Assembly (NCBI GenBank): GCA_934654775.1 | Contig: CAKUGR010000010.1 | Coordinates: forward strand, 41,186 to 105,185 | Source of the DNA: an uncultured Collinsella sp. | Lineage (GTDB): Bacteria > Actinomycetota > Coriobacteriia > Coriobacteriales > Coriobacteriaceae | Direction of reading: 5' to 3' | DNA: 64,000 bases | Shown here: positions 1 to 64,000 of the stretch, piece after piece | Layout: each line of letters starts with the position of its first letter | Numbering within the stretch: position 1 is the first letter of the stretch | Made by a program: the position numbers and the translations under genes | Notes under the pieces: generated by a model | What the model saw: the letters and a program-made list of their open reading frames with translations, nothing else | Database searches by the model: none | What the model was told of the DNA's origin: nothing

Positions 1-2
1 TC

Positions 3-905
3 ACCAATCGCGATACTGCTTGGATGCTGCTGCGCTCCACCCCTATGGCCGGTGGCAAAGCACCACGCGACCGCGTGGACGAGCGAACGTTCCTATCGCG
101 CGAGGTTGTTCACGCCCCCGTCGAGCGTCCGCGCCCCGAGCTGTTTGCCGATATCACCCAGACGGCCCAAAACATCACCGCTCGCCTGATCTCCAACCTC
201 GGTGGTAATGAGATGGCTCGTGCCATGGTGGCAGAGCACTATAGCGGCGAGGCTGCCGACGCCATGCGCGAGTCGCTGAGCGTCTATGGTCTCGACGACC
301 GCATCTACCGCAACGCCTGCGATCGCATCGCCGCGCCCGGCACCACGGCCGCCGATTGCGCCCTGCCGCTGGTCACGCTGTTTGTGGCGTGCGGTTGCCT
401 ATGCGACCCCCAAGCCGCCGTACAGGTGACCGAGACGCTCATCGCCGACAAGATGGGCGGGCACTTCTCCACCACCGAGCTCAGCGTAGGCGAAGGCTTT
501 ACCGCCACCGTCGAGCCCGAGGTCAAGCATGCCGAGCGCCTGGGCCTCATCCGCATTGTGGGTAACGCCGCCAAGCCTCCGCTGTACCCGCTCAACGAAG
601 GCGAGGGCGGCACCGTAATCGGTTCGCTCGCCACGGGCACCGGCGCCATCACCGATGTCGACCGCGATGTCTCGCGCCGCCACGCACGCGTCTTTGCCAA
701 GGACGGCTACTGGTACGTGCAGGGTCTGGGTTCCACCAACGGCACCGTGCTCATCTCGGGCGCGGATATGTCCCAGCACGTGGTCGAGCCGCCGCGTCAT
801 ACACGCAGACCCGGCGTCGAATACCCGCCCGTTCCCCTGTGGCACAGCGACACCATTTGCTTAGGTGCCACGACCCGTTTTTTGGTTATGAAACTCGCAA
901 TCTAG
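3..905 (+). CDS. FHA-domain protein (5' end outside window)
   Basis: The frame is open from the first complete codon at position 3, with sense codons before the first ATG at 24, so the gene very probably starts upstream of the window. The C-terminal third is a forkhead-associated domain: a GxxIGS-like start, then DVSRRHARVF and GSTNGTVL, the phosphothreonine-binding loops of the FHA fold. The N-terminal 180 residues are helical and not recognised. The gene lies about 100 bp before a membrane Ser/Thr kinase on the same strand, so a role as reader of that kinase's phosphorylation is a reasonable inference. The FHA call is firm; the exact partner is not shown. Confidence 0.85.
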   Translation, partial: TNRDTAWMLLRSTPMAGGKAPRDRVDERTFLSREVVHAPVERPRPELFADITQTAQNITARLISNLGGNEMARAMVAEHYSGEAADAMRESLSVYGLDDRIYRNACDRIAAPGTTAADCALPLVTLFVACGCLCDPQAAVQVTETLIADKMGGHFSTTELSVGEGFTATVEPEVKHAERLGLIRIVGNAAKPPLYPLNEGEGGTVIGSLATGTGAITDVDRDVSRRHARVFAKDGYWYVQGLGSTNGTVLISGADMSQHVVEPPRHTRRPGVEYPPVPLWHSDTICLGATTRFLVMKLAI

Positions 906-1001
906 TGTTGCGCCCGGCGCCGTGCATGGCGAACCGGGCGCAACGTGTATTTGGCAAGAAGTGTTGCGTCCGTGCCCGCAACACCACAAGGTAAGGTCAC
1001 C

Positions 1002-3101
1002 ATGGCAGATACCACCCCGCAGCCCGATTCAACGACGGTTCTCTTTCAGCTCGAATCGTTCGACACCGCCGCCCCCGTCAATCCCGCCGACGAGGAACTC
1101 GCCAAGCGCCGCTTTATGACGCTCATGGTCTCGGCCGGCCGTTCCTCGCACGGCAACACGGGCCTTGTGCTGCCGGCGCATAACACCTCAAACGAGCGCT
1201 TCGCCGTCAAGGTGCTCTCGGACAACACGCTCGTGCGCGCGCTGAGCACCAACACGCCGTCGCGCACAGCGGACGAATCCGCTATGCACCTGGCAAACAC
1301 CGCCGCGCTCTTTGAGGAATACCGAAACCTCTGCCGCGTGTCGCACTTGCGCGGGTTTCCCCGCGTCTATGGCTATGGCACGTGCCAGGGCGAACCACTC
1401 ATCCTTATGGAGTGGATCGAGGGCACGTCGCTCGACAAAGCAGCTAGTATGCTGCCACATGATGGCGAGGGCGTGACTTGTGCCGCCACCGCATCGGTAG
1501 GCTGCGCTGTGCTGGGCACGCTGCTGTCGACCCAAAACCTCGAGACGCCGCTTGTACACCGCGACCTGTCGCCCGCGAACATCATGTTCCGCACCAACGA
1601 ACTTGGCATCGACGAGCAAGTGCAGACGCTGGCGTTTAAGCCATGTCTGGTCGATATGGGCTCCTCGGTCCCGGCCCTGGGTGGCGACACGCTCACGCAG
1701 CGCGCCGACATTTGGCGCTATGCCACACCGGCATACGCCGCGCCCGAAATGCTCACCCGCGATATTCCCAACATTGCCGAGCTGCGCCGCTCGCCCGCCG
1801 TCGACGTATATGCCATCGCGAGCATCCTCTACGAGCTCTACAGCGGGCACACCCCCTTTAGGGCTGCCAGGCACCAAGCGCGTGAGGTCTGCTCGTATTA
1901 CCTGCTCAAGACGCAAAACGAACCCGAGCCGCTCGTTGCCCACAAGGGTGACGACCAGGCTTTTGCCGACCTTATCATGTCGTGTCTCGCGACCGACCAG
2001 GCATCGCGCCCCAGCGAGCGCGAGTTCTACGAAGGCTTGCTGGCATTCGCCCCCGACCTGGGCGAATCGGCCGTGAGCACACCGGGACTCTCCAACCAGC
2101 CCATCAACATCGATGCCGGCGCGCACCTTAAGGTCGATGTCGCCGGTGACCGTGCCCGGGCGCTTTTGGAGCAGGCCCGTCGCGATGCCATGACCCGTCG
2201 CCGGTTTATTATCGGCAGCGTCGTCGCAGTCGCCGCAGGACTCGGCGTTATCGGAGCTGCAACCAACGGCTTTGGCATTCCCGATTACCTCGACGGCATT
2301 CGTGGATCGATTGACGACTATACCTGGGACCAGCTGCAGGAAATCTCGCTCAAAATTAAGAACGCCGAGACCCGCAGCGAGGCGCGCGAGATTGCCCGGC
2401 GCCATCACCTGCTTGATGCCGACGGACGCATCCCCTATCCGTGCACCAAACACATGCGGCTCACCAACGGACTCGAAGTCGGAGCACAGCTTGTGGGCAT
2501 CCGCCACGACGAGCTTCTGGACGGAACGGGCAAAGCCGGGCTGTCGTTTATCTTTGACGCCGGCATTGCCGAGCGCAACGCCGCGGAGCGCCCGCTCAAC
2601 AGCGGTTGGGCCGATTGCGAACTGCGCGAATGGCTCGACGAGGACGGCATTGAGCTGCTGCCCAAGGAGCTACGATCGGTTATTAAGCCGGTCAAGAAGG
2701 TCTCGAATAACGTGGGCGCCGCCGATAGCGATTCGTGCCTGTCCGAGCTACCCGCGACCCTTTGGCTTCCCGCCATGGTCGAAATCTCGGGCGATCAGCC
2801 ACCCGAGTCATTTGCCGAAGACTATCACTACCTGGCCGATATCTACAACGGCGAGGGCGAGGAGTATCAGCTGTTCCGCGAGCTTAAGGTGAGCCCGTAT
2901 TCCACCAACTCGACCATGGTGCGCCAGTGGAAGGGCAAGGACACCTGCTGGTGGGAGCGCACGGTGAGTCCCGACACGTCGGACGAGAAGGGCACGACCT
3001 ATATCAACCGTGTCGGCGACGACGGAGGCGTCTTTATGTACGCCACCCCTGCGAGTAAGCCGGACAAGCGGACCTGCGTGATTCCTGGATTCTGTATCTA
3101 G
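1002..3101 (+). CDS. membrane Ser/Thr protein kinase with C-terminal DUF6273-like domain
   Basis: The N-terminal 350 residues form a eukaryotic-type kinase: the ATP-binding lysine in FAVKVL, the catalytic loop HRDLSPANIMF, the metal-binding DMGSS in place of the usual DFG, and a PAYAAPEML activation segment. A single hydrophobic helix (RRRFIIGSVVAVAAGLGV) follows near residue 405, then about 270 residues ending in a region that resembles DUF6273 (ELREWLDED, LSELPATLWLP). The likely topology is kinase inside and DUF6273 outside, comparable to PknB-like sensors but with a different outer domain. An in-frame ATG at 945 exists, but 1002 (MADTTPQ) follows an AAGGTAAGG stretch and is preferred. The gene pairs with the upstream FHA gene. 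Confidence 0.9.
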   Translation: MADTTPQPDSTTVLFQLESFDTAAPVNPADEELAKRRFMTLMVSAGRSSHGNTGLVLPAHNTSNERFAVKVLSDNTLVRALSTNTPSRTADESAMHLANTAALFEEYRNLCRVSHLRGFPRVYGYGTCQGEPLILMEWIEGTSLDKAASMLPHDGEGVTCAATASVGCAVLGTLLSTQNLETPLVHRDLSPANIMFRTNELGIDEQVQTLAFKPCLVDMGSSVPALGGDTLTQRADIWRYATPAYAAPEMLTRDIPNIAELRRSPAVDVYAIASILYELYSGHTPFRAARHQAREVCSYYLLKTQNEPEPLVAHKGDDQAFADLIMSCLATDQASRPSEREFYEGLLAFAPDLGESAVSTPGLSNQPINIDAGAHLKVDVAGDRARALLEQARRDAMTRRRFIIGSVVAVAAGLGVIGAATNGFGIPDYLDGIRGSIDDYTWDQLQEISLKIKNAETRSEAREIARRHHLLDADGRIPYPCTKHMRLTNGLEVGAQLVGIRHDELLDGTGKAGLSFIFDAGIAERNAAERPLNSGWADCELREWLDEDGIELLPKELRSVIKPVKKVSNNVGAADSDSCLSELPATLWLPAMVEISGDQPPESFAEDYHYLADIYNGEGEEYQLFRELKVSPYSTNSTMVRQWKGKDTCWWERTVSPDTSDEKGTTYINRVGDDGGVFMYATPASKPDKRTCVIPGFCI

Positions 3102-3140
3102 AGGCGGAGAGCTGCGGCGGGGCTCCCGGCCCCGGCGTTT

Positions 3141-3358
3141 ATCTCAATCTGTAACATCTAGGACCCAAATACCGGCCTAACTGTTACAGATTGAGATGTT
3201 GAGTTGTGGCTCGGCGGAATGTCTCGATCTGTAACAGTTAGAGGTCTTTTTCCCTGCTAGATGTTACAGATTGAGATGTTAGGTTGACGGTCGAACGGTT
3301 TGTCTCGATCTGTAACAGTAACTCGGCAAAATCGGGTCTTGTTGTTACAGATTGAGAT
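3141..3358. repeat. array A: three copies of the 80-bp-period dyad repeat
   Basis: Copies lie at 3141-3197, 3221-3277 and 3302-3358. Each begins TCTCRATCTGTAACA and ends with the reverse complement, TGTTACAGATTGAGAT, around a variable middle of about 25 nt. Copy starts are 80 and 81 bp apart. The array fills the gap between the kinase gene and the copper locus. Each copy could fold as a hairpin or act as a two-half-site protein target; no coding frame is evident. Confidence 0.9.
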
Positions 3359-3433
3359 GAAGGGCTGGATTGGCCGCTGGCCCGGCAGCTGACCCTTCTG
3401 TAACGAAATGTCATACATTTTCATCCCCACTGG

Positions 3434-3461
3434 ACACCCCCAGGGGGTATGGGTGTATAGT
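3434..3461 (+). promoter_or_regulatory. CsoR-type copper operator and copA promoter
   Basis: ACACCCCCAGGGGGTATGGGTGT at 3434-3456 has the pseudo-palindromic C-run/G-run form with a GGGTAT shoulder known for CsoR operators. It lies between a TGGACA -35-like hexamer (3431-3436) and a TATAGT -10-like hexamer (3456-3461), 19 bp apart, so a bound repressor would block RNA polymerase. The copA start is about 50 bp downstream. csoR itself is encoded at 6379. CsoR family knowledge predicts release by Cu(I). Confidence 0.75.
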
Positions 3462-3508
3462 ATCGGCAGGTTAACATTTCCGACATTACGTCACAGAAAG
3501 GAGAAGCC

Positions 3509-5848
3509 ATGGCTCAAGATAAGTTCGACGTGGGTGGCATGACGTGCGCCGCCTGCCAGGCGCACGTGGACCGTGCCGTGAGCAAACTCGACGGCGTCCA
3601 AAGCGTCGCGGTCAACCTGCTCGCCGGCTCTATGCTGGTCGACTACGATCCCGCGCAGGTCACGCCCGACGACATCTGCACCGCCGTCGACCGCGCGGGC
3701 TACTCGGCATCGCCCGTCAGCGCGGGCGCCGAAGCCGCCCCAGGCGGCAGCGCGCAAGCCAGGTCCGGCGCCGTCCATATGGAGTCGCCCACCAAAAAGC
3801 TGGAGGTCGCCGCCTCCGCCATGCGCACCCGCCTCATCATCTCGATCATCTTCCTCGTCCCATTGTTCTACATAGGCATGGGGCACATGCTCGGCTGGCC
3901 GCTGCCCGGCATCTTCACCGACCACACCCACAGCATGACGCTCGCGCTCACCGAGCTCGTCCTACTCATTCCCATCGTCTACGTCAACGACGCGTACTTT
4001 ATCAACGGCTTCAAGTCGCTCGTGCACGGCGCGCCCACCATGGATGCCCTCATCGCCGTCGGTGCCACGGCTTCCATTGCCTGGTCGCTCTACGCCATGT
4101 TCATCATGGCCGACCAGCTGGCCGCCGGACAGGTCCACGAGGCCATGATGACGGGCATGGACAACCTGTATTTTGAGAGCGCCGGCACGATTCTGTCGCT
4201 CGTCACCGTGGGCAAGTACCTCGAGACGCGCAGCAAGTCTAAGACCGGCGGTGCGATCGAGGCGCTGATCGACCTTGCGCCCAAGACTGCGACCGTCGTG
4301 GCCGAGGACGGCACCGAGACCACCGTCGACGTCGACGCCATCCTGCCCGGCCAGGTGCTGCGCGTGCGCCCCGGCGAGTCCATCCCCGTCGACGGCGTGG
4401 TGCTCGAGGGTGCCTCGGCCGTCGATGAGAGCGCGCTTACCGGCGAGTCCATCCCCGTGGAAAAGACCGCCGGCGACACCGTCAACGCCGCCACGGTCAA
4501 CTGCACTGGTTCGTTCACCTTTCGCGCTACGCGCGTGGGCGCCGATACGTCGCTCGCCAAGATTATCCAGCTTGTGGAGGACGCCAATGCCACCAAGGCG
4601 CCCATCGCCCGCATGGCCGATAAGGTCGCCGGCGTGTTTGTGCCCGTGGTGTTTGCGATCTCGGCCGTGACCTTTGTGGCATGGATGGTGCTGACCGGAA
4701 GCGTAAACGAGGCTCTCACCTCCGCTGTGGCCGTGCTTGTGATCAGCTGCCCGTGCGCGCTGGGCCTGGCCACGCCCGTCGCCATTATGGTCGGCACCGG
4801 CAAGGGCGCCGAGATGGGCATTCTGTTTAAGAGTGCCGAGGCGCTGGAGAACCTGCGCAGCGTGGGCACCGTGGTGCTCGACAAGACGGGCACCGTCACC
4901 CGCGGCAAGCCGGCTGTGACCGACATTGTGGTGGCCACGCGCGCCGACAGCTCGCCCGCCATGAGCGAGAAGGCGCTGCTCAAGCTGGCCGCAGCGCTGG
5001 AGCGCCAAAGCGAGCACCCGCTGGCCGAGGCAATTATGGCCGAGTGCGAGGCGCGCGGGATCGTCGCACGCATGGTCGAGGACTTTGCCGCCGTGCCCGG
5101 GCGAGGCGTTACCGCGCGCGAGGGACAAAACGTCATCGCTGCCGGCAACGTGCGTCTGATGAACGAGCTTGAGGTCACCGTGCCCGCGGGCCTTGCCGAG
5201 CAATTTGCCGCCGAGGGCAAGACGCCGCTGTTCTTCGCCAAGAACGGCGAGCTTGCCGGCACCATCGCCGTGGCAGACGAGGTCAAGGAGACGAGTGCCG
5301 GAGCTATCGCCGCGCTGCGCTCGCTCGGCGTCGACGTGCGCATGCTCACCGGCGACAACCGCGTGACGGCCGAGGCCATCGCCCGCCGCGTGGGACTGGG
5401 CCGCGAGCAGGTCATCGCCGACGTTCTGCCCGCCGATAAGGAGCGCCACGTGCGCGAGCTGCAGGACGCGGGCGGCAAGGTCGCCATGGTGGGCGACGGC
5501 ATCAATGACTCCCCCGCCCTGGCGCGCGCCGACGTGGGCCTTGCCATCGGCACCGGCGCCGACATCGCCAAGGAGGGTGCCGACGTGGTGCTCATGCGCA
5601 GCGACCTCATGGACGTCGCCCGCGCCATCGAGCTTTCGCGCGCCACGATCCGCAACATCAAACAGGATCTGTTCTGGGCACTGTTCTACAACGGCATCGG
5701 CATTCCGCTGGCAGCGGGCATGTTCTTCCCCCTCACCGGATGGCAGCTCTCGCCGATGTTTGGCGCCGCAGCCATGAGCCTGTCGAGTGTCTGCGTCGTA
5801 AGCAATGCCCTACGTCTGAAATCCTTTAAGCCTAAAACGGCGCACTGA
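3509..5848 (+). CDS. copA: copper-exporting P1B-type ATPase CopA
   Basis: This 779-residue ATPase pumps Cu(I) out of the cytoplasm. It has an N-terminal HMA metal-binding domain (GMTCAACQ), eight predicted membrane helices, the actuator TGES motif, the intramembrane SCPCALG copper site near residue 415, the phosphorylated DKTGT near 457, the SEHPLAEAI nucleotide-binding loop and the hinge [10 protein letters not shown] near 661. All catalytic residues are present and the length is normal. The start follows AGAAAGGAG. It lies downstream of a CsoR-type operator and upstream of a copper chaperone and csoR, making a self-contained copper-resistance locus. Confidence 0.97.
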
Positions 5849-5859
5849 TGCACCCGACC

Positions 5860-5917
5860 TTGCCCCTCAAACCGTCGCTCACGTACCCAAGTACGCTTCG
5901 CTCCTCTTTCGGGGCAA
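5860..5917. other. imperfect hairpin between copA and copZ
   Basis: TTGCCCC (5860-5866) pairs with GGGGCAA (5911-5917), and an inner CGTACCCAAGTACG can form a smaller stem. No T-run follows, so it may stabilise or separate the copA and copZ messages rather than terminate. Weak evidence. Confidence 0.35.
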
Positions 5918-6000
5918 TCTCGGGCACCTCAGCGCACCTTTAAGATGACGCTGTTCACGACTAAACTGTCAGATAATCTCAATCGATAAGGAGTACACCC

Positions 6001-6222
6001 ATGCGTTACACAATCAAGACTTCCGGTCTCATGTGCGGCCACTGCGACGCCACCGTCGAGACGGCACTGCTCAACGTTGCCGGCGTGACCGACGCCGATG
6101 CCGATCACGAGAGCCAGACCGTCCAGGTGGAGTGCGCCGACACCGTGACCGCCGAGCAGCTCGCCGCCGCCGTCGAGGGCGCGGGTGAGAAGTTCCACGC
6201 CCTATCTGTGACCGCCGCGTAG
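6001..6222 (+). CDS. copZ: CopZ-like copper chaperone (HMA domain)
   Basis: A 73-residue single heavy-metal-associated domain with the metal-binding motif LMCGHCDATVE near residues 11-20 and the ferredoxin-like beta-alpha-beta layout of CopZ/Atx1 chaperones. These proteins bind Cu(I) through the two cysteines and hand it to CopA. The start follows AAGGAG. The gene is 150 bp behind copA, separated by an imperfect hairpin, so it may be co-transcribed with copA or have its own promoter. The glycine-histidine between the cysteines is common in bacterial copper chaperones. Confidence 0.9.
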   Translation: MRYTIKTSGLMCGHCDATVETALLNVAGVTDADADHESQTVQVECADTVTAEQLAAAVEGAGEKFHALSVTAA

Positions 6223-6267
6223 CAGCTGCCGCACCAACAGACACCGCCGTCCAACCAGCCCCTCAGA

Positions 6268-6334
6268 AGTTGCGGTGAAATAGTTCCGGTTTAAACGCTT
6301 TAAGCCTTCAATCAGGAACTATTTCACCGCAACT
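6268..6334. repeat. AGTTGCGGTGAAATA hairpin repeat, copy 1
   Basis: A perfect 20-bp inverted repeat: agttgcggtgaaatagttcc at 6268-6287 and its reverse complement at 6315-6334, with a 27-nt loop. Two more members are at 22686 and 36602. It lies between copZ and csoR. Confidence 0.9.
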
Positions 6335-6378
6335 GAGGATGAGGTATTTGAAGGATCGACCAGAAACGAGGACCCGCC

Positions 6379-6651
6379 ATGATGGCAGACCACAAATCGG
6401 TGACCCGCATGCTCAAGACGGCACGCGGCCAAATCGACGGCATCTTGCGGATGGTCGAGGAGGACCGCTACTGTGTCGATATTTCCACGCAGCTCATGGC
6501 AACGCAGGCGCTCCTCGCGCGCATTAACGCCGACGTGCTCAAGGCCCACATTGAGGGCTGCGTCGCCTCGGCAATTGAATCGGGCGACGAGGAACTCAAG
6601 GCCGCCAAGCTTGCCGAGATCGAACGCGTCGTCGACAAACTCGCCAAGTAA
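6379..6651 (+). CDS. csoR: CsoR-family copper-sensing repressor
   Basis: A 90-residue all-helical repressor of the CsoR/RcnR family. The copper ligands typical of CsoR are visible: Cys in RYCVDI and the His and Cys of KAHIEGC. The DNA-contacting N-terminal helix reads SVTRMLKTARGQIDGILRM. It should repress copA through the operator at 3434 and release when Cu(I) binds. Unlike many loci, it lies after copA and copZ, with a hairpin repeat in between, so it may be transcribed separately. The start is one of two adjacent ATGs (6379, 6382). Confidence 0.93.
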   Translation: MMADHKSVTRMLKTARGQIDGILRMVEEDRYCVDISTQLMATQALLARINADVLKAHIEGCVASAIESGDEELKAAKLAEIERVVDKLAK

Positions 6652-6653
6652 TC

Positions 6654-6717
6654 GGTGCATTGGGGACAGGTACGTTTGCACCACCTTGGTGCAGATTGAC
6701 CTATCCCCAATGCACCA
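6654..6717. repeat. GGGACAGGT/TTTGCACC-type hairpin repeat
   Basis: GGTGCATTGGGGACAGGT (6654-6671) pairs with ACCTATCCCCAATGCACC (6700-6717), one mismatch, and an inner TTGCACCACCTTGGTGCA forms a second stem. It directly follows csoR. Relatives lie near 17929, 31702 and 45230. Confidence 0.85.
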
Positions 6718-6763
6718 AAAGGGGTATAAAGGCGTGCAGTATATCGAACGAAAGGCAATTCGC

Positions 6764-7237
6764 ATGAATGACTTTATGAAGGGTCGCAACGGCGCCGACG
6801 AACTCACCGTCGTGTTGGGCTTCGCCGGCATTGTCATCGCGATGATCGGATCGATGGCCCGTATCCAGTGGCTCAGCTGGATCGCCATCGCCGTGATCGT
6901 GCTCGGCGTGCTGCGCGGTCTGTCCAAAAACATCGACGCGCGCCGCAAGGAGAACGACGCCTTTGTCACGGCGACCGCAAACGTCCCCGGCCTAGGCAAG
7001 TTCGTCGCCAGCTTGGGCGGCGGGACTGCAGCTGCCAACGCCTCGCGCACGGCCGGCACCAGCAAGGAAGACTTTGAGCGCGCCAAGCGAACGGCCAAGA
7101 AGATGTGGAAGGGCCGCAAGACCACGGCATACCTCAAGTGCCCCAACTGCGGTCAGATGCTGTCCGTCCCCAAGGGCAAGGGCAAGATCCGCGTCACCTG
7201 CCCCAAGTGCCACGCCAAGATGGAAACGCGCTCCTAG
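6764..7237 (+). CDS. small membrane protein with C-terminal zinc ribbon
   Basis: A protein of 157 residues. Two adjacent hydrophobic segments (about residues 15-30 and 35-50) are followed by a basic region and a C-terminal zinc ribbon with two CPxC knuckles (LKCPNCGQML and VTCPKCHAKM). The start at 6764 follows AAAGG and removes a long upstream frame that only shadows csoR. Such proteins are common in Coriobacteriia; no function can be given. A factor-independent terminator follows at 7261. Confidence 0.8.
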   Translation: MNDFMKGRNGADELTVVLGFAGIVIAMIGSMARIQWLSWIAIAVIVLGVLRGLSKNIDARRKENDAFVTATANVPGLGKFVASLGGGTAAANASRTAGTSKEDFERAKRTAKKMWKGRKTTAYLKCPNCGQMLSVPKGKGKIRVTCPKCHAKMETRS

Positions 7238-7260
7238 CAGCTACACCATAGGAAAAATAA

Positions 7261-7295
7261 AAGCCGAGGCCTCGTGTTGAGACCTCGGCTTTTTT
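7261..7295. terminator. bidirectional intrinsic terminator
   Basis: AGCCGAGGCCTC (7262-7273) pairs with GAGACCTCGGCT (7279-7290) with one mismatch, followed by TTTTT and preceded by an A-rich run on the other side. It can serve both the zinc-ribbon gene on + and the amidohydrolase gene on -. Confidence 0.9.
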
Positions 7296-7328
7296 GAGCG
7301 CGGCAAAGGGGCCGTCCCTTTGTCACAC

Positions 7329-8699
7329 CTATGCCACGCCGTCGCGGGCGAGCTCCTCGGCCAGCGCTTCGGCAGGCATGGCCATAATCGCGTCGAGCTC
7401 GGCGTCCACCTCGGGAATACGCTTCACCTTGAGTTTGCGCACCAGGTTGCCGCAGCACATCACATGCATTGGCCCACGCAGAGCACACAGGTCATCGAGC
7501 GGGTTCTCGCGCGTCACCAAAATGTCGGCCGCCTTGCCGCACTCGATCGTACCGGTCTCGTCACCCAGGCCCAGTAGCTCAGCATTGACTTGCGTGGCCG
7601 TATGCAGCGCAAACGCATTGCTCACGCCCACGTACTTGGCAAAATAGGCCACCTCGCGCCACATGTCGTACTGGGTCACGAACGGGCAGCTCGAGTCCGT
7701 GCCCAGGCCCACCTTAACGCCTGCTTCCAGGGCGGCACGAGCACTCTCGATAATGCCCGAGCACACGATGTCGCCGTTCTTCTTTTGCGTGTCAGTCGAA
7801 TGAGTCTTCTCCGGATCGAGCAGTACGAACGGCAGCGCCGGGCTGATCGTGCAGGTCACGCTCGGCGCGCGTCCCTCGAGCTGCGTTCCCGCGGCGCCGC
7901 GGTACAGTTCCAGAATCTCGGGCGTCAGCGGAGCGCCGTGCTCGATTGTGTCGACGCCGGCCTGGAGCGCGGCCTTCACACCTTCGGTGCTCTCGACATG
8001 GGCCATGACCGGAAGGCCAACCCCGTGCGCCGCCTTGCACGCCGCCGCGGCGACATCGACCGGCATGCGCAGCACACCCGGCTCGCCCACCTCGGTCGCG
8101 TCGAACACACCACCCGTCACGAACAGCTTAATGACGTCGGCGCCGCGCGCGTACAGGTCGCGCACCTGCTCGGCCGCCTCGGCGGGGGTATTGGCAACTT
8201 GTGCAAACAGGCCCGCGCCGTGGCCGCCCGGCACCGTGACGCCCGTGCCCGGCGCCACCAGGCGCGGACCCGGATACTTGCCGGCATCGATGGCATCGCG
8301 CACGGCAATATCGGCAAACAGTGGATCGCCCGCGCCGCGCACCGTGGTCACACCGCTTGCCAGCTGCTGCTGGGCGCTGCCCTTGAGGATATGGCGGACG
8401 ATGGCGCGGCCCACAGGATTATCGAGCTTCTTCATGAGCGCGCCCGCATCGCCCGCCGAAACCGGCTTGCCCGAGCCGCACAGATGCACGTGCATGTTGA
8501 TAAGGCCCGGCATGAGATACGCGCCGCCCAGGTCGATGACCTCGGCACCCGCTGGTGCCTGCGCCACGGCACTCGGGCCGATCCACGTGATGACGCCGCG
8601 TTCAACAGCCACGGCCATATCGGACTGCGGCTCCATATGCTCCGAGCCATCCAGAATAGTCGCATTGATAAACAACGTGGGACGATCGGCAGTCGCCAT
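7329..8699 (-). CDS. amidohydrolase-superfamily protein (imidazolonepropionase/prolidase-like)
   Basis: About 456 residues from the start chosen at 8699 (MATADRPTLF), which follows a GGGGAGGAG site; 39 extra upstream codons are probably not translated. The metal-dependent amidohydrolase barrel shows HVHLCGSGK (HxH), a histidine in MAHVES, a histidine in TIEHGAPLTPE, and the catalytic aspartate in GLGTDSSCPF. Members of this branch hydrolyse imidazolonepropionate, Xaa-Pro/Arg dipeptides or related cyclic amides; the substrate cannot be told here. It has no obvious pathway partner nearby. Confidence 0.88.
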   Translation of the reverse strand: MATADRPTLFINATILDGSEHMEPQSDMAVAVERGVITWIGPSAVAQAPAGAEVIDLGGAYLMPGLINMHVHLCGSGKPVSAGDAGALMKKLDNPVGRAIVRHILKGSAQQQLASGVTTVRGAGDPLFADIAVRDAIDAGKYPGPRLVAPGTGVTVPGGHGAGLFAQVANTPAEAAEQVRDLYARGADVIKLFVTGGVFDATEVGEPGVLRMPVDVAAAACKAAHGVGLPVMAHVESTEGVKAALQAGVDTIEHGAPLTPEILELYRGAAGTQLEGRAPSVTCTISPALPFVLLDPEKTHSTDTQKKNGDIVCSGIIESARAALEAGVKVGLGTDSSCPFVTQYDMWREVAYFAKYVGVSNAFALHTATQVNAELLGLGDETGTIECGKAADILVTRENPLDDLCALRGPMHVMCCGNLVRKLKVKRIPEVDAELDAIMAMPAEALAEELARDGVA

Positions 8700-8847
8700 A
8701 TCGGGCTCCTCCCCCTCGATTAACATGAACATTTGTCCATTATCGCCCAGCGCGGCAGGATCGCTGCGGACATATCGGTTAACGGAAAAGGATGAGACAC
8801 GGAGAACGGAATGCATTGCAGTCCCATCCCAGCGACATCCGGGAAAT

Positions 8848-9065
8848 GTCTAGATCTGTAACAGGCAGACCGTCTTTAACCTTCCAAATGTTACAGATCG
8901 AGATCTTTCGGCACCGCGTCAAACCTTTGTCTCAATCTGTAACAGTTGGGTCGAATTTTGGCCGTTAGATGTTACAGATTGAGATCTTTTAGCGGCAGCC
9001 AATCTTCTGTCTCGATCTGTAACAGTTGCGAGGCCGAACGGCCCCTTGTTGTTACAGATCGAGAC
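8848..9065. repeat. array B: three copies of the 80-bp-period dyad repeat
   Basis: Copies at 8848-8904, 8929-8985 and 9009-9065, start-to-start 81 and 80 bp. The same TCTCRATCTGTAACA/TGTTACAGATYGAGA arms as array A, with unrelated loops. It fills the gap between the start of the amidohydrolase gene and the end of the DUF559-like gene. Confidence 0.9.
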
Positions 9066-9106
9066 AAACTCGGCAGGAACAACCACATCCGCGTCAGTTG
9101 CACCCC

Positions 9107-10177
9107 TCAGCGCCCATACCACTGCCGCCTCCATTGCTCAGCCAAATCGGCCCGCTGCGGAATGCCCGCCAGACTCATCTTTTCAGCCAGCTTCCCCGGA
9201 TTCTTGAGCTCATCAAACGTAAACCTAAGCACCTTGTGCCCGAGCATCGTCAGATGAGACTCTCGCTGACGTTCTGCCACGAACGGGTCGACCGACTCCC
9301 GATCCTCACCATCCTGCAGGATATACTTTCCCTTTCCGTCGAGCTCGCCGATAACGCATGTCCCGTCCTCGAGCCTCCAAAAATAATCAACGCGAAACAC
9401 TTGGCTCGGATCAAGCGGGTCGCGAAACTCCACCTGCAACTCTGGCACCGGGAAACCGTATGCAATAAAGAACGCCCGGAAGCGCGACTCGCCACCGTTT
9501 TCGGACAGCCCGTCCGCATACGATGCGATCACCTGCGCCCTGCGATGCCCTCGCCTGCCCTCGCAATCGGCGCGGAGGCGCTCGCACAGGTCATCGCGCG
9601 ATACGCCCTTTGCTCGCAACGCAGAATCGGCAATCGCCAGGCCATACGAAAACGGCGCGCGCAGCAGGCAATCCTCTACCGTGCGCCAAAACGGCGTCAC
9701 CCGCACGCCATCAACACGCTCGAGTGCGCCCGCCATCTGCGGACGCAACAACCTGCACCCGCTGCTCAACGTCACCGAGCAACCTGTCTTAACAAGAAAT
9801 CGCGGCCCGAGCAAATCATTCGGCACCTCCAGGCCCCACAGAAGCGCCGCGTCATATCCCCAAAACGCCCAATCGGGATGAAACTCCGCAAGACCCTTGA
9901 TGGTCCGCAGCGCCCGCTCCGGCGGCGTCAGCGAATCCCAATCATGCTGAAAACAGAACAGGTGCGGCTCGGGCTCCGCAATATCATCGGTTCCCACATG
10001 CCGTCGCAGCCACATGAGCTCGGCATTGTCGTGCGTCACAAGCAGCACGCCTTGTTCAGCCGCCTCCGTGAGTCTGGCAAGCATCCTATTCCGCGCCAAG
10101 GTGTTACGTGTTGCATGCCTGTGTTTGAAAACGGTATTAGACACTTCCATCACCACCACATCGGACAAATGAGCCAT
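9107..10177 (-). CDS. AbiEi/DUF559-like protein with endonuclease-fold C-terminus
   Basis: About 356 residues. The N-terminal part resembles Coriobacterial proteins annotated as AbiEi-like antitoxins. The C-terminal part has the signature of a Vsr/DUF559-type nuclease fold: ESRFRAFFIAYG, the acid in FRVDYFW, and GELDGKGKY, an ExxxK-like arrangement. It is an orphan with no AbiEii-like toxin beside it. The start is uncertain: 10177 (MAHLSDV) or 10150; a longer frame reaches into repeat array C and is unlikely to be the true start. A truncated relative lies at 57001. The function is an inference from the fold. Confidence 0.7.
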   Translation of the reverse strand: MAHLSDVVVMEVSNTVFKHRHATRNTLARNRMLARLTEAAEQGVLLVTHDNAELMWLRRHVGTDDIAEPEPHLFCFQHDWDSLTPPERALRTIKGLAEFHPDWAFWGYDAALLWGLEVPNDLLGPRFLVKTGCSVTLSSGCRLLRPQMAGALERVDGVRVTPFWRTVEDCLLRAPFSYGLAIADSALRAKGVSRDDLCERLRADCEGRRGHRRAQVIASYADGLSENGGESRFRAFFIAYGFPVPELQVEFRDPLDPSQVFRVDYFWRLEDGTCVIGELDGKGKYILQDGEDRESVDPFVAERQRESHLTMLGHKVLRFTFDELKNPGKLAEKMSLAGIPQRADLAEQWRRQWYGR

Positions 10178-10200
10178 CGCCGCTGTCGCCGCCGACAAAC

Positions 10201-10336
10201 GTCTCAATCTGTAACAGGAAGACGTTCTCCAGCCCCCCAAACGTTACAGATCTAGACAAACCAGCGGCGCCCGAGCGTTCGTCTCGATCTGTAACAGGTA
10301 GACCGGTTTTTGTCCCTAAACGTTACAGACCGAGAC
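10201..10336. repeat. array C: two copies of the 80-bp-period dyad repeat
   Basis: Copies at 10201-10257 and 10281-10336, 80 bp apart. Arms as in the other arrays; the right arms read GTTACAGATCTAGAC and GTTACAGACCGAGAC. It sits between two genes of the minus strand. Confidence 0.88.
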
Positions 10337-10376
10337 ATAAAGGCAGAAGGCAAGGCAGGCGACAACCGTCCATCCC

Positions 10377-11084
10377 CTACTCCCACTCCTGCTCGTAGAT
10401 GTTGAGCGACTTGACGTACCGCCCCTGGGCGCCCATGATGTCGCGAACCAGGCGCAAAAAGAAGCTAATGCAGGAGGTGTCAAAACCGTCCTGCAGATCC
10501 TCCGGATGCACCGCACCCGGCCCGTCGACCGCCGTGTCGCTCAGGCGCGCAATGTCGTACAGATAGAGCTGCCCCGCCGTCAGCCAAACATCGTCCACGC
10601 ACGCGAGGCGCACCGCGATCGCGCCATCGTTCCAGTGCTCCTTTTGCACGATGTGCGGGTCGTAGACGTCAAAGCGACGGTCGGTGCGCGTATCCTTCAG
10701 CACGACCATGCCAGTCGCGAGATCCTTGTCCAAAATGCCAAAGCGCGAGAAATACTGCGTGTCACGCACCTGCTTAAGTCGCCCGAGCGAAGCAGGGAAA
10801 ACTGACGCTGGCGGCTCCTCCACATAAAGTTCCAACAGCGTCTTGCCGTGGTAATAGGGGCGCTCAAACAGCAACCAATCGGTAAACGCCATGTTGTAGG
10901 CCATGATTTCGTTTTGAGAAGGTTCCTCGCAATAGCTGAGCCACGGATCGACGATAATCTCGAACTGCTCGCGCGCCGGCTCCAGAAATTGAAACTTCCG
11001 CAGCATCCAAAAGTGAGCCATGTCGGCAATATCGTTGCCGACGGCTTCGGCCAGCTGTGCTCGGTCAAAAACTTGGTCAGTCAT
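10377..11084 (-). CDS. hypothetical protein, 235 aa
   Basis: A soluble acidic protein with no signal peptide or membrane helix, starting after GGAGGATGCC. It contains aromatic-rich helical stretches (ADMAHFWMLRKFQFLEPAREQF, shortened here to its type) and a WLLFERPYY segment that recalls SEC-C-linked or UPF0149-like proteins, but I do not recognise the family. Codon use matches its neighbours. It lies alone between repeat array C and a 350-bp gap before glutamate synthase. Confidence 0.65.
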   Translation of the reverse strand: MTDQVFDRAQLAEAVGNDIADMAHFWMLRKFQFLEPAREQFEIIVDPWLSYCEEPSQNEIMAYNMAFTDWLLFERPYYHGKTLLELYVEEPPASVFPASLGRLKQVRDTQYFSRFGILDKDLATGMVVLKDTRTDRRFDVYDPHIVQKEHWNDGAIAVRLACVDDVWLTAGQLYLYDIARLSDTAVDGPGAVHPEDLQDGFDTSCISFFLRLVRDIMGAQGRYVKSLNIYEQEWE

Positions 11085-11438
11085 GGCATCCTCCTCAAAC
11101 TAATGGACCTCAATTTGAGCTTACGAGGAGGGCGAGCAACCGAGGCAAGCGCGGGCAAAATAGGCCTTCGACTGCAAACCAGATGCTAACCAAACACTTG
11201 ACGGGATACTTGACCGAATAAGCGAACCGCAAAGAAACCGCAGGTAGACATAGACAGCCAACCCGCCCTTTTGAGCCAGATGCCCGCAGCCACCACAGAA
11301 ACAACAGGTGACCACGGCCCAAGAAGTCGACAAATGAACACCCGTACGTCGACAAACGAGCAAATCGCTCGCAAAGAGTGTCCCCAACGACTAGACAAAA
11401 AAATGACTAGTCATTGGGGACGTTCTTAAATGACTACT
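11085..11438. other. intergenic region with one inverted repeat
   Basis: I see no gene in these 354 bp. GTCCCCAACGACTAGA (11380-11395) and ACTAGTCATTGGGGAC (11406-11421) form a hairpin with two mismatches around an A-rich loop, close to the end of gltD; it could end the gltBD transcript on the minus strand but lacks a clean T-run. A short direct repeat (CTTGACGGGATACTTGACCG) lies near 11198. Confidence 0.5.
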
Positions 11439-12920
11439 TTACAGCTCCAACGCCTCGGCGACTTCGGCTGCGCAGGCCAGGGCATCGGCCATGGCACTCA
11501 CAACGAGCGAGCTGCCGTTGCGGGCATCACCCGCCACATACACCGGCGCGGCATCCGCGGCGACACCCTCCGTGCGAGCCGCGAGGTGCGAGCCCTCGGA
11601 GGCCATCACCGGCAGCGGACGACCAGCGGTGGCAACAGGCACGCTCACCGCATCGAACACGCCATGCTCGGGACCCGTAAAGCCGCAGGCGATGAGCACC
11701 AGCTGCGCCGGCACCTCGTGCTCGGAGCCCGCGATGCGCTCGGGCTTTCCCGCCGACCAGTCCAGATCGACCACGCGCAGACCCGCAGCCGCACCCTTCT
11801 TGTCCAGCAGCACCTCGAGCGTATCCACGCCCCAGGCACGCATCTCGCCACCCATCGCAGCGATAGCCTCCTGCTGGCCGTAGTCGGTCTTCTTAACGTT
11901 GGGCCACTGCGGCCAGGGGTTGCTCGCCGTGCGCTTATCGGGCGCCGCCGGCAAGAACTCAAACTGGCGCACGCTGCGCGCACCCTGGCGCACCGCGGTA
12001 CCCACGCAGTCGTTGCCGGTATCGCCGCCGCCAATGACCACGACATCCAGGCCGCGCGCGTTCACCGCGGGCTCGCCGCCATCGAGCACCGAGACAGTCG
12101 AAGCCGTCAGGTAGTCCACCGCGTACACCACGCCCGGAGCATCCACGTTCGCAGCCGAAAGACCGCGGGGCGCACGAGCGCCGGCAGCCACCACGACGGC
12201 GTCAAAGTCATCGAGCTCGGCCGCCACCGCAGGGTTCGTAACGTCGACACCCAGCTCAAACACAATGCCCAGCTCGCGCATGAGCGCCACGCGGCGCTCG
12301 ACCACGGACTTCTCGAGCTTCATATTGGGAATGCCGTACATGAGCAAGCCGCCCGGGCGGTCGTCGCGCTCAAACACCGTCACGCGGGCGCCACGACGCG
12401 CAAGCTCCCATGCTGCCACCAGACCAGCAGGACCGGAGCCCACCACGGCAACCGTGGGCGCGCCCTCCCCCGCCGGCTCAAAACGGCGCGGACCGCCGCT
12501 TGCCCATTCGTGATCGCTGATCGCACGCTCGTTGTCATGGATCGTCGTGGGCTGGCCATCGACCGAACCCAGGTTACACGCGGCCTCGCACAGCGCCGGG
12601 CACACGCGACTCGTGAACTCGGGCATGGGCGAGGTGAGCGACAGACGCTCGGCAGCCTCGTCCCAGCGGCCGCGGCACACCAGCTCATTCCACTCGGGAA
12701 TCAGGTTGTGCAGCGGGCAGCCACTCGGTCGCGCCTTGCCAAAGCTCGCGCCCATCTGGCAAAACGCCACGCCGCACATCATGCAGCGGCTCGCCTGGGC
12801 ACGACGTGCATCGTCATCGAGCTCCACGTACAGCGGATCAAAATCATGGCTGCGCTCCTCCACGGGGCGAAGCTCGTGGGTCACGCGATCGATATCAAGA
12901 AAAGCACCGGGCTTACCCAT
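11439..12920 (-). CDS. gltD: glutamate synthase small subunit
   Basis: The 493-residue beta subunit takes electrons from NAD(P)H and passes them through FAD and two [4Fe-4S] clusters to the large subunit. Visible are the N-terminal cysteine motifs (CMMCGVAFCQMG and CPLHNLIPEWN), the FAD-binding GSGPAGLVAAWELARRG and the NAD(P)-binding GGGDTGNDCVG. The length is normal. The start is five bases after the gltB stop, so the two are one operon. Confidence 0.96.
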   Translation of the reverse strand: MGKPGAFLDIDRVTHELRPVEERSHDFDPLYVELDDDARRAQASRCMMCGVAFCQMGASFGKARPSGCPLHNLIPEWNELVCRGRWDEAAERLSLTSPMPEFTSRVCPALCEAACNLGSVDGQPTTIHDNERAISDHEWASGGPRRFEPAGEGAPTVAVVGSGPAGLVAAWELARRGARVTVFERDDRPGGLLMYGIPNMKLEKSVVERRVALMRELGIVFELGVDVTNPAVAAELDDFDAVVVAAGARAPRGLSAANVDAPGVVYAVDYLTASTVSVLDGGEPAVNARGLDVVVIGGGDTGNDCVGTAVRQGARSVRQFEFLPAAPDKRTASNPWPQWPNVKKTDYGQQEAIAAMGGEMRAWGVDTLEVLLDKKGAAAGLRVVDLDWSAGKPERIAGSEHEVPAQLVLIACGFTGPEHGVFDAVSVPVATAGRPLPVMASEGSHLAARTEGVAADAAPVYVAGDARNGSSLVVSAMADALACAAEVAEALEL

Positions 12921-12925
12921 GGCAC

Positions 12926-15900
12926 TTACGCCTCCTTCTTGGTCGAAGCAACAGAGCTGGCAGCCACGGACGCAGCGCCCGCAGCATCAAAGCGAGCGAC
13001 ATCCGCGGCGCTCGCGCGACCGGTCACAATGTCAAACGCCAACTCCTCGGCCTGCGCGTGCGTCTTGCCCACGGCCTCGGCTGCAGCGACAATCGCCAGA
13101 ACACGCTCGTACTCAGTCGGAATGACCTTCACAAAGTGTTTGCTCATCGTCTCGAAGCTGTAGAGCAGCTTAATGCCGCGCGGGCTTTGCGTCGCGTCCA
13201 CGTGCTCCTGGATGAGCTCGCGAATCTGCGCCAGCTCGCCGGCCGTCGGGGCATTGAGCTCAACGCTCTCGTGGTTCACGCGGGCACTGAGCGTACCGTA
13301 CTGGTCAAAGACATAGGCCACGCCGCCTGTCATGCCGGCAGCGAAGTTCTGTCCGACCTCGCCCAAGATGAGCGCCAGACCGCCCGTCATGTACTCGCAG
13401 CCATGGTTGCCGCAGCCCTCGACCACCACGGTGGCACCGGAGTTGCGCACGGCAAAACGCTGGCCGGCAAGACCGTTAATGAAGCCGCGGCCGCTCGTGG
13501 CACCAAAGAACGCAACGTTGCCCACGATGATGTTCTCGTCGAACTTGTAGGTCGCATGCGGGTTGGGGCGCACCGACACCTCGCCGCCCGAAAGGCCCTT
13601 GCCAAAGTAGTCGTTGGCGTCGCCGCACACGTTGAGCGTAATGCCGCGCGGCAGGAAGGCGCCAAAGCTCTGACCGGCCGAACCATCGCAATCGATGGTG
13701 ATGGAGCCGGCGGGCAGGCCCTCGGGATGCGCCTTGGTCACCGCGTTGCCCAGGATGGTGCCCACGCAGCGGTTGACGTTGGCGATATCGGCGCGGAAGC
13801 GAATCGGACGCAGGTGCGCACGGGCATCGGCCGTATAGGGCACAAACAACGTGGAGTCGAGTGTCTTGTCGAGCTCGCTGTCCGCGGCCATCTGCGGCAG
13901 GAAGTGGCGACCGTCGGCGCCCGGAATATGGGCACCGAACTCGCAGGTCGCGTTCGCCAGCACGGGCGACAGATCGAGCAGGTTGGCCTTGCGGTTGCCC
14001 GGGACCTCGATCTGGCGCAAGCACTCGGGATGGCCGACCATCTCGTCGACGGTGCGGAAGCCCAGGCTCGCCATGACCTCGCGCAGCTGCTCGGCAACAA
14101 AGAGCATAAAGTGCTCAACGTGCTCGGGCTTGCCGCGGAAGCCGCGACGCAGGCGGCAGTTTTGCGTAGCGATACCGGCCGGGCAGGTGTCCTGCTGGCA
14201 ATCGCGCTGCATGAGGCAGCCCATGGAGATGAGCGGCATGGTCGCAAAGCCAAACTCCTCGGCGCCCAGCAAGCAGGCGACGGCGACGTCGGTGCCGTCC
14301 ATGAGCTTGCCGTCGGCCTCGAGCACCACGCGTGAGCGCAGGCCGTTTTGCAGCAACGTCTGCTGGGCCTCGGCAAGGCCGAGCTCCAGCGGCAGACCGG
14401 CATGCCAGATAGAGTCACGCGCCGCGGCACCCGAGCCGCCGTTATGGCCGCTGATCAAGATCTTGTCGGCAGCACCCTTGGCAACGCCGGTGGCGATGGT
14501 GCCGACGCCGGCCTCGCTGACCAGCTTGACCGACACGCGCGCACCGGGGTTGGCGTTCTTAAGATCGAAGATCAGCTCTGCCAGGTCCTCGATAGAGTAA
14601 ATATCGTGGTGCGGCGGAGGCGAGATCAGGCCGATGCCGGGCGTGGACTGACGGACCTCGGCGATCCAGGGGTAGACCTTCTTGCCGGGCAGGTGTCCGC
14701 CCTCGCCGGGCTTGGCGCCCTGGGCCATCTTGATCTGAATCTCGAAGGCGCTGCACAGGTAGCGGCTCGTCACGCCAAAGCGCGCACTTGCCACCTGCTT
14801 GATGGCGGAGTTCTTGGAGTCGCCGTTGGTCAGCGGAGTCTCGCGACGCGGGTCCTCGCCGCCCTCGCCGGAGTTGGAGCGGCCATGCAGGCGGTTCATG
14901 GCGATGGCCATGCACTCGTGCGCTTCCTTGCTGATGGAGCCGTACGACATGGCGCCGGTGTTAAAGCGGCGGACGATGTTGAGCGCAGGCTCGACCTCGT
15001 CGAGCGGCACCGGGGTGCGACCGCTGTCGTCAAAGTCCAGCAGGTCGCGCAGGCGCACGGCGCGGCCGGTGCGGTGCAGGCGGGCGCTGTACTCCTTAAA
15101 GGTGTCGTAGCTGTCCTCACGGCAGGCGGTCTGCAGCAGGTAGACGGTCTGCGGGTCGATAAGGTGATCCTCGCCGCCGAGCGGGCGCCACTTGGTCAGG
15201 CCCAGCGTGGGCAGCTGCTCGGGCGCGGGGCTCTTAAGGATGGCGAGCGCGGCGTCGTAGCGCTCGTTCTGCTCGCGCTCGACGTCCTCGACACCCATGC
15301 CGCCCACGCGGCTCACCGTGCCGGCGAAGTACGCGTTGACGAACTCCGGCGTAAAGCCCACGGCCTCGAAGATCTGCGCCGAATGGTAGCTCTGCACCGT
15401 AGAGATGCCCATCTTGGACATGATGGAAACGATGCCGGCGGTCGCAGCCTTGTTGTAGTTAGCGATGCCCTGCTCGGCCGTCACGTCCAGGTCGCCGCGT
15501 GCCGCCAAGTCGCGGATGCACGCATGCGCATTGTACGGATAGATGCCGCTTGCGGAGTAACCCACCAGCGCCGCAAAGTCGTGCGGGGACACGGCATCGC
15601 CGCACTCCACCACGATGTCGGCAAAGGTACGCACGCCGGCACGGATCAGGTGGTTGTGCACACAGCCCACGGCGAGCAGCGACGGCACGGGCACCTCGCC
15701 CGCAGCGGCACGATCGCTCAATACCACGATGTTCACGCCGTCGCGGACCGCAGCCTCAACGTCCTCGGCCAGCTGCTTGAGCGCAGCCTGCAGCGCGCCC
15801 TCGCCGGCGTCACGGCGGTAGACGGCACGGAAACGGCGAGTCTTAAAGCCCACGCGGTCGATGGCGCAAATGCGGTCGAACTCCTCCTCGTTGAGCAACG

Positions 15901-17611
15901 GGCGCTCCAAGCGAACCAGCTGGCAGGCCGTACGGGAGTCCTCGAGCAGGTTGCCGTGGTTGCCCAGGTAGAGCGTGGTCGAGGTGACCATATGCTCGCG
16001 AAGGGCGTCGATGGGCGGGTTCGTGACCTGAGCGAACAGCTGATAGAAGTAGTCAAAGAACGAACGCGTCTTCTTGGACAGGCAGGCCAGCGGCGCGTCG
16101 ATGCCCATCGAGGCAAGCGGCGCCTTGCCCTGCTGGGCCATGGGACGCACGACCTCGTCAACATCATCCCAGTGATACCCGAGCTTAGCCATGCGCACGG
16201 CGGCGGGCACCTCGGCGTCCTCGGCGGGCGTTGCCGCGGCAGGCCTATCGAGCGCGTCGACGGTCAGCGTCTCCTCGGCAATCCAATCACGGTAGGGCTT
16301 TTCCTTGGCGTAACGGGCGCGCAGCTCGTCGTTGTAGATGACGCGCCCGCGGGCAAAGTCGACCTCGAGCATCTGGCCCGGCCCCAGACAGCCGCGCGTC
16401 AGGATGTTCTCGGGGCTCACCTCGATGGTGCCCACCTCGCTTGCCAGCATAAAGCGACCGTCGCGCGTCACATAGTAGCGGGCGGGACGCAGGCCGTTGC
16501 GGTCGAGGGCGGCACCCAGCGTGCGACCGTCGGTAAAGGCGATAGCGGCAGGTCCGTCCCAGGGTTCCATGAGCATGGACTGGTAGGCGTCGTAGGCGCG
16601 GCGTTCCTCGCTCAGGCTGTCATTGTGATCCCACGGCTCGGGCAGCAGCATGGATGCGGCGCGCGTGAGCGGACGACCATTCATGACCAGGAACTCGAGC
16701 ACGTTGTCCAGAATCGCGGAATCGGAGCCCTCGCGGTTGATGATGGGCATCACGCGCTCAAGATCGTGCTGCAGCACGGGGCTGTACAGATTGGGTTCGC
16801 GGGCGCGGATCCAGTTGACGTTGCCCTTGAGGGTGTTGATCTCGCCGTTGTGGATGATAAAGCGGTTGGGGTGCGCGCGCTCCCAGCTGGGCGTGGTGTT
16901 GGTGGAGTAGCGCGAGTGGACGAGCGCCACGGCCGTCTTGACGGCGGCGTCGTTGAGGTCGATGAAGAAGCGGCGCATCTGCGTGGCGACGAGCATGCCC
17001 TTGTACACGATGGTGCGCGAGCTCATGGAGCAGACGTAGAAAATCTTGTCGCGCAGGGCGAACTCGGCGTCGGCCTTCTTCTCGATAGTGCGACGGCACA
17101 CGTACAGACGGCGCTCGAAGGCGTCACCGGCGGGTGTGTCGTCGGGGCGGCCCAGGAAGGCCTGCAGGATGGTGGGCATGCAGGCGCGTGCCGTCTCGCC
17201 CAGGTCGTGCGGGTCGACCGGCACCTCGCGCCAAAAGAGCAGCGGCACGCCGGCCTCGGCGCAGCCCTCCTCAAACACACGGCGGGCATCCTCTACGCCC
17301 TTGTCGTCCTGCGGGAAGAACAGCATGGCAACGCCATAGTCGCCCTCTGCCGGCAGAATCTGGCCGCACTTTTGGGCCTCTTTACGGAAAAAGTGATGCG
17401 GAACCTGGAACAGGATGCCAGCGCCGTCGCCGGTGTTCTTCTCGAGCCCCGTGCCGCCGCGGTGCTCCAAGTTGACCAGAATGGACAGTGCGTCGTCCAG
17501 GATCTGGTGATGGCGCTCACCGTTGATATCGGCAAGCGCGCCGATGCCACATGCATCGTGGTCGAATTCGGGGCGATAAAGGCCCTGCTGCTGAGCGGAA
17601 TCTGCCTGCAT
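12926..17611 (-). CDS. gltB: glutamate synthase large subunit
   Basis: The 1561-residue alpha subunit makes two glutamates from glutamine and 2-oxoglutarate. The N-terminal class-II amidotransferase starts at a cysteine in HDACGIGALAD near residue 22, so a short propeptide is expected to be cleaved. The FMN-binding synthase barrel follows (SYGSISKEAHECMAIAMNRL, GEGGHLPGKKVYPW), then the 3Fe-4S cysteines in CLMQRDCQQDTCPAGIATQN near residue 1140 and the GXGXG-rich beta-helix C-terminus. The start follows GGGGAGGATC. Long open frames on the opposite strand are compositional shadows. Confidence 0.97.
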   Translation of the reverse strand: MQADSAQQQGLYRPEFDHDACGIGALADINGERHHQILDDALSILVNLEHRGGTGLEKNTGDGAGILFQVPHHFFRKEAQKCGQILPAEGDYGVAMLFFPQDDKGVEDARRVFEEGCAEAGVPLLFWREVPVDPHDLGETARACMPTILQAFLGRPDDTPAGDAFERRLYVCRRTIEKKADAEFALRDKIFYVCSMSSRTIVYKGMLVATQMRRFFIDLNDAAVKTAVALVHSRYSTNTTPSWERAHPNRFIIHNGEINTLKGNVNWIRAREPNLYSPVLQHDLERVMPIINREGSDSAILDNVLEFLVMNGRPLTRAASMLLPEPWDHNDSLSEERRAYDAYQSMLMEPWDGPAAIAFTDGRTLGAALDRNGLRPARYYVTRDGRFMLASEVGTIEVSPENILTRGCLGPGQMLEVDFARGRVIYNDELRARYAKEKPYRDWIAEETLTVDALDRPAAATPAEDAEVPAAVRMAKLGYHWDDVDEVVRPMAQQGKAPLASMGIDAPLACLSKKTRSFFDYFYQLFAQVTNPPIDALREHMVTSTTLYLGNHGNLLEDSRTACQLVRLERPLLNEEEFDRICAIDRVGFKTRRFRAVYRRDAGEGALQAALKQLAEDVEAAVRDGVNIVVLSDRAAAGEVPVPSLLAVGCVHNHLIRAGVRTFADIVVECGDAVSPHDFAALVGYSASGIYPYNAHACIRDLAARGDLDVTAEQGIANYNKAATAGIVSIMSKMGISTVQSYHSAQIFEAVGFTPEFVNAYFAGTVSRVGGMGVEDVEREQNERYDAALAILKSPAPEQLPTLGLTKWRPLGGEDHLIDPQTVYLLQTACREDSYDTFKEYSARLHRTGRAVRLRDLLDFDDSGRTPVPLDEVEPALNIVRRFNTGAMSYGSISKEAHECMAIAMNRLHGRSNSGEGGEDPRRETPLTNGDSKNSAIKQVASARFGVTSRYLCSAFEIQIKMAQGAKPGEGGHLPGKKVYPWIAEVRQSTPGIGLISPPPHHDIYSIEDLAELIFDLKNANPGARVSVKLVSEAGVGTIATGVAKGAADKILISGHNGGSGAAARDSIWHAGLPLELGLAEAQQTLLQNGLRSRVVLEADGKLMDGTDVAVACLLGAEEFGFATMPLISMGCLMQRDCQQDTCPAGIATQNCRLRRGFRGKPEHVEHFMLFVAEQLREVMASLGFRTVDEMVGHPECLRQIEVPGNRKANLLDLSPVLANATCEFGAHIPGADGRHFLPQMAADSELDKTLDSTLFVPYTADARAHLRPIRFRADIANVNRCVGTILGNAVTKAHPEGLPAGSITIDCDGSAGQSFGAFLPRGITLNVCGDANDYFGKGLSGGEVSVRPNPHATYKFDENIIVGNVAFFGATSGRGFINGLAGQRFAVRNSGATVVVEGCGNHGCEYMTGGLALILGEVGQNFAAGMTGGVAYVFDQYGTLSARVNHESVELNAPTAGELAQIRELIQEHVDATQSPRGIKLLYSFETMSKHFVKVIPTEYERVLAIVAAAEAVGKTHAQAEELAFDIVTGRASAADVARFDAAGAASVAASSVASTKKEA

Positions 17612-17750
17612 CGCGATCCTCCCCTAGATATTAGACAGTCAGTTGAATAGGCATACTAGGAGCATCGCCGACCCGTTGTGTTTCCCACCCGTTTCGAAAC
17701 AATCGCGTAACGCACGTAACAAATGGTCTCCCGGGGATGGCGGGGTTTTT

Positions 17751-17887
17751 GTCTCATTCTGGAACACGAGGAGCCCATTTGGACGTCCAGCTGTTACAGA
17801 TTGAGATTTTCTGCAGGACGGGTTCCGTTTGTCTAAATCTGTAACAGATAGAGCCAACTTCGGCCCCCAGATGTTACAGATCGAGAC
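17751..17887. repeat. array D: two copies of the 80-bp-period dyad repeat
   Basis: Copies at 17751-17807 (left arm degraded to TCTCATTCTGGAACA) and 17831-17887, 80 bp apart. It lies upstream of the gltB start on the far side of its promoter region. Confidence 0.85.
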
Positions 17888-17894
17888 AATTCCC

Positions 17895-17993
17895 TTGGTG
17901 CAAAGGGGTCAGGTTTGTTTGCACCACGTTGGTGCATGGGGTCAGGCTTGTTTGCACCACGTTGGTGCAGACTAACCTGACCCCATGCACCAA
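17895..17993. repeat. GGGTCAGG/TTTGCACC-type hairpin with a partial tandem copy
   Basis: TTGGTGCATGGGGTCAGG (17929-17946) and CCTGACCCCATGCACCAA (17976-17993) are perfect 18-bp arms; 17895-17928 repeats the left arm and loop once more. It abuts array D and ends just before the Fe-S membrane protein gene. Confidence 0.85.
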
Positions 17994-18008
17994 TCTAGCC
18001 TGCCTGCG

Positions 18009-18839
18009 CTACAAGGCCTTTTTGGGACAGGCTTTGGTGCACTCCATGCACAGGATGCACTCCGTGCCGTTGCGACGGTCGAGCGAATTGTCCGTCACGT
18101 CGACGTCCATCGGGCAAATCTTACGACACTTACCGCACGAGATGCATTTGTCCTTATCGCAGGTAACGCGCACGACCGCCCGCTTGGACATGGGCTTTAA
18201 AAACACCGTCACCGGGCAGATGTACTTGCAAAACGCGCGGTTGTCCTTGAGTGCAAACGCGAGCGCGATGCCCACCACGTAGTAGATCGCATTTCCCACG
18301 ATAAAGGCAATCCACATGACGTCGGCAAGGTTGGGAACGCCCAGAAGAAACAGCGCACCCACAAAGGCGAGCGACGCCACAAAGGTTACGTAGCGCAGCC
18401 AGCCAAACGACCGACGCTCGTGCGTTGCAGGCACCTTGTACGGCAGCAAATCGAGCACCATCGCCGTCCAACACGCATAGCCGCACCAACCGCGGCCAAA
18501 TACAAGCGGCCCAAAGATCTTGGCCACGGCGTAATGAATGGTCGCTGCCTCAAAAGAACCCAGGAAGAGGTAGTACCAAAAGCCCTCGATCTGCATATTC
18601 TCGTGACACAGAAAGCCCAGGTAGACGAGCATATATGTGCCGATAGCAAACTGAACGGCATGACGCGCGTACCTCCAGTTGGCGATATAGAGCGCCGTAC
18701 CCGCGGCAAGCGCCGTGCCAATGTAGGAGAAATTGCCGAGGTAGAACAGGTTGCCCGTGGTGCGCCACAGCACGATGGCGACCGCCTCAAACACAAGCCA
18801 CAGGAGCGCGGGAACCTTGTACTTTGCCATGCCGTTCAT
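18009..18839 (-). CDS. NapH/YccM-like membrane ferredoxin
   Basis: About 276 residues with five or six membrane helices, a GRGWCGYACWTAM motif and CKYICPVTVFLK, both typical of the NapH/MauN/NosR branch, and a C-terminal double [4Fe-4S] ferredoxin (CISCGKCRKICP and CILCMECTKACP). These proteins carry electrons between membrane quinols and soluble or extracytoplasmic partners. No reductase is beside it, so the partner is unknown. Start 18839 (MNGMAKY) follows AAGAAAGG; other in-frame ATGs at 18875 and 18989 are less well supported, and the last lies in a repeat. Confidence 0.88.
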   Translation of the reverse strand: MNGMAKYKVPALLWLVFEAVAIVLWRTTGNLFYLGNFSYIGTALAAGTALYIANWRYARHAVQFAIGTYMLVYLGFLCHENMQIEGFWYYLFLGSFEAATIHYAVAKIFGPLVFGRGWCGYACWTAMVLDLLPYKVPATHERRSFGWLRYVTFVASLAFVGALFLLGVPNLADVMWIAFIVGNAIYYVVGIALAFALKDNRAFCKYICPVTVFLKPMSKRAVVRVTCDKDKCISCGKCRKICPMDVDVTDNSLDRRNGTECILCMECTKACPKKAL

Positions 18840-18982
18840 CCGAGGGCCTTTCTTCTTCGCAACCTTTCCTGCCATTATGCGCGTAATCGGCTGAAGTGCG
18901 GGCACAGTTTGATGACTCGGCATGTAAGGATTTTGCAGACGACTCGGGCGCGCCGACGTGCGCCGTTTCCCTCCCGCCAAAT

Positions 18983-19191
18983 ATCTCAATCTGTAACAGT
19001 TAAACCCAATTTCGGCGTCCAGATGTTACAGATCGAGATTTTTATAACCAACCAGTCTGGCTTGTCTCAATCTGTAACAGTTAGAGGGGTTTTATGCGCT
19101 CAGATGTTACAGATTGAGATGTTTCCGAGAGGCGGTCTCGATCTGTAACACGAAGGGCCGGTTTCGGCAGCCAACTGTTACAGATTGAGAC
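18983..19191. repeat. array E: three copies of the 80-bp-period dyad repeat
   Basis: Copies at 18983-19039, 19064-19120 and 19135-19191. The first step is 81 bp, the second 71 bp, the one clear departure from the 80-bp spacing in the window. It lies between two divergent genes, just upstream of the gpmA promoter. Confidence 0.9.
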
Positions 19192-19247
19192 AATTACGGC
19201 CCCCATTGCACCAACCATGTCCATAATAACATTTTTGTTAGTCTTGG

Positions 19248-19276
19248 TTAACTTTTGAGCCTAAAACGGGTATCCT
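19248..19276 (+). promoter_or_regulatory. candidate gpmA promoter
   Basis: TTAACT (19248-19253) and TATCCT (19271-19276) are 17 bp apart, about 50 bp upstream of gpmA, in an unusually AT-rich patch. Inferred from the consensus only. Confidence 0.45.
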
Positions 19277-19328
19277 TTGCGGCGTCAAGCAAACGGCACG
19301 CACGCCGCGCCAGATCAAGGAGGCCCCT

Positions 19329-20102
19329 ATGGCACGCCAAGCAGAGCAGCAGACGATGCAACTCGTCCTTATCCGTCACGGAGAATCCGAGTGGAACAAG
19401 CTCAACCTGTTCACCGGCTGGACCGATGTCGAACTCACCGACACGGGCCGCGAAGAGGCGGCGGCAGGCGGCCGTGCCCTCAAAGAGGCGGAGTTCGACT
19501 TTGACATCTGCTACACCTCGCGCCTCAAGCGCGCGATCCACACCCTCAACATCGTGCTCGGCCAGATGGACCGCGAGTGGCTGCCCGTCATCAAATCGTG
19601 GAAGCTCAACGAGCGCCACTACGGCGCGCTGCAGGGTCTCAACAAGGCCGACGCCGCGGCCGAACACGGCGACGAGCAGGTGCTCATCTGGCGCCGCTCC
19701 TTCGATGTCTGCCCGCCGGCGCTCGCGCCGTGCGACGCGCGCGACCCCCACACCCAGGAGCAATACCGCGACATCGCGCCCGATCAGCTGCCCTACACCG
19801 AGTGCCTCAAGGACACGATTGCCCGCGCCTGGCCCTATTTTGAGGACGAGATTCGTCCCCAGATGCTCGCCGGCAAACGCGTGCTCATCGCCGCGCACGG
19901 CAACTCCCTGCGCTCGCTCGTCATGAAGTTTGAGCATCTAACGCCCGAGGAAATCCTCAAGGTCAACATCCCCACCGGCGTGCCGCTCGTCTACACCTTC
20001 GACGCCGATTTCAACGTCCTCGACAAGCGCTACATCGGTGACCCGGCGACCATCGCCGCCAAGATCGACGTCGTTGCCAATCAAGGCAAGGCGCACAAGT
20101 AG
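19329..20102 (+). CDS. gpmA: 2,3-bisphosphoglycerate-dependent phosphoglycerate mutase
   Basis: A 257-residue glycolytic enzyme interconverting 3- and 2-phosphoglycerate. The phosphohistidine motif LIRHGESEWN, followed by LFTGWTDVELTDTG, the ERHYGALQGL stretch and the second catalytic histidine in IAAHGNSLRSLVM are all present. The start follows AAGGAGG and gives a nine-residue leader before the usual family start. The Nramp gene follows after 75 bp and may be co-transcribed. Confidence 0.97.
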   Translation: MARQAEQQTMQLVLIRHGESEWNKLNLFTGWTDVELTDTGREEAAAGGRALKEAEFDFDICYTSRLKRAIHTLNIVLGQMDREWLPVIKSWKLNERHYGALQGLNKADAAAEHGDEQVLIWRRSFDVCPPALAPCDARDPHTQEQYRDIAPDQLPYTECLKDTIARAWPYFEDEIRPQMLAGKRVLIAAHGNSLRSLVMKFEHLTPEEILKVNIPTGVPLVYTFDADFNVLDKRYIGDPATIAAKIDVVANQGKAHK

Positions 20103-20177
20103 CCCCATCTTAAGCTCAGCGCGCGGCGCCGCACGACCCCGGCGCGACGCCGCGCCGTCCGCACGCAGGAGCCGACC

Positions 20178-21434
20178 ATGCTCAAACATCTCAAACAACA
20201 CTTTGGCTCGCACCGCACCGGTGGCCATGGCGGTCTGGACATCGCCCGGCACATCGGCCCCGGGCTGCTCGTCACTGTCGGCTTTATCGATCCGGGCAAC
20301 TGGGCCTCCAATATGGCCGCGGGCTCGCAGTTTGGCTACGCGCTGCTGTGGATCGTCACGCTGTCCACGATTATGCTCATTGTGCTGCAGCACAACGCGG
20401 CGCACCTGGGTATCGCCACGGGCGCCTGTCTTGCCGAGGCCACGACCCGCTTTCTCCCCCGCATCGTGGGACGCGCGGTGCTTGCCAGTGCCTATCTCGC
20501 GACCATCGCTACCGCCATGGCCGAGGTCCTGGGCGGCGCGATTGCCCTTCAAATGCTCTTTGGGCTGCCCGTGCGCGCGGGCTGTCTCATCGTGGCGGCA
20601 GTATCGATGGCGATGCTCATGACGAACTCCTACAAGCGAGCCGAACGCTGGATCATCGCCTTCGTAGGCGTGGTAGGACTCTCGTTTTTGGCCGAGCTTG
20701 CGCTGGTCAAGATCGACTGGCCGCAAGCCGTTGCAAGCTGGATCACGCCCAGTATGCCCACCGGCTCGGCCGCGATTATCGTGAGTGTCCTGGGTGCGGT
20801 CGTTATGCCACACAACCTCTTCCTGCACTCCGAGGTCATCCAATCCATGCACTTCGAAGGCCAAGGCGAGCAGGTTATCGAGGAGCGCCTGCGCTACGAG
20901 CTCTTCGACACGCTCTTTTCGATGGGTGTGGGCTGGGCGATCAACTCGGCAATGGTTATCCTCGCCGCGACGACTTTCTTTGCCCACGGCATCGTCGTAG
21001 ACGACCTCGCCGTCGCAGCGGCCACGCTCTCCCCCATCTTGGGCCCGGCGAGCTCGACCATCTTTGCGGTAGCGCTGCTGTTCGCGGGACTATCGAGCAG
21101 CGTGACAGCGGGCATGGCGGCGGGAACCATCACTGCGGGCATGTTCGACGAGGAATACGACATCCACGACCGACATTCCTCGATCGGGGTGGCGGCCTGT
21201 TTCGTCGGCGCAGTGACGGCGTGCCTAGTCGTCCCAAATCCTTTTGAAGGTCTCATCTGGAGCCAGGCACTGCTGTCGCTTCAGCTGCCGATTACGGTCT
21301 TTGTGCTCATACGGCTCACCAGTTCACGCCGCGTCATGAGCAAATACGCCAATTCGCGCCCGCTCAACGCGCTGCTTGTAGGGATCGGTGCCATCGTAAC
21401 GATTCTCGATGTCGTGTTGTTGACAGGGATGTAA
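20178..21434 (+). CDS. mntH: Nramp-family divalent metal transporter
   Basis: 418 residues with eleven predicted helices. Both metal-site motifs of proton-coupled Nramp manganese/iron importers are intact: FIDPGNWASN in helix 1 and VVMPHNLFLHS in helix 6. The methionine in helix 6 separates it from the magnesium-type Nramp relatives, so Mn(II) or Fe(II) uptake is likely. No metalloregulator or Mn riboswitch is visible near it. It follows gpmA by 75 bp; many bacterial mutases of other classes need Mn but this dPGM class does not, so the pairing may be incidental. Confidence 0.9.
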   Translation: MLKHLKQHFGSHRTGGHGGLDIARHIGPGLLVTVGFIDPGNWASNMAAGSQFGYALLWIVTLSTIMLIVLQHNAAHLGIATGACLAEATTRFLPRIVGRAVLASAYLATIATAMAEVLGGAIALQMLFGLPVRAGCLIVAAVSMAMLMTNSYKRAERWIIAFVGVVGLSFLAELALVKIDWPQAVASWITPSMPTGSAAIIVSVLGAVVMPHNLFLHSEVIQSMHFEGQGEQVIEERLRYELFDTLFSMGVGWAINSAMVILAATTFFAHGIVVDDLAVAAATLSPILGPASSTIFAVALLFAGLSSSVTAGMAAGTITAGMFDEEYDIHDRHSSIGVAACFVGAVTACLVVPNPFEGLIWSQALLSLQLPITVFVLIRLTSSRRVMSKYANSRPLNALLVGIGAIVTILDVVLLTGM

Positions 21435-21461
21435 TGGGGCGGGGCGCCCACCCAGGCAAAC

Positions 21462-21678
21462 GTCTCGATCTGTAACAGGAAGACCCGTTTTGAGCCGTTA
21501 GATGTTACAGATCGAGATCATTCCGAGGGACAGCTCCGTTTGTCTCAATCTGTAACAGATAGACCCCATTTTCACTGCTAGATGTTACAGATAGAGATCT
21601 TCTGCCGGACAGTTTTGGTTTGTCTCGATATGTAACAGGAAGACCCGTTTTGAGCCGTTAGACGTTACAGATTGAGAC
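21462..21678. repeat. array F: three copies of the 80-bp-period dyad repeat
   Basis: Copies at 21462-21518, 21542-21598 and 21622-21678, exactly 80 bp apart. The loops of the first and third copies are almost identical (GGAAGACCCGTTTTGAGCCG), while the middle differs, so two copies in this array share recent ancestry. This is the last array in the window. Confidence 0.92.
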
Positions 21679-21746
21679 AAAAGGCCTGCCGGACTCACAA
21701 CAGACAGGATCGGCCAACAGCAACCGTGATCCCTTGGGGACGGAGG

Positions 21747-21780
21747 AAAAGAGCCCCGGCCGAGAATTCGACCGGGGCCC
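21747..21780 (-). terminator. intrinsic terminator after rubredoxin gene
   Basis: GCCCCGGCCGA (21753-21763) pairs with TCGACCGGGGC (21768-21778); on the minus strand it is followed by a CTCTTTT run. It fits the end of the rubredoxin transcript. Confidence 0.85.
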
Positions 21781-21821
21781 TTGGACAGAGCTATGTTCGG
21801 CTTTCGCCGTGTACCTGCGAG

Positions 21822-21965
21822 CTACTCCTCGACGAGCTCAAACTGATCAGGACCGACGCCGCACACCGGGCACACGTAATCCTCGGGCAGCTCAGGCGTA
21901 TCGACCTCAACCTCGTAACCGCAAACGACGCACACGAACTTATACGTCTTCTTCTCCTCAGCCAT
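21822..21965 (-). CDS. rubredoxin
   Basis: A 47-residue rubredoxin with the two iron-binding knuckles CVVCGYEV and [11 protein letters not shown]. It carries single electrons, typically from a flavoprotein to an oxygen- or peroxide-reducing enzyme. The start at 21965 (MAEEKK) follows GAGAGGAG; an upstream in-frame ATG at 22004 is less likely. The flavin reductase gene lies 89 bp upstream on the same strand. Confidence 0.93.
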
Positions 21966-22054
21966 GATGTTCTCCTCTCGAACGCGACTGGTGATGTACT
22001 TCATTTATTAGTATAGATTCTCAATAATATAATGCAAGTATTTTTAAAACATTT

Positions 22055-22558
22055 CTAGCCTTGATACGAGGACGCCTTCGGAGGCGTCTTGCCCTTCAGG
22101 ACCTTATGGTAGTAATCGTAGGTGAGCGGCGTCTCGTCACTCAAGCGCTCGGCATCCTCGACCTCGCCGATAAACAGTAGATGCGTGCCAACATCCACAG
22201 TGTCGATCAAATGGCAGCTAAACAGGGCCGCCGCGTGCTCGGGCACATAGGGCATGCCCAGAGCCGTCTTGCGGGTCTCGTATTTGGCAAACTTGTCATA
22301 ATCGCTGCTGGTGCGAAAGCCAAAGTTACCGATGTAGAGCATGTCGGCGGTCTGATCGATCACGGTCAGCGCGAACGCTTTGGCCGATACGATGACGCCC
22401 GAGGTGACGTTGTCCTTGTTCACGGCAACCGAAATGCGCGGCGGCATGGACGTCACCTGCACCGCAGTGTTGATGACGCAGCCGGCGCGCAGCCCGTATG
22501 CCGCGGCGCTCACCACGTACAGACCGCTCGGCATGGTAAAGAACGCAGTTTTGTCCAT
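22055..22558 (-). CDS. flavin reductase-like FMN protein
   Basis: About 167 residues of the flavin reductase-like (split-barrel) fold: PSGLYVVSAAAYGLRAGCVINTA is the FMN-binding start and VTSMPPRISVAVNKDN the following strand. The start at 22558 (MDKTAFF) follows AGGGGAG; longer frames run through a terminator and a repeat. In acetogens the same two modules, flavin reductase and rubredoxin, are fused in high-molecular-weight rubredoxin (Hrb), an NADH:flavodiiron electron donor. Here they are separate adjacent genes, which suggests the same role. Confidence 0.88.
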   Translation of the reverse strand: MDKTAFFTMPSGLYVVSAAAYGLRAGCVINTAVQVTSMPPRISVAVNKDNVTSGVIVSAKAFALTVIDQTADMLYIGNFGFRTSSDYDKFAKYETRKTALGMPYVPEHAAALFSCHLIDTVDVGTHLLFIGEVEDAERLSDETPLTYDYYHKVLKGKTPPKASSYQG

Positions 22559-22607
22559 AACGACCACTCCCCTAACCCGGGTTGGAACCTCATGGATGTA
22601 TGTACCC

Positions 22608-22645
22608 ACAAAAAAGGCGGCGCCCATAACGGATGCCGCCTTTGA
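22608..22645 (-). terminator. intrinsic terminator between smpB and the flavin reductase gene
   Basis: AAAGGCGGC (22613-22621) pairs with GCCGCCTTT (22635-22643) and is followed on the minus strand by TTTTTT. It ends the smpB transcript before the flavin reductase promoter. Confidence 0.85.
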
Positions 22646-22685
22646 GACATATGTGTCAGAACAGTAAGCAAGATGAGACGCCCAC

Positions 22686-22752
22686 AGTTGCGGTGAAATA
22701 AGGACTGAATAGCCCCTCAAACAGGCAAAACAGTCCGTATTCCACCGCAACT
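22686..22752. repeat. AGTTGCGGTGAAATA hairpin repeat, copy 2
   Basis: The 22-bp arms 22686-22707 and 22731-22752 differ at two positions. The loop is unrelated to those of the other two copies. Confidence 0.88.
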
Positions 22753-22764
22753 TATACAGAGCGC

Positions 22765-23235
22765 CTAGCGATTGCGCTCCTTGAGGGCGCGGTCAATCTC
22801 GCGTTGGACATCGCGTTTGGCCATATCCTCGCGCTTGTCGTAAAGCTTCTTGCCGCGGCCTAGGCCCAACAGCAGCTTTACGCGGCCGTCGGTATTAAAG
22901 TAGAGCTCCAGCGGCACCAGGGCATAGCCGCGATTACGTAGCTTACCGTCGAGAAAGTCAATCTCCTTGCGGTGCAGCAGCAGACGACGGCGGCGATCAG
23001 GGTCGCGGTTCCACACGCCACCATGGCTATAAGGGTGAATATGCAGGCCCACGAGCCAGCACTCACCGCCACGGATGAGCGCAAAAGTGTCGGTGATCTG
23101 GCAGGCGCGCTCGCGAATCGACTTGACCTCGGTGCCACTCAGCTCAATGCCGCACTCAAACGTCTCATCGATAAAGTACTCGTGGTGTGCCGAGCGATTC
23201 TTGGAGATGAGCTTACGCTCGCGCTTACTGGGCAT
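22765..23235 (-). CDS. smpB: SsrA-binding protein
   Basis: A 156-residue protein that carries tmRNA into stalled ribosomes. The family core is complete: NRSAHHEYFIDETFECGIELSGTEVKS, NRDPDRRRRLLLHRKEI and the basic C-terminal tail that enters the mRNA channel. The start at 23235 (MPSKRERK) follows AAGGAGG and overlaps the stop of the upstream TPR gene by 11 bp, so the two are translationally coupled. The tmRNA gene is not in this window. Confidence 0.96.
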   Translation of the reverse strand: MPSKRERKLISKNRSAHHEYFIDETFECGIELSGTEVKSIRERACQITDTFALIRGGECWLVGLHIHPYSHGGVWNRDPDRRRRLLLHRKEIDFLDGKLRNRGYALVPLELYFNTDGRVKLLLGLGRGKKLYDKREDMAKRDVQREIDRALKERNR

Positions 23236-24142
23236 CGCCGGCCTCCTTGGCGCCATCAGCGTTTGAGCCCGCGGCGTCGCGCTTTGCCTTGCGCTCGGCA
23301 TTGAGCTCGGCGTCGCTCTCGCGCACCAGTTTGATAATCGCCGCGCAGGCCTCCTCGCCTACCAGGTCGCGGGCACGGACCGTCAGGCGCGTCGCCTCCT
23401 GCTTGTCGCCGTCGCTTGCAGCATCGGTCGCGCACATAATCAGGCAGATGGCAATCTCGGCCGAAGGCGAGGTCGGCACGCCTTGCAGGGCCAGTTCACC
23501 CATCACATGGTCGTCGCTCTCATCGGCGGCATCCGGATAGGCAGTATGGATCTTGTTGAGCAGGCGCGTCGTATGCGCATCGCCAGGGGCCAAGCGCAGC
23601 GCCAGACGCGCGCAACCCACGGCCGCCGAGACGTTCTCGGTCTCGGGCTCCAAGAAGTACTGACCTAGATTGGCATAGGCGCGGGCGGCGCACTTGCCAT
23701 CGCTTGCACGCTCCAGTACCGAGAACGAAAGCGATGCCCATTCCTGCTTGTCCTCGAGCGCGCGGAACAGCTCGGCCAAGTCCAAGCGATAGTTGCAGTT
23801 CATGGGGTCCCAGCGCACGGCCTGCATCAAGGCGTTGCGAGCACTCACATAATCCTGCTGGCGAATGTAGGCATACGCCATGTCGGAATACAGGCGATCA
23901 AAGGGCACCTCGACCTGCACCAGCTCGCGCGGATCCTTTTCCACGCGGCGGTAGGCCAGACGCTCAAACTTGCTATCGAAGCTAAAGTATTGGCGCTTCT
24001 CCTTCGTCTTGCACTCGGCGTCGATATACTCCTCGGCGAGCTCCACCAGACGCTCCAGCAGCGGCGTCGCCGTAGCCAGGTCGCCCTGCGCCAGATAGTT
24101 CTCGGCATACGTGATGTCTTGCAAGCTGATGGGCAGATCCAT
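23225..24142 (-). CDS. TPR-repeat protein upstream of smpB
   Basis: 305 residues of helical repeats; the segments around VPFDRLYSDMAYAYIRQQDY, ARNALMQAVRWDPMNC and ALRLAPGDAHTTRLL have the small-hydrophobic pattern of tetratricopeptide units. There is no signal peptide or membrane helix. The start at 24142 follows GAGGAG. It overlaps smpB, so it may assist the same translation-quality function, but that is only position-based. An acidic-basic tail ends the protein. Confidence 0.75.
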   Translation of the reverse strand: MDLPISLQDITYAENYLAQGDLATATPLLERLVELAEEYIDAECKTKEKRQYFSFDSKFERLAYRRVEKDPRELVQVEVPFDRLYSDMAYAYIRQQDYVSARNALMQAVRWDPMNCNYRLDLAELFRALEDKQEWASLSFSVLERASDGKCAARAYANLGQYFLEPETENVSAAVGCARLALRLAPGDAHTTRLLNKIHTAYPDAADESDDHVMGELALQGVPTSPSAEIAICLIMCATDAASDGDKQEATRLTVRARDLVGEEACAAIIKLVRESDAELNAERKAKRDAAGSNADGAKEAGDAQ

Positions 24143-24197
24143 GGCTACTCCTCGATCTGAGCGAAACACGGCAGGCGCCGCATATACGGTCGATACA

Positions 24198-24226
24198 CAA
24201 AACCCGGGTCTCTTGCGAGGCCCGGG
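24198..24226 (-). terminator. intrinsic terminator after the tRNA genes
   Basis: On the minus strand CCCGGGCCTC-GCAA-GAGACCCGGG is followed by TTTTG, 14 bp after the tRNA-Glu gene. Confidence 0.85.
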
Positions 24227-24240
24227 CGTTCATTTGTGGG

Positions 24241-24314
24241 TAGCCCGTACCAGATTCGAACTGGTGATCTCCGCCTTGAGAGGGCGGCGTCCTAAACCGC
24301 TAGACGAACGGGCC
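24241..24314 (-). tRNA. tRNA-Glu (anticodon CTC)
   Basis: A full cloverleaf: acceptor GGCCCGT/ACGGGCT, the anticodon loop CTCTCAA inside a CCGCC/GGCGG stem, TTCGAAT in the T loop, discriminator A. CCA is not encoded (CCC follows). It reads GAG, a major codon in this GC-rich genome. Confidence 0.95.
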
Positions 24315-24331
24315 ATATGTAGCAAATGCAA

Positions 24332-24405
24332 TGGCTGGGATGGAGGGAGTCGAACCCCCATTGACGGAACCAGAATCCGCTGTCCTGCCATTAGACGACA
24401 TCCCA
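24332..24405 (-). tRNA. tRNA-Gln (anticodon CTG)
   Basis: Cloverleaf with acceptor TGGGATG/CATCCCA, the anticodon loop TTCTGGT, T loop TTCGACT, discriminator G and an encoded CCA end (24332-24334). It lies 17 bp upstream of tRNA-Glu on the same strand and should be co-transcribed. Confidence 0.95.
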
Positions 24406-24681
24406 ATGACTGCATTGCTGCGCTCGGCTGTGCCTTTGCGCAAGAAAGAAATATACGGGAAGTCCCGCCATGACGCAAGCCCCAATTTTGACTTTTTTGA
24501 AATTCGGTCAAATTGGCCTAATTTCGTCCAACCCGTGAAGGACCTGTGAAGCCGACCGCTGTACACGAAGGGCAAAACGCCGCGAGCGGTAGCCGTCAGC
24601 CGTTGGCAGATTCTACCGCGAAAACGATAGCACCAGGCAACACAATCGAAGTATCAATGATCGCGTAGATATCGAGGCGCC

Positions 24682-25092
24682 ATGGACGAAGAGCTTGATT
24701 ACCTATGGGAGACCCTGGGCCTCGAGATCACTGCTGACCTTTGGCCCGAACGGGACAAAATCCATCCCACACTGCGCCCCGCCATCACGGTGATGCAGGC
24801 AAACTACCGCCGCGCCTCATTTTTAATCATGCGGACGTCATGGCATGCGGCGCTCCCCGACCTCAAGCGCATCCAGGCAAGCCTCGTCGAGCTGTCCGGC
24901 ATGCCGACCGTCATATCCGAGACGAACCTGGAGCGGCGGCAGCGCGAGCGCCTGCAGCGGCAACGGATTCCGTTTATCTGCCCCGGCATTCAGGCATACC
25001 TGCCCTTTATGGACGAAGAGTATTGGAGCGATACGCCCGACAAGCACGTAAAGATCTACGACCCGCACGAATGGGCGCAGCTGGAGGACTGA
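24682..25092 (+). pseudogene. truncated relative of MarR-like regulators (136 aa)
   Basis: The segment ERRQRERLQRQRIPFICPGI followed by QAYLPFM recalls the junction between the N-terminal domain and the winged-helix domain in a family of Firmicute/Coriobacterial MarR-like regulators (RxPFVVPGKQLYLPF). The rest, including the DNA-binding domain, is missing: the frame stops 40 residues later, and a repeat array follows at once. I call it a probable 3'-truncated gene; it could also be a short functional protein. The start at 24682 has only a weak GAGGCGCC site. Confidence 0.45.
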
Positions 25093-25110
25093 CTGGGGCA
25101 GGCCCGCCGG

Positions 25111-25284
25111 CGGAAAGTGCGTCCCATTCTGGAAGCGAATTCCGGGGCGCAGTTTCCCGTAGAGCCTCCAACCGGAAACCGCGTCCCAGAATCAGCGCTC
25201 GAAACGGAATGTCATTTCCGATAGAGCCCTCAACCGGAAAGCACATCCCAGAATCAGCGCTCGAAACGGGACGCACTTTCCGCA
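25111..25284. repeat. three-unit tandem repeat of the CGGAAA/GTCCC family
   Basis: Units at about 25111-25170, 25172-25232 and 25234-25284, each with CCGGAAA followed by a GTCCCAGAATC-type core and AGCGCTCGAAACGG. The outer arms CGGAAAGTGCGTCCC and GGGACGCACTTTCCG are reverse complements, so the whole block can fold. A related copy lies at 50344-50424. Confidence 0.8.
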
Positions 25285-25288
25285 GCCG

Positions 25289-25648
25289 CTACAGCAACGC
25301 CTCGGCCCAGGCCGCTTCCCTAAAGCCGGGGATCGCAAAGTCGTCGCCCACCAGCAGCGGGCGCTTAACCAGCATGCCGTCAGTCGCCAGCAGCTCATAG
25401 CATTCCTGGTCCGTCATACCCGCATCCAGGCGCGCCTTCAGGCCCAGCTCTCGATATTTCATGCCCGACGAGTTAAAGAAGCGTCGCACCGGCAGCCCCG
25501 AACGAGCAATCCAAGTCGCAAGTTCATCGGCCGCGGGATTGTCCGCAACGATATCGCGGTCGATATACTCAACCCCATGTTCGTCCAGCCATGCCTTGGC
25601 CTTTTTACAGGTCGAGCACTTGGGATATTCAACAAACAGTACGGTCAT
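25289..25648 (-). CDS. ArsC/Spx-family protein
   Basis: 119 residues of the ArsC-like thioredoxin fold: the N-terminal VEYPKCSTCKKAKAWL carries the CxxC motif, followed by RSGLPVRRFFNSSG and GMLVKRPLLVGDD, where the arginine before the cis-proline matches the family. Members are either glutaredoxin-dependent arsenate reductases or Spx-like RNA polymerase partners; the CxxC favours Spx/YffB-type redox roles, but no arsenic genes are near. The start at 25648 follows GGAGGATT. The gene ends right beside the repeat array. Confidence 0.88.
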   Translation of the reverse strand: MTVLFVEYPKCSTCKKAKAWLDEHGVEYIDRDIVADNPAADELATWIARSGLPVRRFFNSSGMKYRELGLKARLDAGMTDQECYELLATDGMLVKRPLLVGDDFAIPGFREAAWAEALL

Positions 25649-25740
25649 GGGAATCCTCCGAATATAGATCGGCCAACGCAGGTACACACCATACGAGGCG
25701 CCTTCGCATGATGGGGCAATTGTAGCCCACGGGTCACACG

Positions 25741-26793
25741 CTAAACGAACCGTACCCCGAATCCGCGTTTGATGAACGGCAGCAGCTCCATTGCCTCAGG
25801 CGTGATATGGCCCGCAACGTTCATGCGCTCGTCGCCGGGAAGATCGACCCGCGCAATCTCAAGCTCGCCTTCGTAGCGCCCATAGCCGCTATTGCTCACA
25901 GCGATCGACCCCGCCTTTCGCGGCAGGCCGGCACCGGTATCTGTCGGCACGGAATCTGGCTTAAGCGTCGTGCGCGACTCCTGAGACCTAAAGATGAGGG
26001 CGCTCGAGTCGGGCCGGTCGTGATGAATCTGACCACGCACATAGGCATAGCCGGGCTCAAGCTCGCATTGCAAATCCACGTATCCGGCAGAAACTTGAGC
26101 AAACTGTGCCCAACCCGCATCCGAAAGATCGGGGTCGCCGACCAAAACAATGTCGCAATCGGCGCCATGTGCGAGCTCAAGCATGTTGAGGGCAACCTTT
26201 GACGCGCGACCGCGCTGTGCCTCAACCGTCGGCAGTCCCTCGAATACCGGCCCGCGAACGTTGGCATCACCCGGCACAAAAGCCATGATTTCGAAGCCGA
26301 GCGCCGCAAGACGAAGATTCACCCGAGCAATGTCCTCCAGAGCTAAACCGGTATAGGGCTTGGGATAAAAATTGTGGCAGGCGGCAAAACGAGTCACATC
26401 GGCACCGGCTTCTCGCCACGATGCGATTTCATCAGAACTCACCGTCGATGCATTAACCACAATGCGAAATACACCGGACAGCTCCGCGACCCGCTGGGCA
26501 CTAAAGCCATAATCCAAGCGCAGGTACTCCAGTCCCAGATCACGCAAGTCCTCCATGCGCTCAAGGCCCAGCAAATCGCACGTGCGCGGCCCCACATCGG
26601 CAATGAGCGCAATGCCGCGGGCGGAAAGCAACGACAGCACCTGGCGAACCTTATCGGCATACGCCGCTCCCCCATCCTCGGGAATATGCAGTGAGGTAAA
26701 CGCATAGCGTGCACCCGCCGCGGCACCAAGCTCGATCGTCCGCTCAATATCCTGCAGAGGACTGGAAAGATAAATCGAAATACCCGTTTTCAC
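25741..26793 (-). CDS. mupG: 6-phospho-N-acetylmuramidase MupG (DUF871 family)
   Basis: 350 residues with the DUF871 layout: an N-terminal TIM barrel starting TGISIYLSSPLQDIE, with GPRTCDLLG, ACHNFYPKPYTGLA and FVPGD, then a small C-terminal cyclophilin-like domain. MupG cleaves MurNAc-6-phosphate-GlcNAc disaccharide imported by the PTS into MurNAc-6P and GlcNAc. It is the last gene of the murR-murQ-murP-mupG series, which supports the assignment strongly. Start by GGAGCGTTGAAGCGTG context is modest. Confidence 0.9.
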   Translation of the reverse strand: MKTGISIYLSSPLQDIERTIELGAAAGARYAFTSLHIPEDGGAAYADKVRQVLSLLSARGIALIADVGPRTCDLLGLERMEDLRDLGLEYLRLDYGFSAQRVAELSGVFRIVVNASTVSSDEIASWREAGADVTRFAACHNFYPKPYTGLALEDIARVNLRLAALGFEIMAFVPGDANVRGPVFEGLPTVEAQRGRASKVALNMLELAHGADCDIVLVGDPDLSDAGWAQFAQVSAGYVDLQCELEPGYAYVRGQIHHDRPDSSALIFRSQESRTTLKPDSVPTDTGAGLPRKAGSIAVSNSGYGRYEGELEIARVDLPGDERMNVAGHITPEAMELLPFIKRGFGVRFV

Positions 26794-26910
26794 GCTTCAA
26801 CGCTCCTTTAAAAAAGGCCGGCGGAGCAGTTAGCCCCGCCGGCACAACCATAGCATCAAGAAATCTGCCGCGCGCCGTGAACCCTGAGCAACACGGCTCG
26901 CGCTATCAAA

Positions 26911-28341
26911 CTACTCGCCAAAAAACTCGTTGATCTTCTGCTCGTCCACGCCAAAGAACCACGTCAGGGCAAAGCCGGCGGCATAGGCAAGCAGCATAGC
27001 GGCAACGTAGCCGAGCTGCTGACCAGGAACGACGATCAACAGGCCAAACAGACCGGAAACACCCTGGGAAACTGTGCCGATGTGAAGCAGCGCTGCAAGC
27101 GCGCCGCCAAATCCGGCGCCCAGGCAGGCCGTCACAAACGGACGAACGAGCGGCAGCGTAACGGCATACATCAGAGGCTCGCCCACGCCCAGGATGCCAA
27201 CGGGGATGGACTCGGCGACATACTTCTTGAGCTTGGCGTTCTTGGTCTTAAAGTACAGCGCCAAACCGGCACCGACCTGACCGCCGCCAGCCATCATAAG
27301 GATGGGAAGCAGGTAATTGATGCCCTTGGTAGCGCCGTCGGGATCGTTGAGCATAGCGTGGATCGGCGTGAGCGCCTGATGCAGGCCGACGGACACCAGC
27401 GGCAAGAAGCCTGCCGACAGGATATAGCCGCCCAGGACGCCCAGCTTCTCGAAGATAAAGGTCAAAACGCTAAAGATGGCAGTCGTCAGCCAAGCGCCAA
27501 CCGGCTGGATGACAAGCATCAGAGCAAAGGCGCCGATGATGAGCACCAGCAGCGGGGACAGAAACGTATCGAGCGCGTTGGGCATGACCTTGCGAATCTG
27601 ACGCTCCATCCAGGCGAAAAACGCACCAGCGATGAGAGCCGCGATCATGCCGCCCGCTGCGGGGTTGTACTGCGCATTGGTGAGCGGCAGCAGAATGGCA
27701 GCGGTAGGATCAGCCGTGCCAGGCGCAAGCAGGGGCATGGCGCTGTTGGCGATGCACATCATGCCTGCGATACCGCCCAGTGCAGCGGAGCCACCAAACT
27801 CGCGCGCCGCGTTATAGCCCACCAAAATGGGCAGATAGGCAAACAGGGCCCAACCCATGGAACGAATGCCCTGATACCACCACTCGCCCGCAAGCGCACC
27901 CGCCGTCGAGACATTGATGACGTTGCAGATACCGTTGATGAGGCCAGCCGCAATGATGCCGGGAAGCAGAGCGACGAAGACGTTGGAAATCTTCTTAAGG
28001 AAGGCCTGAACCGGTTTGGACTCGTACTTGGCCTTCTGCGCGGCCTTGTTTGTGGCCGCAGCGTCAACTACGCTCTCGTCAGCAACGCCTTTCGCAAGGC
28101 CGGTGAGCTTGGAGAATTCCTCGAGCACCTTATTCACCTTGCCCGGACCCAGCACGATCTGCATCGTGTCGTCCTCAACAAGGCCCATCACGCCGTCGAG
28201 TGCCTTAATACCCTCCGTGTCGACGTTGCCCGTGTCTTTGACGGTCACGCGCAGGCGCGTCATGCACGCCGCGTTTGCGAGCACGTTGTCTTTACCGCCC
28301 AAAAGGTCCAGCAGCTTTTGAGCCAGCTCTTTGTTCGTCAT
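26911..28341 (-). CDS. murP: PTS EIIBC permease for MurNAc (disaccharide)
   Basis: 476 residues: an N-terminal EIIB domain (about 1-90) with the phosphorylated cysteine in NAACMTRLRVTVKD, then an EIIC membrane domain of about ten helices. No EIIA domain is fused or nearby, as in MurP, which borrows the glucose EIIA. Position between murQ and mupG predicts uptake and phosphorylation of MurNAc or MurNAc-GlcNAc from peptidoglycan turnover. The start follows AAGGAG. Confidence 0.93.
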   Translation of the reverse strand: MTNKELAQKLLDLLGGKDNVLANAACMTRLRVTVKDTGNVDTEGIKALDGVMGLVEDDTMQIVLGPGKVNKVLEEFSKLTGLAKGVADESVVDAAATNKAAQKAKYESKPVQAFLKKISNVFVALLPGIIAAGLINGICNVINVSTAGALAGEWWYQGIRSMGWALFAYLPILVGYNAAREFGGSAALGGIAGMMCIANSAMPLLAPGTADPTAAILLPLTNAQYNPAAGGMIAALIAGAFFAWMERQIRKVMPNALDTFLSPLLVLIIGAFALMLVIQPVGAWLTTAIFSVLTFIFEKLGVLGGYILSAGFLPLVSVGLHQALTPIHAMLNDPDGATKGINYLLPILMMAGGGQVGAGLALYFKTKNAKLKKYVAESIPVGILGVGEPLMYAVTLPLVRPFVTACLGAGFGGALAALLHIGTVSQGVSGLFGLLIVVPGQQLGYVAAMLLAYAAGFALTWFFGVDEQKINEFFGE

Positions 28342-28398
28342 AACTTCTCCTTGTATTGGGTATCTCGTCTGGATGTCATATCAGCTCACGCCGTGCAC

Positions 28399-29322
<924 letters not shown>

Positions 29323-29332
29323 TTCATTCACC

Positions 29333-30184
29333 TCATCTTTCCTGTTTCTCGATGTAGTTTTGCTTAATGACATGCGTCGCCCGCTCGAAGTCGCTGGCAA
29401 CGTAAGCAGCGTACAGGGCATCGACAACCATAAGCTGGGCCATACGCGAAGCCATGGCACCGCTGCGGACCAAGGGTTCACTCGCAGCGACACCGAGCAC
29501 GGCATCGGCCATGGTGGCAAGCTTGGACGACCCATCTACTTTGGTAACGGCCACAACGGGACAGTTGTGACGTTGAGCCTCGGCGGTGCAGTCCAGCACC
29601 TCTTGCGTCAAGCCCGAGTAGCTAAAGGCGATTGCCATATCGCCCTCATGCATGTTCTTGGCACACAAGAGCTGATCATGCCAGTCGTCGTACAGATGGC
29701 ACTCTTTGTCGACACGCATGAGCTTTTGTGCCAGATCGTGCGCGACCAAACGAGAGGCACCGATACCGAACAGATTGACCGCGCGTGCCCGCTTAAGATG
29801 GGCCGCGCATCGCTCCAAGACGGTGTAATCGAGCGTTCGCGCCGTCGCCTCGATCGTGCGCACGTTGCTTTTCATCACCTTCCCCACGATACGTTCGACG
29901 CTGTCGTCCATGGAGATGTCCTCAAGGGCAACGTCTTTCTTGTCACCCAAGAGTGCCAGTTCGGCAATCAGTTCGCGCTGGAACTCCTTGTAGCCCGCAA
30001 AACCCAAGCGCTTGCAAAAACGCAAAATGCTCGAGGGCGAGGAGAACGTGGCGTCGGCAAGACTGCGGACGGACAGCCCGACCACCTCATGCGGATGAGC
30101 ACCCACGTATGCGATGACATTGCGTTCCGCCGGGCTCGCACTGAGCTCACGCTCGCGAAGCCTTAAAAGCAATCCGTTTGCCAT
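29333..30184 (-). CDS. murR: RpiR-family regulator of the MurNAc operon
   Basis: 283 residues: an N-terminal HTH (VRSLADATFSSPSSILRFCK) and a C-terminal SIS domain (NLFGIGASRLVAHDLAQKL) that binds a sugar phosphate, here presumably MurNAc-6P. The start at 30184 follows GGAGGTGTTTGAG. It is the first gene of the operon and should control it; an inverted repeat lies 46 bp upstream. Confidence 0.92.
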   Translation of the reverse strand: MANGLLLRLRERELSASPAERNVIAYVGAHPHEVVGLSVRSLADATFSSPSSILRFCKRLGFAGYKEFQRELIAELALLGDKKDVALEDISMDDSVERIVGKVMKSNVRTIEATARTLDYTVLERCAAHLKRARAVNLFGIGASRLVAHDLAQKLMRVDKECHLYDDWHDQLLCAKNMHEGDMAIAFSYSGLTQEVLDCTAEAQRHNCPVVAVTKVDGSSKLATMADAVLGVAASEPLVRSGAMASRMAQLMVVDALYAAYVASDFERATHVIKQNYIEKQER

Positions 30185-30229
30185 CTCAAACACCTCCGTT
30201 GAGAAGAATTAAAGACCAACGAACGATTC

Positions 30230-30258
30230 GTACCGGATATAAACAGCTTTTACGGTAC
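30230..30258 (-). promoter_or_regulatory. candidate MurR operator
   Basis: GTACCG (30230-30235) and CGGTAC (30253-30258) form a 6-bp inverted repeat with a 17-bp AT-rich spacer, 46 bp before murR. Position suits a regulator site; the arms are short. Confidence 0.4.
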
Positions 30259-30283
30259 ATTGTGCCGCATCGTGGCGCACAAA

Positions 30284-30307
30284 GGGCGAGCGTTCTACCG
30301 CTCGCCC
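30284..30307 (-). terminator. hairpin terminator after the VanZ-like gene
   Basis: Perfect 9-bp stem GGGCGAGCG/CGCTCGCCC with a 6-nt loop; TTTGTG follows on the minus strand. It separates the VanZ-like gene from the murR promoter. Confidence 0.65.
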
Positions 30308-30388
30308 CTCAAATCCGACCGCTCGGAAATACGCGCGACACAAAATAATTCAACAAGGTCGCATTATTAGAAACGGGTTTGTTACCGG

Positions 30389-30964
30389 CTAGCGCCTCGC
30401 ATGGGCGCCGATGGGGCACGTCGCGTGGTGCACCCATGCGGAGACCAGCAATACCAACAGCATGGCGGTGACATAGCCCGCGGCATCGAAGCCCAGGTCG
30501 ATCATGTCGAAATGACGACCGGGAACAAAGATCTTGTGCACTTGGTCACCGACAGAGCAGACGGCGCAAAAGAGCGCAGCGAGTGCGTACCGGAATCGCG
30601 CGCATGGCAGGCATTCGCCCAGGCATGCCACTGTCGTCGAAGCAAACAGTCCTACAAAGAAGAACTCAACGGTATGTGCGACGCGACGAATGTTGGCACC
30701 CATCCACAGACGAACGGGCGCAAGCGGGTCGGGATGAACGGTGGCAGTCGTTGAATCCGCACCCTCGACGGCATCCCCCGCCTGGGACTCTTGCGCGGCG
30801 TCGGGCCGCACGTCCGCGGCCCGTCCTTCCACCGCGCGCGCAGTGGACTCGCTGAGCGATGACGTCTGCTCCACGTTTTGCTCCGTCAGCATCCAAATAC
30901 TTGTCAGCGTCACGACCAGCAGGACAACCGAAATCCATCCGACTATGTGCTTCACACGCGCCAA
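30389..30964 (-). CDS. VanZ-like membrane protein
   Basis: 191 residues with one N-terminal helix, an acidic, presumably external loop, and three C-terminal helices. The VanZ signature is in AVCSVGDQVHKIFVPGRHFDMIDLGFD (shortened: DQVHKIFVPGRHFDMIDLGF), a loop of this family of small membrane proteins, one of which gives teicoplanin tolerance. No van genes are near, so resistance should not be inferred. It stands alone between the recombinase and murR. Confidence 0.8.
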   Translation of the reverse strand: MARVKHIVGWISVVLLVVTLTSIWMLTEQNVEQTSSLSESTARAVEGRAADVRPDAAQESQAGDAVEGADSTTATVHPDPLAPVRLWMGANIRRVAHTVEFFFVGLFASTTVACLGECLPCARFRYALAALFCAVCSVGDQVHKIFVPGRHFDMIDLGFDAAGYVTAMLLVLLVSAWVHHATCPIGAHARR

Positions 30965-31075
30965 GGGCTAACCTCCGTCATTTTTTGAGCAGCAGCGAGT
31001 GTACCCCCAAATGCGATTGCCGCCGTAGCGAAATCCAAAATGTTCGAATCGGGGCGCCAAAGGAACGCGACGCCC

Positions 31076-31681
31076 CTACTCCATCTCGCGCATCCAACGG
31101 TCGAACGTCCCTACGCACACGCCCAGCCGCTTTGCCGCCTGGCTCCGCGTGATATCACCCGCCTCGTAGGTATCGCGTACCAGTTCAAATTGCGGAGGAC
31201 AGGGCTTGCGGGGTCGACCAAAGCGCACGCCGCGCGCTCGCGCCGCCGCAATGCCCTCGGCTTGGCGCCGGTGAATGTTCTCGCGCTCCACCTGCGCCAC
31301 ATAGCTCAACAGCTGTAAAACAATGTCGGCGATCAGCGTGCTCGTCACATCCGACCCACCGCAGTCTCTAGCGCGCGTGTCGAGCAACGGCATGTCCAGC
31401 ACCACGATGGCAGCGCCGAGCTCTTTGGTGATGCACCGCCATTCCTCGAGGATCTCGCTGTAGTTGCGGCCCAGGCGATCGATAGAAAGCACCACCAGCA
31501 CATCGCCGGAATCCAACGCGCACAGCAGGTCGCGATACCGCGGTCGGTCGAAGTCCTTGCCGCTCGCGTGATCGGCAAAGATATTCGCCGGCTCCACGCC
31601 ATAGGCGCCCAGCGCATCCAGTTGCCGATTCAGGTTTTGATCACGCGAGCTCACCCGCGCATACCCGTACACCGTTGCCAT
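31076..31681 (-). CDS. small serine recombinase (resolvase/invertase)
   Basis: 200 residues: the catalytic serine in YGYARVSSRDQNLNRQ, the arginines in LSIDRLGRNYSEI, the long dimer helix (LLSYVAQVERENIHRRQAEG) and a C-terminal HTH (ITRSQAAKRLGVCVGTFDRW). This is the size and order of Tn3-type resolvases and DNA invertases. No transposase or second site is obvious; a hairpin repeat at 31702 lies right at its start. It sits alone between chromosomal genes. The start at 31681 gives the usual short N-terminus. Confidence 0.92.
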   Translation of the reverse strand: MATVYGYARVSSRDQNLNRQLDALGAYGVEPANIFADHASGKDFDRPRYRDLLCALDSGDVLVVLSIDRLGRNYSEILEEWRCITKELGAAIVVLDMPLLDTRARDCGGSDVTSTLIADIVLQLLSYVAQVERENIHRRQAEGIAAARARGVRFGRPRKPCPPQFELVRDTYEAGDITRSQAAKRLGVCVGTFDRWMREME

Positions 31682-31701
31682 GTCATCCCCGCTCTCTCGT
31701 A

Positions 31702-31738
31702 AACCTGCCAAAAAGGGACAGGTTTATTTTGGTAGGTT
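31702..31738. repeat. GGGACAGGTTTATTTTGG hairpin repeat
   Basis: AACCTGCCAAAA (31702-31713) and TTTTGGTAGGTT (31727-31738), one mismatch, around AGGGACAGGTTTA. It is a shorter member of the family at 6654 and 17929, 20 bp upstream of the recombinase start. Confidence 0.8.
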
Positions 31739-31800
31739 TTATCTCCCATATCGCAAGCAGAAGGGCAAGCGAGCGTACGACAAGACGATTGAGGTGCCAC

Positions 31801-31829
31801 AAAAAGGGCGGCCCCGAAAGACCGCCCCG
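31801..31829 (-). terminator. intrinsic terminator of the RNase R gene
   Basis: GGGCGG and CCGCCC flank CCCCGAAAGA; on the minus strand the stem is followed by CTTTTT. Confidence 0.8.
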
Positions 31830-31854
31830 TTCTCTATCAGTCACCAAATTCCAG

Positions 31855-33990
31855 CTAATGAATAAGCCTGAAGTCCAAGTGCCCACGCGTGGTGTTGACG
31901 CGCGAGACCTCGATGATCACGCGCTGTCCCAGCTCAAAGCGGGTCCCCGTGTCGGCACCCGTGAGCGTGAGCGCGTCCTCGTCAAACTCGAACCACTCGT
32001 TGCCCAGGCTCTTGATCGAAACCAGGCCCTCGACCTGTGTAAGATCCAGGCGTACAAAGAGCCCCATGCTGCTGACCCACGAGATGGTTCCGGCATAACG
32101 CTCGCCCAGGCGGTCCTCGTAGTACTGGGCAATCTTGATCTTTTGCGTCGCATGGCTGGCGGCGTCGGCCGCACGCTCGGCATCGCTGCACGCACGGCAG
32201 ATTTGCGGCAAGATGCGCGGCAGGGACTCGCGACCCTTACCGATCAGCCGCGGCGTACGCACCAAGGCGTCCTTGCCGCCCAGCCGCTCGTAGGCCAGCT
32301 GCAGCTTGAGTACGCGATGCACCAACAGGTCGGGATAGCGACGGATGGGGCTCGTAAAGTGGCAGTAGCACGGCGCGGCGAGCGCAAAGTGGCCCTCGTT
32401 GCGCGGCTTGTACAGCGCGCGCTGCATACTGCGCAGCAGCAACGTGTTGACGAGTGGCGCGTTGGCCGTACCGGCGGCCGCGTCAACTGCGGCTTGCAGC
32501 TCATCGGGGCTTCCCAGGGCAATGCCGGCAGCGCGGCGGTCGTCGATGATGCCCAGCTGTGCCAGCGCCACGGCGGCACCGTGCAGGCTGTCGGGACTGG
32601 GATCGTCGTGCACGCGATAGCAGGCCTCGATATCGCGGTCGGCCAGCCACTCGGCAACGCACTCGTTGGCCAGCAGCATGGCTTCCTCGATCAGCGACGT
32701 GGCGCACGAGCGCTCGCGGGCCACAATCTGTACGGGCACGCCGTCCTCGTCCAGCAGCGCCCGAATCTCGGCTGTATCGAAGTCAACCGAGCCGCGCGCG
32801 CGGCGAATACGACGGCGATGCTCGGCGAGCTCGTTAGCGGCTACGAGAAAATCCCCCAAGTCGACGTTATAGCCGCGAGCGGTTTCCTCGCACGCAAGCC
32901 CGCGCTCGAGCGCTTCCTCGCGCGAGGCCTCGGCGGCAGCGACATCCTCGGCGGCGCCCTCCAGCACCGAATACTCCACCGCGCCGGCACGCACCAGCAG
33001 CGCCTCGGCGCCGTCGTAGTCCATGCGCACGCGCGAGCGGATCACACTGGGATAGGGATCGTAATGGCGCACGCGACCCTGCGCGTCGAGCTCAATGTCG
33101 ACGGTAAACGCCAGGCGATCCTCGTCGGGACGCAGCGAGCACAAATCGTTCGACAGGCGCTCGGGCAGCATGGGAAGCACGCGATCGGCAAGATACACCG
33201 ACGTCGTCCGATGGCGAGCCTCGAGGTCGATATGTCCATCCCAAGCCACATAGTGCGAAACGTCGGCAATATGGACACCCAGTTTGTAGCCGCCCTCGGA
33301 CGTGCGCTCCAGCGAGATGGCATCGTCAAAGTCGCGCGCATCAACCGGGTCGATCGTAATGACAAAGCGGTCGCGCAGGTCGCGACGAAGCGGGTCCTTG
33401 AGCGCCGTGGTCACATCGAGCGAAAGCGCCTCGGCCTCGGCTAGCGCGGCCTCGGGATACGTATCGGTATAGCCGTAGCGTGCCATCACATATTGAACGC
33501 CCAGATCGGGTGCATCATCGCAGCCAATACGGCGCTCAATCGTCACGGTGCCCGATTCCAGGCGCGTCGGGTACGTCAGGATGCGTGCGACGACCACATC
33601 GCCAGGGTGAACACCCAGACGCTCCGCCGAGGTGTCCTCCGGCAGAATGAAGAAATCGGCCTTAAGGCGAGAATCGAGCGGCTCGATCACCCCGAGCGGG
33701 CCGGCGGTCTGGTACGTGCCCACCACACTAATGGCTGCACGCTCGACGACGCCCTCGATTACGGCGCGTCGCTCGCCATGCGGGCTGTTCTTAATGCTCA
33801 CGGCAACGGTATCGCCGTCCATAATCTCGCGCTTGCCGCGGCCCATGACCTTGTAGTCGCCGTTTTCGGTTACAACGTAGGCGCTATGCTCATGGAGCTG
33901 CACGCGTCCGGTCAGACTCGGGCGACGCTCGCTGCGCACCGGCCCGCGCTTATTGCGAGCTCCACGCTTATGCTTGTTATTGCGCCCCAT
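31855..33990 (-). CDS. rnr: ribonuclease R (RNB family)
   Basis: A 711-residue 3'-5' exoribonuclease. Cold-shock-like OB domains come first, then the RNB catalytic domain with the four-aspartate motif in TIDPVDARDFDDAISLER, ADVSHYVAWDGHID and SPIRRYPDLLVHRVL, and a C-terminal S1 domain (YAGTISWVSSMGLFVRLD). It degrades structured RNA and, with SmpB/tmRNA, messages of stalled ribosomes. The start follows AAGGAGGCGCC. The basic start (NNKHKRGARNKRG) resembles RNA-binding tails. Confidence 0.95.
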   Translation of the reverse strand: MGRNNKHKRGARNKRGPVRSERRPSLTGRVQLHEHSAYVVTENGDYKVMGRGKREIMDGDTVAVSIKNSPHGERRAVIEGVVERAAISVVGTYQTAGPLGVIEPLDSRLKADFFILPEDTSAERLGVHPGDVVVARILTYPTRLESGTVTIERRIGCDDAPDLGVQYVMARYGYTDTYPEAALAEAEALSLDVTTALKDPLRRDLRDRFVITIDPVDARDFDDAISLERTSEGGYKLGVHIADVSHYVAWDGHIDLEARHRTTSVYLADRVLPMLPERLSNDLCSLRPDEDRLAFTVDIELDAQGRVRHYDPYPSVIRSRVRMDYDGAEALLVRAGAVEYSVLEGAAEDVAAAEASREEALERGLACEETARGYNVDLGDFLVAANELAEHRRRIRRARGSVDFDTAEIRALLDEDGVPVQIVARERSCATSLIEEAMLLANECVAEWLADRDIEACYRVHDDPSPDSLHGAAVALAQLGIIDDRRAAGIALGSPDELQAAVDAAAGTANAPLVNTLLLRSMQRALYKPRNEGHFALAAPCYCHFTSPIRRYPDLLVHRVLKLQLAYERLGGKDALVRTPRLIGKGRESLPRILPQICRACSDAERAADAASHATQKIKIAQYYEDRLGERYAGTISWVSSMGLFVRLDLTQVEGLVSIKSLGNEWFEFDEDALTLTGADTGTRFELGQRVIIEVSRVNTTRGHLDFRLIH

Positions 33991-34054
33991 GGCGCCTCCT
34001 TACTATCGACGGCCGTTTACACCCCAAGAGTCTACCCAAATGGTCCCTAGGGGA

Positions 34055-34090
34055 CAAAAAACGGGCCGCCCCCAAAAGAGACGACCCGTT
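34055..34090 (-). terminator. intrinsic terminator of ftsEX
   Basis: ACGGGCCG (34061-34068) pairs with CGACCCGT (34082-34089), one G-U pair; TTTTTT follows on the minus strand. Confidence 0.85.
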
Positions 34091-34113
34091 GAAGGAACGA
34101 ATTCCAAGCACGC

Positions 34114-35034
34114 CTACACGCGCAGATAGCGGCGCATGGCGATGGCGGAACCAAAGAGACCGATAATGACGCCGACCAGAATCAGCGCGGCGTAGGTCAC
34201 CAGATAGTACTGCATCGGCAGTGCAAACGACATCCAGCCGATGCTCTCCTGCAAACGCGGAACCATCAGGTTACGCAGCAGCTCCAGCACGCCGATGGAA
34301 AGCAGCGAGCCCAAAATGGCCTGCAGCACGCCCTCGGTAATGAACGGCCCGCGAATGAAGCCGTTGCTTGCGCCCACCAGACGCATGATCGCGATCTCAC
34401 GACGACGCGCCGTAATGGACAGGCGGATCGTGTTGTTAATGAAAATGAACGCGATAAAGGTCAGCAGGCCGACGAGCACCACAGCGGCGATACGGATGTA
34501 GTTCGTCACCTGGAACAGGCGGCTCACTTCCTCCTGGCCGTACAGAACGCTCGCGTTAACGTCGCCGTCGTCCGCGATCTTCTGAAAATCGGCGTTCTTC
34601 TTGAGCTTCTGGGCCGTGCTCTCGACCATGGACGGATCGTCCATCTCGATGGCAAACGAAGCCGGCAGTGGGTTCTGACCGTCGAGCGCGCTCATGGTAG
34701 CGTCGGCGTTACCCGACATCTTGCTCGTGTACTCGGCCAGTGCGTCGTCCTTGTCCTTGTACGTCACGGACTTGACGTTGCTCCACGTCTTGAGCTCGGC
34801 CTCAAAGGCCTGAACATCTGCCTGGTCGGCGTCATCGCTAATAAAGGCGTTGATGACGACCTGATCCTCGACGGTGCCGATCACGGAGTTCAGCATCGCG
34901 GAACCCATAATGAACAGGCCGATGATAAACAGCGAAAGGAAAATCGTGATGACGGCGCCGAGCGAGGTGGTCCAGTTACGGAAGAAGTGGCTGATTGCCT
35001 CTTTGAGCGAGTAGCCCACGTTAGTTGGTGCCAT
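34114..35034 (-). CDS. ftsX: cell-division ABC permease FtsX
   Basis: 306 residues: one N-terminal helix, a large external domain (about residues 55-170), then three helices, the FtsX topology. FtsX senses or drives peptidoglycan hydrolases outside the membrane at the divisome, powered by FtsE. Its start overlaps the ftsE end by 14 bp, so the two subunits are co-translated. No hydrolase or PcsB-like partner is next to it. Confidence 0.95.
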   Translation of the reverse strand: MAPTNVGYSLKEAISHFFRNWTTSLGAVITIFLSLFIIGLFIMGSAMLNSVIGTVEDQVVINAFISDDADQADVQAFEAELKTWSNVKSVTYKDKDDALAEYTSKMSGNADATMSALDGQNPLPASFAIEMDDPSMVESTAQKLKKNADFQKIADDGDVNASVLYGQEEVSRLFQVTNYIRIAAVVLVGLLTFIAFIFINNTIRLSITARRREIAIMRLVGASNGFIRGPFITEGVLQAILGSLLSIGVLELLRNLMVPRLQESIGWMSFALPMQYYLVTYAALILVGVIIGLFGSAIAMRRYLRV

Positions 35035-36241
35035 AGTTGCCGTAACCTCCCCTCTCCTGGTCGCGGATTACGCGGCCGCCCTCGAGGGCGATCACGCGAC
35101 GGTGCATGCTATCGACCATCTCGCGGTCGTGCGTAGCGACGATCACGGTGGTACCGGTGCGGTTAATGCGCTCGAGCAGCTTCATGATGCCCAGCGAAAT
35201 CGCCGGGTCGAGGTTGCCCGTGGGCTCGTCACAAATCAGCAGCGGCGGGCGGTTGACCATAGCGCGGGCAACGGCCACGCGCTGCTGCTCGCCACCGGAA
35301 AGCTGATCGGGCAGCGAGTCCATCTGGTCGGCCAGACCGACCAAACGCAGCACCTCGGGCACCTGGCTGCGAATGACGCCCTTGGGCTTGCCGATGCACT
35401 GCAGGGCAAACGCCACGTTTTCGTAGGCGGTCTTTTGCGGCAGGAGCTTAAAGTCCTGGAACACGGCGCCAATCTGACGACGCAGGAACGGAACCTTGCG
35501 GTTCTTGATCTTCATGAGATCCTGGCCGGCGACCAAAATGCGACCGCTCGTGGGCTTGACGTCGCGGTTGAGTGTCGACAGCAGCGTGGTCTTACCCGAG
35601 CCGGAGTGACCGACCAAAAAGACGAACTCGCCCGGATAGATCTCGATGTTGATGTCGTCGAGTGCGGGCTTGTTGGGCTGCGCCGGGTAGATCTTGGTGA
35701 CGTGCTCCATAAGGATGACGGGCTCGACTCCGGCCTGCTTGGCCATCTTTTTGCGGCTGGCCTGCGGGTCGATGGGCGCAAACACCGACGTGAAGTCGGG
35801 GTTGTTGAGCGCGTTGTCAAGGCTTGCGACCTCGGCGGCCTGATCGCGCTCGACCACGGGAGCCGCAGGCTGCGTGGGGTCGGGAATGCCGGCAAAAAGA
35901 CCGGACTGCGCGGGCTGCGGCGCGGGAGCCGCAGGGGCCATGGGATCGGGGATGCCGGCCATGGTAGGCTGCGGCGTGGCGGCGCTCATCTGAGGCTGAG
36001 CCACGCGAGCGGTCACCGCCTGAACGGGCTCAAAGCCAGCCGTGCCGGAAAGCGCAACATCGTTGTTGGGGTTGTAGGCAAAGGGATCTGCCGCCGGCTG
36101 TGCCTGATCTGCCGGCTGTGCGGGGATCGGGCTAAACAGCTGATCCTCTGAATCCGGAGTGGCGAAACGACTGCCCGCGACGCTCGGCTGCGTCTTGGGG
36201 GCTTCATCGCCCGCACCGGAGGTACGGAAGTGGTTACCCAC
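35021..36241 (-). CDS. ftsE: cell-division ATPase FtsE with a 175-residue disordered N-terminal extension
   Basis: The C-terminal 230 residues are a normal FtsE ATPase: Walker A GHSGSGKTTLL at 211-220, the Q loop in GAVFQDFKLLP, the signature LSGGEQQRVAVARAM, Walker B LLICDEPTGNLD and the switch histidine in VATHDREMV. Residues 1-174 are rich in Pro, Ala, Gln and Asp with repeats of GIPDPxxPAAP type and no fold. FtsE in most bacteria is about 225 residues, so this tail nearly doubles the protein. In-frame Met codons exist inside the tail, but 36241 has a GGAGCACC site and the composition stays coding throughout. Confidence 0.93.
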   Translation of the reverse strand: MGNHFRTSGAGDEAPKTQPSVAGSRFATPDSEDQLFSPIPAQPADQAQPAADPFAYNPNNDVALSGTAGFEPVQAVTARVAQPQMSAATPQPTMAGIPDPMAPAAPAPQPAQSGLFAGIPDPTQPAAPVVERDQAAEVASLDNALNNPDFTSVFAPIDPQASRKKMAKQAGVEPVILMEHVTKIYPAQPNKPALDDINIEIYPGEFVFLVGHSGSGKTTLLSTLNRDVKPTSGRILVAGQDLMKIKNRKVPFLRRQIGAVFQDFKLLPQKTAYENVAFALQCIGKPKGVIRSQVPEVLRLVGLADQMDSLPDQLSGGEQQRVAVARAMVNRPPLLICDEPTGNLDPAISLGIMKLLERINRTGTTVIVATHDREMVDSMHRRVIALEGGRVIRDQERGGYGNYGTN

Positions 36242-36344
36242 TGGTGCTCCTTATCGTCGTGCGTTTAAACTACATGAGCGCTTTGTATTTTAGCAGCATT
36301 GCCTTTGCTGCACATAAGAAGCATGGCGGTGTTTGGGTCCCACC

Positions 36345-36472
36345 GGCCGGACACAGGGTTACCTCCCAAATCGTCCTCGCGCATGGTCGGCATTTGTCCT
36401 GCTCCTGCGGAGCTGCGGACAAACGCCGACCTGCGCTGCGGAAAGATTTGGGAGGTAACCCTGTGTCCGGCC
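36345..36472. repeat. long nested inverted repeat
   Basis: Perfect 28-bp arms at 36345-36372 and 36445-36472 (GGCCGGACACAGGGTTACCT begins the left arm), with a nested pair GTCGGCATTTGTCC (36386-36399) and GGACAAACGCCGAC (36417-36430). The whole 128 bp can form one tall hairpin. It lies in the 520-bp gap before the zinc-ribbon gene; no transposase or coding frame is in it. Confidence 0.88.
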
Positions 36473-36601
36473 TGCGGCTACTATGGGGCCGCCGCATCTA
36501 CGTTGTGATGCTGCGCATACAAAGTTGGGAGGGTCTAAATAGCACTTTGTCGTGCTGGGCCCCTATCCCAATAGAAGCTCTGCTTGATACGGCCTCTTTA
36601 G

Positions 36602-36670
36602 AAGTTGCGGTGAAATAGGGACTGTTTTAGCAGTTAAAAGCCCTAATCAGTCCCTATTTCACCGCAACTT
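36602..36670. repeat. AGTTGCGGTGAAATA hairpin repeat, copy 3
   Basis: Perfect 23-bp arms at 36602-36624 and 36648-36670, beginning AAGTTGCGGTGAAATAGG. The best-preserved member of the three; the loop differs from the others. Confidence 0.92.
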
Positions 36671-36761
36671 ATATTGGGGCTCGTTGTTGCGCAACTTGGG
36701 TGGGAGTCTTCGCATTACAGTTGAGTTAGAAAGATGGTTCTCGGCTTATTGCGAGGTTGAT

Positions 36762-38030
36762 ATGGTTTGTCCTTATTGTGGTGCTGAGCTTGCTGATGGT
36801 GCTCGGTTTTGCGTGGGATGTGGGGCTGCGCTTGACGGGACACAGGCTATGCCCGTAGCCAACCCTGCGGTTGCGCCGGCACCTGTGGGTTCGCCCGCTC
36901 CCAGCAAGAAGCCCAAGAAGGGCATCGTGATTGCCATCGTCTGCACGGCGATACTTGTTGTTGGCGGGAGCGGTGGGCTGGCGCACCACCTGTATCAGCA
37001 GCATGTCCAGGAGCAGGAACAGTATGAGTCGGCGCATTCCAAGCATGCGCTCGTGGTGAGTGTAAAGGCTGAAGGGTGGGACACCGATAACGGCGCTTCG
37101 CGTGTGCCGGTGCGCGTAAAGGGCAAGACGGTCGACGGAAAGAAGGTCGACAAGGTCGAATATGTCGCTTCCGACGGCTCGGGCATCAAGCTTATCCAGG
37201 GCAAGTACACGCTCAAGGCGGCCGGCTCCCCCATCGCCGCCGACGGCACTATCTACCAGGTGCCTTGCACAAAGGCCGAACTCACCCTCGACGACGCCTT
37301 CGCCAAGGGCGAAAAGATTGACCTGAGCGAGCTCGCCGAGCAGGATGCGATTCTGGACTTCACCCCCATCGACGCCGCCGAGGTAACCGACGACGAGATC
37401 AACGACGCCGTGACGCTCGCCATGGCATACAAGGGCAAGGACGCGCCCAACGTCGATGCGCTGCAACACGCCGCAACGAACCGCCGCGACACCGCCGTCG
37501 CAGCCAAGAAAGCCGCCGAAGAGGAAGCGGCGCGCCAGGCCGAGGAACAGCGCAAAGCCGCCGCACGCCACATCGAGGCCCAAACCTTCAGTGTCGACCT
37601 GCCCGAGTACTGGGATGGCAGGGTGACAGCAGAAGTCGACGGAGATGTGATAGGGCTGTACTCGACTGCCTTTCCAGATAAAGAGCTTGGATATCTTGCA
37701 ATGAAAAATGAACCGTATGGAAACGCGGGAGATATCGAGTGCGGCCGTATTCGCGACATCAAGCTCGACGAAAACCACTATGTAAAACTAGTAATTTATC
37801 GTTGGGCCTTTGATGCGGGGCAAGACCATTTATCAAAAGCTGAATATCGTCTTAACTTGTGTTCAGATGATGCCGCACGCGAGATAGTCGACCTCCAATC
37901 GTTGGGGACAATCTCCTACGACTCCATTCTTGCTGATATGGTTGCGGCAAATGACGCTAATGTCGCAGCGGTATGCTGGCCAGACGACATCTTTGCCAAC
38001 GCCCTCGCCCCGACCGTGAAGCTCCTCTAA
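36762..38030 (+). CDS. zinc-ribbon membrane protein with extracytoplasmic domains
   Basis: 422 residues. A zinc ribbon at the very start (MVCPYCGAELADGARFCVGC), a Pro/Ala linker, one membrane helix (GIVIAIVCTAILVVGGSGG), then about 320 residues outside, with a charged helical stretch (KKAAEEEAARQAEEQRKAA) in the middle and a C-terminal part that resembles stress-related domains of Gram-positive surface proteins. The start at 36762 follows GCGAGGTTG. The third quarter is lower in GC than the rest (37650-37970), so it may be a recombinant segment. The function is unknown. Confidence 0.75.
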   Translation: MVCPYCGAELADGARFCVGCGAALDGTQAMPVANPAVAPAPVGSPAPSKKPKKGIVIAIVCTAILVVGGSGGLAHHLYQQHVQEQEQYESAHSKHALVVSVKAEGWDTDNGASRVPVRVKGKTVDGKKVDKVEYVASDGSGIKLIQGKYTLKAAGSPIAADGTIYQVPCTKAELTLDDAFAKGEKIDLSELAEQDAILDFTPIDAAEVTDDEINDAVTLAMAYKGKDAPNVDALQHAATNRRDTAVAAKKAAEEEAARQAEEQRKAAARHIEAQTFSVDLPEYWDGRVTAEVDGDVIGLYSTAFPDKELGYLAMKNEPYGNAGDIECGRIRDIKLDENHYVKLVIYRWAFDAGQDHLSKAEYRLNLCSDDAAREIVDLQSLGTISYDSILADMVAANDANVAAVCWPDDIFANALAPTVKLL

Positions 38031-38050
38031 CCGTTCCTCCCCCCAAACGC

Positions 38051-38094
38051 AAAGCCGGGGCGCCTCCGCATGGAAGGCACCCCGGCTTATTTTT
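38051..38094 (+). terminator. intrinsic terminator of the zinc-ribbon gene
   Basis: AAGCCGGGGCGCCT (38052-38065) pairs with AGGCACCCCGGCTT (38075-38088), one mismatch, then ATTTTT. Confidence 0.9.
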
Positions 38095-38140
38095 GCCCAA
38101 TACGGGAACGACACTCAAATTAAGGCCAACGCAAAACGTC

Positions 38141-39082
38141 TTAGGCCAAGAACTCCTTGGTGGTCGCCACGATGTTGGCGGCGTCCAGGCCGTACTTGTG
38201 CAGGAGCTCGGCACCCGGGCCGGACTCGCCGAAGGTATCGTTGACACCGATCTTCTTGAGCGGCGTCGGGCACTGCTCGCACAGGACGTCGGCGACGGCG
38301 CTGCCCAGGCCACCGATCACGGAGTGCTCCTCGACGGTCACGACGTGGCCGGTCTTGGTGGCGCTCTTAACGATCAGGTCGGCGTCGATGGGCTTGATGG
38401 TGTGCATGTTGATGACCTCGGCATCGATGCCCTCGGCAGCGAGCTGCTCGGCGGCCTCGAGAGCCTCGCCGACCATCAGACCGCAGGCGATGATGGTGAC
38501 GTCGGTGCCCTCGCGCATGACGATGCCCTTGCCCACCTCGAACTTGTAGGTCTCGGGGTCGTTGATAACCGGCGAGGCCAGACGGGCAAAGCGCATGTAC
38601 ACGGGGCCGTCGCACTCGTAGGCGGCGCGCGTCACGGCGCGGGCCTCGACGTCGTCGGCGGGAACAATCACGGTCATACCGGGAATGACGCGCATGAGGG
38701 CGATATCCTCGCAGCACTGGTGCGTGGCGCCATCCTCGCCCACCGAGATACCGGCGTGCGTGGCACCGATCTTGACGTTAAGGTGCGGGTAGCCGATGGA
38801 GTTACGGACCTGCTCAAAGGCGCGGCCGGCGGCGAACATGGCAAAGGTGCTCGCAAAGGCAACACGACCGGTGGTTGCGATACCGGCGGCAACACCCATC
38901 AGGTTGCTCTCGGCAATGCCCACATCGAAGAAGCGATCGGGGCAGGCGGCCTTGAACTTACCGGTCTGCGTGGCAGCAGCCAGGTCGGCGTCGAGGACCA
39001 CAAAGTCATCGTGCTCGTTGGCGAGCTCGACGAGGGCCTCGCCGTAGCTTACGCGCGTGGCGATTTTCTTGACGTCTGCCAT
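38141..39082 (-). CDS. transketolase, C-terminal subunit
   Basis: 313 residues covering the pyrimidine-binding and C-terminal transketolase domains: DADLAAATQTGKF, the catalytic glutamate region in DVGIAESNLMGVAAG, FAMFAAGRAFEQVRNS and THAGISVGEDGATHQ. It works with the N-terminal subunit encoded just upstream, one base apart, to make one thiamine-diphosphate enzyme of the pentose phosphate pathway. The split arrangement is common in Archaea, Firmicutes and Coriobacteriia. The start at 39082 (MADVKK) has a GGAGAGGAGC site within the upstream gene. Confidence 0.95.
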   Translation of the reverse strand: MADVKKIATRVSYGEALVELANEHDDFVVLDADLAAATQTGKFKAACPDRFFDVGIAESNLMGVAAGIATTGRVAFASTFAMFAAGRAFEQVRNSIGYPHLNVKIGATHAGISVGEDGATHQCCEDIALMRVIPGMTVIVPADDVEARAVTRAAYECDGPVYMRFARLASPVINDPETYKFEVGKGIVMREGTDVTIIACGLMVGEALEAAEQLAAEGIDAEVINMHTIKPIDADLIVKSATKTGHVVTVEEHSVIGGLGSAVADVLCEQCPTPLKKIGVNDTFGESGPGAELLHKYGLDAANIVATTKEFLA

Positions 39083-39083
39083 C

Positions 39084-39914
39084 CTAGAGCTCCTCTCCGG
39101 CGGCCGTGAGCTCTGCCATGGCCTGCTCGAACTGTTCATCGTTGGGGGCCTTGCCGTGCCAACCCACCTGGTTCTCCATAAAGGAGACGCCCTTGCCCTT
39201 CGTGGTCTCGGCGATAATGGCGGTCGGCTGACCCTTGGTGGCGCGGGCCTCGGCAAAGGCGGCGCGGATCTGGTCGAAGTCGTTGCCGTCGGCGAGCTCC
39301 ACCACATGGAACTTGAAGGCGCGGAACTTGTCGGCGAGCGGCATGGGGTCGTTGACCTCCTCGACGGGGCCGTCGATCTGCAGGCCGTTGTGGTCGACGA
39401 TCACGCAGAGGTTGTCGAGCTGCTGGTTGCCGGCAAACATGGCGGCCTCCCAGACCTGGCCCTCCTCGCTCTCGCCATCGCCCAGCAGGGCGTAGGTGCG
39501 ATAGTCGTCGCCCCAATGCTTGGCGGCGAGCGCCATCCCGACGGCGGCGGAGATGCCCTGGCCCAGCGACCCGGTGGACATGTCCACGCCCGGGGTGTCG
39601 TTCATGTTGGGGTGGCCCTGCAGGTGGCTGCCGATGTGGCGCAGCGTCTCGAGGTCCTCCTTGGGGAAGAATCCGCGCTCGGCGAGCACGGCGTACAGAC
39701 CAGGTGCGCAGTGACCCTTGGAAAGCACAAAGCGATCGCGGTCGGCCTTGCGGGGGTCGGCCGGGTCGACGTTCATTTCCTCAAAGTACAGATAGGTCAT
39801 GATGTCGGCAGCGCCGAGCGAACCGCCCGGATGGCCGGACTTGGCAGCGTGCACGCCGGTGACGATGCCCTTCCTTACCTCGTTGGCAACCTTTTTGAGC
39901 TCTTCGTCGCTCAT
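39084..39914 (-). CDS. transketolase, N-terminal subunit
   Basis: 276 residues of the diphosphate-binding half: SGHPGGSLGAADIM, SKGHCAPGLYA and the TPP motif GDGESEEGQVWEA ending in VDHNGLQ. Together with the downstream subunit it forms a full transketolase. The start follows GAAAGGAAGGC. The promoter must lie in the AT-rich gap 39915-40060, where I see no strong consensus. Confidence 0.95.
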   Translation of the reverse strand: MSDEELKKVANEVRKGIVTGVHAAKSGHPGGSLGAADIMTYLYFEEMNVDPADPRKADRDRFVLSKGHCAPGLYAVLAERGFFPKEDLETLRHIGSHLQGHPNMNDTPGVDMSTGSLGQGISAAVGMALAAKHWGDDYRTYALLGDGESEEGQVWEAAMFAGNQQLDNLCVIVDHNGLQIDGPVEEVNDPMPLADKFRAFKFHVVELADGNDFDQIRAAFAEARATKGQPTAIIAETTKGKGVSFMENQVGWHGKAPNDEQFEQAMAELTAAGEEL

Positions 39915-40121
39915 TGTGCCTTCCTTTCATCCTCTTTAGACAAGATGCGCACGGCACAGAAGGTCGTCCCAACACAGCCGCAATGCACGTACGTCATTCA
40001 TTATGCTGGAAACTGATGGCTTTACCAGAGTTTTTATCATTATTTGAGCAATTGAGCAGGCAGAACCGCTGATGAAACGGTTTATCAATGTGAACGTCTT
40101 TTGGATGGAACGCAGTCAGCC

Positions 40122-41012
40122 CTACGCGTTAATGTCCTTGAAGCCCTCACCGAAGGTCTCCGTGACATCGGCAACCGTCACGATAGCATGCGGGTCGCGC
40201 TCACGCACAATGGTCTTAAGCGTATTGAGCTCGCGGCGGCTCACAATGACCATAATCACCGGCTTCTCGGCACCCGAGTACATGCCGGTCGCCTTAAACT
40301 TGGTGCAGCCGCGGCCCAGGCCATACATGATGTCGGCCGCGATATCGGGAAACTTGTCCGAGATGATGAGCACCATACGGCGCCTGTTGCCGCCGTCGAC
40401 CACGGCATCGATCACGTAGCCGCTAATGACCATCGAAAGGCCCGCATACAGCGCGTTTTCGACCGAGAAGACCGGGGCCGACAGCGCGCACACGGCAACA
40501 TCGATCGCCATGACGGTCGAGCCAACCGGCAGCGATGTGTTGCGCGAGATAATCTGACCGATGGTGTCGGAACCACCAGTGTTAGCACCGGCGCGCAACA
40601 CCATGCCATAGCCGATGCCCGTAATGATGCCGCCCCACATAGCGGGCAGCATCAAATCGGCATGTGCCAGCGGCGCCACAAACGGAGCGAACAGGTCGGT
40701 GAAAAAGCCCAGCAGCACAAAGCCCGTCGCCGTCTGTACCACATAGAACATGCCACCCTCGCGCATAACGACCAGCAGCAGCAAGGCATTCATCACGATG
40801 GTCTGGATACCGACGGGAAGCGATATGCCATGCGAGGCACCGACCGCCTGAATAATGGTGGCGAGGCCCGTGACGCCGCCGGCGGCAAGGCCGTTGGGAA
40901 TCAAAAACAAGTCCGTCGCGATAGCTGCCAGGGCGCAGCCAAACATAATCTTGGGCAAATCATGAAAGAAGTTCATCGAAAGAATGCGCTTGATGTCCAG
41001 ACGATATGCCAT
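40122..41012 (-). CDS. YitT-family membrane protein
   Basis: 296 residues: five helices (KIMFGCALAAIATDLFLIPNGLAAGG; TIVMNALLLLVVM; GIITGIGYGMVLRAGANTGGSD in short) and a C-terminal DUF2179 domain (MVIVSRRELNTLKTIVRERD) that resembles ligand-binding regulatory domains. The GxxTGGxD motif of the family is in ANTGGSDTIGQII. Substrate and role are not known for the family. Alone on its strand between transketolase and prfB. Confidence 0.9.
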   Translation of the reverse strand: MAYRLDIKRILSMNFFHDLPKIMFGCALAAIATDLFLIPNGLAAGGVTGLATIIQAVGASHGISLPVGIQTIVMNALLLLVVMREGGMFYVVQTATGFVLLGFFTDLFAPFVAPLAHADLMLPAMWGGIITGIGYGMVLRAGANTGGSDTIGQIISRNTSLPVGSTVMAIDVAVCALSAPVFSVENALYAGLSMVISGYVIDAVVDGGNRRRMVLIISDKFPDIAADIMYGLGRGCTKFKATGMYSGAEKPVIMVIVSRRELNTLKTIVRERDPHAIVTVADVTETFGEGFKDINA

Positions 41013-41024
41013 GCTGCCTCCCTC

Positions 41025-41055
41025 AAAAAAAGCGCACCCAAACGAGTGCGCTTTG
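41025..41055 (-). terminator. intrinsic terminator of secA-prfB
   Basis: AGCGCACCC (41031-41039) pairs with GAGTGCGCT (41044-41052); a long T-run follows on the minus strand. Confidence 0.9.
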
Positions 41056-41143
41056 AACTTCTTGCTGTATTCGATTCTACCGATTCACCGGGCAAATACC
41101 ACCCCTGCGAAGTGTTTGCATCGACCCGGAGCCAATCATGTGC

Positions 41144-42291
41144 CTAGGCGTCCGAGCCTTCCGCATCGGCGTTGCCGGTTGCCCAACGATGGTAGCCGAT
41201 CACAAACGGATCCAGATCGCCATCGTCGAGAACGGCCTCGACGTTGCTGGTCTCCACGCCCGTGCGCAGGTCCTTGACCATCTGATACGGATAGAGCACG
41301 TAGCTGCGAATCTGGTTGCCAAAACCGATCGTGGTCTTGGGTCCGCGAATCTCATCCAGGGCCTCGGCACGCTTCTCGAGCTCAATCTCGTACAGACGGG
41401 CCTTGAGAATCTGCATGCACGCGGCCTTGTTTTGAATCTGGCTGCGCTCGTTTTGGCAAGTGACAACGATGCCGCTGGGAAAATGCGTCACGCGCACGGC
41501 GGAGTCGGTGGTGTTGACGCCCTGACCGCCCGGGCCGCTCGCGTGGTACACGTCCACGCGGATGTCATCGGGACTGATTTCGATGTCGATATCATCGGGT
41601 AGCACGGGGATGACCTCGACGCCGGCAAACGTGGTCTGGCGGCGCTTCTTGTCGTCGGTGGGGCTAATGCGAACCAAGCGGTGGACACCGGCCTCGGCGC
41701 GCAGCATGCCAAATGCGTCCTTGCCCTCGACGGTAAAGGTCGCGCGGTCGATGCCGATGACCTCGGCCGCGGGGCAGTCGTTGATGGTGACCTTCCAGCC
41801 GCGACGCTGGCAGTACTTCATGTACATCTTAAAGAGCATGAAGGTCCAGTCCTGGGCCTCCAGACCACCCTGTCCGGGCTTGATGGTCACAATAGCATCG
41901 CCGTGATCGAACTCACCGGTAAACCAGCTCGAAAGCTCAAGCTCATCGATGGCACGGGCCAGGCGCTCAGCCGTGGCCGTAGCCTCCTCGCGAAGGGCGG
42001 CGGCGTCGGGGTCATCCCCCATCTCCTCGGCAAGCTCCAGCGCGGCACGGGCATCGGAAAGCTCGCCGCGCGCGGTGTCCACGGCAGCGATATCTTCCTT
42101 GGTGCGCGCGATCTCCTCCATAGTGGCACGGGCGGCGTCGGCGTCATCCCAAAAGCCAGGGGCAACACTTTTAGCCTCGAGCTCGGTCACGCGCGTGCGT
42201 TTTTCGTCCAAATGGAGATACGACTCGACCTCGCCGAGCCGGTCCGCAAACGCGTCCAGCTCGGCGGGCGTTACCTCTAAAGCCTCAGCCA

Positions 42292-42292
<1 letters not shown>
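41144..42292 (-). CDS. prfB: peptide chain release factor 2
   Basis: 382 residues with the peptidyl-hydrolysis motif GPGGQGVNTTDSAVR (GGQ at 255-257), which fits actinobacterial RF2. The stop-codon recognition tripeptide, SPF in standard RF2, reads SPT here (HRLVRISPTDDKKRRQTTF, 210-212). The N-terminus is open through YLHLDEKRTRVTELEA with no in-frame stop, so the +1 frameshift that controls RF2 in many bacteria is absent. The ATG overlaps the secA stop by one base (TAATG), so translation is coupled to SecA. Confidence 0.95.
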
Positions 42293-45099
<2,807 letters not shown>

Positions 45100-45228
45100 G
45101 TGGTTTTCCTTTTTGGCCATCGCCCACGCCATGCAGCCTCGGGCGAGTTAAACACAGATAAATGTACTTTAGCCAAACAGGACGCGGCCTATACGGTCGA
45201 GCTCGACCGCCACGTAATAACTACGACC

Positions 45229-45326
45229 AACCTGCCACAATGGGACAGGTTAATTTTGGCAGGTCTATCTGGGCAAACGCCGCCTCTCTGCCATGTGGTG
45301 CCATGGGGACAGGTTAGTTTGCACTA
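45229..45326. repeat. GGGACAGGTT hairpin repeats, two degraded copies
   Basis: ACCTGCCACAA ... TTTTGGCAGGT (45230-45264) encloses TGGGACAGGTTAA; a second partial copy (TGGGGACAGGTTAGTTTGCAC) lies at 45303-45323. They sit between secA and rpmE. Confidence 0.7.
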
Positions 45327-45330
45327 ATTT

Positions 45331-45372
45331 AAAAAGAAAAAGGGCCGCGCATCCAAATGGATGCACGGCCCT
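45331..45372 (-). terminator. strong intrinsic terminator of rpmE
   Basis: AGGGCCGCGCATCCA (45341-45355) pairs with TGGATGCACGGCCCT (45358-45372), one mismatch, with TTTTTCTTTTT following on the minus strand. Confidence 0.95.
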
Positions 45373-45408
45373 CATGCCATGAATGCGAGTGATTCCGCGG
45401 CGAGCTAT

Positions 45409-45834
45409 TTACTCAGCAGCCTCGGTGGTCTCGGCCTCGGCAGCGGCCTCCTCGACGGGAGCCTCTGCGGGGGCCTCGGCGGCCTGCTTGGCAGCCTCCT
45501 CGGCAAACTTAGCAGCACGCTTAGCCTTCTCGGCAGCCTTAGCCTCAGCGGCGGCCTTGCGAGCGGCCTCGGCCTCAGCAGCCTTGGCGGCCTTGGCAGC
45601 CTTGGCCTCCTCGGCCTTCTTGAGCTGGGCGGCAGCGGCGCCACCGAACTTGTCGGCGAAGCGCTGGACGCGTCCACCGGTGTCGACGAACTTCTGCTGG
45701 CCGGTGTAGAACGGGTGGCACTCGTTGCAAAGCTCGACCTTCATCTCGGACACGGTAGCGTGCGTCTTGAAGGTGTTGCCGCAAGAGCACGTCACCGTGC
45801 ACTCGACATACTGGGGATGGATACCCTGCTTCAT
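45409..45834 (-). CDS. rpmE: ribosomal protein L31 with a 76-residue Ala/Lys/Glu tail
   Basis: Residues 1-65 are a normal zinc-type L31: Cys 16, 18, 36 and 39 in [20 protein letters not shown] and [10 protein letters not shown]. Residues 66-141 are an Ala, Lys and Glu helix ([20 protein letters not shown] type) ending in an acidic AETTEAAE tail. L31 is normally about 65-80 residues. The tail has no stop or frame change at the junction and is followed by a good terminator, so it is part of the protein. The start follows AAGGAGTCC. Confidence 0.95.
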
Positions 45835-46020
45835 GGTAGGACTCCTTATTAGTCAGGCGCTGGTTACCGATCAGCGCATAAGGCGTCTTGGTTTCCGACC
45901 AAGACAACAAACTCGGCTATGGTACCACGGCGCCGCGCGTCCCACAAAAGGTTCACGGTCTTTTCGGAACGACACGAGCTGGACCTTAAATATCAACTTC
46001 ATCCGAACACTCCCCCACAT

Positions 46021-47829
46021 TCATCTCTCGTATGTATCGAGGTATTCCTGCTTGAGCGTCTGCGAGGACGACTTGATCTTTTCCACGAGCGTGCCGGCCT
46101 CGATGAAGTAGAACGAGTTGGTGAGGTCTGCCAGGTCGTCGAGCAGATGGCTTGAAATGAGCACGCTTCGTCCCCGCGCCACCTCGCTGCGCATCGCGTC
46201 GCAGGAGGTTTTCCGCTTTCCCGGATCGAGGCCGTTCAGCGGTTCATCGAGGATGAGGTACGGGCAATCGGTCGCTATCGCCATGGCAAGCTTTACCTGC
46301 TGCTTCATTCCTGTCGAGAGTTTACGGGTCGGCTTGTCGAGATATGGGGAGATTCCGAGGGAGTCGCAGAGCGAGTCGATGTCGGCGGCCGATTTCCACG
46401 CCTCCCTAACGAAAGCAAGGTGCTCGATGGCCGATAGCGTGGGGTAGAGATCCGCGCTGCCCGAAGAGCTCAGGTAGACGAGTTCTGCAAATTCGGCTGA
46501 TTGACGTTGGCAGATTCCGTCTGCCGTCAGGCTTCCCGAGCGGATGCGGGTGGGAAATTGGCCCGACAGCGCTTCAAGAAGGGTGGTTTTCCCCGAGCCG
46601 TTGGGAGCAACGAGGCCCGCCGCCGTTCCCGGGCTCAGGAAAAGCGACCCGATTGAAAGTATCGTCGTGCTTCCGTATCCCACGCTCACGTCCAGGAGCT
46701 CAAGCCCATGGTGCTTTTTAGCGGGTCCAGCCTGTTTGGGCGAACGCGTCACAACGGCGCCGACCGCGAAAAGGACCGCGACGTATACCAGGGCCACGGC
46801 AAGCATCGATGCGCCGCCCGAACCGGAGCCAATGAATTCTGTCGGGAAGCATCCTACGTAACCCGTTGCCTCGATAGGCGAGAACACGGCCAGCGGCAGG
46901 AGCCCGAGCACGGCATTATGCCCTAGTGCCGAATCGGACAATAACGGGAATGCCGGGGCCGCGACAAGCAACGCGGAGGCAAGGGGGCCCGCGAAGACGC
47001 GCCTCGTTGCGGTCGATAGGACGACGGAACAAACGGATATCAAGGTTCCGCCCGCAAGAAGCGCGAGAAGCAGGGCTGTGAAGACGTTTCCCGCAGTCGT
47101 GGTGGTAAGCGCGCCGTCATGGAAGAAGACGATCGGGTACCCAATTTGCCCGAAGCCGTTTAGGGCCAAGGCGTAAATGCCCCCGGGTGCAAGGCCGGCG
47201 AGGAGCATCGCGGTCCCCGCGACGATTATCGAAAACACGATCTGGATAAGGCGCCGGAATTTGGGCGCGGGCGCCTTTGCCGCCAGGGTACCGGGCCTTG
47301 TGGCGCCGAGCAGGAGTATCGACGAGAGAAGGAAGGGGATGAAGGGAAGGAAAGACGGCGCCGCGGCAATGGCGTAAGGCAGGAAGGAAAGGAATGGCAG
47401 GTCGTTTGCGGAGGCCGGGATATCCGTGATGCCGGAGCTGCTCAGGGCACGGCAATACGCGAGGTCTGCGTCATTGGTCTCTCGGTCTCCCACGATGGAC
47501 CCGGATTGGAAGCCCTCGTCCATGAGCGCGTAGTAGCTCTCGGCAGAATCGAGAAAGGCGGCGTCGGTTTGAGCGGCGAGGGCGGCGTTCGCGTATCTTG
47601 CAAGCTCAGCGTCATCTTGCTGCTCTGGCGATAGGTCTGTGCCGCTGGCCTGGGGCGCGCGCGTATTGAATGCGTCGACAAAGCCCTGCATGCCCTGCTT
47701 CATAAAGAAGGGCCCGTAGATGGGTGAATTGAACGCAATGGGGACGAAAAAGGCTGCAGCGAGAACGAGCGTACAAATCCATACGGCCCTGTCTCTTAGG
47801 ATTAGTTTGAGAAGAAGTCGACAGTACAT
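46021..47829 (-). CDS. single-chain ABC transporter: permease fused to ATPase
   Basis: 602 residues. The first 360 hold an ABC-2-like permease with one N-terminal helix, an external loop of about 110 residues and six to seven further helices. The last 230 are an ATPase: Walker A APNGSGKTTLL, signature RKLSTGMKQQVKLAMA, Walker B YLILDEPLNGLDPGK and the switch histidine in LISSHLLDD. Most ABC-2 exporters of this kind have separate genes, so this is an unusual permease-then-ATPase fusion. AAC-rich, lower-bias codons suggest transfer. It lies alone at the edge of the accessory region. Confidence 0.9.
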   Translation of the reverse strand: MYCRLLLKLILRDRAVWICTLVLAAAFFVPIAFNSPIYGPFFMKQGMQGFVDAFNTRAPQASGTDLSPEQQDDAELARYANAALAAQTDAAFLDSAESYYALMDEGFQSGSIVGDRETNDADLAYCRALSSSGITDIPASANDLPFLSFLPYAIAAAPSFLPFIPFLLSSILLLGATRPGTLAAKAPAPKFRRLIQIVFSIIVAGTAMLLAGLAPGGIYALALNGFGQIGYPIVFFHDGALTTTTAGNVFTALLLALLAGGTLISVCSVVLSTATRRVFAGPLASALLVAAPAFPLLSDSALGHNAVLGLLPLAVFSPIEATGYVGCFPTEFIGSGSGGASMLAVALVYVAVLFAVGAVVTRSPKQAGPAKKHHGLELLDVSVGYGSTTILSIGSLFLSPGTAAGLVAPNGSGKTTLLEALSGQFPTRIRSGSLTADGICQRQSAEFAELVYLSSSGSADLYPTLSAIEHLAFVREAWKSAADIDSLCDSLGISPYLDKPTRKLSTGMKQQVKLAMAIATDCPYLILDEPLNGLDPGKRKTSCDAMRSEVARGRSVLISSHLLDDLADLTNSFYFIEAGTLVEKIKSSSQTLKQEYLDTYER

Positions 47830-48068
47830 TCAGAAGCACCTACGTTCCTCAAAGAATTGTTAGATTAAAAGTAACAGACCGGATGAAGATACGTGCGACG
47901 GGGGCGAGGCGAATGGCTGAGCGGTATCGATATGCGGGTTTAACGGTATTATATTGACCACATAGATTATCAAAACCGTCGTAAAACCCCTGGTTTCAAC
48001 TACGAGGAGTGTCAACGGTATTCACTTTTTCAGCAATGCCGTATTTACGTAATGTCGTTATTGCATAG
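47830..48068. other. non-coding AT-rich leader of the mobilisation region
   Basis: No credible gene. AT-richer than the chromosome; it holds the promoter region of the ABC fusion gene (minus strand) and a TATTATATTGACC patch near 47948. Confidence 0.4.
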
Positions 48069-48394
48069 TTCTGTTATTTCGTTTTGCCGTGTGCCGGGTT
48101 TTAGGGCAGAGCCCTAAATCGTACGCCGCCGGGCAAAACGCAGTTTTGTACGGCGGCGTACGACTCTTGCGGAACCGAACTATGATACAACGCAACTGTG
48201 TCATAACGTAACTACGTAGTAGCGTAGCTGTGCGATAACGCGATTACGGCAAATCGAAATAACAGAACAACGTGACTGTGGAATAGCAGAACAATTGAAC
48301 ATTGAACTAATCGCGCCTGAAAATTTTCCGCAAGTGTCGTGCGCCGCCGTACAAAGCCCGGCGGCGCACTAGGGCTCTGCCCTAAAAACCCGGC
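48069..48394. repeat. nested long-range inverted repeats
   Basis: Two outer blocks are inverted copies: 48069-48130 (GTTCTGTTATTTCG, GCCGGGTTTTAGGGCAGAGC) against 48244-48275 and 48348-48394. Inside each, local palindromes form: GTACGCCGCC/GGCGGCGTAC (48121-48130, 48152-48161) and GTGCGCCGCC/GGCGGCGCAC (48339-48348, 48360-48369). No coding frame is open across it on either strand. Confidence 0.75.
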
Positions 48395-48417
48395 GCCCTT
48401 GGCGGCGTTAAAAAGTG

Positions 48418-48500
48418 ACGCAATAACGTTGTTACGTTATTGCGTTATTACACAGTTCGGCAGTCACACTTTTACATTGTTGCGGCATGACACAGTTACG
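48418..48500. other. palindrome and iteron-like ACACAGTT motifs
   Basis: ACGCAATAACGT-TGTT-ACGTTATTGCGT (48418-48445) is a perfect 12-bp palindrome. ATTACACAGTTCGG (48447), ATGACACAGTTACG (48487) and, inverted, CAACTGTGTCAT (48193) repeat a common core. The pattern recalls replication or transfer origins. Confidence 0.5.
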
Positions 48501-48825
48501 CAATGTCTCCGGTGCGTCTCGGTAAAAGGTTCGCTACCGGACAGCCACCGGACACCGAGGCGATCTAAGCGCGGCGATGGTTTGCCGTGAAATGTGCTGT
48601 GAGATGAAAAATCTCGCAAGAGACGCGAACTTGTACCTCCATCGTAAATGTAGCCACAAGTTCGCAGCCGTTGGCTCTTGCCAGGGCTCCGCCCTTGGAC
48701 CTGGGTCGGTAAGTTGACTGCGACTGCATCGGTTGATTGATGGAAGTTGGAATCGACGCCGTAGTTTTTAAATCTGTTATGAAGCGTGAAGCTCAAAAAC
48801 TCATCGTATTGATTTTCATTTGATT

Positions 48826-48880
48826 CGAAACGCCCGCGCAAAAGTCGAAACGGCTCGCGCGGGCGTTTCGGTTTTTCGTT
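48826..48880 (+). terminator. strong intrinsic terminator with no gene before it
   Basis: CGAAACGCCCGCGC (48826-48839) and GCGCGGGCGTTTCG (48857-48870) are perfect 14-bp arms, followed by GTTTTTCGTTT. No protein gene ends upstream on this strand, so an RNA transcribed across 48100-48820 is possible. Confidence 0.75.
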
Positions 48881-49379
48881 TCGCATCTCAACTCGCGTCA
48901 AAACAAAATTTGAAAATCGATAGCGACCGAAGGTCGCGATCATAGGCGGCTTGACCGCCGCATGAAAACCGACTCGCTAATCCGAATCGCAATGCGAGCC
49001 GCGTCACCTTTCGACAAATCCAACAGCGCTGCGAGTCACGCTAATGACTCTCCGCGCCATTGAAATTGTCGAAAGCTGCCTCAACTTTTTCGCCGGCGTT
49101 GCGAAAAACGATTCGACAAGTCGAATGTTTGCGCCGCCCGCGGCGCAAACCCGCTGCGCGGCGATGCAAATACTCGGCATCCCTCGCATTCGCATCACCG
49201 CTTCGCTCTCGCTACAGCGAATTTCTAACACTCAGCATCCTTCGCGTTAAAAATTCGCTTCCGCTCACGGTCTTCACGCAGTTACAACGCCGCGAGGCCT
49301 CTCGCTTGGAATGAGACCTCTCATTCCACGTCTACACTGCGTTTCGCCCAATCACCGTTCCGGAGATTGCAAGATGTAC
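48881..49379. other. non-coding region with several short palindromes
   Basis: No supported gene. GTTTGCGCCGC/GCGGCGCAAAC (49127-49150) and GGAATGAGACCTCTCATTCC (49309-49328) are perfect palindromes; GC and repeat content differ from chromosomal gaps. Confidence 0.45.
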
Positions 49380-49425
49380 GTTAATCATGATAACCGGGCC
49401 CGTAGTCCCTGTTATCATGATTTAC
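49380..49425. other. candidate oriT inverted repeat
   Basis: AATCATGATAAC (49383-49394) and GTTATCATGATT (49411-49422) are perfect arms around CGGGCCCGTAGTCCCT; outward, 15 bp match with one mismatch. It lies 175 bp before a MobC-like gene, the usual position of a MOB_P transfer origin. Confidence 0.55.
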
Positions 49426-49599
49426 GAATCTTGCTTTTCTCCTGTCACGGAGAAAAGGGAAAGGGTGAACTGCAGCACGCTTTTTGCGGGTTGGTTTCAC
49501 TCTTTCTAAAAAATTAGGCAACCATAGCAAGAGGTGACGGATGCCAATCCTCAGTTTCTTGCTTACTTTTCCGGAGGCCACTCCGGAGAAAGTAGAAAA

Positions 49600-50253
49600 A
49601 TGGCACGAAATGAATTCGTAAAGGCTCGCGTTTCTCCTGAAGAGAAAGAGATCTATCAACAACTTTGCGAACAAGCTGGTTGTACGGAAGCTGAGTTGAT
49701 TCGATCCGTACTGATTCATCGGGAAATCTCACTTGATGATCTCGATGACGAAATGCAAGTTCTTGATCGGAAGAAAAAGGCCCTCCATAAGCAACAGGAG
49801 GATTACAGGAGAGCACGGGCATCGCGTAAAACCGATGAACGTGGCGAGCCGATTTCTGAAAAAAGGAGTATTCCGTTCCAAGTAATGCTCACTGCTCCAG
49901 AAAAAAAGGCAATTGAGCAGCGTGCAGCGGCGCTCGGCATTTCTGTAAGCGAACTGGTTCGCCGCAGCGCAATTTACGGAAAGATCGAATCATTCAATTT
50001 CAATATCGCTGAAGTGGAGAAGCTTCATCACGAGTTATTGAAGGAAGGAACGAACCTCAATCAGTTGATGTATTTTGTGAATGCTCAGGGCCTTCCCGCG
50101 TACAACGAGAAAGCTGTTTTCCGAACACTTGAAAAGGTTTATCAAAATGCTCGAAAGGTCGACCGGTTTATCGAGGAACTTGAAAAGCGTTATCACGTTG
50201 ACTATGTTCCTCACGACTATCTGGCAGATGAACCTGACAACAGAAATCTTTAA
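49600..50253 (+). CDS. mobC: MobC-like relaxosome protein with two ribbon-helix-helix segments
   Basis: About 217 residues from ATG 49600 (MARNEFVKARVSPEEKE), just after a CCGGAGGCCACTCCGGAG palindrome. Two RHH-like segments are in tandem: residues 3-35 (EFVKARVSPEEKEIYQQLCE) and about 85-120 (IPFQVMLTAPEKKAIEQRAA with LGISVSELVRRSAIYG). The C-terminus has the MobC signature GTNLNQLMYFVNAQGLP. MobC proteins bind oriT and help the relaxase open the DNA. Here no relaxase gene follows, so this is probably a remnant or an element mobilised in trans. Confidence 0.82.
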   Translation: MARNEFVKARVSPEEKEIYQQLCEQAGCTEAELIRSVLIHREISLDDLDDEMQVLDRKKKALHKQQEDYRRARASRKTDERGEPISEKRSIPFQVMLTAPEKKAIEQRAAALGISVSELVRRSAIYGKIESFNFNIAEVEKLHHELLKEGTNLNQLMYFVNAQGLPAYNEKAVFRTLEKVYQNARKVDRFIEELEKRYHVDYVPHDYLADEPDNRNL

Positions 50254-50553
50254 CTCGGACCTATACTTCGCGAATGATGCGCACAGCGCCATTGCAAGAC
50301 CGATCGCAAGGCCAACGGCCGCTATCTTTGCATAGCTCCTGCCCGCGCGTCCCAGTTTTCGGCCTAAAACGGGATGCATTTTCCGAACCGGCGCTCAAAA
50401 GGAAACCGTATCCCGCTTTGGGGCGGGGGCTGCGGAAAATTGGCCCGTGATCTGGTTCGGATTGGAGTATGCGTTAACCGTTGATGTTGGCCGGTGTGGG
50501 CATGGAGATAGATGAGTGGATCGAGCGATATAATGGCATGCTATGGAGGCCAT
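50254..50553. other. element-chromosome junction with a repeat and a possible gene relic
   Basis: On the minus strand from 50379 to about 50254 the frame reads GRAGRSYAKIAAVGLAIGLA, a plausible membrane helix with chromosomal codon use, then runs into the mobC end, as if a gene had been cut. At 50344-50424 lies a copy of the GTCCC/CGGAAA repeat family seen at 25111 (AACGGGATGCATTTTCCG). A weak promoter for the LuxR-type gene is expected here. Confidence 0.45.
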
Positions 50554-52695
50554 ATGCTCTTTTCCCGCCGTTCTGCCACATCTGCCTGCGCCATTGTGCT
50601 TATCGTAATGGCGGTTACCCCTTATCACCGGTTTTCATCTTCAATCGGCTTGGCATCAGGTGCAATGACCTGGCTCGTTATCCTTGGCGCATGCCTCGCA
50701 GCGTTTGGTCACGGTGTTGCGCTCCGCAAGGGGAGAGAAATAAGACGGCCGGGTCGCCTTGGCGTCTTCGGTGTTTTCCTTGCTGCTATTGCGGTGGTTC
50801 CCGAATGGGTCGACTTGGCCTTCTATGCTCGCGGAGATTCTATTCCAATCGCGTTTGCACCAATCTGGTTGTTGCATGGTGTTTCGTGTGCCTTGTGCTT
50901 CACTGGGTCGTTGCTCCTCTCATATGTAATTTGGGATACGGCGGGCTCTCCTTTGATACGGGGGGCGGCGCGGGACGGCGAAAGGGGGACCCGCCGATCG
51001 CAGAGCGCGCTTTTTGCAGAAACAATAGTTGTCCTGTCTTGCCTGCTGTTTTGCTGTCGAGTTTCATGGAGAGTCGTTCCCGAGCCATGGGGGATGCCCT
51101 CTGTAACGGCCGCATCAATTGGCATCGTGCTTTTAATTCCTCTGGTCTATCTCGTATTGGCTGCGGTCACGCTGCTTTGCTGTCCCCGCGCCTTTGGTCG
51201 GGGGCAGGGCAACGTGTTTGCCCGTTCTGTGCTCGTAGCAGTTCCCATTGGCCTTGTTCCGGCTGTCGAGGTGGCATATTTTGCAAGCGGTGCCACGGTC
51301 ATTGCATCACTGTCGATGGGGTCCGCTATTGCTGTTGCCGCCTTCGTATACACATTGCTAAGGGAGAAACGGGACAACAATTCGGATACCCCTCGCACGT
51401 CCGACCCATTCGATGCGGGGGTGTTTTCCCCTGCCCTGTCGCCTCGAGAAGAGCAGTTTGTTCGACTGCTGCTCAAAGGGAAAACGCCGGCGGAAATTGC
51501 CAGGGAGACGGGTACGAAGCCATCGACGGTGCGAACAACGCTTCACCGAGCATACGGGAAGGCGTCGGTTGCGGGCTCGCGTGAGCTGGTGGCGCTGTTT
51601 GCGGGTGGGGGCGAAGCTGTAGAGTCTGAGCTGTCGCAGCGGCATGCCGGCGATATGTTGGCATTAGCTCGGACGCACCGGCTGCTTCGATATCTGCCCA
51701 CATCTTTTTTTATTTTCCTTGCGGCAGGTCCCTTGGTAATGGCGAATAGTGATTGGGAATCCAGCGTTACGCGGGCAGTCGCCTTTTCTCTTGCAAGCTA
51801 TACATTGGGCCTCGGACTGTTTCTTTCGCCGTATTGCGCGGTTGTAAAGACAAATCATGACGCTGATCTGGATAGGGCAGGCGAAGCGATTGGGCTCGGA
51901 AGCCCGTGCGTGTGGGCGATACTGTCTGCCGTGGAATGGGCTTTTGTTTATATCGCGGCATGGAGGTGCATACGCGATCCGTTGATGGCTGCACCGGTCC
52001 TGTTTTGCGGCATAGCGTCTATGGCTTCGCTCGCTGTTAAGCTGCGCCCGTTTAAGGTTCATGCCCATACTCGGGCTATCGTGCCGTTGGCGTTAATAGG
52101 TGTATCCGCTTTAATCTATGCAGCAACTAGGGGGCGAATTCATGAACTTGCGGTACTGACGGGGATGCTGCTCACGTATATAGTGCTGCGAAGCTGTCCG
52201 CAGCGCAAAATGCTTGGGGTATGGATGCTCTGCTTTGGGGCGATGGCTCCTGTTTGGGTTGTCTTGCTCAACATGGTGCAGGATCTGACGGTTTTCAAGC
52301 CGTTGTTCCTCGCGTCGTTGTTGGGGCATAGTTCGGCTGTCAATGTCGTCGTGGCAACGGTGGTCGTCTGCTGGTCTGCGCCCATGTTCGTCACGCACAT
52401 CGCGCTCGCCCGCTCGGTTGAGGACGAGAAAGCCGTCTTGGAGTACCGCGCGAACGGGTCCACCGAAACAGCCCGCGTGCGCCAGCTGGCCCTGCTTATG
52501 TCTCGCTCCCTTTCTGATGTTCAGTCGCAAATCTTGCTGATGACGGCAGAGGGCGCAACGACAAAGGCTATTGCGGAGGATGTCGGTTACGCTGCATCTA
52601 CGGTGCAAGCGTTGCGATCCGCATCTTATCGCCAGTTGAAGATCAAGAACAAAGCGGAGCTTATTTCATTGTTATCGCAGGTGGATAACGTGTAA
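50554..52695 (+). CDS. membrane regulator with two LuxR-type HTH domains
   Basis: 713 residues built as TM block, HTH, TM block, HTH. The first block has seven or so helices, then a LuxR-type HTH (LSPREEQFVRLLLKGKTPAE, with STVRTTLHRAYGK) near 51436-51600. A second block of seven to eight helices follows, then a second HTH (LSDVQSQILLMTAEGATTKA, with STVQALRSASYRQL) near 52507-52678. Coriobacteriia have many one-block membrane LuxR regulators; a tandem fusion is unusual. The start is 50554 (GGAGGCCAT before it) or 50512. It likely controls the transporter cluster downstream. Confidence 0.85.
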   Translation: MLFSRRSATSACAIVLIVMAVTPYHRFSSSIGLASGAMTWLVILGACLAAFGHGVALRKGREIRRPGRLGVFGVFLAAIAVVPEWVDLAFYARGDSIPIAFAPIWLLHGVSCALCFTGSLLLSYVIWDTAGSPLIRGAARDGERGTRRSQSALFAETIVVLSCLLFCCRVSWRVVPEPWGMPSVTAASIGIVLLIPLVYLVLAAVTLLCCPRAFGRGQGNVFARSVLVAVPIGLVPAVEVAYFASGATVIASLSMGSAIAVAAFVYTLLREKRDNNSDTPRTSDPFDAGVFSPALSPREEQFVRLLLKGKTPAEIARETGTKPSTVRTTLHRAYGKASVAGSRELVALFAGGGEAVESELSQRHAGDMLALARTHRLLRYLPTSFFIFLAAGPLVMANSDWESSVTRAVAFSLASYTLGLGLFLSPYCAVVKTNHDADLDRAGEAIGLGSPCVWAILSAVEWAFVYIAAWRCIRDPLMAAPVLFCGIASMASLAVKLRPFKVHAHTRAIVPLALIGVSALIYAATRGRIHELAVLTGMLLTYIVLRSCPQRKMLGVWMLCFGAMAPVWVVLLNMVQDLTVFKPLFLASLLGHSSAVNVVVATVVVCWSAPMFVTHIALARSVEDEKAVLEYRANGSTETARVRQLALLMSRSLSDVQSQILLMTAEGATTKAIAEDVGYAASTVQALRSASYRQLKIKNKAELISLLSQVDNV

Positions 52696-52804
52696 ACGCC
52701 TGGATTATCAACTCAATAGCGAGTGTTTACAGACATCTTTCTCCATTCATGCAAAGGTTGCCGTGCGTCGACGCATTGTTAACCGCTTTTGATTGGAGAA
52801 GGCC

Positions 52805-53317
52805 ATGATTAAGCCAAGGAGCGCTATTGCTCGAATCGGAGTCGGCTTGGCGATTGTTGCGGGCTTGTCGATGGGTGCACCTGCCGCATCATTTGCTCAA
52901 GAGGAGTTTGACACTTCCCAGGTTTCTAGCATTTCGCAGAGCGCGGATGCCGGAATTGCCACATGCAAGAACAACGAAGATAGAGATTTCGCTTTTCAGT
53001 GTTCTGGCACGAGCGCAACTGGCTATCGCCGGAAAGAAGATTCATCCTCAGTCTACATTTGGATTCAAGGCTATTCGGGAAAGCCATTGCGCCTGTACGT
53101 GGACGGTGCCTATGACACTAAAGGAACGGGCAACATGAATTGCACGCAAGGCGTGTATCGCTCCAACCATGCGGATAAATGGGAGATATACAACCTCGTC
53201 CGTGAGAATGGGCGCAGTCATGCTCGTCTGACTGCATGGGCCGAGTCCGGATACGGCACGGTCTATGGAAAGTGGAGCCCCGATTGCTTCGGCCATTTTA
53301 ACAAACTTCCCTCCTAG
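52805..53317 (+). CDS. secreted protein with paired cysteines, beside ABC transporter
   Basis: 170 residues: a signal peptide (RSAIARIGVGLAIVAGLSMG, cut near ASFA-QEE), then a mature part of about 135 residues with four cysteines (ATCKNNED, FQCSGTS, NMNCTQG, SPDCFGH), which could form two disulfides. The segment GVYRSNHADKWEIYN followed by LTAWAESGYGTVYG recalls DUF2712-type and lactococcin-972-like secreted proteins found next to ABC transporters, but I cannot assign a family. GGAGAAGG precedes the start. A stem-loop follows the stop. Confidence 0.75.
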   Translation: MIKPRSAIARIGVGLAIVAGLSMGAPAASFAQEEFDTSQVSSISQSADAGIATCKNNEDRDFAFQCSGTSATGYRRKEDSSSVYIWIQGYSGKPLRLYVDGAYDTKGTGNMNCTQGVYRSNHADKWEIYNLVRENGRSHARLTAWAESGYGTVYGKWSPDCFGHFNKLPS

Positions 53318-53345
53318 CCAATCCGCAGCTTCTTGTTGTGATTAG

Positions 53346-53377
53346 GGCCGGGCCGAGCGTTGCTGCTCGGCCCGGCC
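53346..53377. terminator. 13-bp GC hairpin without T-run (partial terminator or RNA stabiliser)
   Basis: GGCCGGGCCGAGC (53346-53358) and GCTCGGCCCGGCC (53365-53377) are a perfect 13-bp stem with a 6-nt loop, between the secreted-protein gene and the transporter genes. Without a T-run it may protect the upstream message and lower downstream expression. Confidence 0.7.
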
Positions 53378-53396
53378 AATGGGAGGATGATGACAT

Positions 53397-54278
53397 TTGA
53401 ATAGAAATCTAATACGGCACGAGCTGTCCAAGATATTTGGCAATCCTATATTTGCGTTGGCTCTTATTTTGGCGACTGCCATTTCGATGGCAGCTGCCAT
53501 CGAGGCGTGGTGGACACTCGAGGCCGAGCGCAAGCAGCTGTTATCTTTTGGCTACGGCATTGGTCTGCAGTCTCAGACATACCTCGGCCAAACGCGTGAA
53601 AGTAGCTTTGGCAACTGGATCGTTGTGAGCGCGAACGCGCCGTTGCTAGCGTCGGTGTTTTTCTATGCGCTGCCGTTGCTTGCCATGTTGGCCGGGTCGT
53701 GGTCATGCCTGTCCGAGCGTTTGAGCGGTTACGAGGCACAGATCTGCACGCGTGTTTCTAGAAATGCATATGTGAACGTGAAGATGCTGTCTGCTTTCCT
53801 CTCTGCGTTTGCGGTCACGGCTATTCCGCTACTCGTGAACTTTCTGATTGTCTCCATGCTGTTTCCCGCGTATCTCCCCCGAGTCGACGAATCGACTTAC
53901 GTCGGACTCTATCTGCATAGCTATTTTTCTGGCCTGTTTTATTCCCGGCCTCTGTTATACGTGCTGGTTTATACGCTGTTCGATGCGGTGGCGCTGGGGG
54001 TTCTATCCATGGCCGTGACCGGTCTGTCGGTTGTGTTCCGCAGCAGAATCAAGGCGATGGTCGTTCCATATCTGATTATGGTTGCATGGCATTTTGTTAA
54101 CGACTGGATTTTTAGCGTCCTTTCATGCGTCGGCTTTAACTGCAACATTCTTAACAGCATCAGGTCGGAATCACTAAATAACTGGCCCGACATCCGAGCG
54201 GGGGTTGCGGAAATCATCTTGCTGTTCGTCTTTTCTTTGGTTTCCGCGAGATTCTTAAAAAGGCGCGAGGTGGTCTGA
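53397..54278 (+). CDS. ABC-2-type permease, first subunit
   Basis: 293 residues, about six helices: one N-terminal helix (FALALILATAISMAAAIEAW), an external loop, and five helices with the charged IC region SERLSGYEAQICTRVSR. The pattern fits the small permeases of bacitracin- or lantibiotic-type exporters. The start is TTG at 53397 after GGGAGGATG, as no ATG is near. Its stop overlaps the next start (TGATG). Confidence 0.82.
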   Translation: MNRNLIRHELSKIFGNPIFALALILATAISMAAAIEAWWTLEAERKQLLSFGYGIGLQSQTYLGQTRESSFGNWIVVSANAPLLASVFFYALPLLAMLAGSWSCLSERLSGYEAQICTRVSRNAYVNVKMLSAFLSAFAVTAIPLLVNFLIVSMLFPAYLPRVDESTYVGLYLHSYFSGLFYSRPLLYVLVYTLFDAVALGVLSMAVTGLSVVFRSRIKAMVVPYLIMVAWHFVNDWIFSVLSCVGFNCNILNSIRSESLNNWPDIRAGVAEIILLFVFSLVSARFLKRREVV

Positions 54279-55114
54279 TGCTGTTTAGGCTGGTCGCCGC
54301 GGACCTGAGGACCGTTTTGAAGAAGAACATCGTTACTTTTATTGCGGTTGCGGCAGTGACCGTTGCGAACTTGGTGTACGCCTACGGATTGTCTTCTGTG
54401 TATGGGGTCAGGACGGATACCTTGGGGTTTGCGGATAATCTTGCGCTCGTGTTTGCCGGATCTGCTCCGTTTGAGCCTAGGCCCGGGGTCATGTTTGTGC
54501 CTCCGCTAGGGTGGCTATTCCTCATTCTGCTTATTCTCTATACAACACTCGATTATCCGACCGAATCGTTGCACGGGCTTGGTTTACAAGCACTTGTTCG
54601 ATGCCGGGCAAGAACCCTTTGGTGGGCCTCGCGTTTTATCTCAGTGGCGGCGGTAACGGCATTTTCACTGCTCGTGGTGGTTTGCTCTGTTGTGATTTGG
54701 AGCTTGGTGGTGAGCTCCTCGTTCAGCGCGGTCATTCATGGCGAGTCGCTTCAGCTGGCTAATTTGGCGCCGTGGTTTCTCAAAGCTGCCGAGGCGGATG
54801 CGCTGCCGTTTTTCATAGGTCTCTTATTTGCTTTCGAGGCGCTTGCGTTTGCGCAGGCAGCGGTTGGGTTTGTGCTTGGGCCGTCAGTCTCGTTTGTGGT
54901 TTTAATGAGCTACCTGATCTGCTCGGCATATGCACGACATTGGGCGCTATTGGGTAACGCCTTGATGCTGTTGCGCTGGGGCGGAATTGTCAAAGAGGGA
55001 ATCGCGGCGGGCTCGAGCGTCTTGTCATCAATTGGGCTTATGTCGTTATGCCTATCGTTGGGTGGACTGTGGTTTCGAAGGGCCGACCTTATAGAAAAGG
55101 GGGACAAGATATGA
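54278..55114 (+). CDS. ABC-2-type permease, second subunit
   Basis: 278 residues, six predicted helices, with the coupling region LHGLGLQALVRCRARTLWWA. Similar size and layout to the first permease but with little sequence identity. The ATG overlaps the previous stop, and its own stop overlaps the ATPase start (ATGA), so the three subunits are made in equal amounts. Confidence 0.82.
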   Translation: MLFRLVAADLRTVLKKNIVTFIAVAAVTVANLVYAYGLSSVYGVRTDTLGFADNLALVFAGSAPFEPRPGVMFVPPLGWLFLILLILYTTLDYPTESLHGLGLQALVRCRARTLWWASRFISVAAVTAFSLLVVVCSVVIWSLVVSSSFSAVIHGESLQLANLAPWFLKAAEADALPFFIGLLFAFEALAFAQAAVGFVLGPSVSFVVLMSYLICSAYARHWALLGNALMLLRWGGIVKEGIAAGSSVLSSIGLMSLCLSLGGLWFRRADLIEKGDKI

Positions 55115-55755
55115 GCGTGATCGTTAGGGACGTATCGAAGCGCATGGGCAAAAACGATGTCCTGCGCAACGTGTCCATCGAGGTTGACCCTGGGACCGTG
55201 GTCGGACTTCAGGGGATAAACGGTTCGGGTAAGACCATGCTTATGCGAGCGGTCTGCGGATTGATCAAGCCTACCGAAGGCGAAATCTCTATCGATGGCC
55301 AAAGGCTTGGGGCGGACATCTCGTTCCCGCCGAGTCTGGGGATGTTAATCGAGGCGCCTTCCTTTTTGGGATATCTGTCTGGCTACGACAATCTGGAGCT
55401 CATCGCTCAGATCAAGGGCGTTGCCACCCCCGAGGACATTCGCTCTGCCCTGCGGCTCGTGGGGCTCGATGCAGACGAAAAAAAGAAGTTCCGAGCATAC
55501 TCGCTTGGGATGAAGCAACGTCTGGGGATAGCTGCGGCAATTATGGAAAAGCCGAAGCTACTTGTTCTCGATGAGCCAACAAATGCCCTCGACGAAGCGG
55601 GCGTGGAAATACTCAAGCGCGTTGTGGCGATGGCGGCATCAACGGGTCGCGAGGTTATTCTGTCCAGCCATGACGGAGAGGTGCTCGAGGAGCTGGCCGA
55701 TCGGGTTTACTGCATGCGCGACGGTGCCGTTGTGAAAGTTCGGGAAAGGTCGTGA
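55111..55755 (+). CDS. ABC transporter ATPase
   Basis: 214 residues: Walker A GINGSGKTMLM, Q loop region IEAPSFLGYLSGYDNLELIA, signature YSLGMKQRLGIAAAIM, Walker B LLVLDEPTNALDEAG and the switch histidine in ILSSHDGEVL. The LGMKQRLG form is typical of the bacteriocin and bacitracin ABC branch. The start at 55111 overlaps the permease stop. Confidence 0.93.
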   Translation: MSVIVRDVSKRMGKNDVLRNVSIEVDPGTVVGLQGINGSGKTMLMRAVCGLIKPTEGEISIDGQRLGADISFPPSLGMLIEAPSFLGYLSGYDNLELIAQIKGVATPEDIRSALRLVGLDADEKKKFRAYSLGMKQRLGIAAAIMEKPKLLVLDEPTNALDEAGVEILKRVVAMAASTGREVILSSHDGEVLEELADRVYCMRDGAVVKVRERS

Positions 55756-55760
55756 GCGCG

Positions 55761-56420
55761 ATGAAGAAGACCCTGTGGACAAGAAGGGCGGTGCTCGCTC
55801 TTTTCGGCTGTGCTGCCACCGGCCTTGCGGGCATGGGGGTGAGCGTCGTTAACGGGAACCGGACGGTCATTCCTGAGAAATATTATGCGGAGGGCGAATG
55901 GCTCTCGATGGATGGGGCGTTTCTGGGGTCGAAGGATGTGGCGACTGACGGGTATTCGTTTTGCATAGACGGGGCGGAGCTGCTCACGCCGCGCGAGTAT
56001 CTCAAGCGTGCGCATGATGATTATTCAAAATATGGCGTCGTGGATACGAAAACGAAATTGAAGGACGCCGACATCACGTGTGTTATCGCCGTAAAGATGC
56101 GTGTCAGGAATAAGGACAATGTCGAAGGCGGAATCAAGACGTATGTTTGGCATTTGGTGCCGGAGTCTGCGCCAAACTATGACTTTATGGTCAATACCGA
56201 TCTGATGGCGCAGGCAATGCCGGCTCTAAGCGGTTCTGCTGCGTTTGCCGTGCAGGTTGGGGCGGAGAACGAGTTGCTCGTCCCATTCATGATGCAAAAC
56301 ACCAACGACTATTTCGAAGGTTACGAGACCGTCCGTTTTGAGAAGGCTTTTCCTGGGACTTATACGATGAAGATGACCGATCTGCCGGAGAGAAGGCTCT
56401 TAAGGTTTGAAGTGAAGTAA
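55761..56420 (+). CDS. membrane-anchored protein at the end of the transporter operon (DUF5028-like)
   Basis: 219 residues from ATG 55761 (or GTG 55752, overlapping the ATPase stop). One N-terminal helix (RRAVLALFGCAATGLAGMGV) anchors an outer beta-rich domain: EGEWLSMDGAFLGSK, FCIDGAELLTPREYL, then IAVKMRVRNKDNVEGGI. This resembles DUF5028-type proteins that accompany such exporters in Gram-positive gut bacteria; an accessory or immunity role is an inference. The frame stays open for 69 more codons after the stop. Confidence 0.75.
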   Translation: MKKTLWTRRAVLALFGCAATGLAGMGVSVVNGNRTVIPEKYYAEGEWLSMDGAFLGSKDVATDGYSFCIDGAELLTPREYLKRAHDDYSKYGVVDTKTKLKDADITCVIAVKMRVRNKDNVEGGIKTYVWHLVPESAPNYDFMVNTDLMAQAMPALSGSAAFAVQVGAENELLVPFMMQNTNDYFEGYETVRFEKAFPGTYTMKMTDLPERRLLRFEVK

Positions 56421-56630
56421 CTCGAAGGTCCCGCGGTTCGCGACGAGCTCCTTGCGCGCCGCGGCTACGCAAGGGAGATTCGCAACCGCTATGCCGGCTC
56501 CGTTCCCGATGCCGGTGACGACCGCGTCCGCGCCACCGGCCAGGCGCACGGCGGTAGCGCCGTGTCGCGACAGATGGACGATCGCGTCGTCGATCGCGGT
56601 GACTACTCGCGCGGCGACACGCCCCGCTAG
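56421..56630 (+). pseudogene. 3' relic of an unidentified gene
   Basis: Directly after the TAA of the previous gene, 69 in-frame codons read VRDELLARRGYAREIRNRYA and continue to a TAG at 56628, with a basic, hydrophilic composition unlike the preceding protein. There is no start or ribosome site. It looks like the C-terminal end of another protein into which the transporter cluster was inserted. Reading through the TAA is less likely. Confidence 0.45.
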
Positions 56631-56787
56631 TTTTGAACTGTCCTGCCCTAGCGCGTTGCAATTCAATCAGCTGTTACAGAATCCTGGAAGAAAGGGCCAA
56701 ACCGAAGTGTCTGGCCGGACGCCAATTGTCCGGGAACTGCTTCGGATTCGACCCTCTTCTACTTTACCTCCATGGCCATGCGGAAGG

Positions 56788-57010
56788 CTAGTACTCCTTA
56801 ACCGGATGCTTCTTACCGAAACCACCGTCGATGCCGAAACGGCAGAGCCTGTCGATGGCGCGAAGGTGCTCATCAATGGCGTTGGCGATCTGAGTGTCAA
56901 CGATGCTGTCATAGTCGTTAAGGCTGCGGACCGCCTCGTCGGCGGCCATGAAGGCCTTGATGGCTTGATTGAACTGAGCCTTAAAGATGTCGAGCGTGTG
57001 ACCGGGGTTG
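56788..57010 (-). pseudogene. 3' relic of a minus-strand gene
   Basis: The minus strand from about 57010 to a TAG at 56788 reads HTLDIFKAQFNQAIKAFMAA followed by ANAIDEHLRAIDRLCRFGID and a KKHPVKEY end. Amphipathic helices and chromosomal-type codons (GAC, ATC, GCC, CGC) suggest real coding; the plus strand of the same segment gives a less natural protein. No start; the 5' part is replaced by the DUF559-like relic. Family not recognised. Confidence 0.4.
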
Positions 57011-57516
57011 TCGCGTCGCCGTTTGAGGCTCAGCTGTCCTTGTTGCTTGCGACGCCGCGCGTCGCCGGTAGCGAGGGTCTCAGATCCTTTAGCAACAATG
57101 CTCGCATTGTCCTTTCGGGCAAGGCAGCGCGTTTGGCCGGGCGCTACAACTGCTATGCAGACTTCCTATTTGAGGAGACGGGTGACAAGAAGCCGCTTGT
57201 CGTCGAGTGCCAAGGCAGGCTTGTGCACAGTGGGGCCGATGCCGCAATGTCGGATTCCGATCGCGCCACCGCATTGCAGCAAATGGGTTTCAACGTCATG
57301 TTGCTGACGTATCAGCAAATCGCCGATGAGAAGAACTTCGAGATAGTGAAGCGCATGTTGTTTGAGGAGATCGGCTTGGAGTATCGCGAGAAGACGGACG
57401 CCAGCTTGATGCGCAGCGCAGTCTTCGTCGCGAGCTCTTTATCGATTGGAACACGCTGGGGCGCTAAAGTTTCCGAGCCTTGCCCTTACCTCTGCTCTTG
57501 CAAAACCTTGCAATGA
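57001..57516 (+). pseudogene. C-terminal part of an AbiEi/DUF559-like protein
   Basis: About 170 codons from VTGVVASPFEAQLSLLLATP to a TGA at 57514. The centre, YADFLFEE with KPLVVECQGRLVHSG and DRATALQQMGFNVMLLTYQQ, is the nuclease-fold end of the same broad family as the protein at 9107. The N-terminal half is missing and no start is credible, so it is a 5'-truncated gene. Its 3' end overlaps the end of the convergent DUF1648-like gene by about 50 bp. Confidence 0.6.
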
Positions 57517-58060
57517 ATATAAGGGGCGTTGCAGTAAGCAATAGCGCGAATACAACAGTGCCGACAATCATCGCCTTGCAGTCGTCGGACAACGGGTTAA
57601 GGGCCGCAAGCAGCGAGAAAACGCCGCACTCGAGCTCAAACCAGGCCACCGAGCGAGCACTTGCGAGATACCAAGCATCCTTCTCGTCGCTCTCGAGACC
57701 GGCAGGCTGGTTCCAATGCTCTGGACTGACCAGATGGAGAACGAGGGCCGAAAGCGCGATGCAAGCCAGCATGACAATAGGGAGGAGCAACAGCTCGACA
57801 GGAGAGCCCCAGCGGTTCGGCTGCATGTCAACGCCGTAGTGGACGGGGACCTTCTCTCCGGTGGGCACTGCTGCGATAGCAAAACCTGTCAGCACGACGC
57901 TGCAAGCGCCGGTTAGCCACCCCATCGCTTCTACTATGCGAACATCCTTTGTTATCCATGGCGCTTTTTTGGGCATAACCCCTCCTTCTGACTCAACTGC
58001 GGAGGCTCGGTCTGCCATCTCGCGCTCGAGCCGATGTACGACTTCCATTAAATCGCTCAT
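57464..58060 (-). CDS. DUF1648-like membrane protein
   Basis: 198 residues: a charged N-terminal helix, then four hydrophobic segments (GACSVVLTGFAIAAVP, LLLLPIVMLACIALSALVL, AWFELECGVFSLLAAL, VVFALLLTATPLIFIA). The loop KVPVHYGVDMQPNRWGSP is the DUF1648 signature, a motif of SdpI-like immunity and signal membrane proteins. The start follows AGGGAAAAG. A role as immunity to a peptide made by the neighbouring cluster is possible but not shown. Confidence 0.75.
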   Translation of the reverse strand: MSDLMEVVHRLEREMADRASAVESEGGVMPKKAPWITKDVRIVEAMGWLTGACSVVLTGFAIAAVPTGEKVPVHYGVDMQPNRWGSPVELLLLPIVMLACIALSALVLHLVSPEHWNQPAGLESDEKDAWYLASARSVAWFELECGVFSLLAALNPLSDDCKAMIVGTVVFALLLTATPLIFIARFCKSRGKGKARKL

Positions 58061-58241
58061 GCTATTCTTTTCCCTCGGGTGTTCTGTCTAATATATCGCC
58101 CCGTGCGGACACGATTCTCACCTAAGGAATGGCAATGGTGTGTTCATAAACACGCAGATAGACGACTTAACAGGATTCGATTTACGGGGCGATTGAACCT
58201 GTGGTGGTGCGGATGCCCCGACCCGCGGCACGACTTAACCG

Positions 58242-58303
58242 ACGTTATGTTAGCGACATGTCTAACATAACGTTGCCGCAGGGCGCTCACTCCCTGCGGC
58301 AAC
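58242..58303. repeat. two adjoining perfect hairpins after the toxin-antitoxin pair
   Basis: ACGTTATGTTAG/CTAACATAACGT (58242-58253, 58262-58273) and GTTGCCGCAGGG/CCCTGCGGCAAC (58272-58283, 58292-58303), 12-bp perfect arms each. The second, next to the antitoxin stop, may end its transcript on the minus strand, though no T-run follows. Confidence 0.65.
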
Positions 58304-58329
58304 GCCGATTCCGGGAAGGCACGCCGGGG

Positions 58330-58611
58330 CTATGCCGACCTGAGTATCCTCTCGGCCTTCTCGATCGCGGCCGAGCGCAGAAACTCCGACTTCCGCATCC
58401 CGCACGCGGCGGCCGCCCGTTCGATGAGGTCGGCGCCCGTCTTCGGGCACTTGAAAGACAGGTTGGCGTTGGCCTCCACCTCGGAAAGCCTGGGGCGGCC
58501 GACTCGGAAGTTCACCAGGCTCCCCTCCCAGGAGCCGGATTCGTATTCCGCGCACTCGCGCTCGATGTCCTCATCCGTGATAACGGATCCGTTTGCAAGC
58601 CTATATTCCAT
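58330..58611 (-). CDS. ribbon-helix-helix antitoxin-like protein
   Basis: 93 residues: an acidic N-terminus (ITDEDIERECAEYESGSWEG) that can wrap a toxin, and a C-terminal RHH-like segment (ANLSFKCPKTGADLIERAAA followed by GMRKSEFLRSAAIEKAER), with the strand at NLSFKCP. This order is typical of BrnA-type antitoxins. The start overlaps the stop of the upstream gene (TGATG). As in BrnTA, the toxin-like gene comes first. Confidence 0.78.
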   Translation of the reverse strand: MEYRLANGSVITDEDIERECAEYESGSWEGSLVNFRVGRPRLSEVEANANLSFKCPKTGADLIERAAAACGMRKSEFLRSAAIEKAERILRSA

Positions 58612-58877
58612 CAGTAACCTCTCCTTCTCGCGTTCTCGATCTCCCTTAGCGTCTTCTTGCTCGGCGGCGTCATGGCGTGGTAGACGAGCCACGCGCCGTC
58701 GGCCAGGAGGACACCGACCATCTCGATGTACCGGCCTTGCGGGTCGTAGCCCGTCCGCATCTCGCACTCCCCGGGTATGCGGACGGCCGCGAAGCAGTAG
58801 CTCTCCCACGCCGCCTCGACATCACCGTCATCTAGCTCGGGGTGCCGCTCGTGAACTCTCTGGTGTATCCGGACCAT
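58611..58877 (-). CDS. BrnT-like toxin
   Basis: 88 residues from ATG 58877 (MVRIHQRVHERH), preceded by GGAGG. A helix with DDGDVEAAWESY, then strands around YIEMVGVLLADGAWLVYHAM, and TPPSKKTLREIENARRR at the end recall BrnT-like RNase toxins and the related family ending HAMTPPTKKFLREL. A longer frame up to 58943 crosses a palindromic operator and is rejected. Toxicity is inferred from family and pairing with an RHH protein. Confidence 0.7.
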   Translation of the reverse strand: MVRIHQRVHERHPELDDGDVEAAWESYCFAAVRIPGECEMRTGYDPQGRYIEMVGVLLADGAWLVYHAMTPPSKKTLREIENARRRGY

Positions 58878-58894
58878 GAGCCTCCAATCTTTAC

Positions 58895-58932
58895 GATAAT
58901 ATTCTACTACTATTTGGTAGTAGAATATTATC
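58895..58932 (-). promoter_or_regulatory. palindromic operator of the toxin-antitoxin-like pair
   Basis: Perfect 16-bp arms GATAATATTCTACTAC (58895-58910) and GTAGTAGAATATTATC (58917-58932) around TATTTG, 18 bp before the start. The arms contain TATTAT, a -10-like hexamer, on the minus strand. RHH antitoxins repress their own promoter at sites of this kind. Confidence 0.75.
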
Positions 58933-58979
58933 CGTCCCAACATATTCCATTAGCCGTTCGTCCCAAAACGTATGCCTCT

Positions 58980-59023
58980 GGGCACTCGAAAATCGAACCC
59001 TCGATGCCGTGAACGTCGAGTGC
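58980..59023. other. candidate recombination site of the resolvase
   Basis: GGCACTCGA (58980-58988) and TCGAGTGCC (59015-59023) are inverted arms with two further TCGA motifs between, 70 bp before the resolvase gene, the usual place of res sites. Confidence 0.4.
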
Positions 59024-59091
59024 CAAAACCCAGTGTCAAAACCTCCGCGTCAATTCCCATGGGAAAATCAAATACGAGGCAGGAGGCTGAA

Positions 59092-59676
59092 ATGACACGT
59101 TACGGATATGCTCGCGTGAGCACGAAAGACCAGAGGTTGGACCGCCAGATCGAGGCTCTGGTGAACGCTGGCGTGGCCTATGGCCATATCTACAAGGACA
59201 AGGTCACGGGTGCCCAGGACGGCGACCGGACGCAGCAGAAGCGCCTGTTCAAGAAGATGCGGGCGGGCGACGAGGTGGTGGTCGAATCCTGGGAGCGCTT
59301 GACCAGATCGACCAGGCAGCTGCTCAACTATGACCTTATGTTTCGAAACCTCGGCGTGAAGCTCACGTCCCTGAAACAGCCCGTGGATCTAGATACCGCA
59401 TTCGGGCGCTTCGTGCTTGGCACCCATGCTTGCACCGCGGAACTTGAGCGAGATCTGATCAGGCAACGCCAGGCCGAGGGTATCGCCGTCAAACGGAGCC
59501 ACGGCGGCAACGTGGGTGGCAGGCCTCGCACTGCCGGCGTCAAAGCCGATGCCGCAGTAAGGCTCTATCTTGGAGGAGAGACTCCTATTCCCGATATTTG
59601 CGCTGCGACTGGCGTCTCCAAATCAACGCTGTACCGCATCCTTCGTGAACGCGGATTGGTGGGCGTCAGGAAATAA
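59092..59676 (+). CDS. serine resolvase (Tn3-resolvase/plasmid type)
   Basis: 194 residues: catalytic serine in YGYARVSTKDQRLDRQIEAL, the arginines in WERLTRSTRQLL, the dimer helix TAELERDLIRQRQAEGIA and a C-terminal HTH (PIPDICAATGVSKSTLYRIL). Start at 59092 after AGGAGGCTGA. It shares the domain order with the protein at 31076 but differs strongly in sequence. Its neighbours (RHH protein, toxin pair) fit a plasmid-like or integrated element. Confidence 0.93.
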   Translation: MTRYGYARVSTKDQRLDRQIEALVNAGVAYGHIYKDKVTGAQDGDRTQQKRLFKKMRAGDEVVVESWERLTRSTRQLLNYDLMFRNLGVKLTSLKQPVDLDTAFGRFVLGTHACTAELERDLIRQRQAEGIAVKRSHGGNVGGRPRTAGVKADAAVRLYLGGETPIPDICAATGVSKSTLYRILRERGLVGVRK

Positions 59677-59901
59677 GTCCGTCTGTCGTTTCGCGATTTG
59701 CCTAATAGGCCCGAGTGCGGCGGCGTTACTATATAAGGGTGCGGTATTTCTCTAACCGAAAACCTGCGTGAACGCATGACTTGAGACGCCTTTTTAGAAC
59801 TCACCGATCGCAGGAAAAAGACAACTCAACAGCGGCCGTGCATTGTTCCCAGCCATATGGCATGGCGGAGCCATGCCCGTTGTTGATTGGAGTGCCGCAT
59901 C
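59677..59901. other. intergenic region before the RHH/coiled-coil gene
   Basis: 225 bp with an ACTATATAAG promoter-like patch near 59728 and a perfect 8-bp hairpin GGCATGGC-GGA-GCCATGCC (59858-59877) ahead of the next gene. Confidence 0.4.
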
Positions 59902-60594
59902 ATGGCCGAAAACCAAGTCCAGTCCGAAAAGAAAATGACCAGTCTGAATGTCTCATCGGAGACCCGTGACGCCATAAAGGACATCAGCACGAGCCTTGGT
60001 CTCTCGCAGGCCGATACCGTCGCCCGCTTGGTCGATGGCTACCACCCTAACGCCACTCCCGGTGTGAAGGCTGCGCTCGACGCATCGGCCGTCCTCGATG
60101 AGGCGGTCGAGCGGGTCAAGCGCATCATCGTGGGCGCTGCCGAAGCTGCCGCGATGGAGGCTCGTGCTGCCCGCGAGGACGCTGACGCCGCCAAGAAAAG
60201 TGCAACGGAACAGATTCAGAGCATCAAATCTAATTGCGTCGAGCAGGTCGCCGCCATCAAAGAGAAATTCGAGCTGGATACTGCGAGCTTGGAGATTGAG
60301 AACGATGAGCTCCACGCCACCGTCGCCGATTACCTCTCGCAGCTCAAGAAGCTCGATTCCGAGAACAATCAGCTCTTGGCAGAATCAGCCGCAAAAGACG
60401 ATCGAATTGAAAGCATGAGGGGCGCGGTCGACGCCGCGGCCAAGGCTCAGGCCGATCTCAACGTCTCCCTCCTCGCCCAGCGTGACCTGATGGCCGAGGT
60501 CGCCGCCCTCAAGGACCGCCTCGCCGCCTCCGAGCAGCGGGCGGCCGTGGCCGAGGCCAAGGTCGAGGTCATGACCCAGGCGAGGGGCGAGTAG
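59902..60594 (+). CDS. RHH-start, long coiled-coil protein (KfrA-like)
   Basis: 230 residues. The first 50 (MTSLNVSSETRDAIKDIS plus LGLSQADTVARLV) look like an RHH DNA-binding domain; the remaining 160 are an almost continuous coiled coil rich in Ala, Glu and Lys. This recalls KfrA-type plasmid partition accessories that bind DNA and form filaments. The start at 59902 follows GGAGTGCCGC. The stop is followed by the next ATG after two bases. Confidence 0.7.
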   Translation: MAENQVQSEKKMTSLNVSSETRDAIKDISTSLGLSQADTVARLVDGYHPNATPGVKAALDASAVLDEAVERVKRIIVGAAEAAAMEARAAREDADAAKKSATEQIQSIKSNCVEQVAAIKEKFELDTASLEIENDELHATVADYLSQLKKLDSENNQLLAESAAKDDRIESMRGAVDAAAKAQADLNVSLLAQRDLMAEVAALKDRLAASEQRAAVAEAKVEVMTQARGE

Positions 60595-60596
60595 AT

Positions 60597-60806
60597 ATGT
60601 CCGACAAGCTAAGGCCGTCTCGCCGTGAGTTGATAACGGCAGGGCTAGTCGTCTTTTTGGTCACGGCACTCGTCTGGACTGTCATTGATGGTGCCGGCGC
60701 AAATGCGTTCGCCATCAGCGGTGTCATCACCCGTCAAAATGCCGTCTGGGCTTCGCTTGCAGCAGTTTCAGTGGTCATGCTCATTGGGGCTTGGCTGTTT
60801 GGCTGA
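60597..60806 (+). CDS. small two-helix membrane protein
   Basis: 69 residues: helices at about 13-30 (ITAGLVVFLVTALVWTVI) and 49-67 (VWASLAAVSVVMLIGAWLF) joined by a short outer loop. No family is recognised. It starts two bases after the coiled-coil gene, so the two are co-translated. It lacks the amphipathic charge of small toxins. Confidence 0.65.
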   Translation: MSDKLRPSRRELITAGLVVFLVTALVWTVIDGAGANAFAISGVITRQNAVWASLAAVSVVMLIGAWLFG

Positions 60807-60840
60807 TGGCATTCAAAAACAATTAAGTTTGGAGTAGTCG

Positions 60841-61350
60841 ATGGAACATCTCTCTGTTAAAAAGGCAATCAACCTAGCTCGGAACTTTGGGGCTGCGGGT
60901 GTTCTGGCAGCCGCCCTAGTTATGACCTCTGGGTGCAGCCAGGCAGACGATCGCCAGACGGCAGTTCAGGTCGCCGATTCTGATAACGCGCAGGAAGACG
61001 GGGTTTACGGCAAGATGGAGTATTCAGTCACCGGCGTCGAGGTGCATGATTCCTCGGCTGGCGATGGCGGGAAGGTTGCCGTTGTTCGCTGGCACGCCAT
61101 TAACAACCGATCGACAGATTCATGCGCTGTTGGTAGCTACATCACGGCTTATCAAAATAAGCAGATGCTATCTCGCGGGTTTGCCGCCGATTTGCAGGAA
61201 GACCACTTCTCTTCGCAAGGGCTTGCGCCGGGAGGCGAATGCGACGGTGTGTCGATTTTTGACCTCAACGACATGTCTCCCATCGAAGTGAAAGTCGACG
61301 GGATGGGTGCCGGGTCGAACTCCCTCGACCAGACTTTTGAATTGGAATAG
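60841..61350 (+). CDS. lipoprotein, DUF5067-like
   Basis: 169 residues: a lipoprotein signal ending in the lipobox VMTSGCSQ, then a beta-rich domain (YSVTGVEVHDSS, AVVRWHAINNRSTDS, SPIEVKVDGM) with the pattern of DUF5067 proteins, which have an immunoglobulin-like fold and unknown role. An AGTAGTCG site before the ATG is weak. It ends 19 bp before a perfect hairpin. Confidence 0.75.
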   Translation: MEHLSVKKAINLARNFGAAGVLAAALVMTSGCSQADDRQTAVQVADSDNAQEDGVYGKMEYSVTGVEVHDSSAGDGGKVAVVRWHAINNRSTDSCAVGSYITAYQNKQMLSRGFAADLQEDHFSSQGLAPGGECDGVSIFDLNDMSPIEVKVDGMGAGSNSLDQTFELE

Positions 61351-61368
61351 TCCATATGGCGTCTAATT

Positions 61369-61407
61369 TCTAGAAACCCTCTAGAGCATTTCTAGAGGGT
61401 TTCTAGA
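61369..61407. terminator. perfect 17-bp hairpin shared by two convergent genes
   Basis: TCTAGAAACCCTCTAGA (61369-61385) and TCTAGAGGGTTTCTAGA (61391-61407) with loop GCATT. The stop of the minus-strand phosphoesterase gene (61381-61383) lies inside the left arm. It probably ends or protects both messages. Confidence 0.7.
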
Positions 61408-62118
61408 GTCGGGCGCAGCATTTTCGATCGGCACGATGTCTCGGTAGATAAGGCGGTGCCTGTCGTCGCGCCATTCGTCGCCGTGGTAGTGACCGAAGAA
61501 CCAGGCTCGGTAGCCGAGCCGGCCGTCGAGCTCGCCAAGGAATCGCTGAAGCCGGTCGCCCCGATACTCGCGTCCGCGCTCGCGACACAGCCCCTCAGCA
61601 AGGGCGGCAGGAGCCTCGTGAGTCACAACGTAGTCAACCTTCCAGCCCACGCGATTGAGCGAGGAACGGCAGTGTTCCGTCTCTTTCTCGCTCGGCATCT
61701 CCTTAGGCCACCAGCTCCTCCCCTCCCTGCGATACTGCCTGTCGTTGCTCGCGGCGCCGCCCATGGCAAGGACCGTGAGCCCGTCGATGTCGAACACCTC
61801 TCCGCGCATCAGGTGCAGCACGTGCGGTCGCGCCTCATGGACGAGCCCGCCGTTCCACTCCCGCACCGGCAGCCCAGCCAGGGCGTGGTGATTCTCATGG
61901 TTGCCGTCCACGAAGCATGTGGTCCAGGGCTTCGACTCGAACCAGTCGAGCCAGTATTTCTCGGCGTTGGATCCATCCCAGACAAAGCCGAAGTCGCCGG
62001 CCACGATCACTGCGTCATCGCGCGTCAGGGTCCGGCCCAGCGGCCAAGACCTGAAGGCGAACCTGCTGGCCCCGTACTCGGCCCTGCCGTGCACGTCTCC
62101 CGTCACATAGACAGCCAT
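61381..62118 (-). CDS. metallophosphoesterase A
   Basis: 245 residues with the complete calcineurin-like metal site: YVTGDVHGR, VAGDFGFVWD, VDGNHENHHAL, THEAPAAL and GHYHGDEW. It should hydrolyse phosphomonoesters or diesters with two metal ions; the substrate is unknown. Its start overlaps the previous gene's stop (TGATG). It is a close relative of metallophosphoesterase B next to it. Confidence 0.93.
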   Translation of the reverse strand: MAVYVTGDVHGRAEYGASRFAFRSWPLGRTLTRDDAVIVAGDFGFVWDGSNAEKYWLDWFESKPWTTCFVDGNHENHHALAGLPVREWNGGLVHEARPHVLHLMRGEVFDIDGLTVLAMGGAASNDRQYRREGRSWWPKEMPSEKETEHCRSSLNRVGWKVDYVVTHEAPAALAEGLCRERGREYRGDRLQRFLGELDGRLGYRAWFFGHYHGDEWRDDRHRLIYRDIVPIENAAPDSRNPLEML

Positions 62119-62843
62119 CAGTACGCACCCCACGGCAGGAGTTTGTCCCCGAGTCTCACGATCCGGTCATACAGTACCGTGTGCCGTTCGTCCGGATTGC
62201 CGTCTCGGTGAAAATGTCCGTAATACCAGCGCTTGTAGTCCAGGCGATCCTCGAGCTCGTCGAGAAATCCGGTCAGCCGGTCCACATTGGGGCGTTCCCA
62301 GCCTGGGTCCGGGTAGAGCGTCGGCGAGAGCATGCGCGTCGAGCAGGTATGGGTGATGACGCAGTCGACCTTCCAGCCGACCTCGTCGAGCCTCGCCCGC
62401 GCGGTATCGAAATCGCGCTCGTCCGGGAGCTCCTGAGGCCACCAGCTGGAATACGGCACGCGGTATTCCCTGTCCACGCTCGTGGCGCCGCCCATGGTAA
62501 AGATCGTCGAGCCGTCGAGCTCAAAAACCTCGCCGCGCGTCAGGCGCCGTATGGGGGAGGTGTCCGACAGGCGCTGCGTCAGCCCACCGTGCCACGGCTC
62601 CATGGGGCGCTCCTCCCAGTGATCGAAGCGCTCGTGGTTGCCGTCGACGAACAGTACCGTGTAGGGGCGCGACTCCAGCCAGGCGATGTCGGCGCATTCC
62701 TCGGCAGAAAAGTCCCACGGAAAGCCAAAGTCGCCGGCAACGATGAGATAGTCGTCGCTGGTAAGACTGTCGCCAAGCTCCCAGTCGCGGAGCTTTTGCA
62801 TGTCGAGCCCACTGTGGATGTCGCCCGTCACATAGACCGTCAT
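62118..62843 (-). CDS. metallophosphoesterase B
   Basis: 241 residues: YVTGDIHSGLD, VAGDFGFPWD, VDGNHERFDHW, THTCSTRML and GHFHRDGNP, all five metal-site motifs. It shares with A the layout and phrases such as FVDGNHE, RGEVFDIDG/RGEVFELDG and VGWKVD, so they arose by duplication. The start at 62843 overlaps the stop of the third gene (ATGA); a longer frame into that gene is not used. Confidence 0.93.
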   Translation of the reverse strand: MTVYVTGDIHSGLDMQKLRDWELGDSLTSDDYLIVAGDFGFPWDFSAEECADIAWLESRPYTVLFVDGNHERFDHWEERPMEPWHGGLTQRLSDTSPIRRLTRGEVFELDGSTIFTMGGATSVDREYRVPYSSWWPQELPDERDFDTARARLDEVGWKVDCVITHTCSTRMLSPTLYPDPGWERPNVDRLTGFLDELEDRLDYKRWYYGHFHRDGNPDERHTVLYDRIVRLGDKLLPWGAY

Positions 62844-63478
62844 CGAATCACCTCTTCCCTCTTGTACGCCGCCAGCTCGCGCTCGACCTGCCTGTCGCCG
62901 GTCTCGTTGACCCACCAGGGCCATTTCACCCGGCCGCACGGCTCGCCGACTCCGGCGAACCATTCCCTCAGCTCGTCGAGGCTCACCGGGGAGTGCCCGT
63001 TGGCATCGCAACCGACGTCGTAGCGCAGAAGGCCCTGCTTGCGGTTGAACTCGTTGTACGCGCCGCCGCTGCTGTGGATGTGCCCGTGGAGGTGCCACGA
63101 TCCATGGCTCATGCCCTGCCAGTCGGCCATGGGGTAATGGCTCAGGACGATCTTCTGCCCGTCGATCTTGAGCACGCAGATCGGCGGCTCCACGGTGAAG
63201 GCGCCCGCGACCGCCGGCTGGGTCCAGTCCTTGTCGTGGTTTCCCGGGACGAGGTGGATGCGCCTGCAGGCGATCCGCTTGCGCAGCCCGCAGGCGTCCT
63301 GGGCGGTCATCTTGAATGAGAAATCCCCCAGGATGTAGAGCTCGTCGTCCACGGCAACCCTGCCGTTGATGTTGTCGACGATGGCGCCGTTCATCTGCCA
63401 AATTGTCTCCCACGGGCGGTCGGTGAACTTCAGCACGTTCTCGTGCCCGAAGTGGGTGTCGCTGGTGAACCAGATCAT
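62840..63478 (-). CDS. metallophosphoesterase C
   Basis: 212 residues of a different, phage-like branch: FTSDTHFGHENVLKF, ILGDFSFK, VPGNHDKDW, VLSHYPMADW and HLHGHIHSSGG. The metal ligands are complete. First gene of the three; the start follows AAGGAGACAATGG. Similar enzymes occur in phages and mobile elements, where their role is open. Confidence 0.93.
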   Translation of the reverse strand: MIWFTSDTHFGHENVLKFTDRPWETIWQMNGAIVDNINGRVAVDDELYILGDFSFKMTAQDACGLRKRIACRRIHLVPGNHDKDWTQPAVAGAFTVEPPICVLKIDGQKIVLSHYPMADWQGMSHGSWHLHGHIHSSGGAYNEFNRKQGLLRYDVGCDANGHSPVSLDELREWFAGVGEPCGRVKWPWWVNETGDRQVERELAAYKREEVIR

Positions 63479-63809
63479 TCCATTGTCTCCTTGTCGCTAA
63501 AAACCGTTCTCCTTTGCGCAGTTGAGGAGACGTATTTTGAGCGACATGAGGCGTTCGGACCTCATGTTCTGTGCTCCAATCTGCCGGATTGTTCCAGCTA
63601 AAACTTTAAAACCTCGTGCGGACAGAAAACCGTGTCCCGTTTGCGGGGTCATAGTATAGGCACTGTTAGAACTAATAGCCCAAATCCGTTGCCAACTAGC
63701 CACTATTAGCAACTATTAGGCCTTTTGGACAGCCGAACTGACTAATAGCCGCTATTTGTTGGGCTGTTTTGCAACCGCGAACGCTGCCGTGGATTCTTGA
63801 TACGGCGCA
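63479..63809. other. non-coding region with repeated CTAATAG/CTATTAG heptamers
   Basis: No gene is evident. CTAATAG at 63672 and 63742 and its complement CTATTAG at 63703 and 63713 form an iteron-like group. Near 63615-63650 a GGACAGAAAACCGTGTCCCG segment resembles the GTCCC repeat family. Confidence 0.45.
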
Positions 63810-63839
63810 TCGACAACAGCAATGTCAAGCGGGTAGAAT
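63810..63839 (+). promoter_or_regulatory. promoter of the terminal RNA unit
   Basis: TCGACA (63810-63815) and TAGAAT (63834-63839), 18 bp apart, match the -35 and -10 consensus at five of six positions each. Confidence 0.55.
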
Positions 63840-63845
63840 GGTGCC

Positions 63846-63992
63846 GACGGCAGCCCAAGTTGTAGAGAGCTGGGCAGAGCCGTTGCGTTAGAAAGTTAGG
63901 TCATCGTCTTAGCGACGGTGGCCTTTCTAATATGAGAAAGCCATTGTCAATAGGCATGTTCATTCGAGCCCGGTTTAAAACCGGGCTTTTTC
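63846..63992 (+). ncRNA. structured RNA candidate (two hairpins and a terminator)
   Basis: The transcript expected from the promoter at 63810 folds into a first arm (ACGGC, GCCCA with TGGGC, GCCGT, about 63848-63892), a second arm (TTAGAAAG/CTTTCTAA enclosing GGTCATCGTC/GACGGTGGCC, about 63889-63930) and a terminator (GCCCGG-TTTAAAA-CCGGGC plus TTTTTCG, 63966-63992). No ORF of useful size is inside. It could be a free small RNA or the regulated leader of a gene beyond the window; I do not recognise the family. Confidence 0.55.
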
Positions 63993-64000
63993 GTTTCCCG

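Follow-up and report, generated by a model that had tools for sequence, protein, structure and literature searches.

What could a membrane regulator, a secreted protein, a set of ABC transporter genes and a membrane-anchored protein do together, when all of them are read in one direction in a gut bacterium? The question is raised by a stretch of 64,000 nucleotides from an uncultured Collinsella sp., hereafter the window, for which an original prediction had proposed a system without published description; among its simplest models was an unmodified antimicrobial accompanied by an immunity pump. In the analysis reported here this model stays the best reading: judged from sequence, the locus would encode a putative Sec-exported antibacterial protein together with an immunity pump resembling LanFEG, the lantibiotic immunity transporter type, and we put the probability of this at about 0.6.

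The cassette and where it recurs

ORF calls on the window give six reading frames at 50554-56420, all on the plus strand (Table 1), which confirms the six same-strand genes of the prediction. The overlaps claimed for the last four genes are found between TM1 and TM2 (1 nt, TGATG) and between TM2 and the ATPase gene (4 nt, ATGA), whereas the ATPase gene and acc overlap, by 4 nt, only if acc begins at GTG; with the ATG start, which is used in an annotated plasmid ortholog of acc, they are separated by 5 nt.

Table 1. Features of the locus, in positions of the window
Feature	Position	Strand	Basis or remark
reg, membrane LuxR-type regulator, 713 aa	50554..52695	+	two fused membrane-HTH units; GerE/HTH matches, hydropathy
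Leader inverted repeat	52739..52800	+	11-nt arms; 3' arm over the sec ribosome-binding site
sec, 170-aa secreted protein distantly related to DUF2712	52805..53317	+	C-terminal GxWSPD motif
Hairpin 3' of sec	53346..53377	+	13-bp stem, 6-nt loop, without T tract
TM1, permease 1 of 293 aa with about 6 hydrophobic segments	53397..54278	+	TTG start; hydropathy
TM2, DUF2705-like permease 2 of 278 aa with about 6 hydrophobic segments	54278..55114	+	profile match, hydropathy
ABC, ATPase, 214 aa	55111..55755	+	ABC_tran 1e-28; TIGR03740 best NCBIfam model
acc, membrane-anchored DUF5028-like protein	55761 (ATG) or 55752 (GTG)..56420	+	profile match, predicted structure
Exchange block: mature sec, hairpin, TM1	52850..54275		left edge approximate; dS and identity profile

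Neighbourhoods were annotated with profiles built from the window genes and their relatives. With the window protein as sole query, 11 of 43 genomes of the genus proved to hold a sec relative; for the family the figure is 15 of 65 genomes, and for the class 33 of 396 in the sample, spread over 18 of 153 genera. The genes of sec, TM1, TM2, the ATPase and acc stand together in 38 of the 42 Coriobacteriia loci that have sec or a sec remnant, a set which includes the window but neither L018-L020, named copies of L077, L078 and L044, nor the false positive L076. The neighbourhood survey thus found genes that travel together, and not the scattering that had been named as an argument against the prediction. 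Four loci depart from the five-gene content: the last gene of L050 has no match, L071 lies at a contig end, L075 holds a sec remnant, and L056 has sec, acc and TM1 with no detected TM2 or ATPase gene, so that sec occurs there without a full pump. Gene orders differ in L053-L057, which were found with the DUF2712 model. A plasmid of Vescimonas fastidiosa (Clostridia) carries the five genes in the order of the window, and on a Carnobacterium plasmid, whose record shows sec at four places, sec is joined by the permeases, the ATPase and an anchored protein that matches weakly. Beyond Coriobacteriia, 396 sampled genomes of the phylum yielded a single weak match (E 2.7e-4). In the protein collection, eight clusters of 170-aa sec proteins (P0001-P0005, P0007, P0009, P0010) comprise 2452 members, ten TM1 clusters (P0066-P0069, P0073, P0074, P0076-P0079; full length, at least 73% identity) 7175, and seven anchored-protein clusters (P0051, P0052, P0054-P0058) 4944, these being raw counts whose comparison may be affected by length and sampling. 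Among the papers searched, none names DUF2712 or DUF5028, and none of those listed describes such a system in its title or abstract opening; within that scope the expectation of a conserved system without published description is upheld.

The left part of the window is chromosomal, as 45000-46000, beside secA and rpmE, is matched over part or full length in all 43 genus genomes, and from about 46 kb on the window resembles plasmids of C. aerofaciens. The cassette is carried by the 30-kb circular plasmid NZ_CP084005.1, and of two related plasmids NZ_CP048434.1 covers only 11% and NZ_OY725718.1 only 8% of window 50000-57500, which makes the cassette a variable load of this plasmid family. Here a plasmid-type cassette apparently sits inside the chromosome; an assembly join of chromosomal and plasmid-like parts is a possible explanation too.

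The secreted protein, its pump and its control

A hydrophobic leader stands at the N-terminus of all 30 aligned sec members (hydropathy and inspection by eye); judged by eye, the mature protein of the window would begin at about residue 32. Invariant residues in this alignment are only K77, W157, S158 and D160, and GxWSPD is a near-invariant C-terminal motif. The sec protein had been described as having four cysteines, a signal peptide and its own stem-loop; the leader and the hairpin are borne out, while the cysteines vary among the aligned members and are no family feature, and a functional scaffold of four cysteines was dropped. The window protein itself has no match in Pfam (PF10916.13 included) at E up to 1. 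A homolog 98% identical to it bears a precomputed PF10916.15 (DUF2712) label and DUF2712 (PF10916) is matched by 11 of the 30 aligned relatives (E up to 0.01, best 4.5e-6), so the suspected DUF2712 link holds through relatives and not by the window protein. In Pfam and NCBIfam no enzyme family is matched above cut-off by the window protein and its relatives; such a match had been set beforehand as grounds for giving up the prediction.

The AlphaFold2 model of sec is a beta-sandwich with pLDDT about 90 from residue 61 onward. Among structural neighbours (Foldseek, VIA) nothing rose above noise and no PDB sequence matched, so that no resemblance to known toxins was found by these searches; likenesses to carbohydrate-binding modules, Eph ligand-binding domains and PirA lay within the noise range and were discarded. 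A phage origin was likewise dropped, since phage records gave no match in tblastn to the window sec or to one from Carnobacterium, and two scans of viral contigs confirmed no relative.

For the pump, the ATPase contains the motif LGMKQRLG, which had been taken as a signature of bacitracin/lantibiotic type; its best NCBIfam model is TIGR03740 of the lantibiotic-protection subfamily, at 178.9 bits and below the cut-off of 309.75. Pfam and NCBIfam searches of the cassette genes found no lantibiotic peptide and no modification enzyme. One of 29 TM1 relatives has a weak ABC2_membrane_2 match, four of 28 TM2 relatives match DUF2705, and NCBIfam models at E up to 0.01 are matched by none of the 29 TM1 and none of the 28 TM2 members. 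The anchored protein of the window reaches DUF5028 (PF16431) at E 5.6e-4 and 20.6 bits, below the cut-off of 29.9; matches in 16 of 29 relatives (best 8.1e-12) and a plasmid ortholog annotated as DUF5028 support the link to this family expected at the outset. Its model has an N-terminal helix and a beta-sandwich (pLDDT 89). Outside the C. aerofaciens group, 24 of 34 loci have one more gene of the anchored type (about 240 aa) between sec and TM1; this second gene is missing from the window, L012-L017 and L021. Anti-phage defence was rejected: with PADLOC, the ABC protein drew generic ATPase matches, the regulator was matched in its HTH regions, and the other four cassette proteins drew no match.

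The regulator has LuxR-type HTHs at residues 294-334 and 652-706 (GerE/HTH matches) and 8 + 6 hydrophobic segments in a simple hydropathy scan, in support of the membrane LuxR-type fusion proposed before. In the sec leader region, the arms of the inverted repeat (52739-52749 and 52790-52800) are 91% complementary, and the pairing recurs in folds of L012, L013 and L015. The 83-nt segment with the hairpin folds at -41.4 kcal/mol (z -4.9), and 0 of 200 shuffles were as good. Within 60 nt 3' of sec, a strong fold (z below -2) is present in 18 of 31 representative loci and missing in 13, compared with 1/31 for TM1, 3/30 for TM2, 2/30 for the ATPase gene, 1/30 for acc and 2/16 for the regulator gene. 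Comparison of inspected loci shows the hairpin to vary in sequence from group to group, so what is kept is its position and not its sequence.

Loss of sec and its joint exchange with a permease

The TM1 profile has matches in 20 of the 65 family genomes and gives 23 clusters at E 1e-50 or better, with six weaker matches (E 1e-11 to 1e-16) left out of this count. Of these pump clusters, 15 have an intact sec and two a damaged one (broken into two frames in L052, a 52-residue remnant in L049), while in six (L082-L087) none was found; all 17 sec matches in the same genomes adjoin a pump cluster. Loss of sec is one-way: the pump often remains where sec is gone. Four of the six clusters (L082, L083, L085, L086) keep the regulator and the second anchored gene, and L084 and L087 differ from the usual layout; since sec evolves fast, some of the six, above all these last two, may possess a sec that was missed. 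The alignment of L082 with L044 reaches 92% and 94% on the two sides of a stretch of about 600 nt with sec, and the stretch is missing in L082. A shortened form is seen in six clusters of 110-aa proteins (P0022, P0023, P0025, P0027, P0030, P0034; 333 members), which keep the first half of sec and end in a tail resembling what the window's hairpin region between sec and TM1 would encode if translated in frame as far as the TM1 start; they look like sec alleles minus the second half, recurrent in metagenomes. As a separate observation, L058 is a second cluster without detected sec.

When the window is compared with the sister Collinsella type (L013, L015 and L016), dS is 1.52-1.61 for sec and 1.55-1.56 for TM1, against 0.17-0.25 for the regulator, 0.08-0.19 for TM2, 0.11-0.20 for the ATPase and 0.18-0.34 for acc. 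Identity to L013/L015 is 0.94-0.98 in the 109 nt upstream of sec, drops to 0.84-0.85 through the leader part, lies at 0.52-0.86 in 90-nt windows up to the end of TM1 and returns to 0.97 from 54275 onward, with the edges of the block at the sec leader and the TM1/TM2 junction. Within types, identity is 0.984 for mature sec and 0.965 for TM1 between L013 and L015, and 0.910 and 0.993 between the window and L012. There are two types, and those of sec and TM1 are matched in all eight loci. As the two genes form one divergent block between conserved flanks, they have moved together, perhaps in a single event. Over 26 loci the co-divergence is mainly general co-inheritance (r 0.63-0.84): the sec-TM1 partial correlation, the largest of sec, is 0.23, TM1-TM2 is the strongest pair (0.53), and the sec-TM1 excess is small.

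A putative antibacterial protein among its alternatives

Among described systems, the cassette comes closest to the lactococcin 972 group, of which mediterrocin of Mediterraneibacter gnavus is a member and whose clusters often have a seven-TM DUF1430 immunity protein (PMC12345188). They share with the cassette a Sec-type leader, the lack of a modification enzyme, a predicted beta-sandwich, a linked ABC ATPase, mobile elements and a life in gut bacteria; the cassette differs in its pair of permeases, its anchored proteins of DUF5028 type and its secreted protein of DUF2712 type. The lactococcin 972 comparison suggested for sec failed: the models are not among the families listed for the 30 members in Pfam and NCBIfam at E up to 0.01, and membership was dropped. 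The lactococcin 972 fold (2LGN) is not among the structure matches listed, an absence that excludes nothing, and TM1, TM2 and their relatives match only ABC2_membrane and DUF2705 models, with no DUF1430 seven-TM immunity protein. With LanFEG the cassette has in common one ATPase nearest TIGR03740 and two permeases of about six hydrophobic segments each; unlike LanFEG, its ATPase falls below the TIGR03740 cut-off, its permeases match no model and it has no lantibiotic peptide or modification enzyme. DUF2712, DUF2705 and DUF5028, matched by relatives of sec, TM2 and acc respectively, have no role assigned in the libraries used, and their joint system with its pattern of loss and exchange is described here. 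The regulator resembles the 10-12-TM LuxR regulators of Coriobacteriia, those characterised of which control metabolic enzymes, in having a membrane domain followed by a LuxR-type HTH in the same bacterial class, and differs from them in joining two membrane-HTH units in one protein (PMC9734109). The same source reports tools for genetic work in Coriobacteriia. Since the lactococcin 972 sequence tests failed and the layout is LanFEG-like with unrecognised members, the cassette is best taken as a putative antibacterial protein that is secreted and paired with a matched pump, both made of families to which no function is assigned.

On this account sec, a DUF2712-type protein with a predicted beta-sandwich fold, would leave the cell by the Sec route, as its leader suggests, and would act from outside on related neighbours. 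Protection of the producer would fall to an ABC-2-like pump, formed by both permeases with the lantibiotic-protection-like ATPase and helped by one or two DUF5028-type anchored proteins that may catch sec outside the membrane. TM1 would set the specificity for the cognate sec, as suggested by the exchange block; the hairpin may keep sec transcripts in excess of those for the pump, with the operon probably under control of the membrane LuxR-type protein. Several points weigh against this account: the searches made showed no likeness of sec to known toxins, the exchange block is seen in two allele types and eight loci, the sec-TM1 excess in co-divergence is small, sec may have been missed in some clusters that seem to lack it, L056 has sec with no full pump, and 13 of 31 loci have no strong hairpin.

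A joint move of sec and TM1 fits a toxin with its immunity determinant and also a signal with its receptor, and BceAB-type transporters do sense peptides. Sec might then serve as a signal that diffuses and is perceived by way of the permease complex or the membrane LuxR protein, with the sec-less clusters as listeners; retention of the regulator in four of those six clusters and its dN/dS of 0.34-0.42, the highest of the gene set, agree with this. The regulator, however, lies outside the exchange block, which counts against it as the receptor, the ATPase is of a protection type, and repeated loss of sec with the pump retained is more natural for a costly toxin, so that we consider signalling, though the main rival, unlikely. 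The frequent survival of the pump after the loss of sec gives it the look of self-protection against an antibacterial protein. The same pump-only clusters, together with the Sec-type leader, bear on the original view of the ABC genes as an exporter, which the operon linkage of sec with the pump genes would favour: a protein with its own signal-like leader needs no dedicated exporter, a Pfam search found no peptidase domain in the ATPase, and 6 of 23 pump clusters have no detectable sec. That role is not upheld, and we rate it the least probable of the readings considered. Hardly better placed is a host- or surface-directed sec, for instance one binding glycans, with a transporter that helps it to fold, to be retained or to be taken up.

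Under the antibacterial reading, a wider proposal may be advanced, which we hold as a tentative one with chances slightly below even: that these WSPD/DUF2712 proteins form a new class of Sec-secreted antibacterial proteins, scattered in Coriobacteriia and present in Bacillota, whose immunity pump has its specificity set by TM1, in which sec and permease are swapped as matched allelic cassettes, and in which pump-only strains are immune non-producers. If the reading is true, a role open to test could be given to the DUF2712-type family and two partner families without assigned function, and a common gut genus would be credited with an interference system which, going by the 2452 sec members, is well represented in metagenomes.

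Plasmid-like sequence and its edge in the window

The right part of the window, from about 45978 to its end at 64000, resembles C. aerofaciens plasmids of 23-30 kb, and chromosomal secA/rpmE sequence lies immediately to its left. The boundary falls between 45978 and 46018; either a plasmid has integrated here or the assembly has joined two separate sequences. Next to it lies a fused permease-ATPase, whose residues 122-602 share 95% identity with a gene of NZ_CP084005.1, a 30-kb circular C. aerofaciens plasmid carrying the cassette; its closest models are RbbA and the lantibiotic-protection ATPase, and it is possibly a second protection pump. Right of the cassette, two of three overlapping genes are metallophosphoesterases by the annotation of related plasmids. 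A short element left of the boundary is considered a dispersed repeat, since numerous copies (84-92%) occur across the Collinsella genomes searched; its DNA fold showed nothing unusual.

Features discussed in this part (window coordinates unless a locus is named)
Feature	Position	Strand	Remark
Dispersed repeat	45229-45282		~50 bp
Fused permease-ATPase	46021-47829	-	602 aa
Inverted repeat upstream of sec	52739-52800		3' arm over sec ribosome-binding site
Three overlapping genes	61381-63478	-	
Large protein	L056 9940-12291		related to those of L079
Large proteins	L079 5744-7927, 13225-15405		related to that of L056
Secreted-looking protein	L080 1528-1860	-	110 aa; Lactiplantibacillus plasmid

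The secreted protein gene and its surroundings

Genes for related large proteins (E 8.6e-73) adjoin the secreted protein gene, sec, in a Coriobacteriia genome (L056) and on a Carnobacterium plasmid (L079), where both carry the annotation "glycoside hydrolase domain protein". In L080, the gene of the secreted-looking protein adjoins genes for an ATPase and a protein like permease 1 (TM1); by eye, this protein has a motif resembling R-x-K-x-x-x-S-x-Y of the sec family, and it gave no match with the sec profile.

Predicted folds of three C. aerofaciens-group loci with the cassette (L012, L013 and L015) retain the pairing of the inverted repeat before sec; this repeat might control the translation of the gene.
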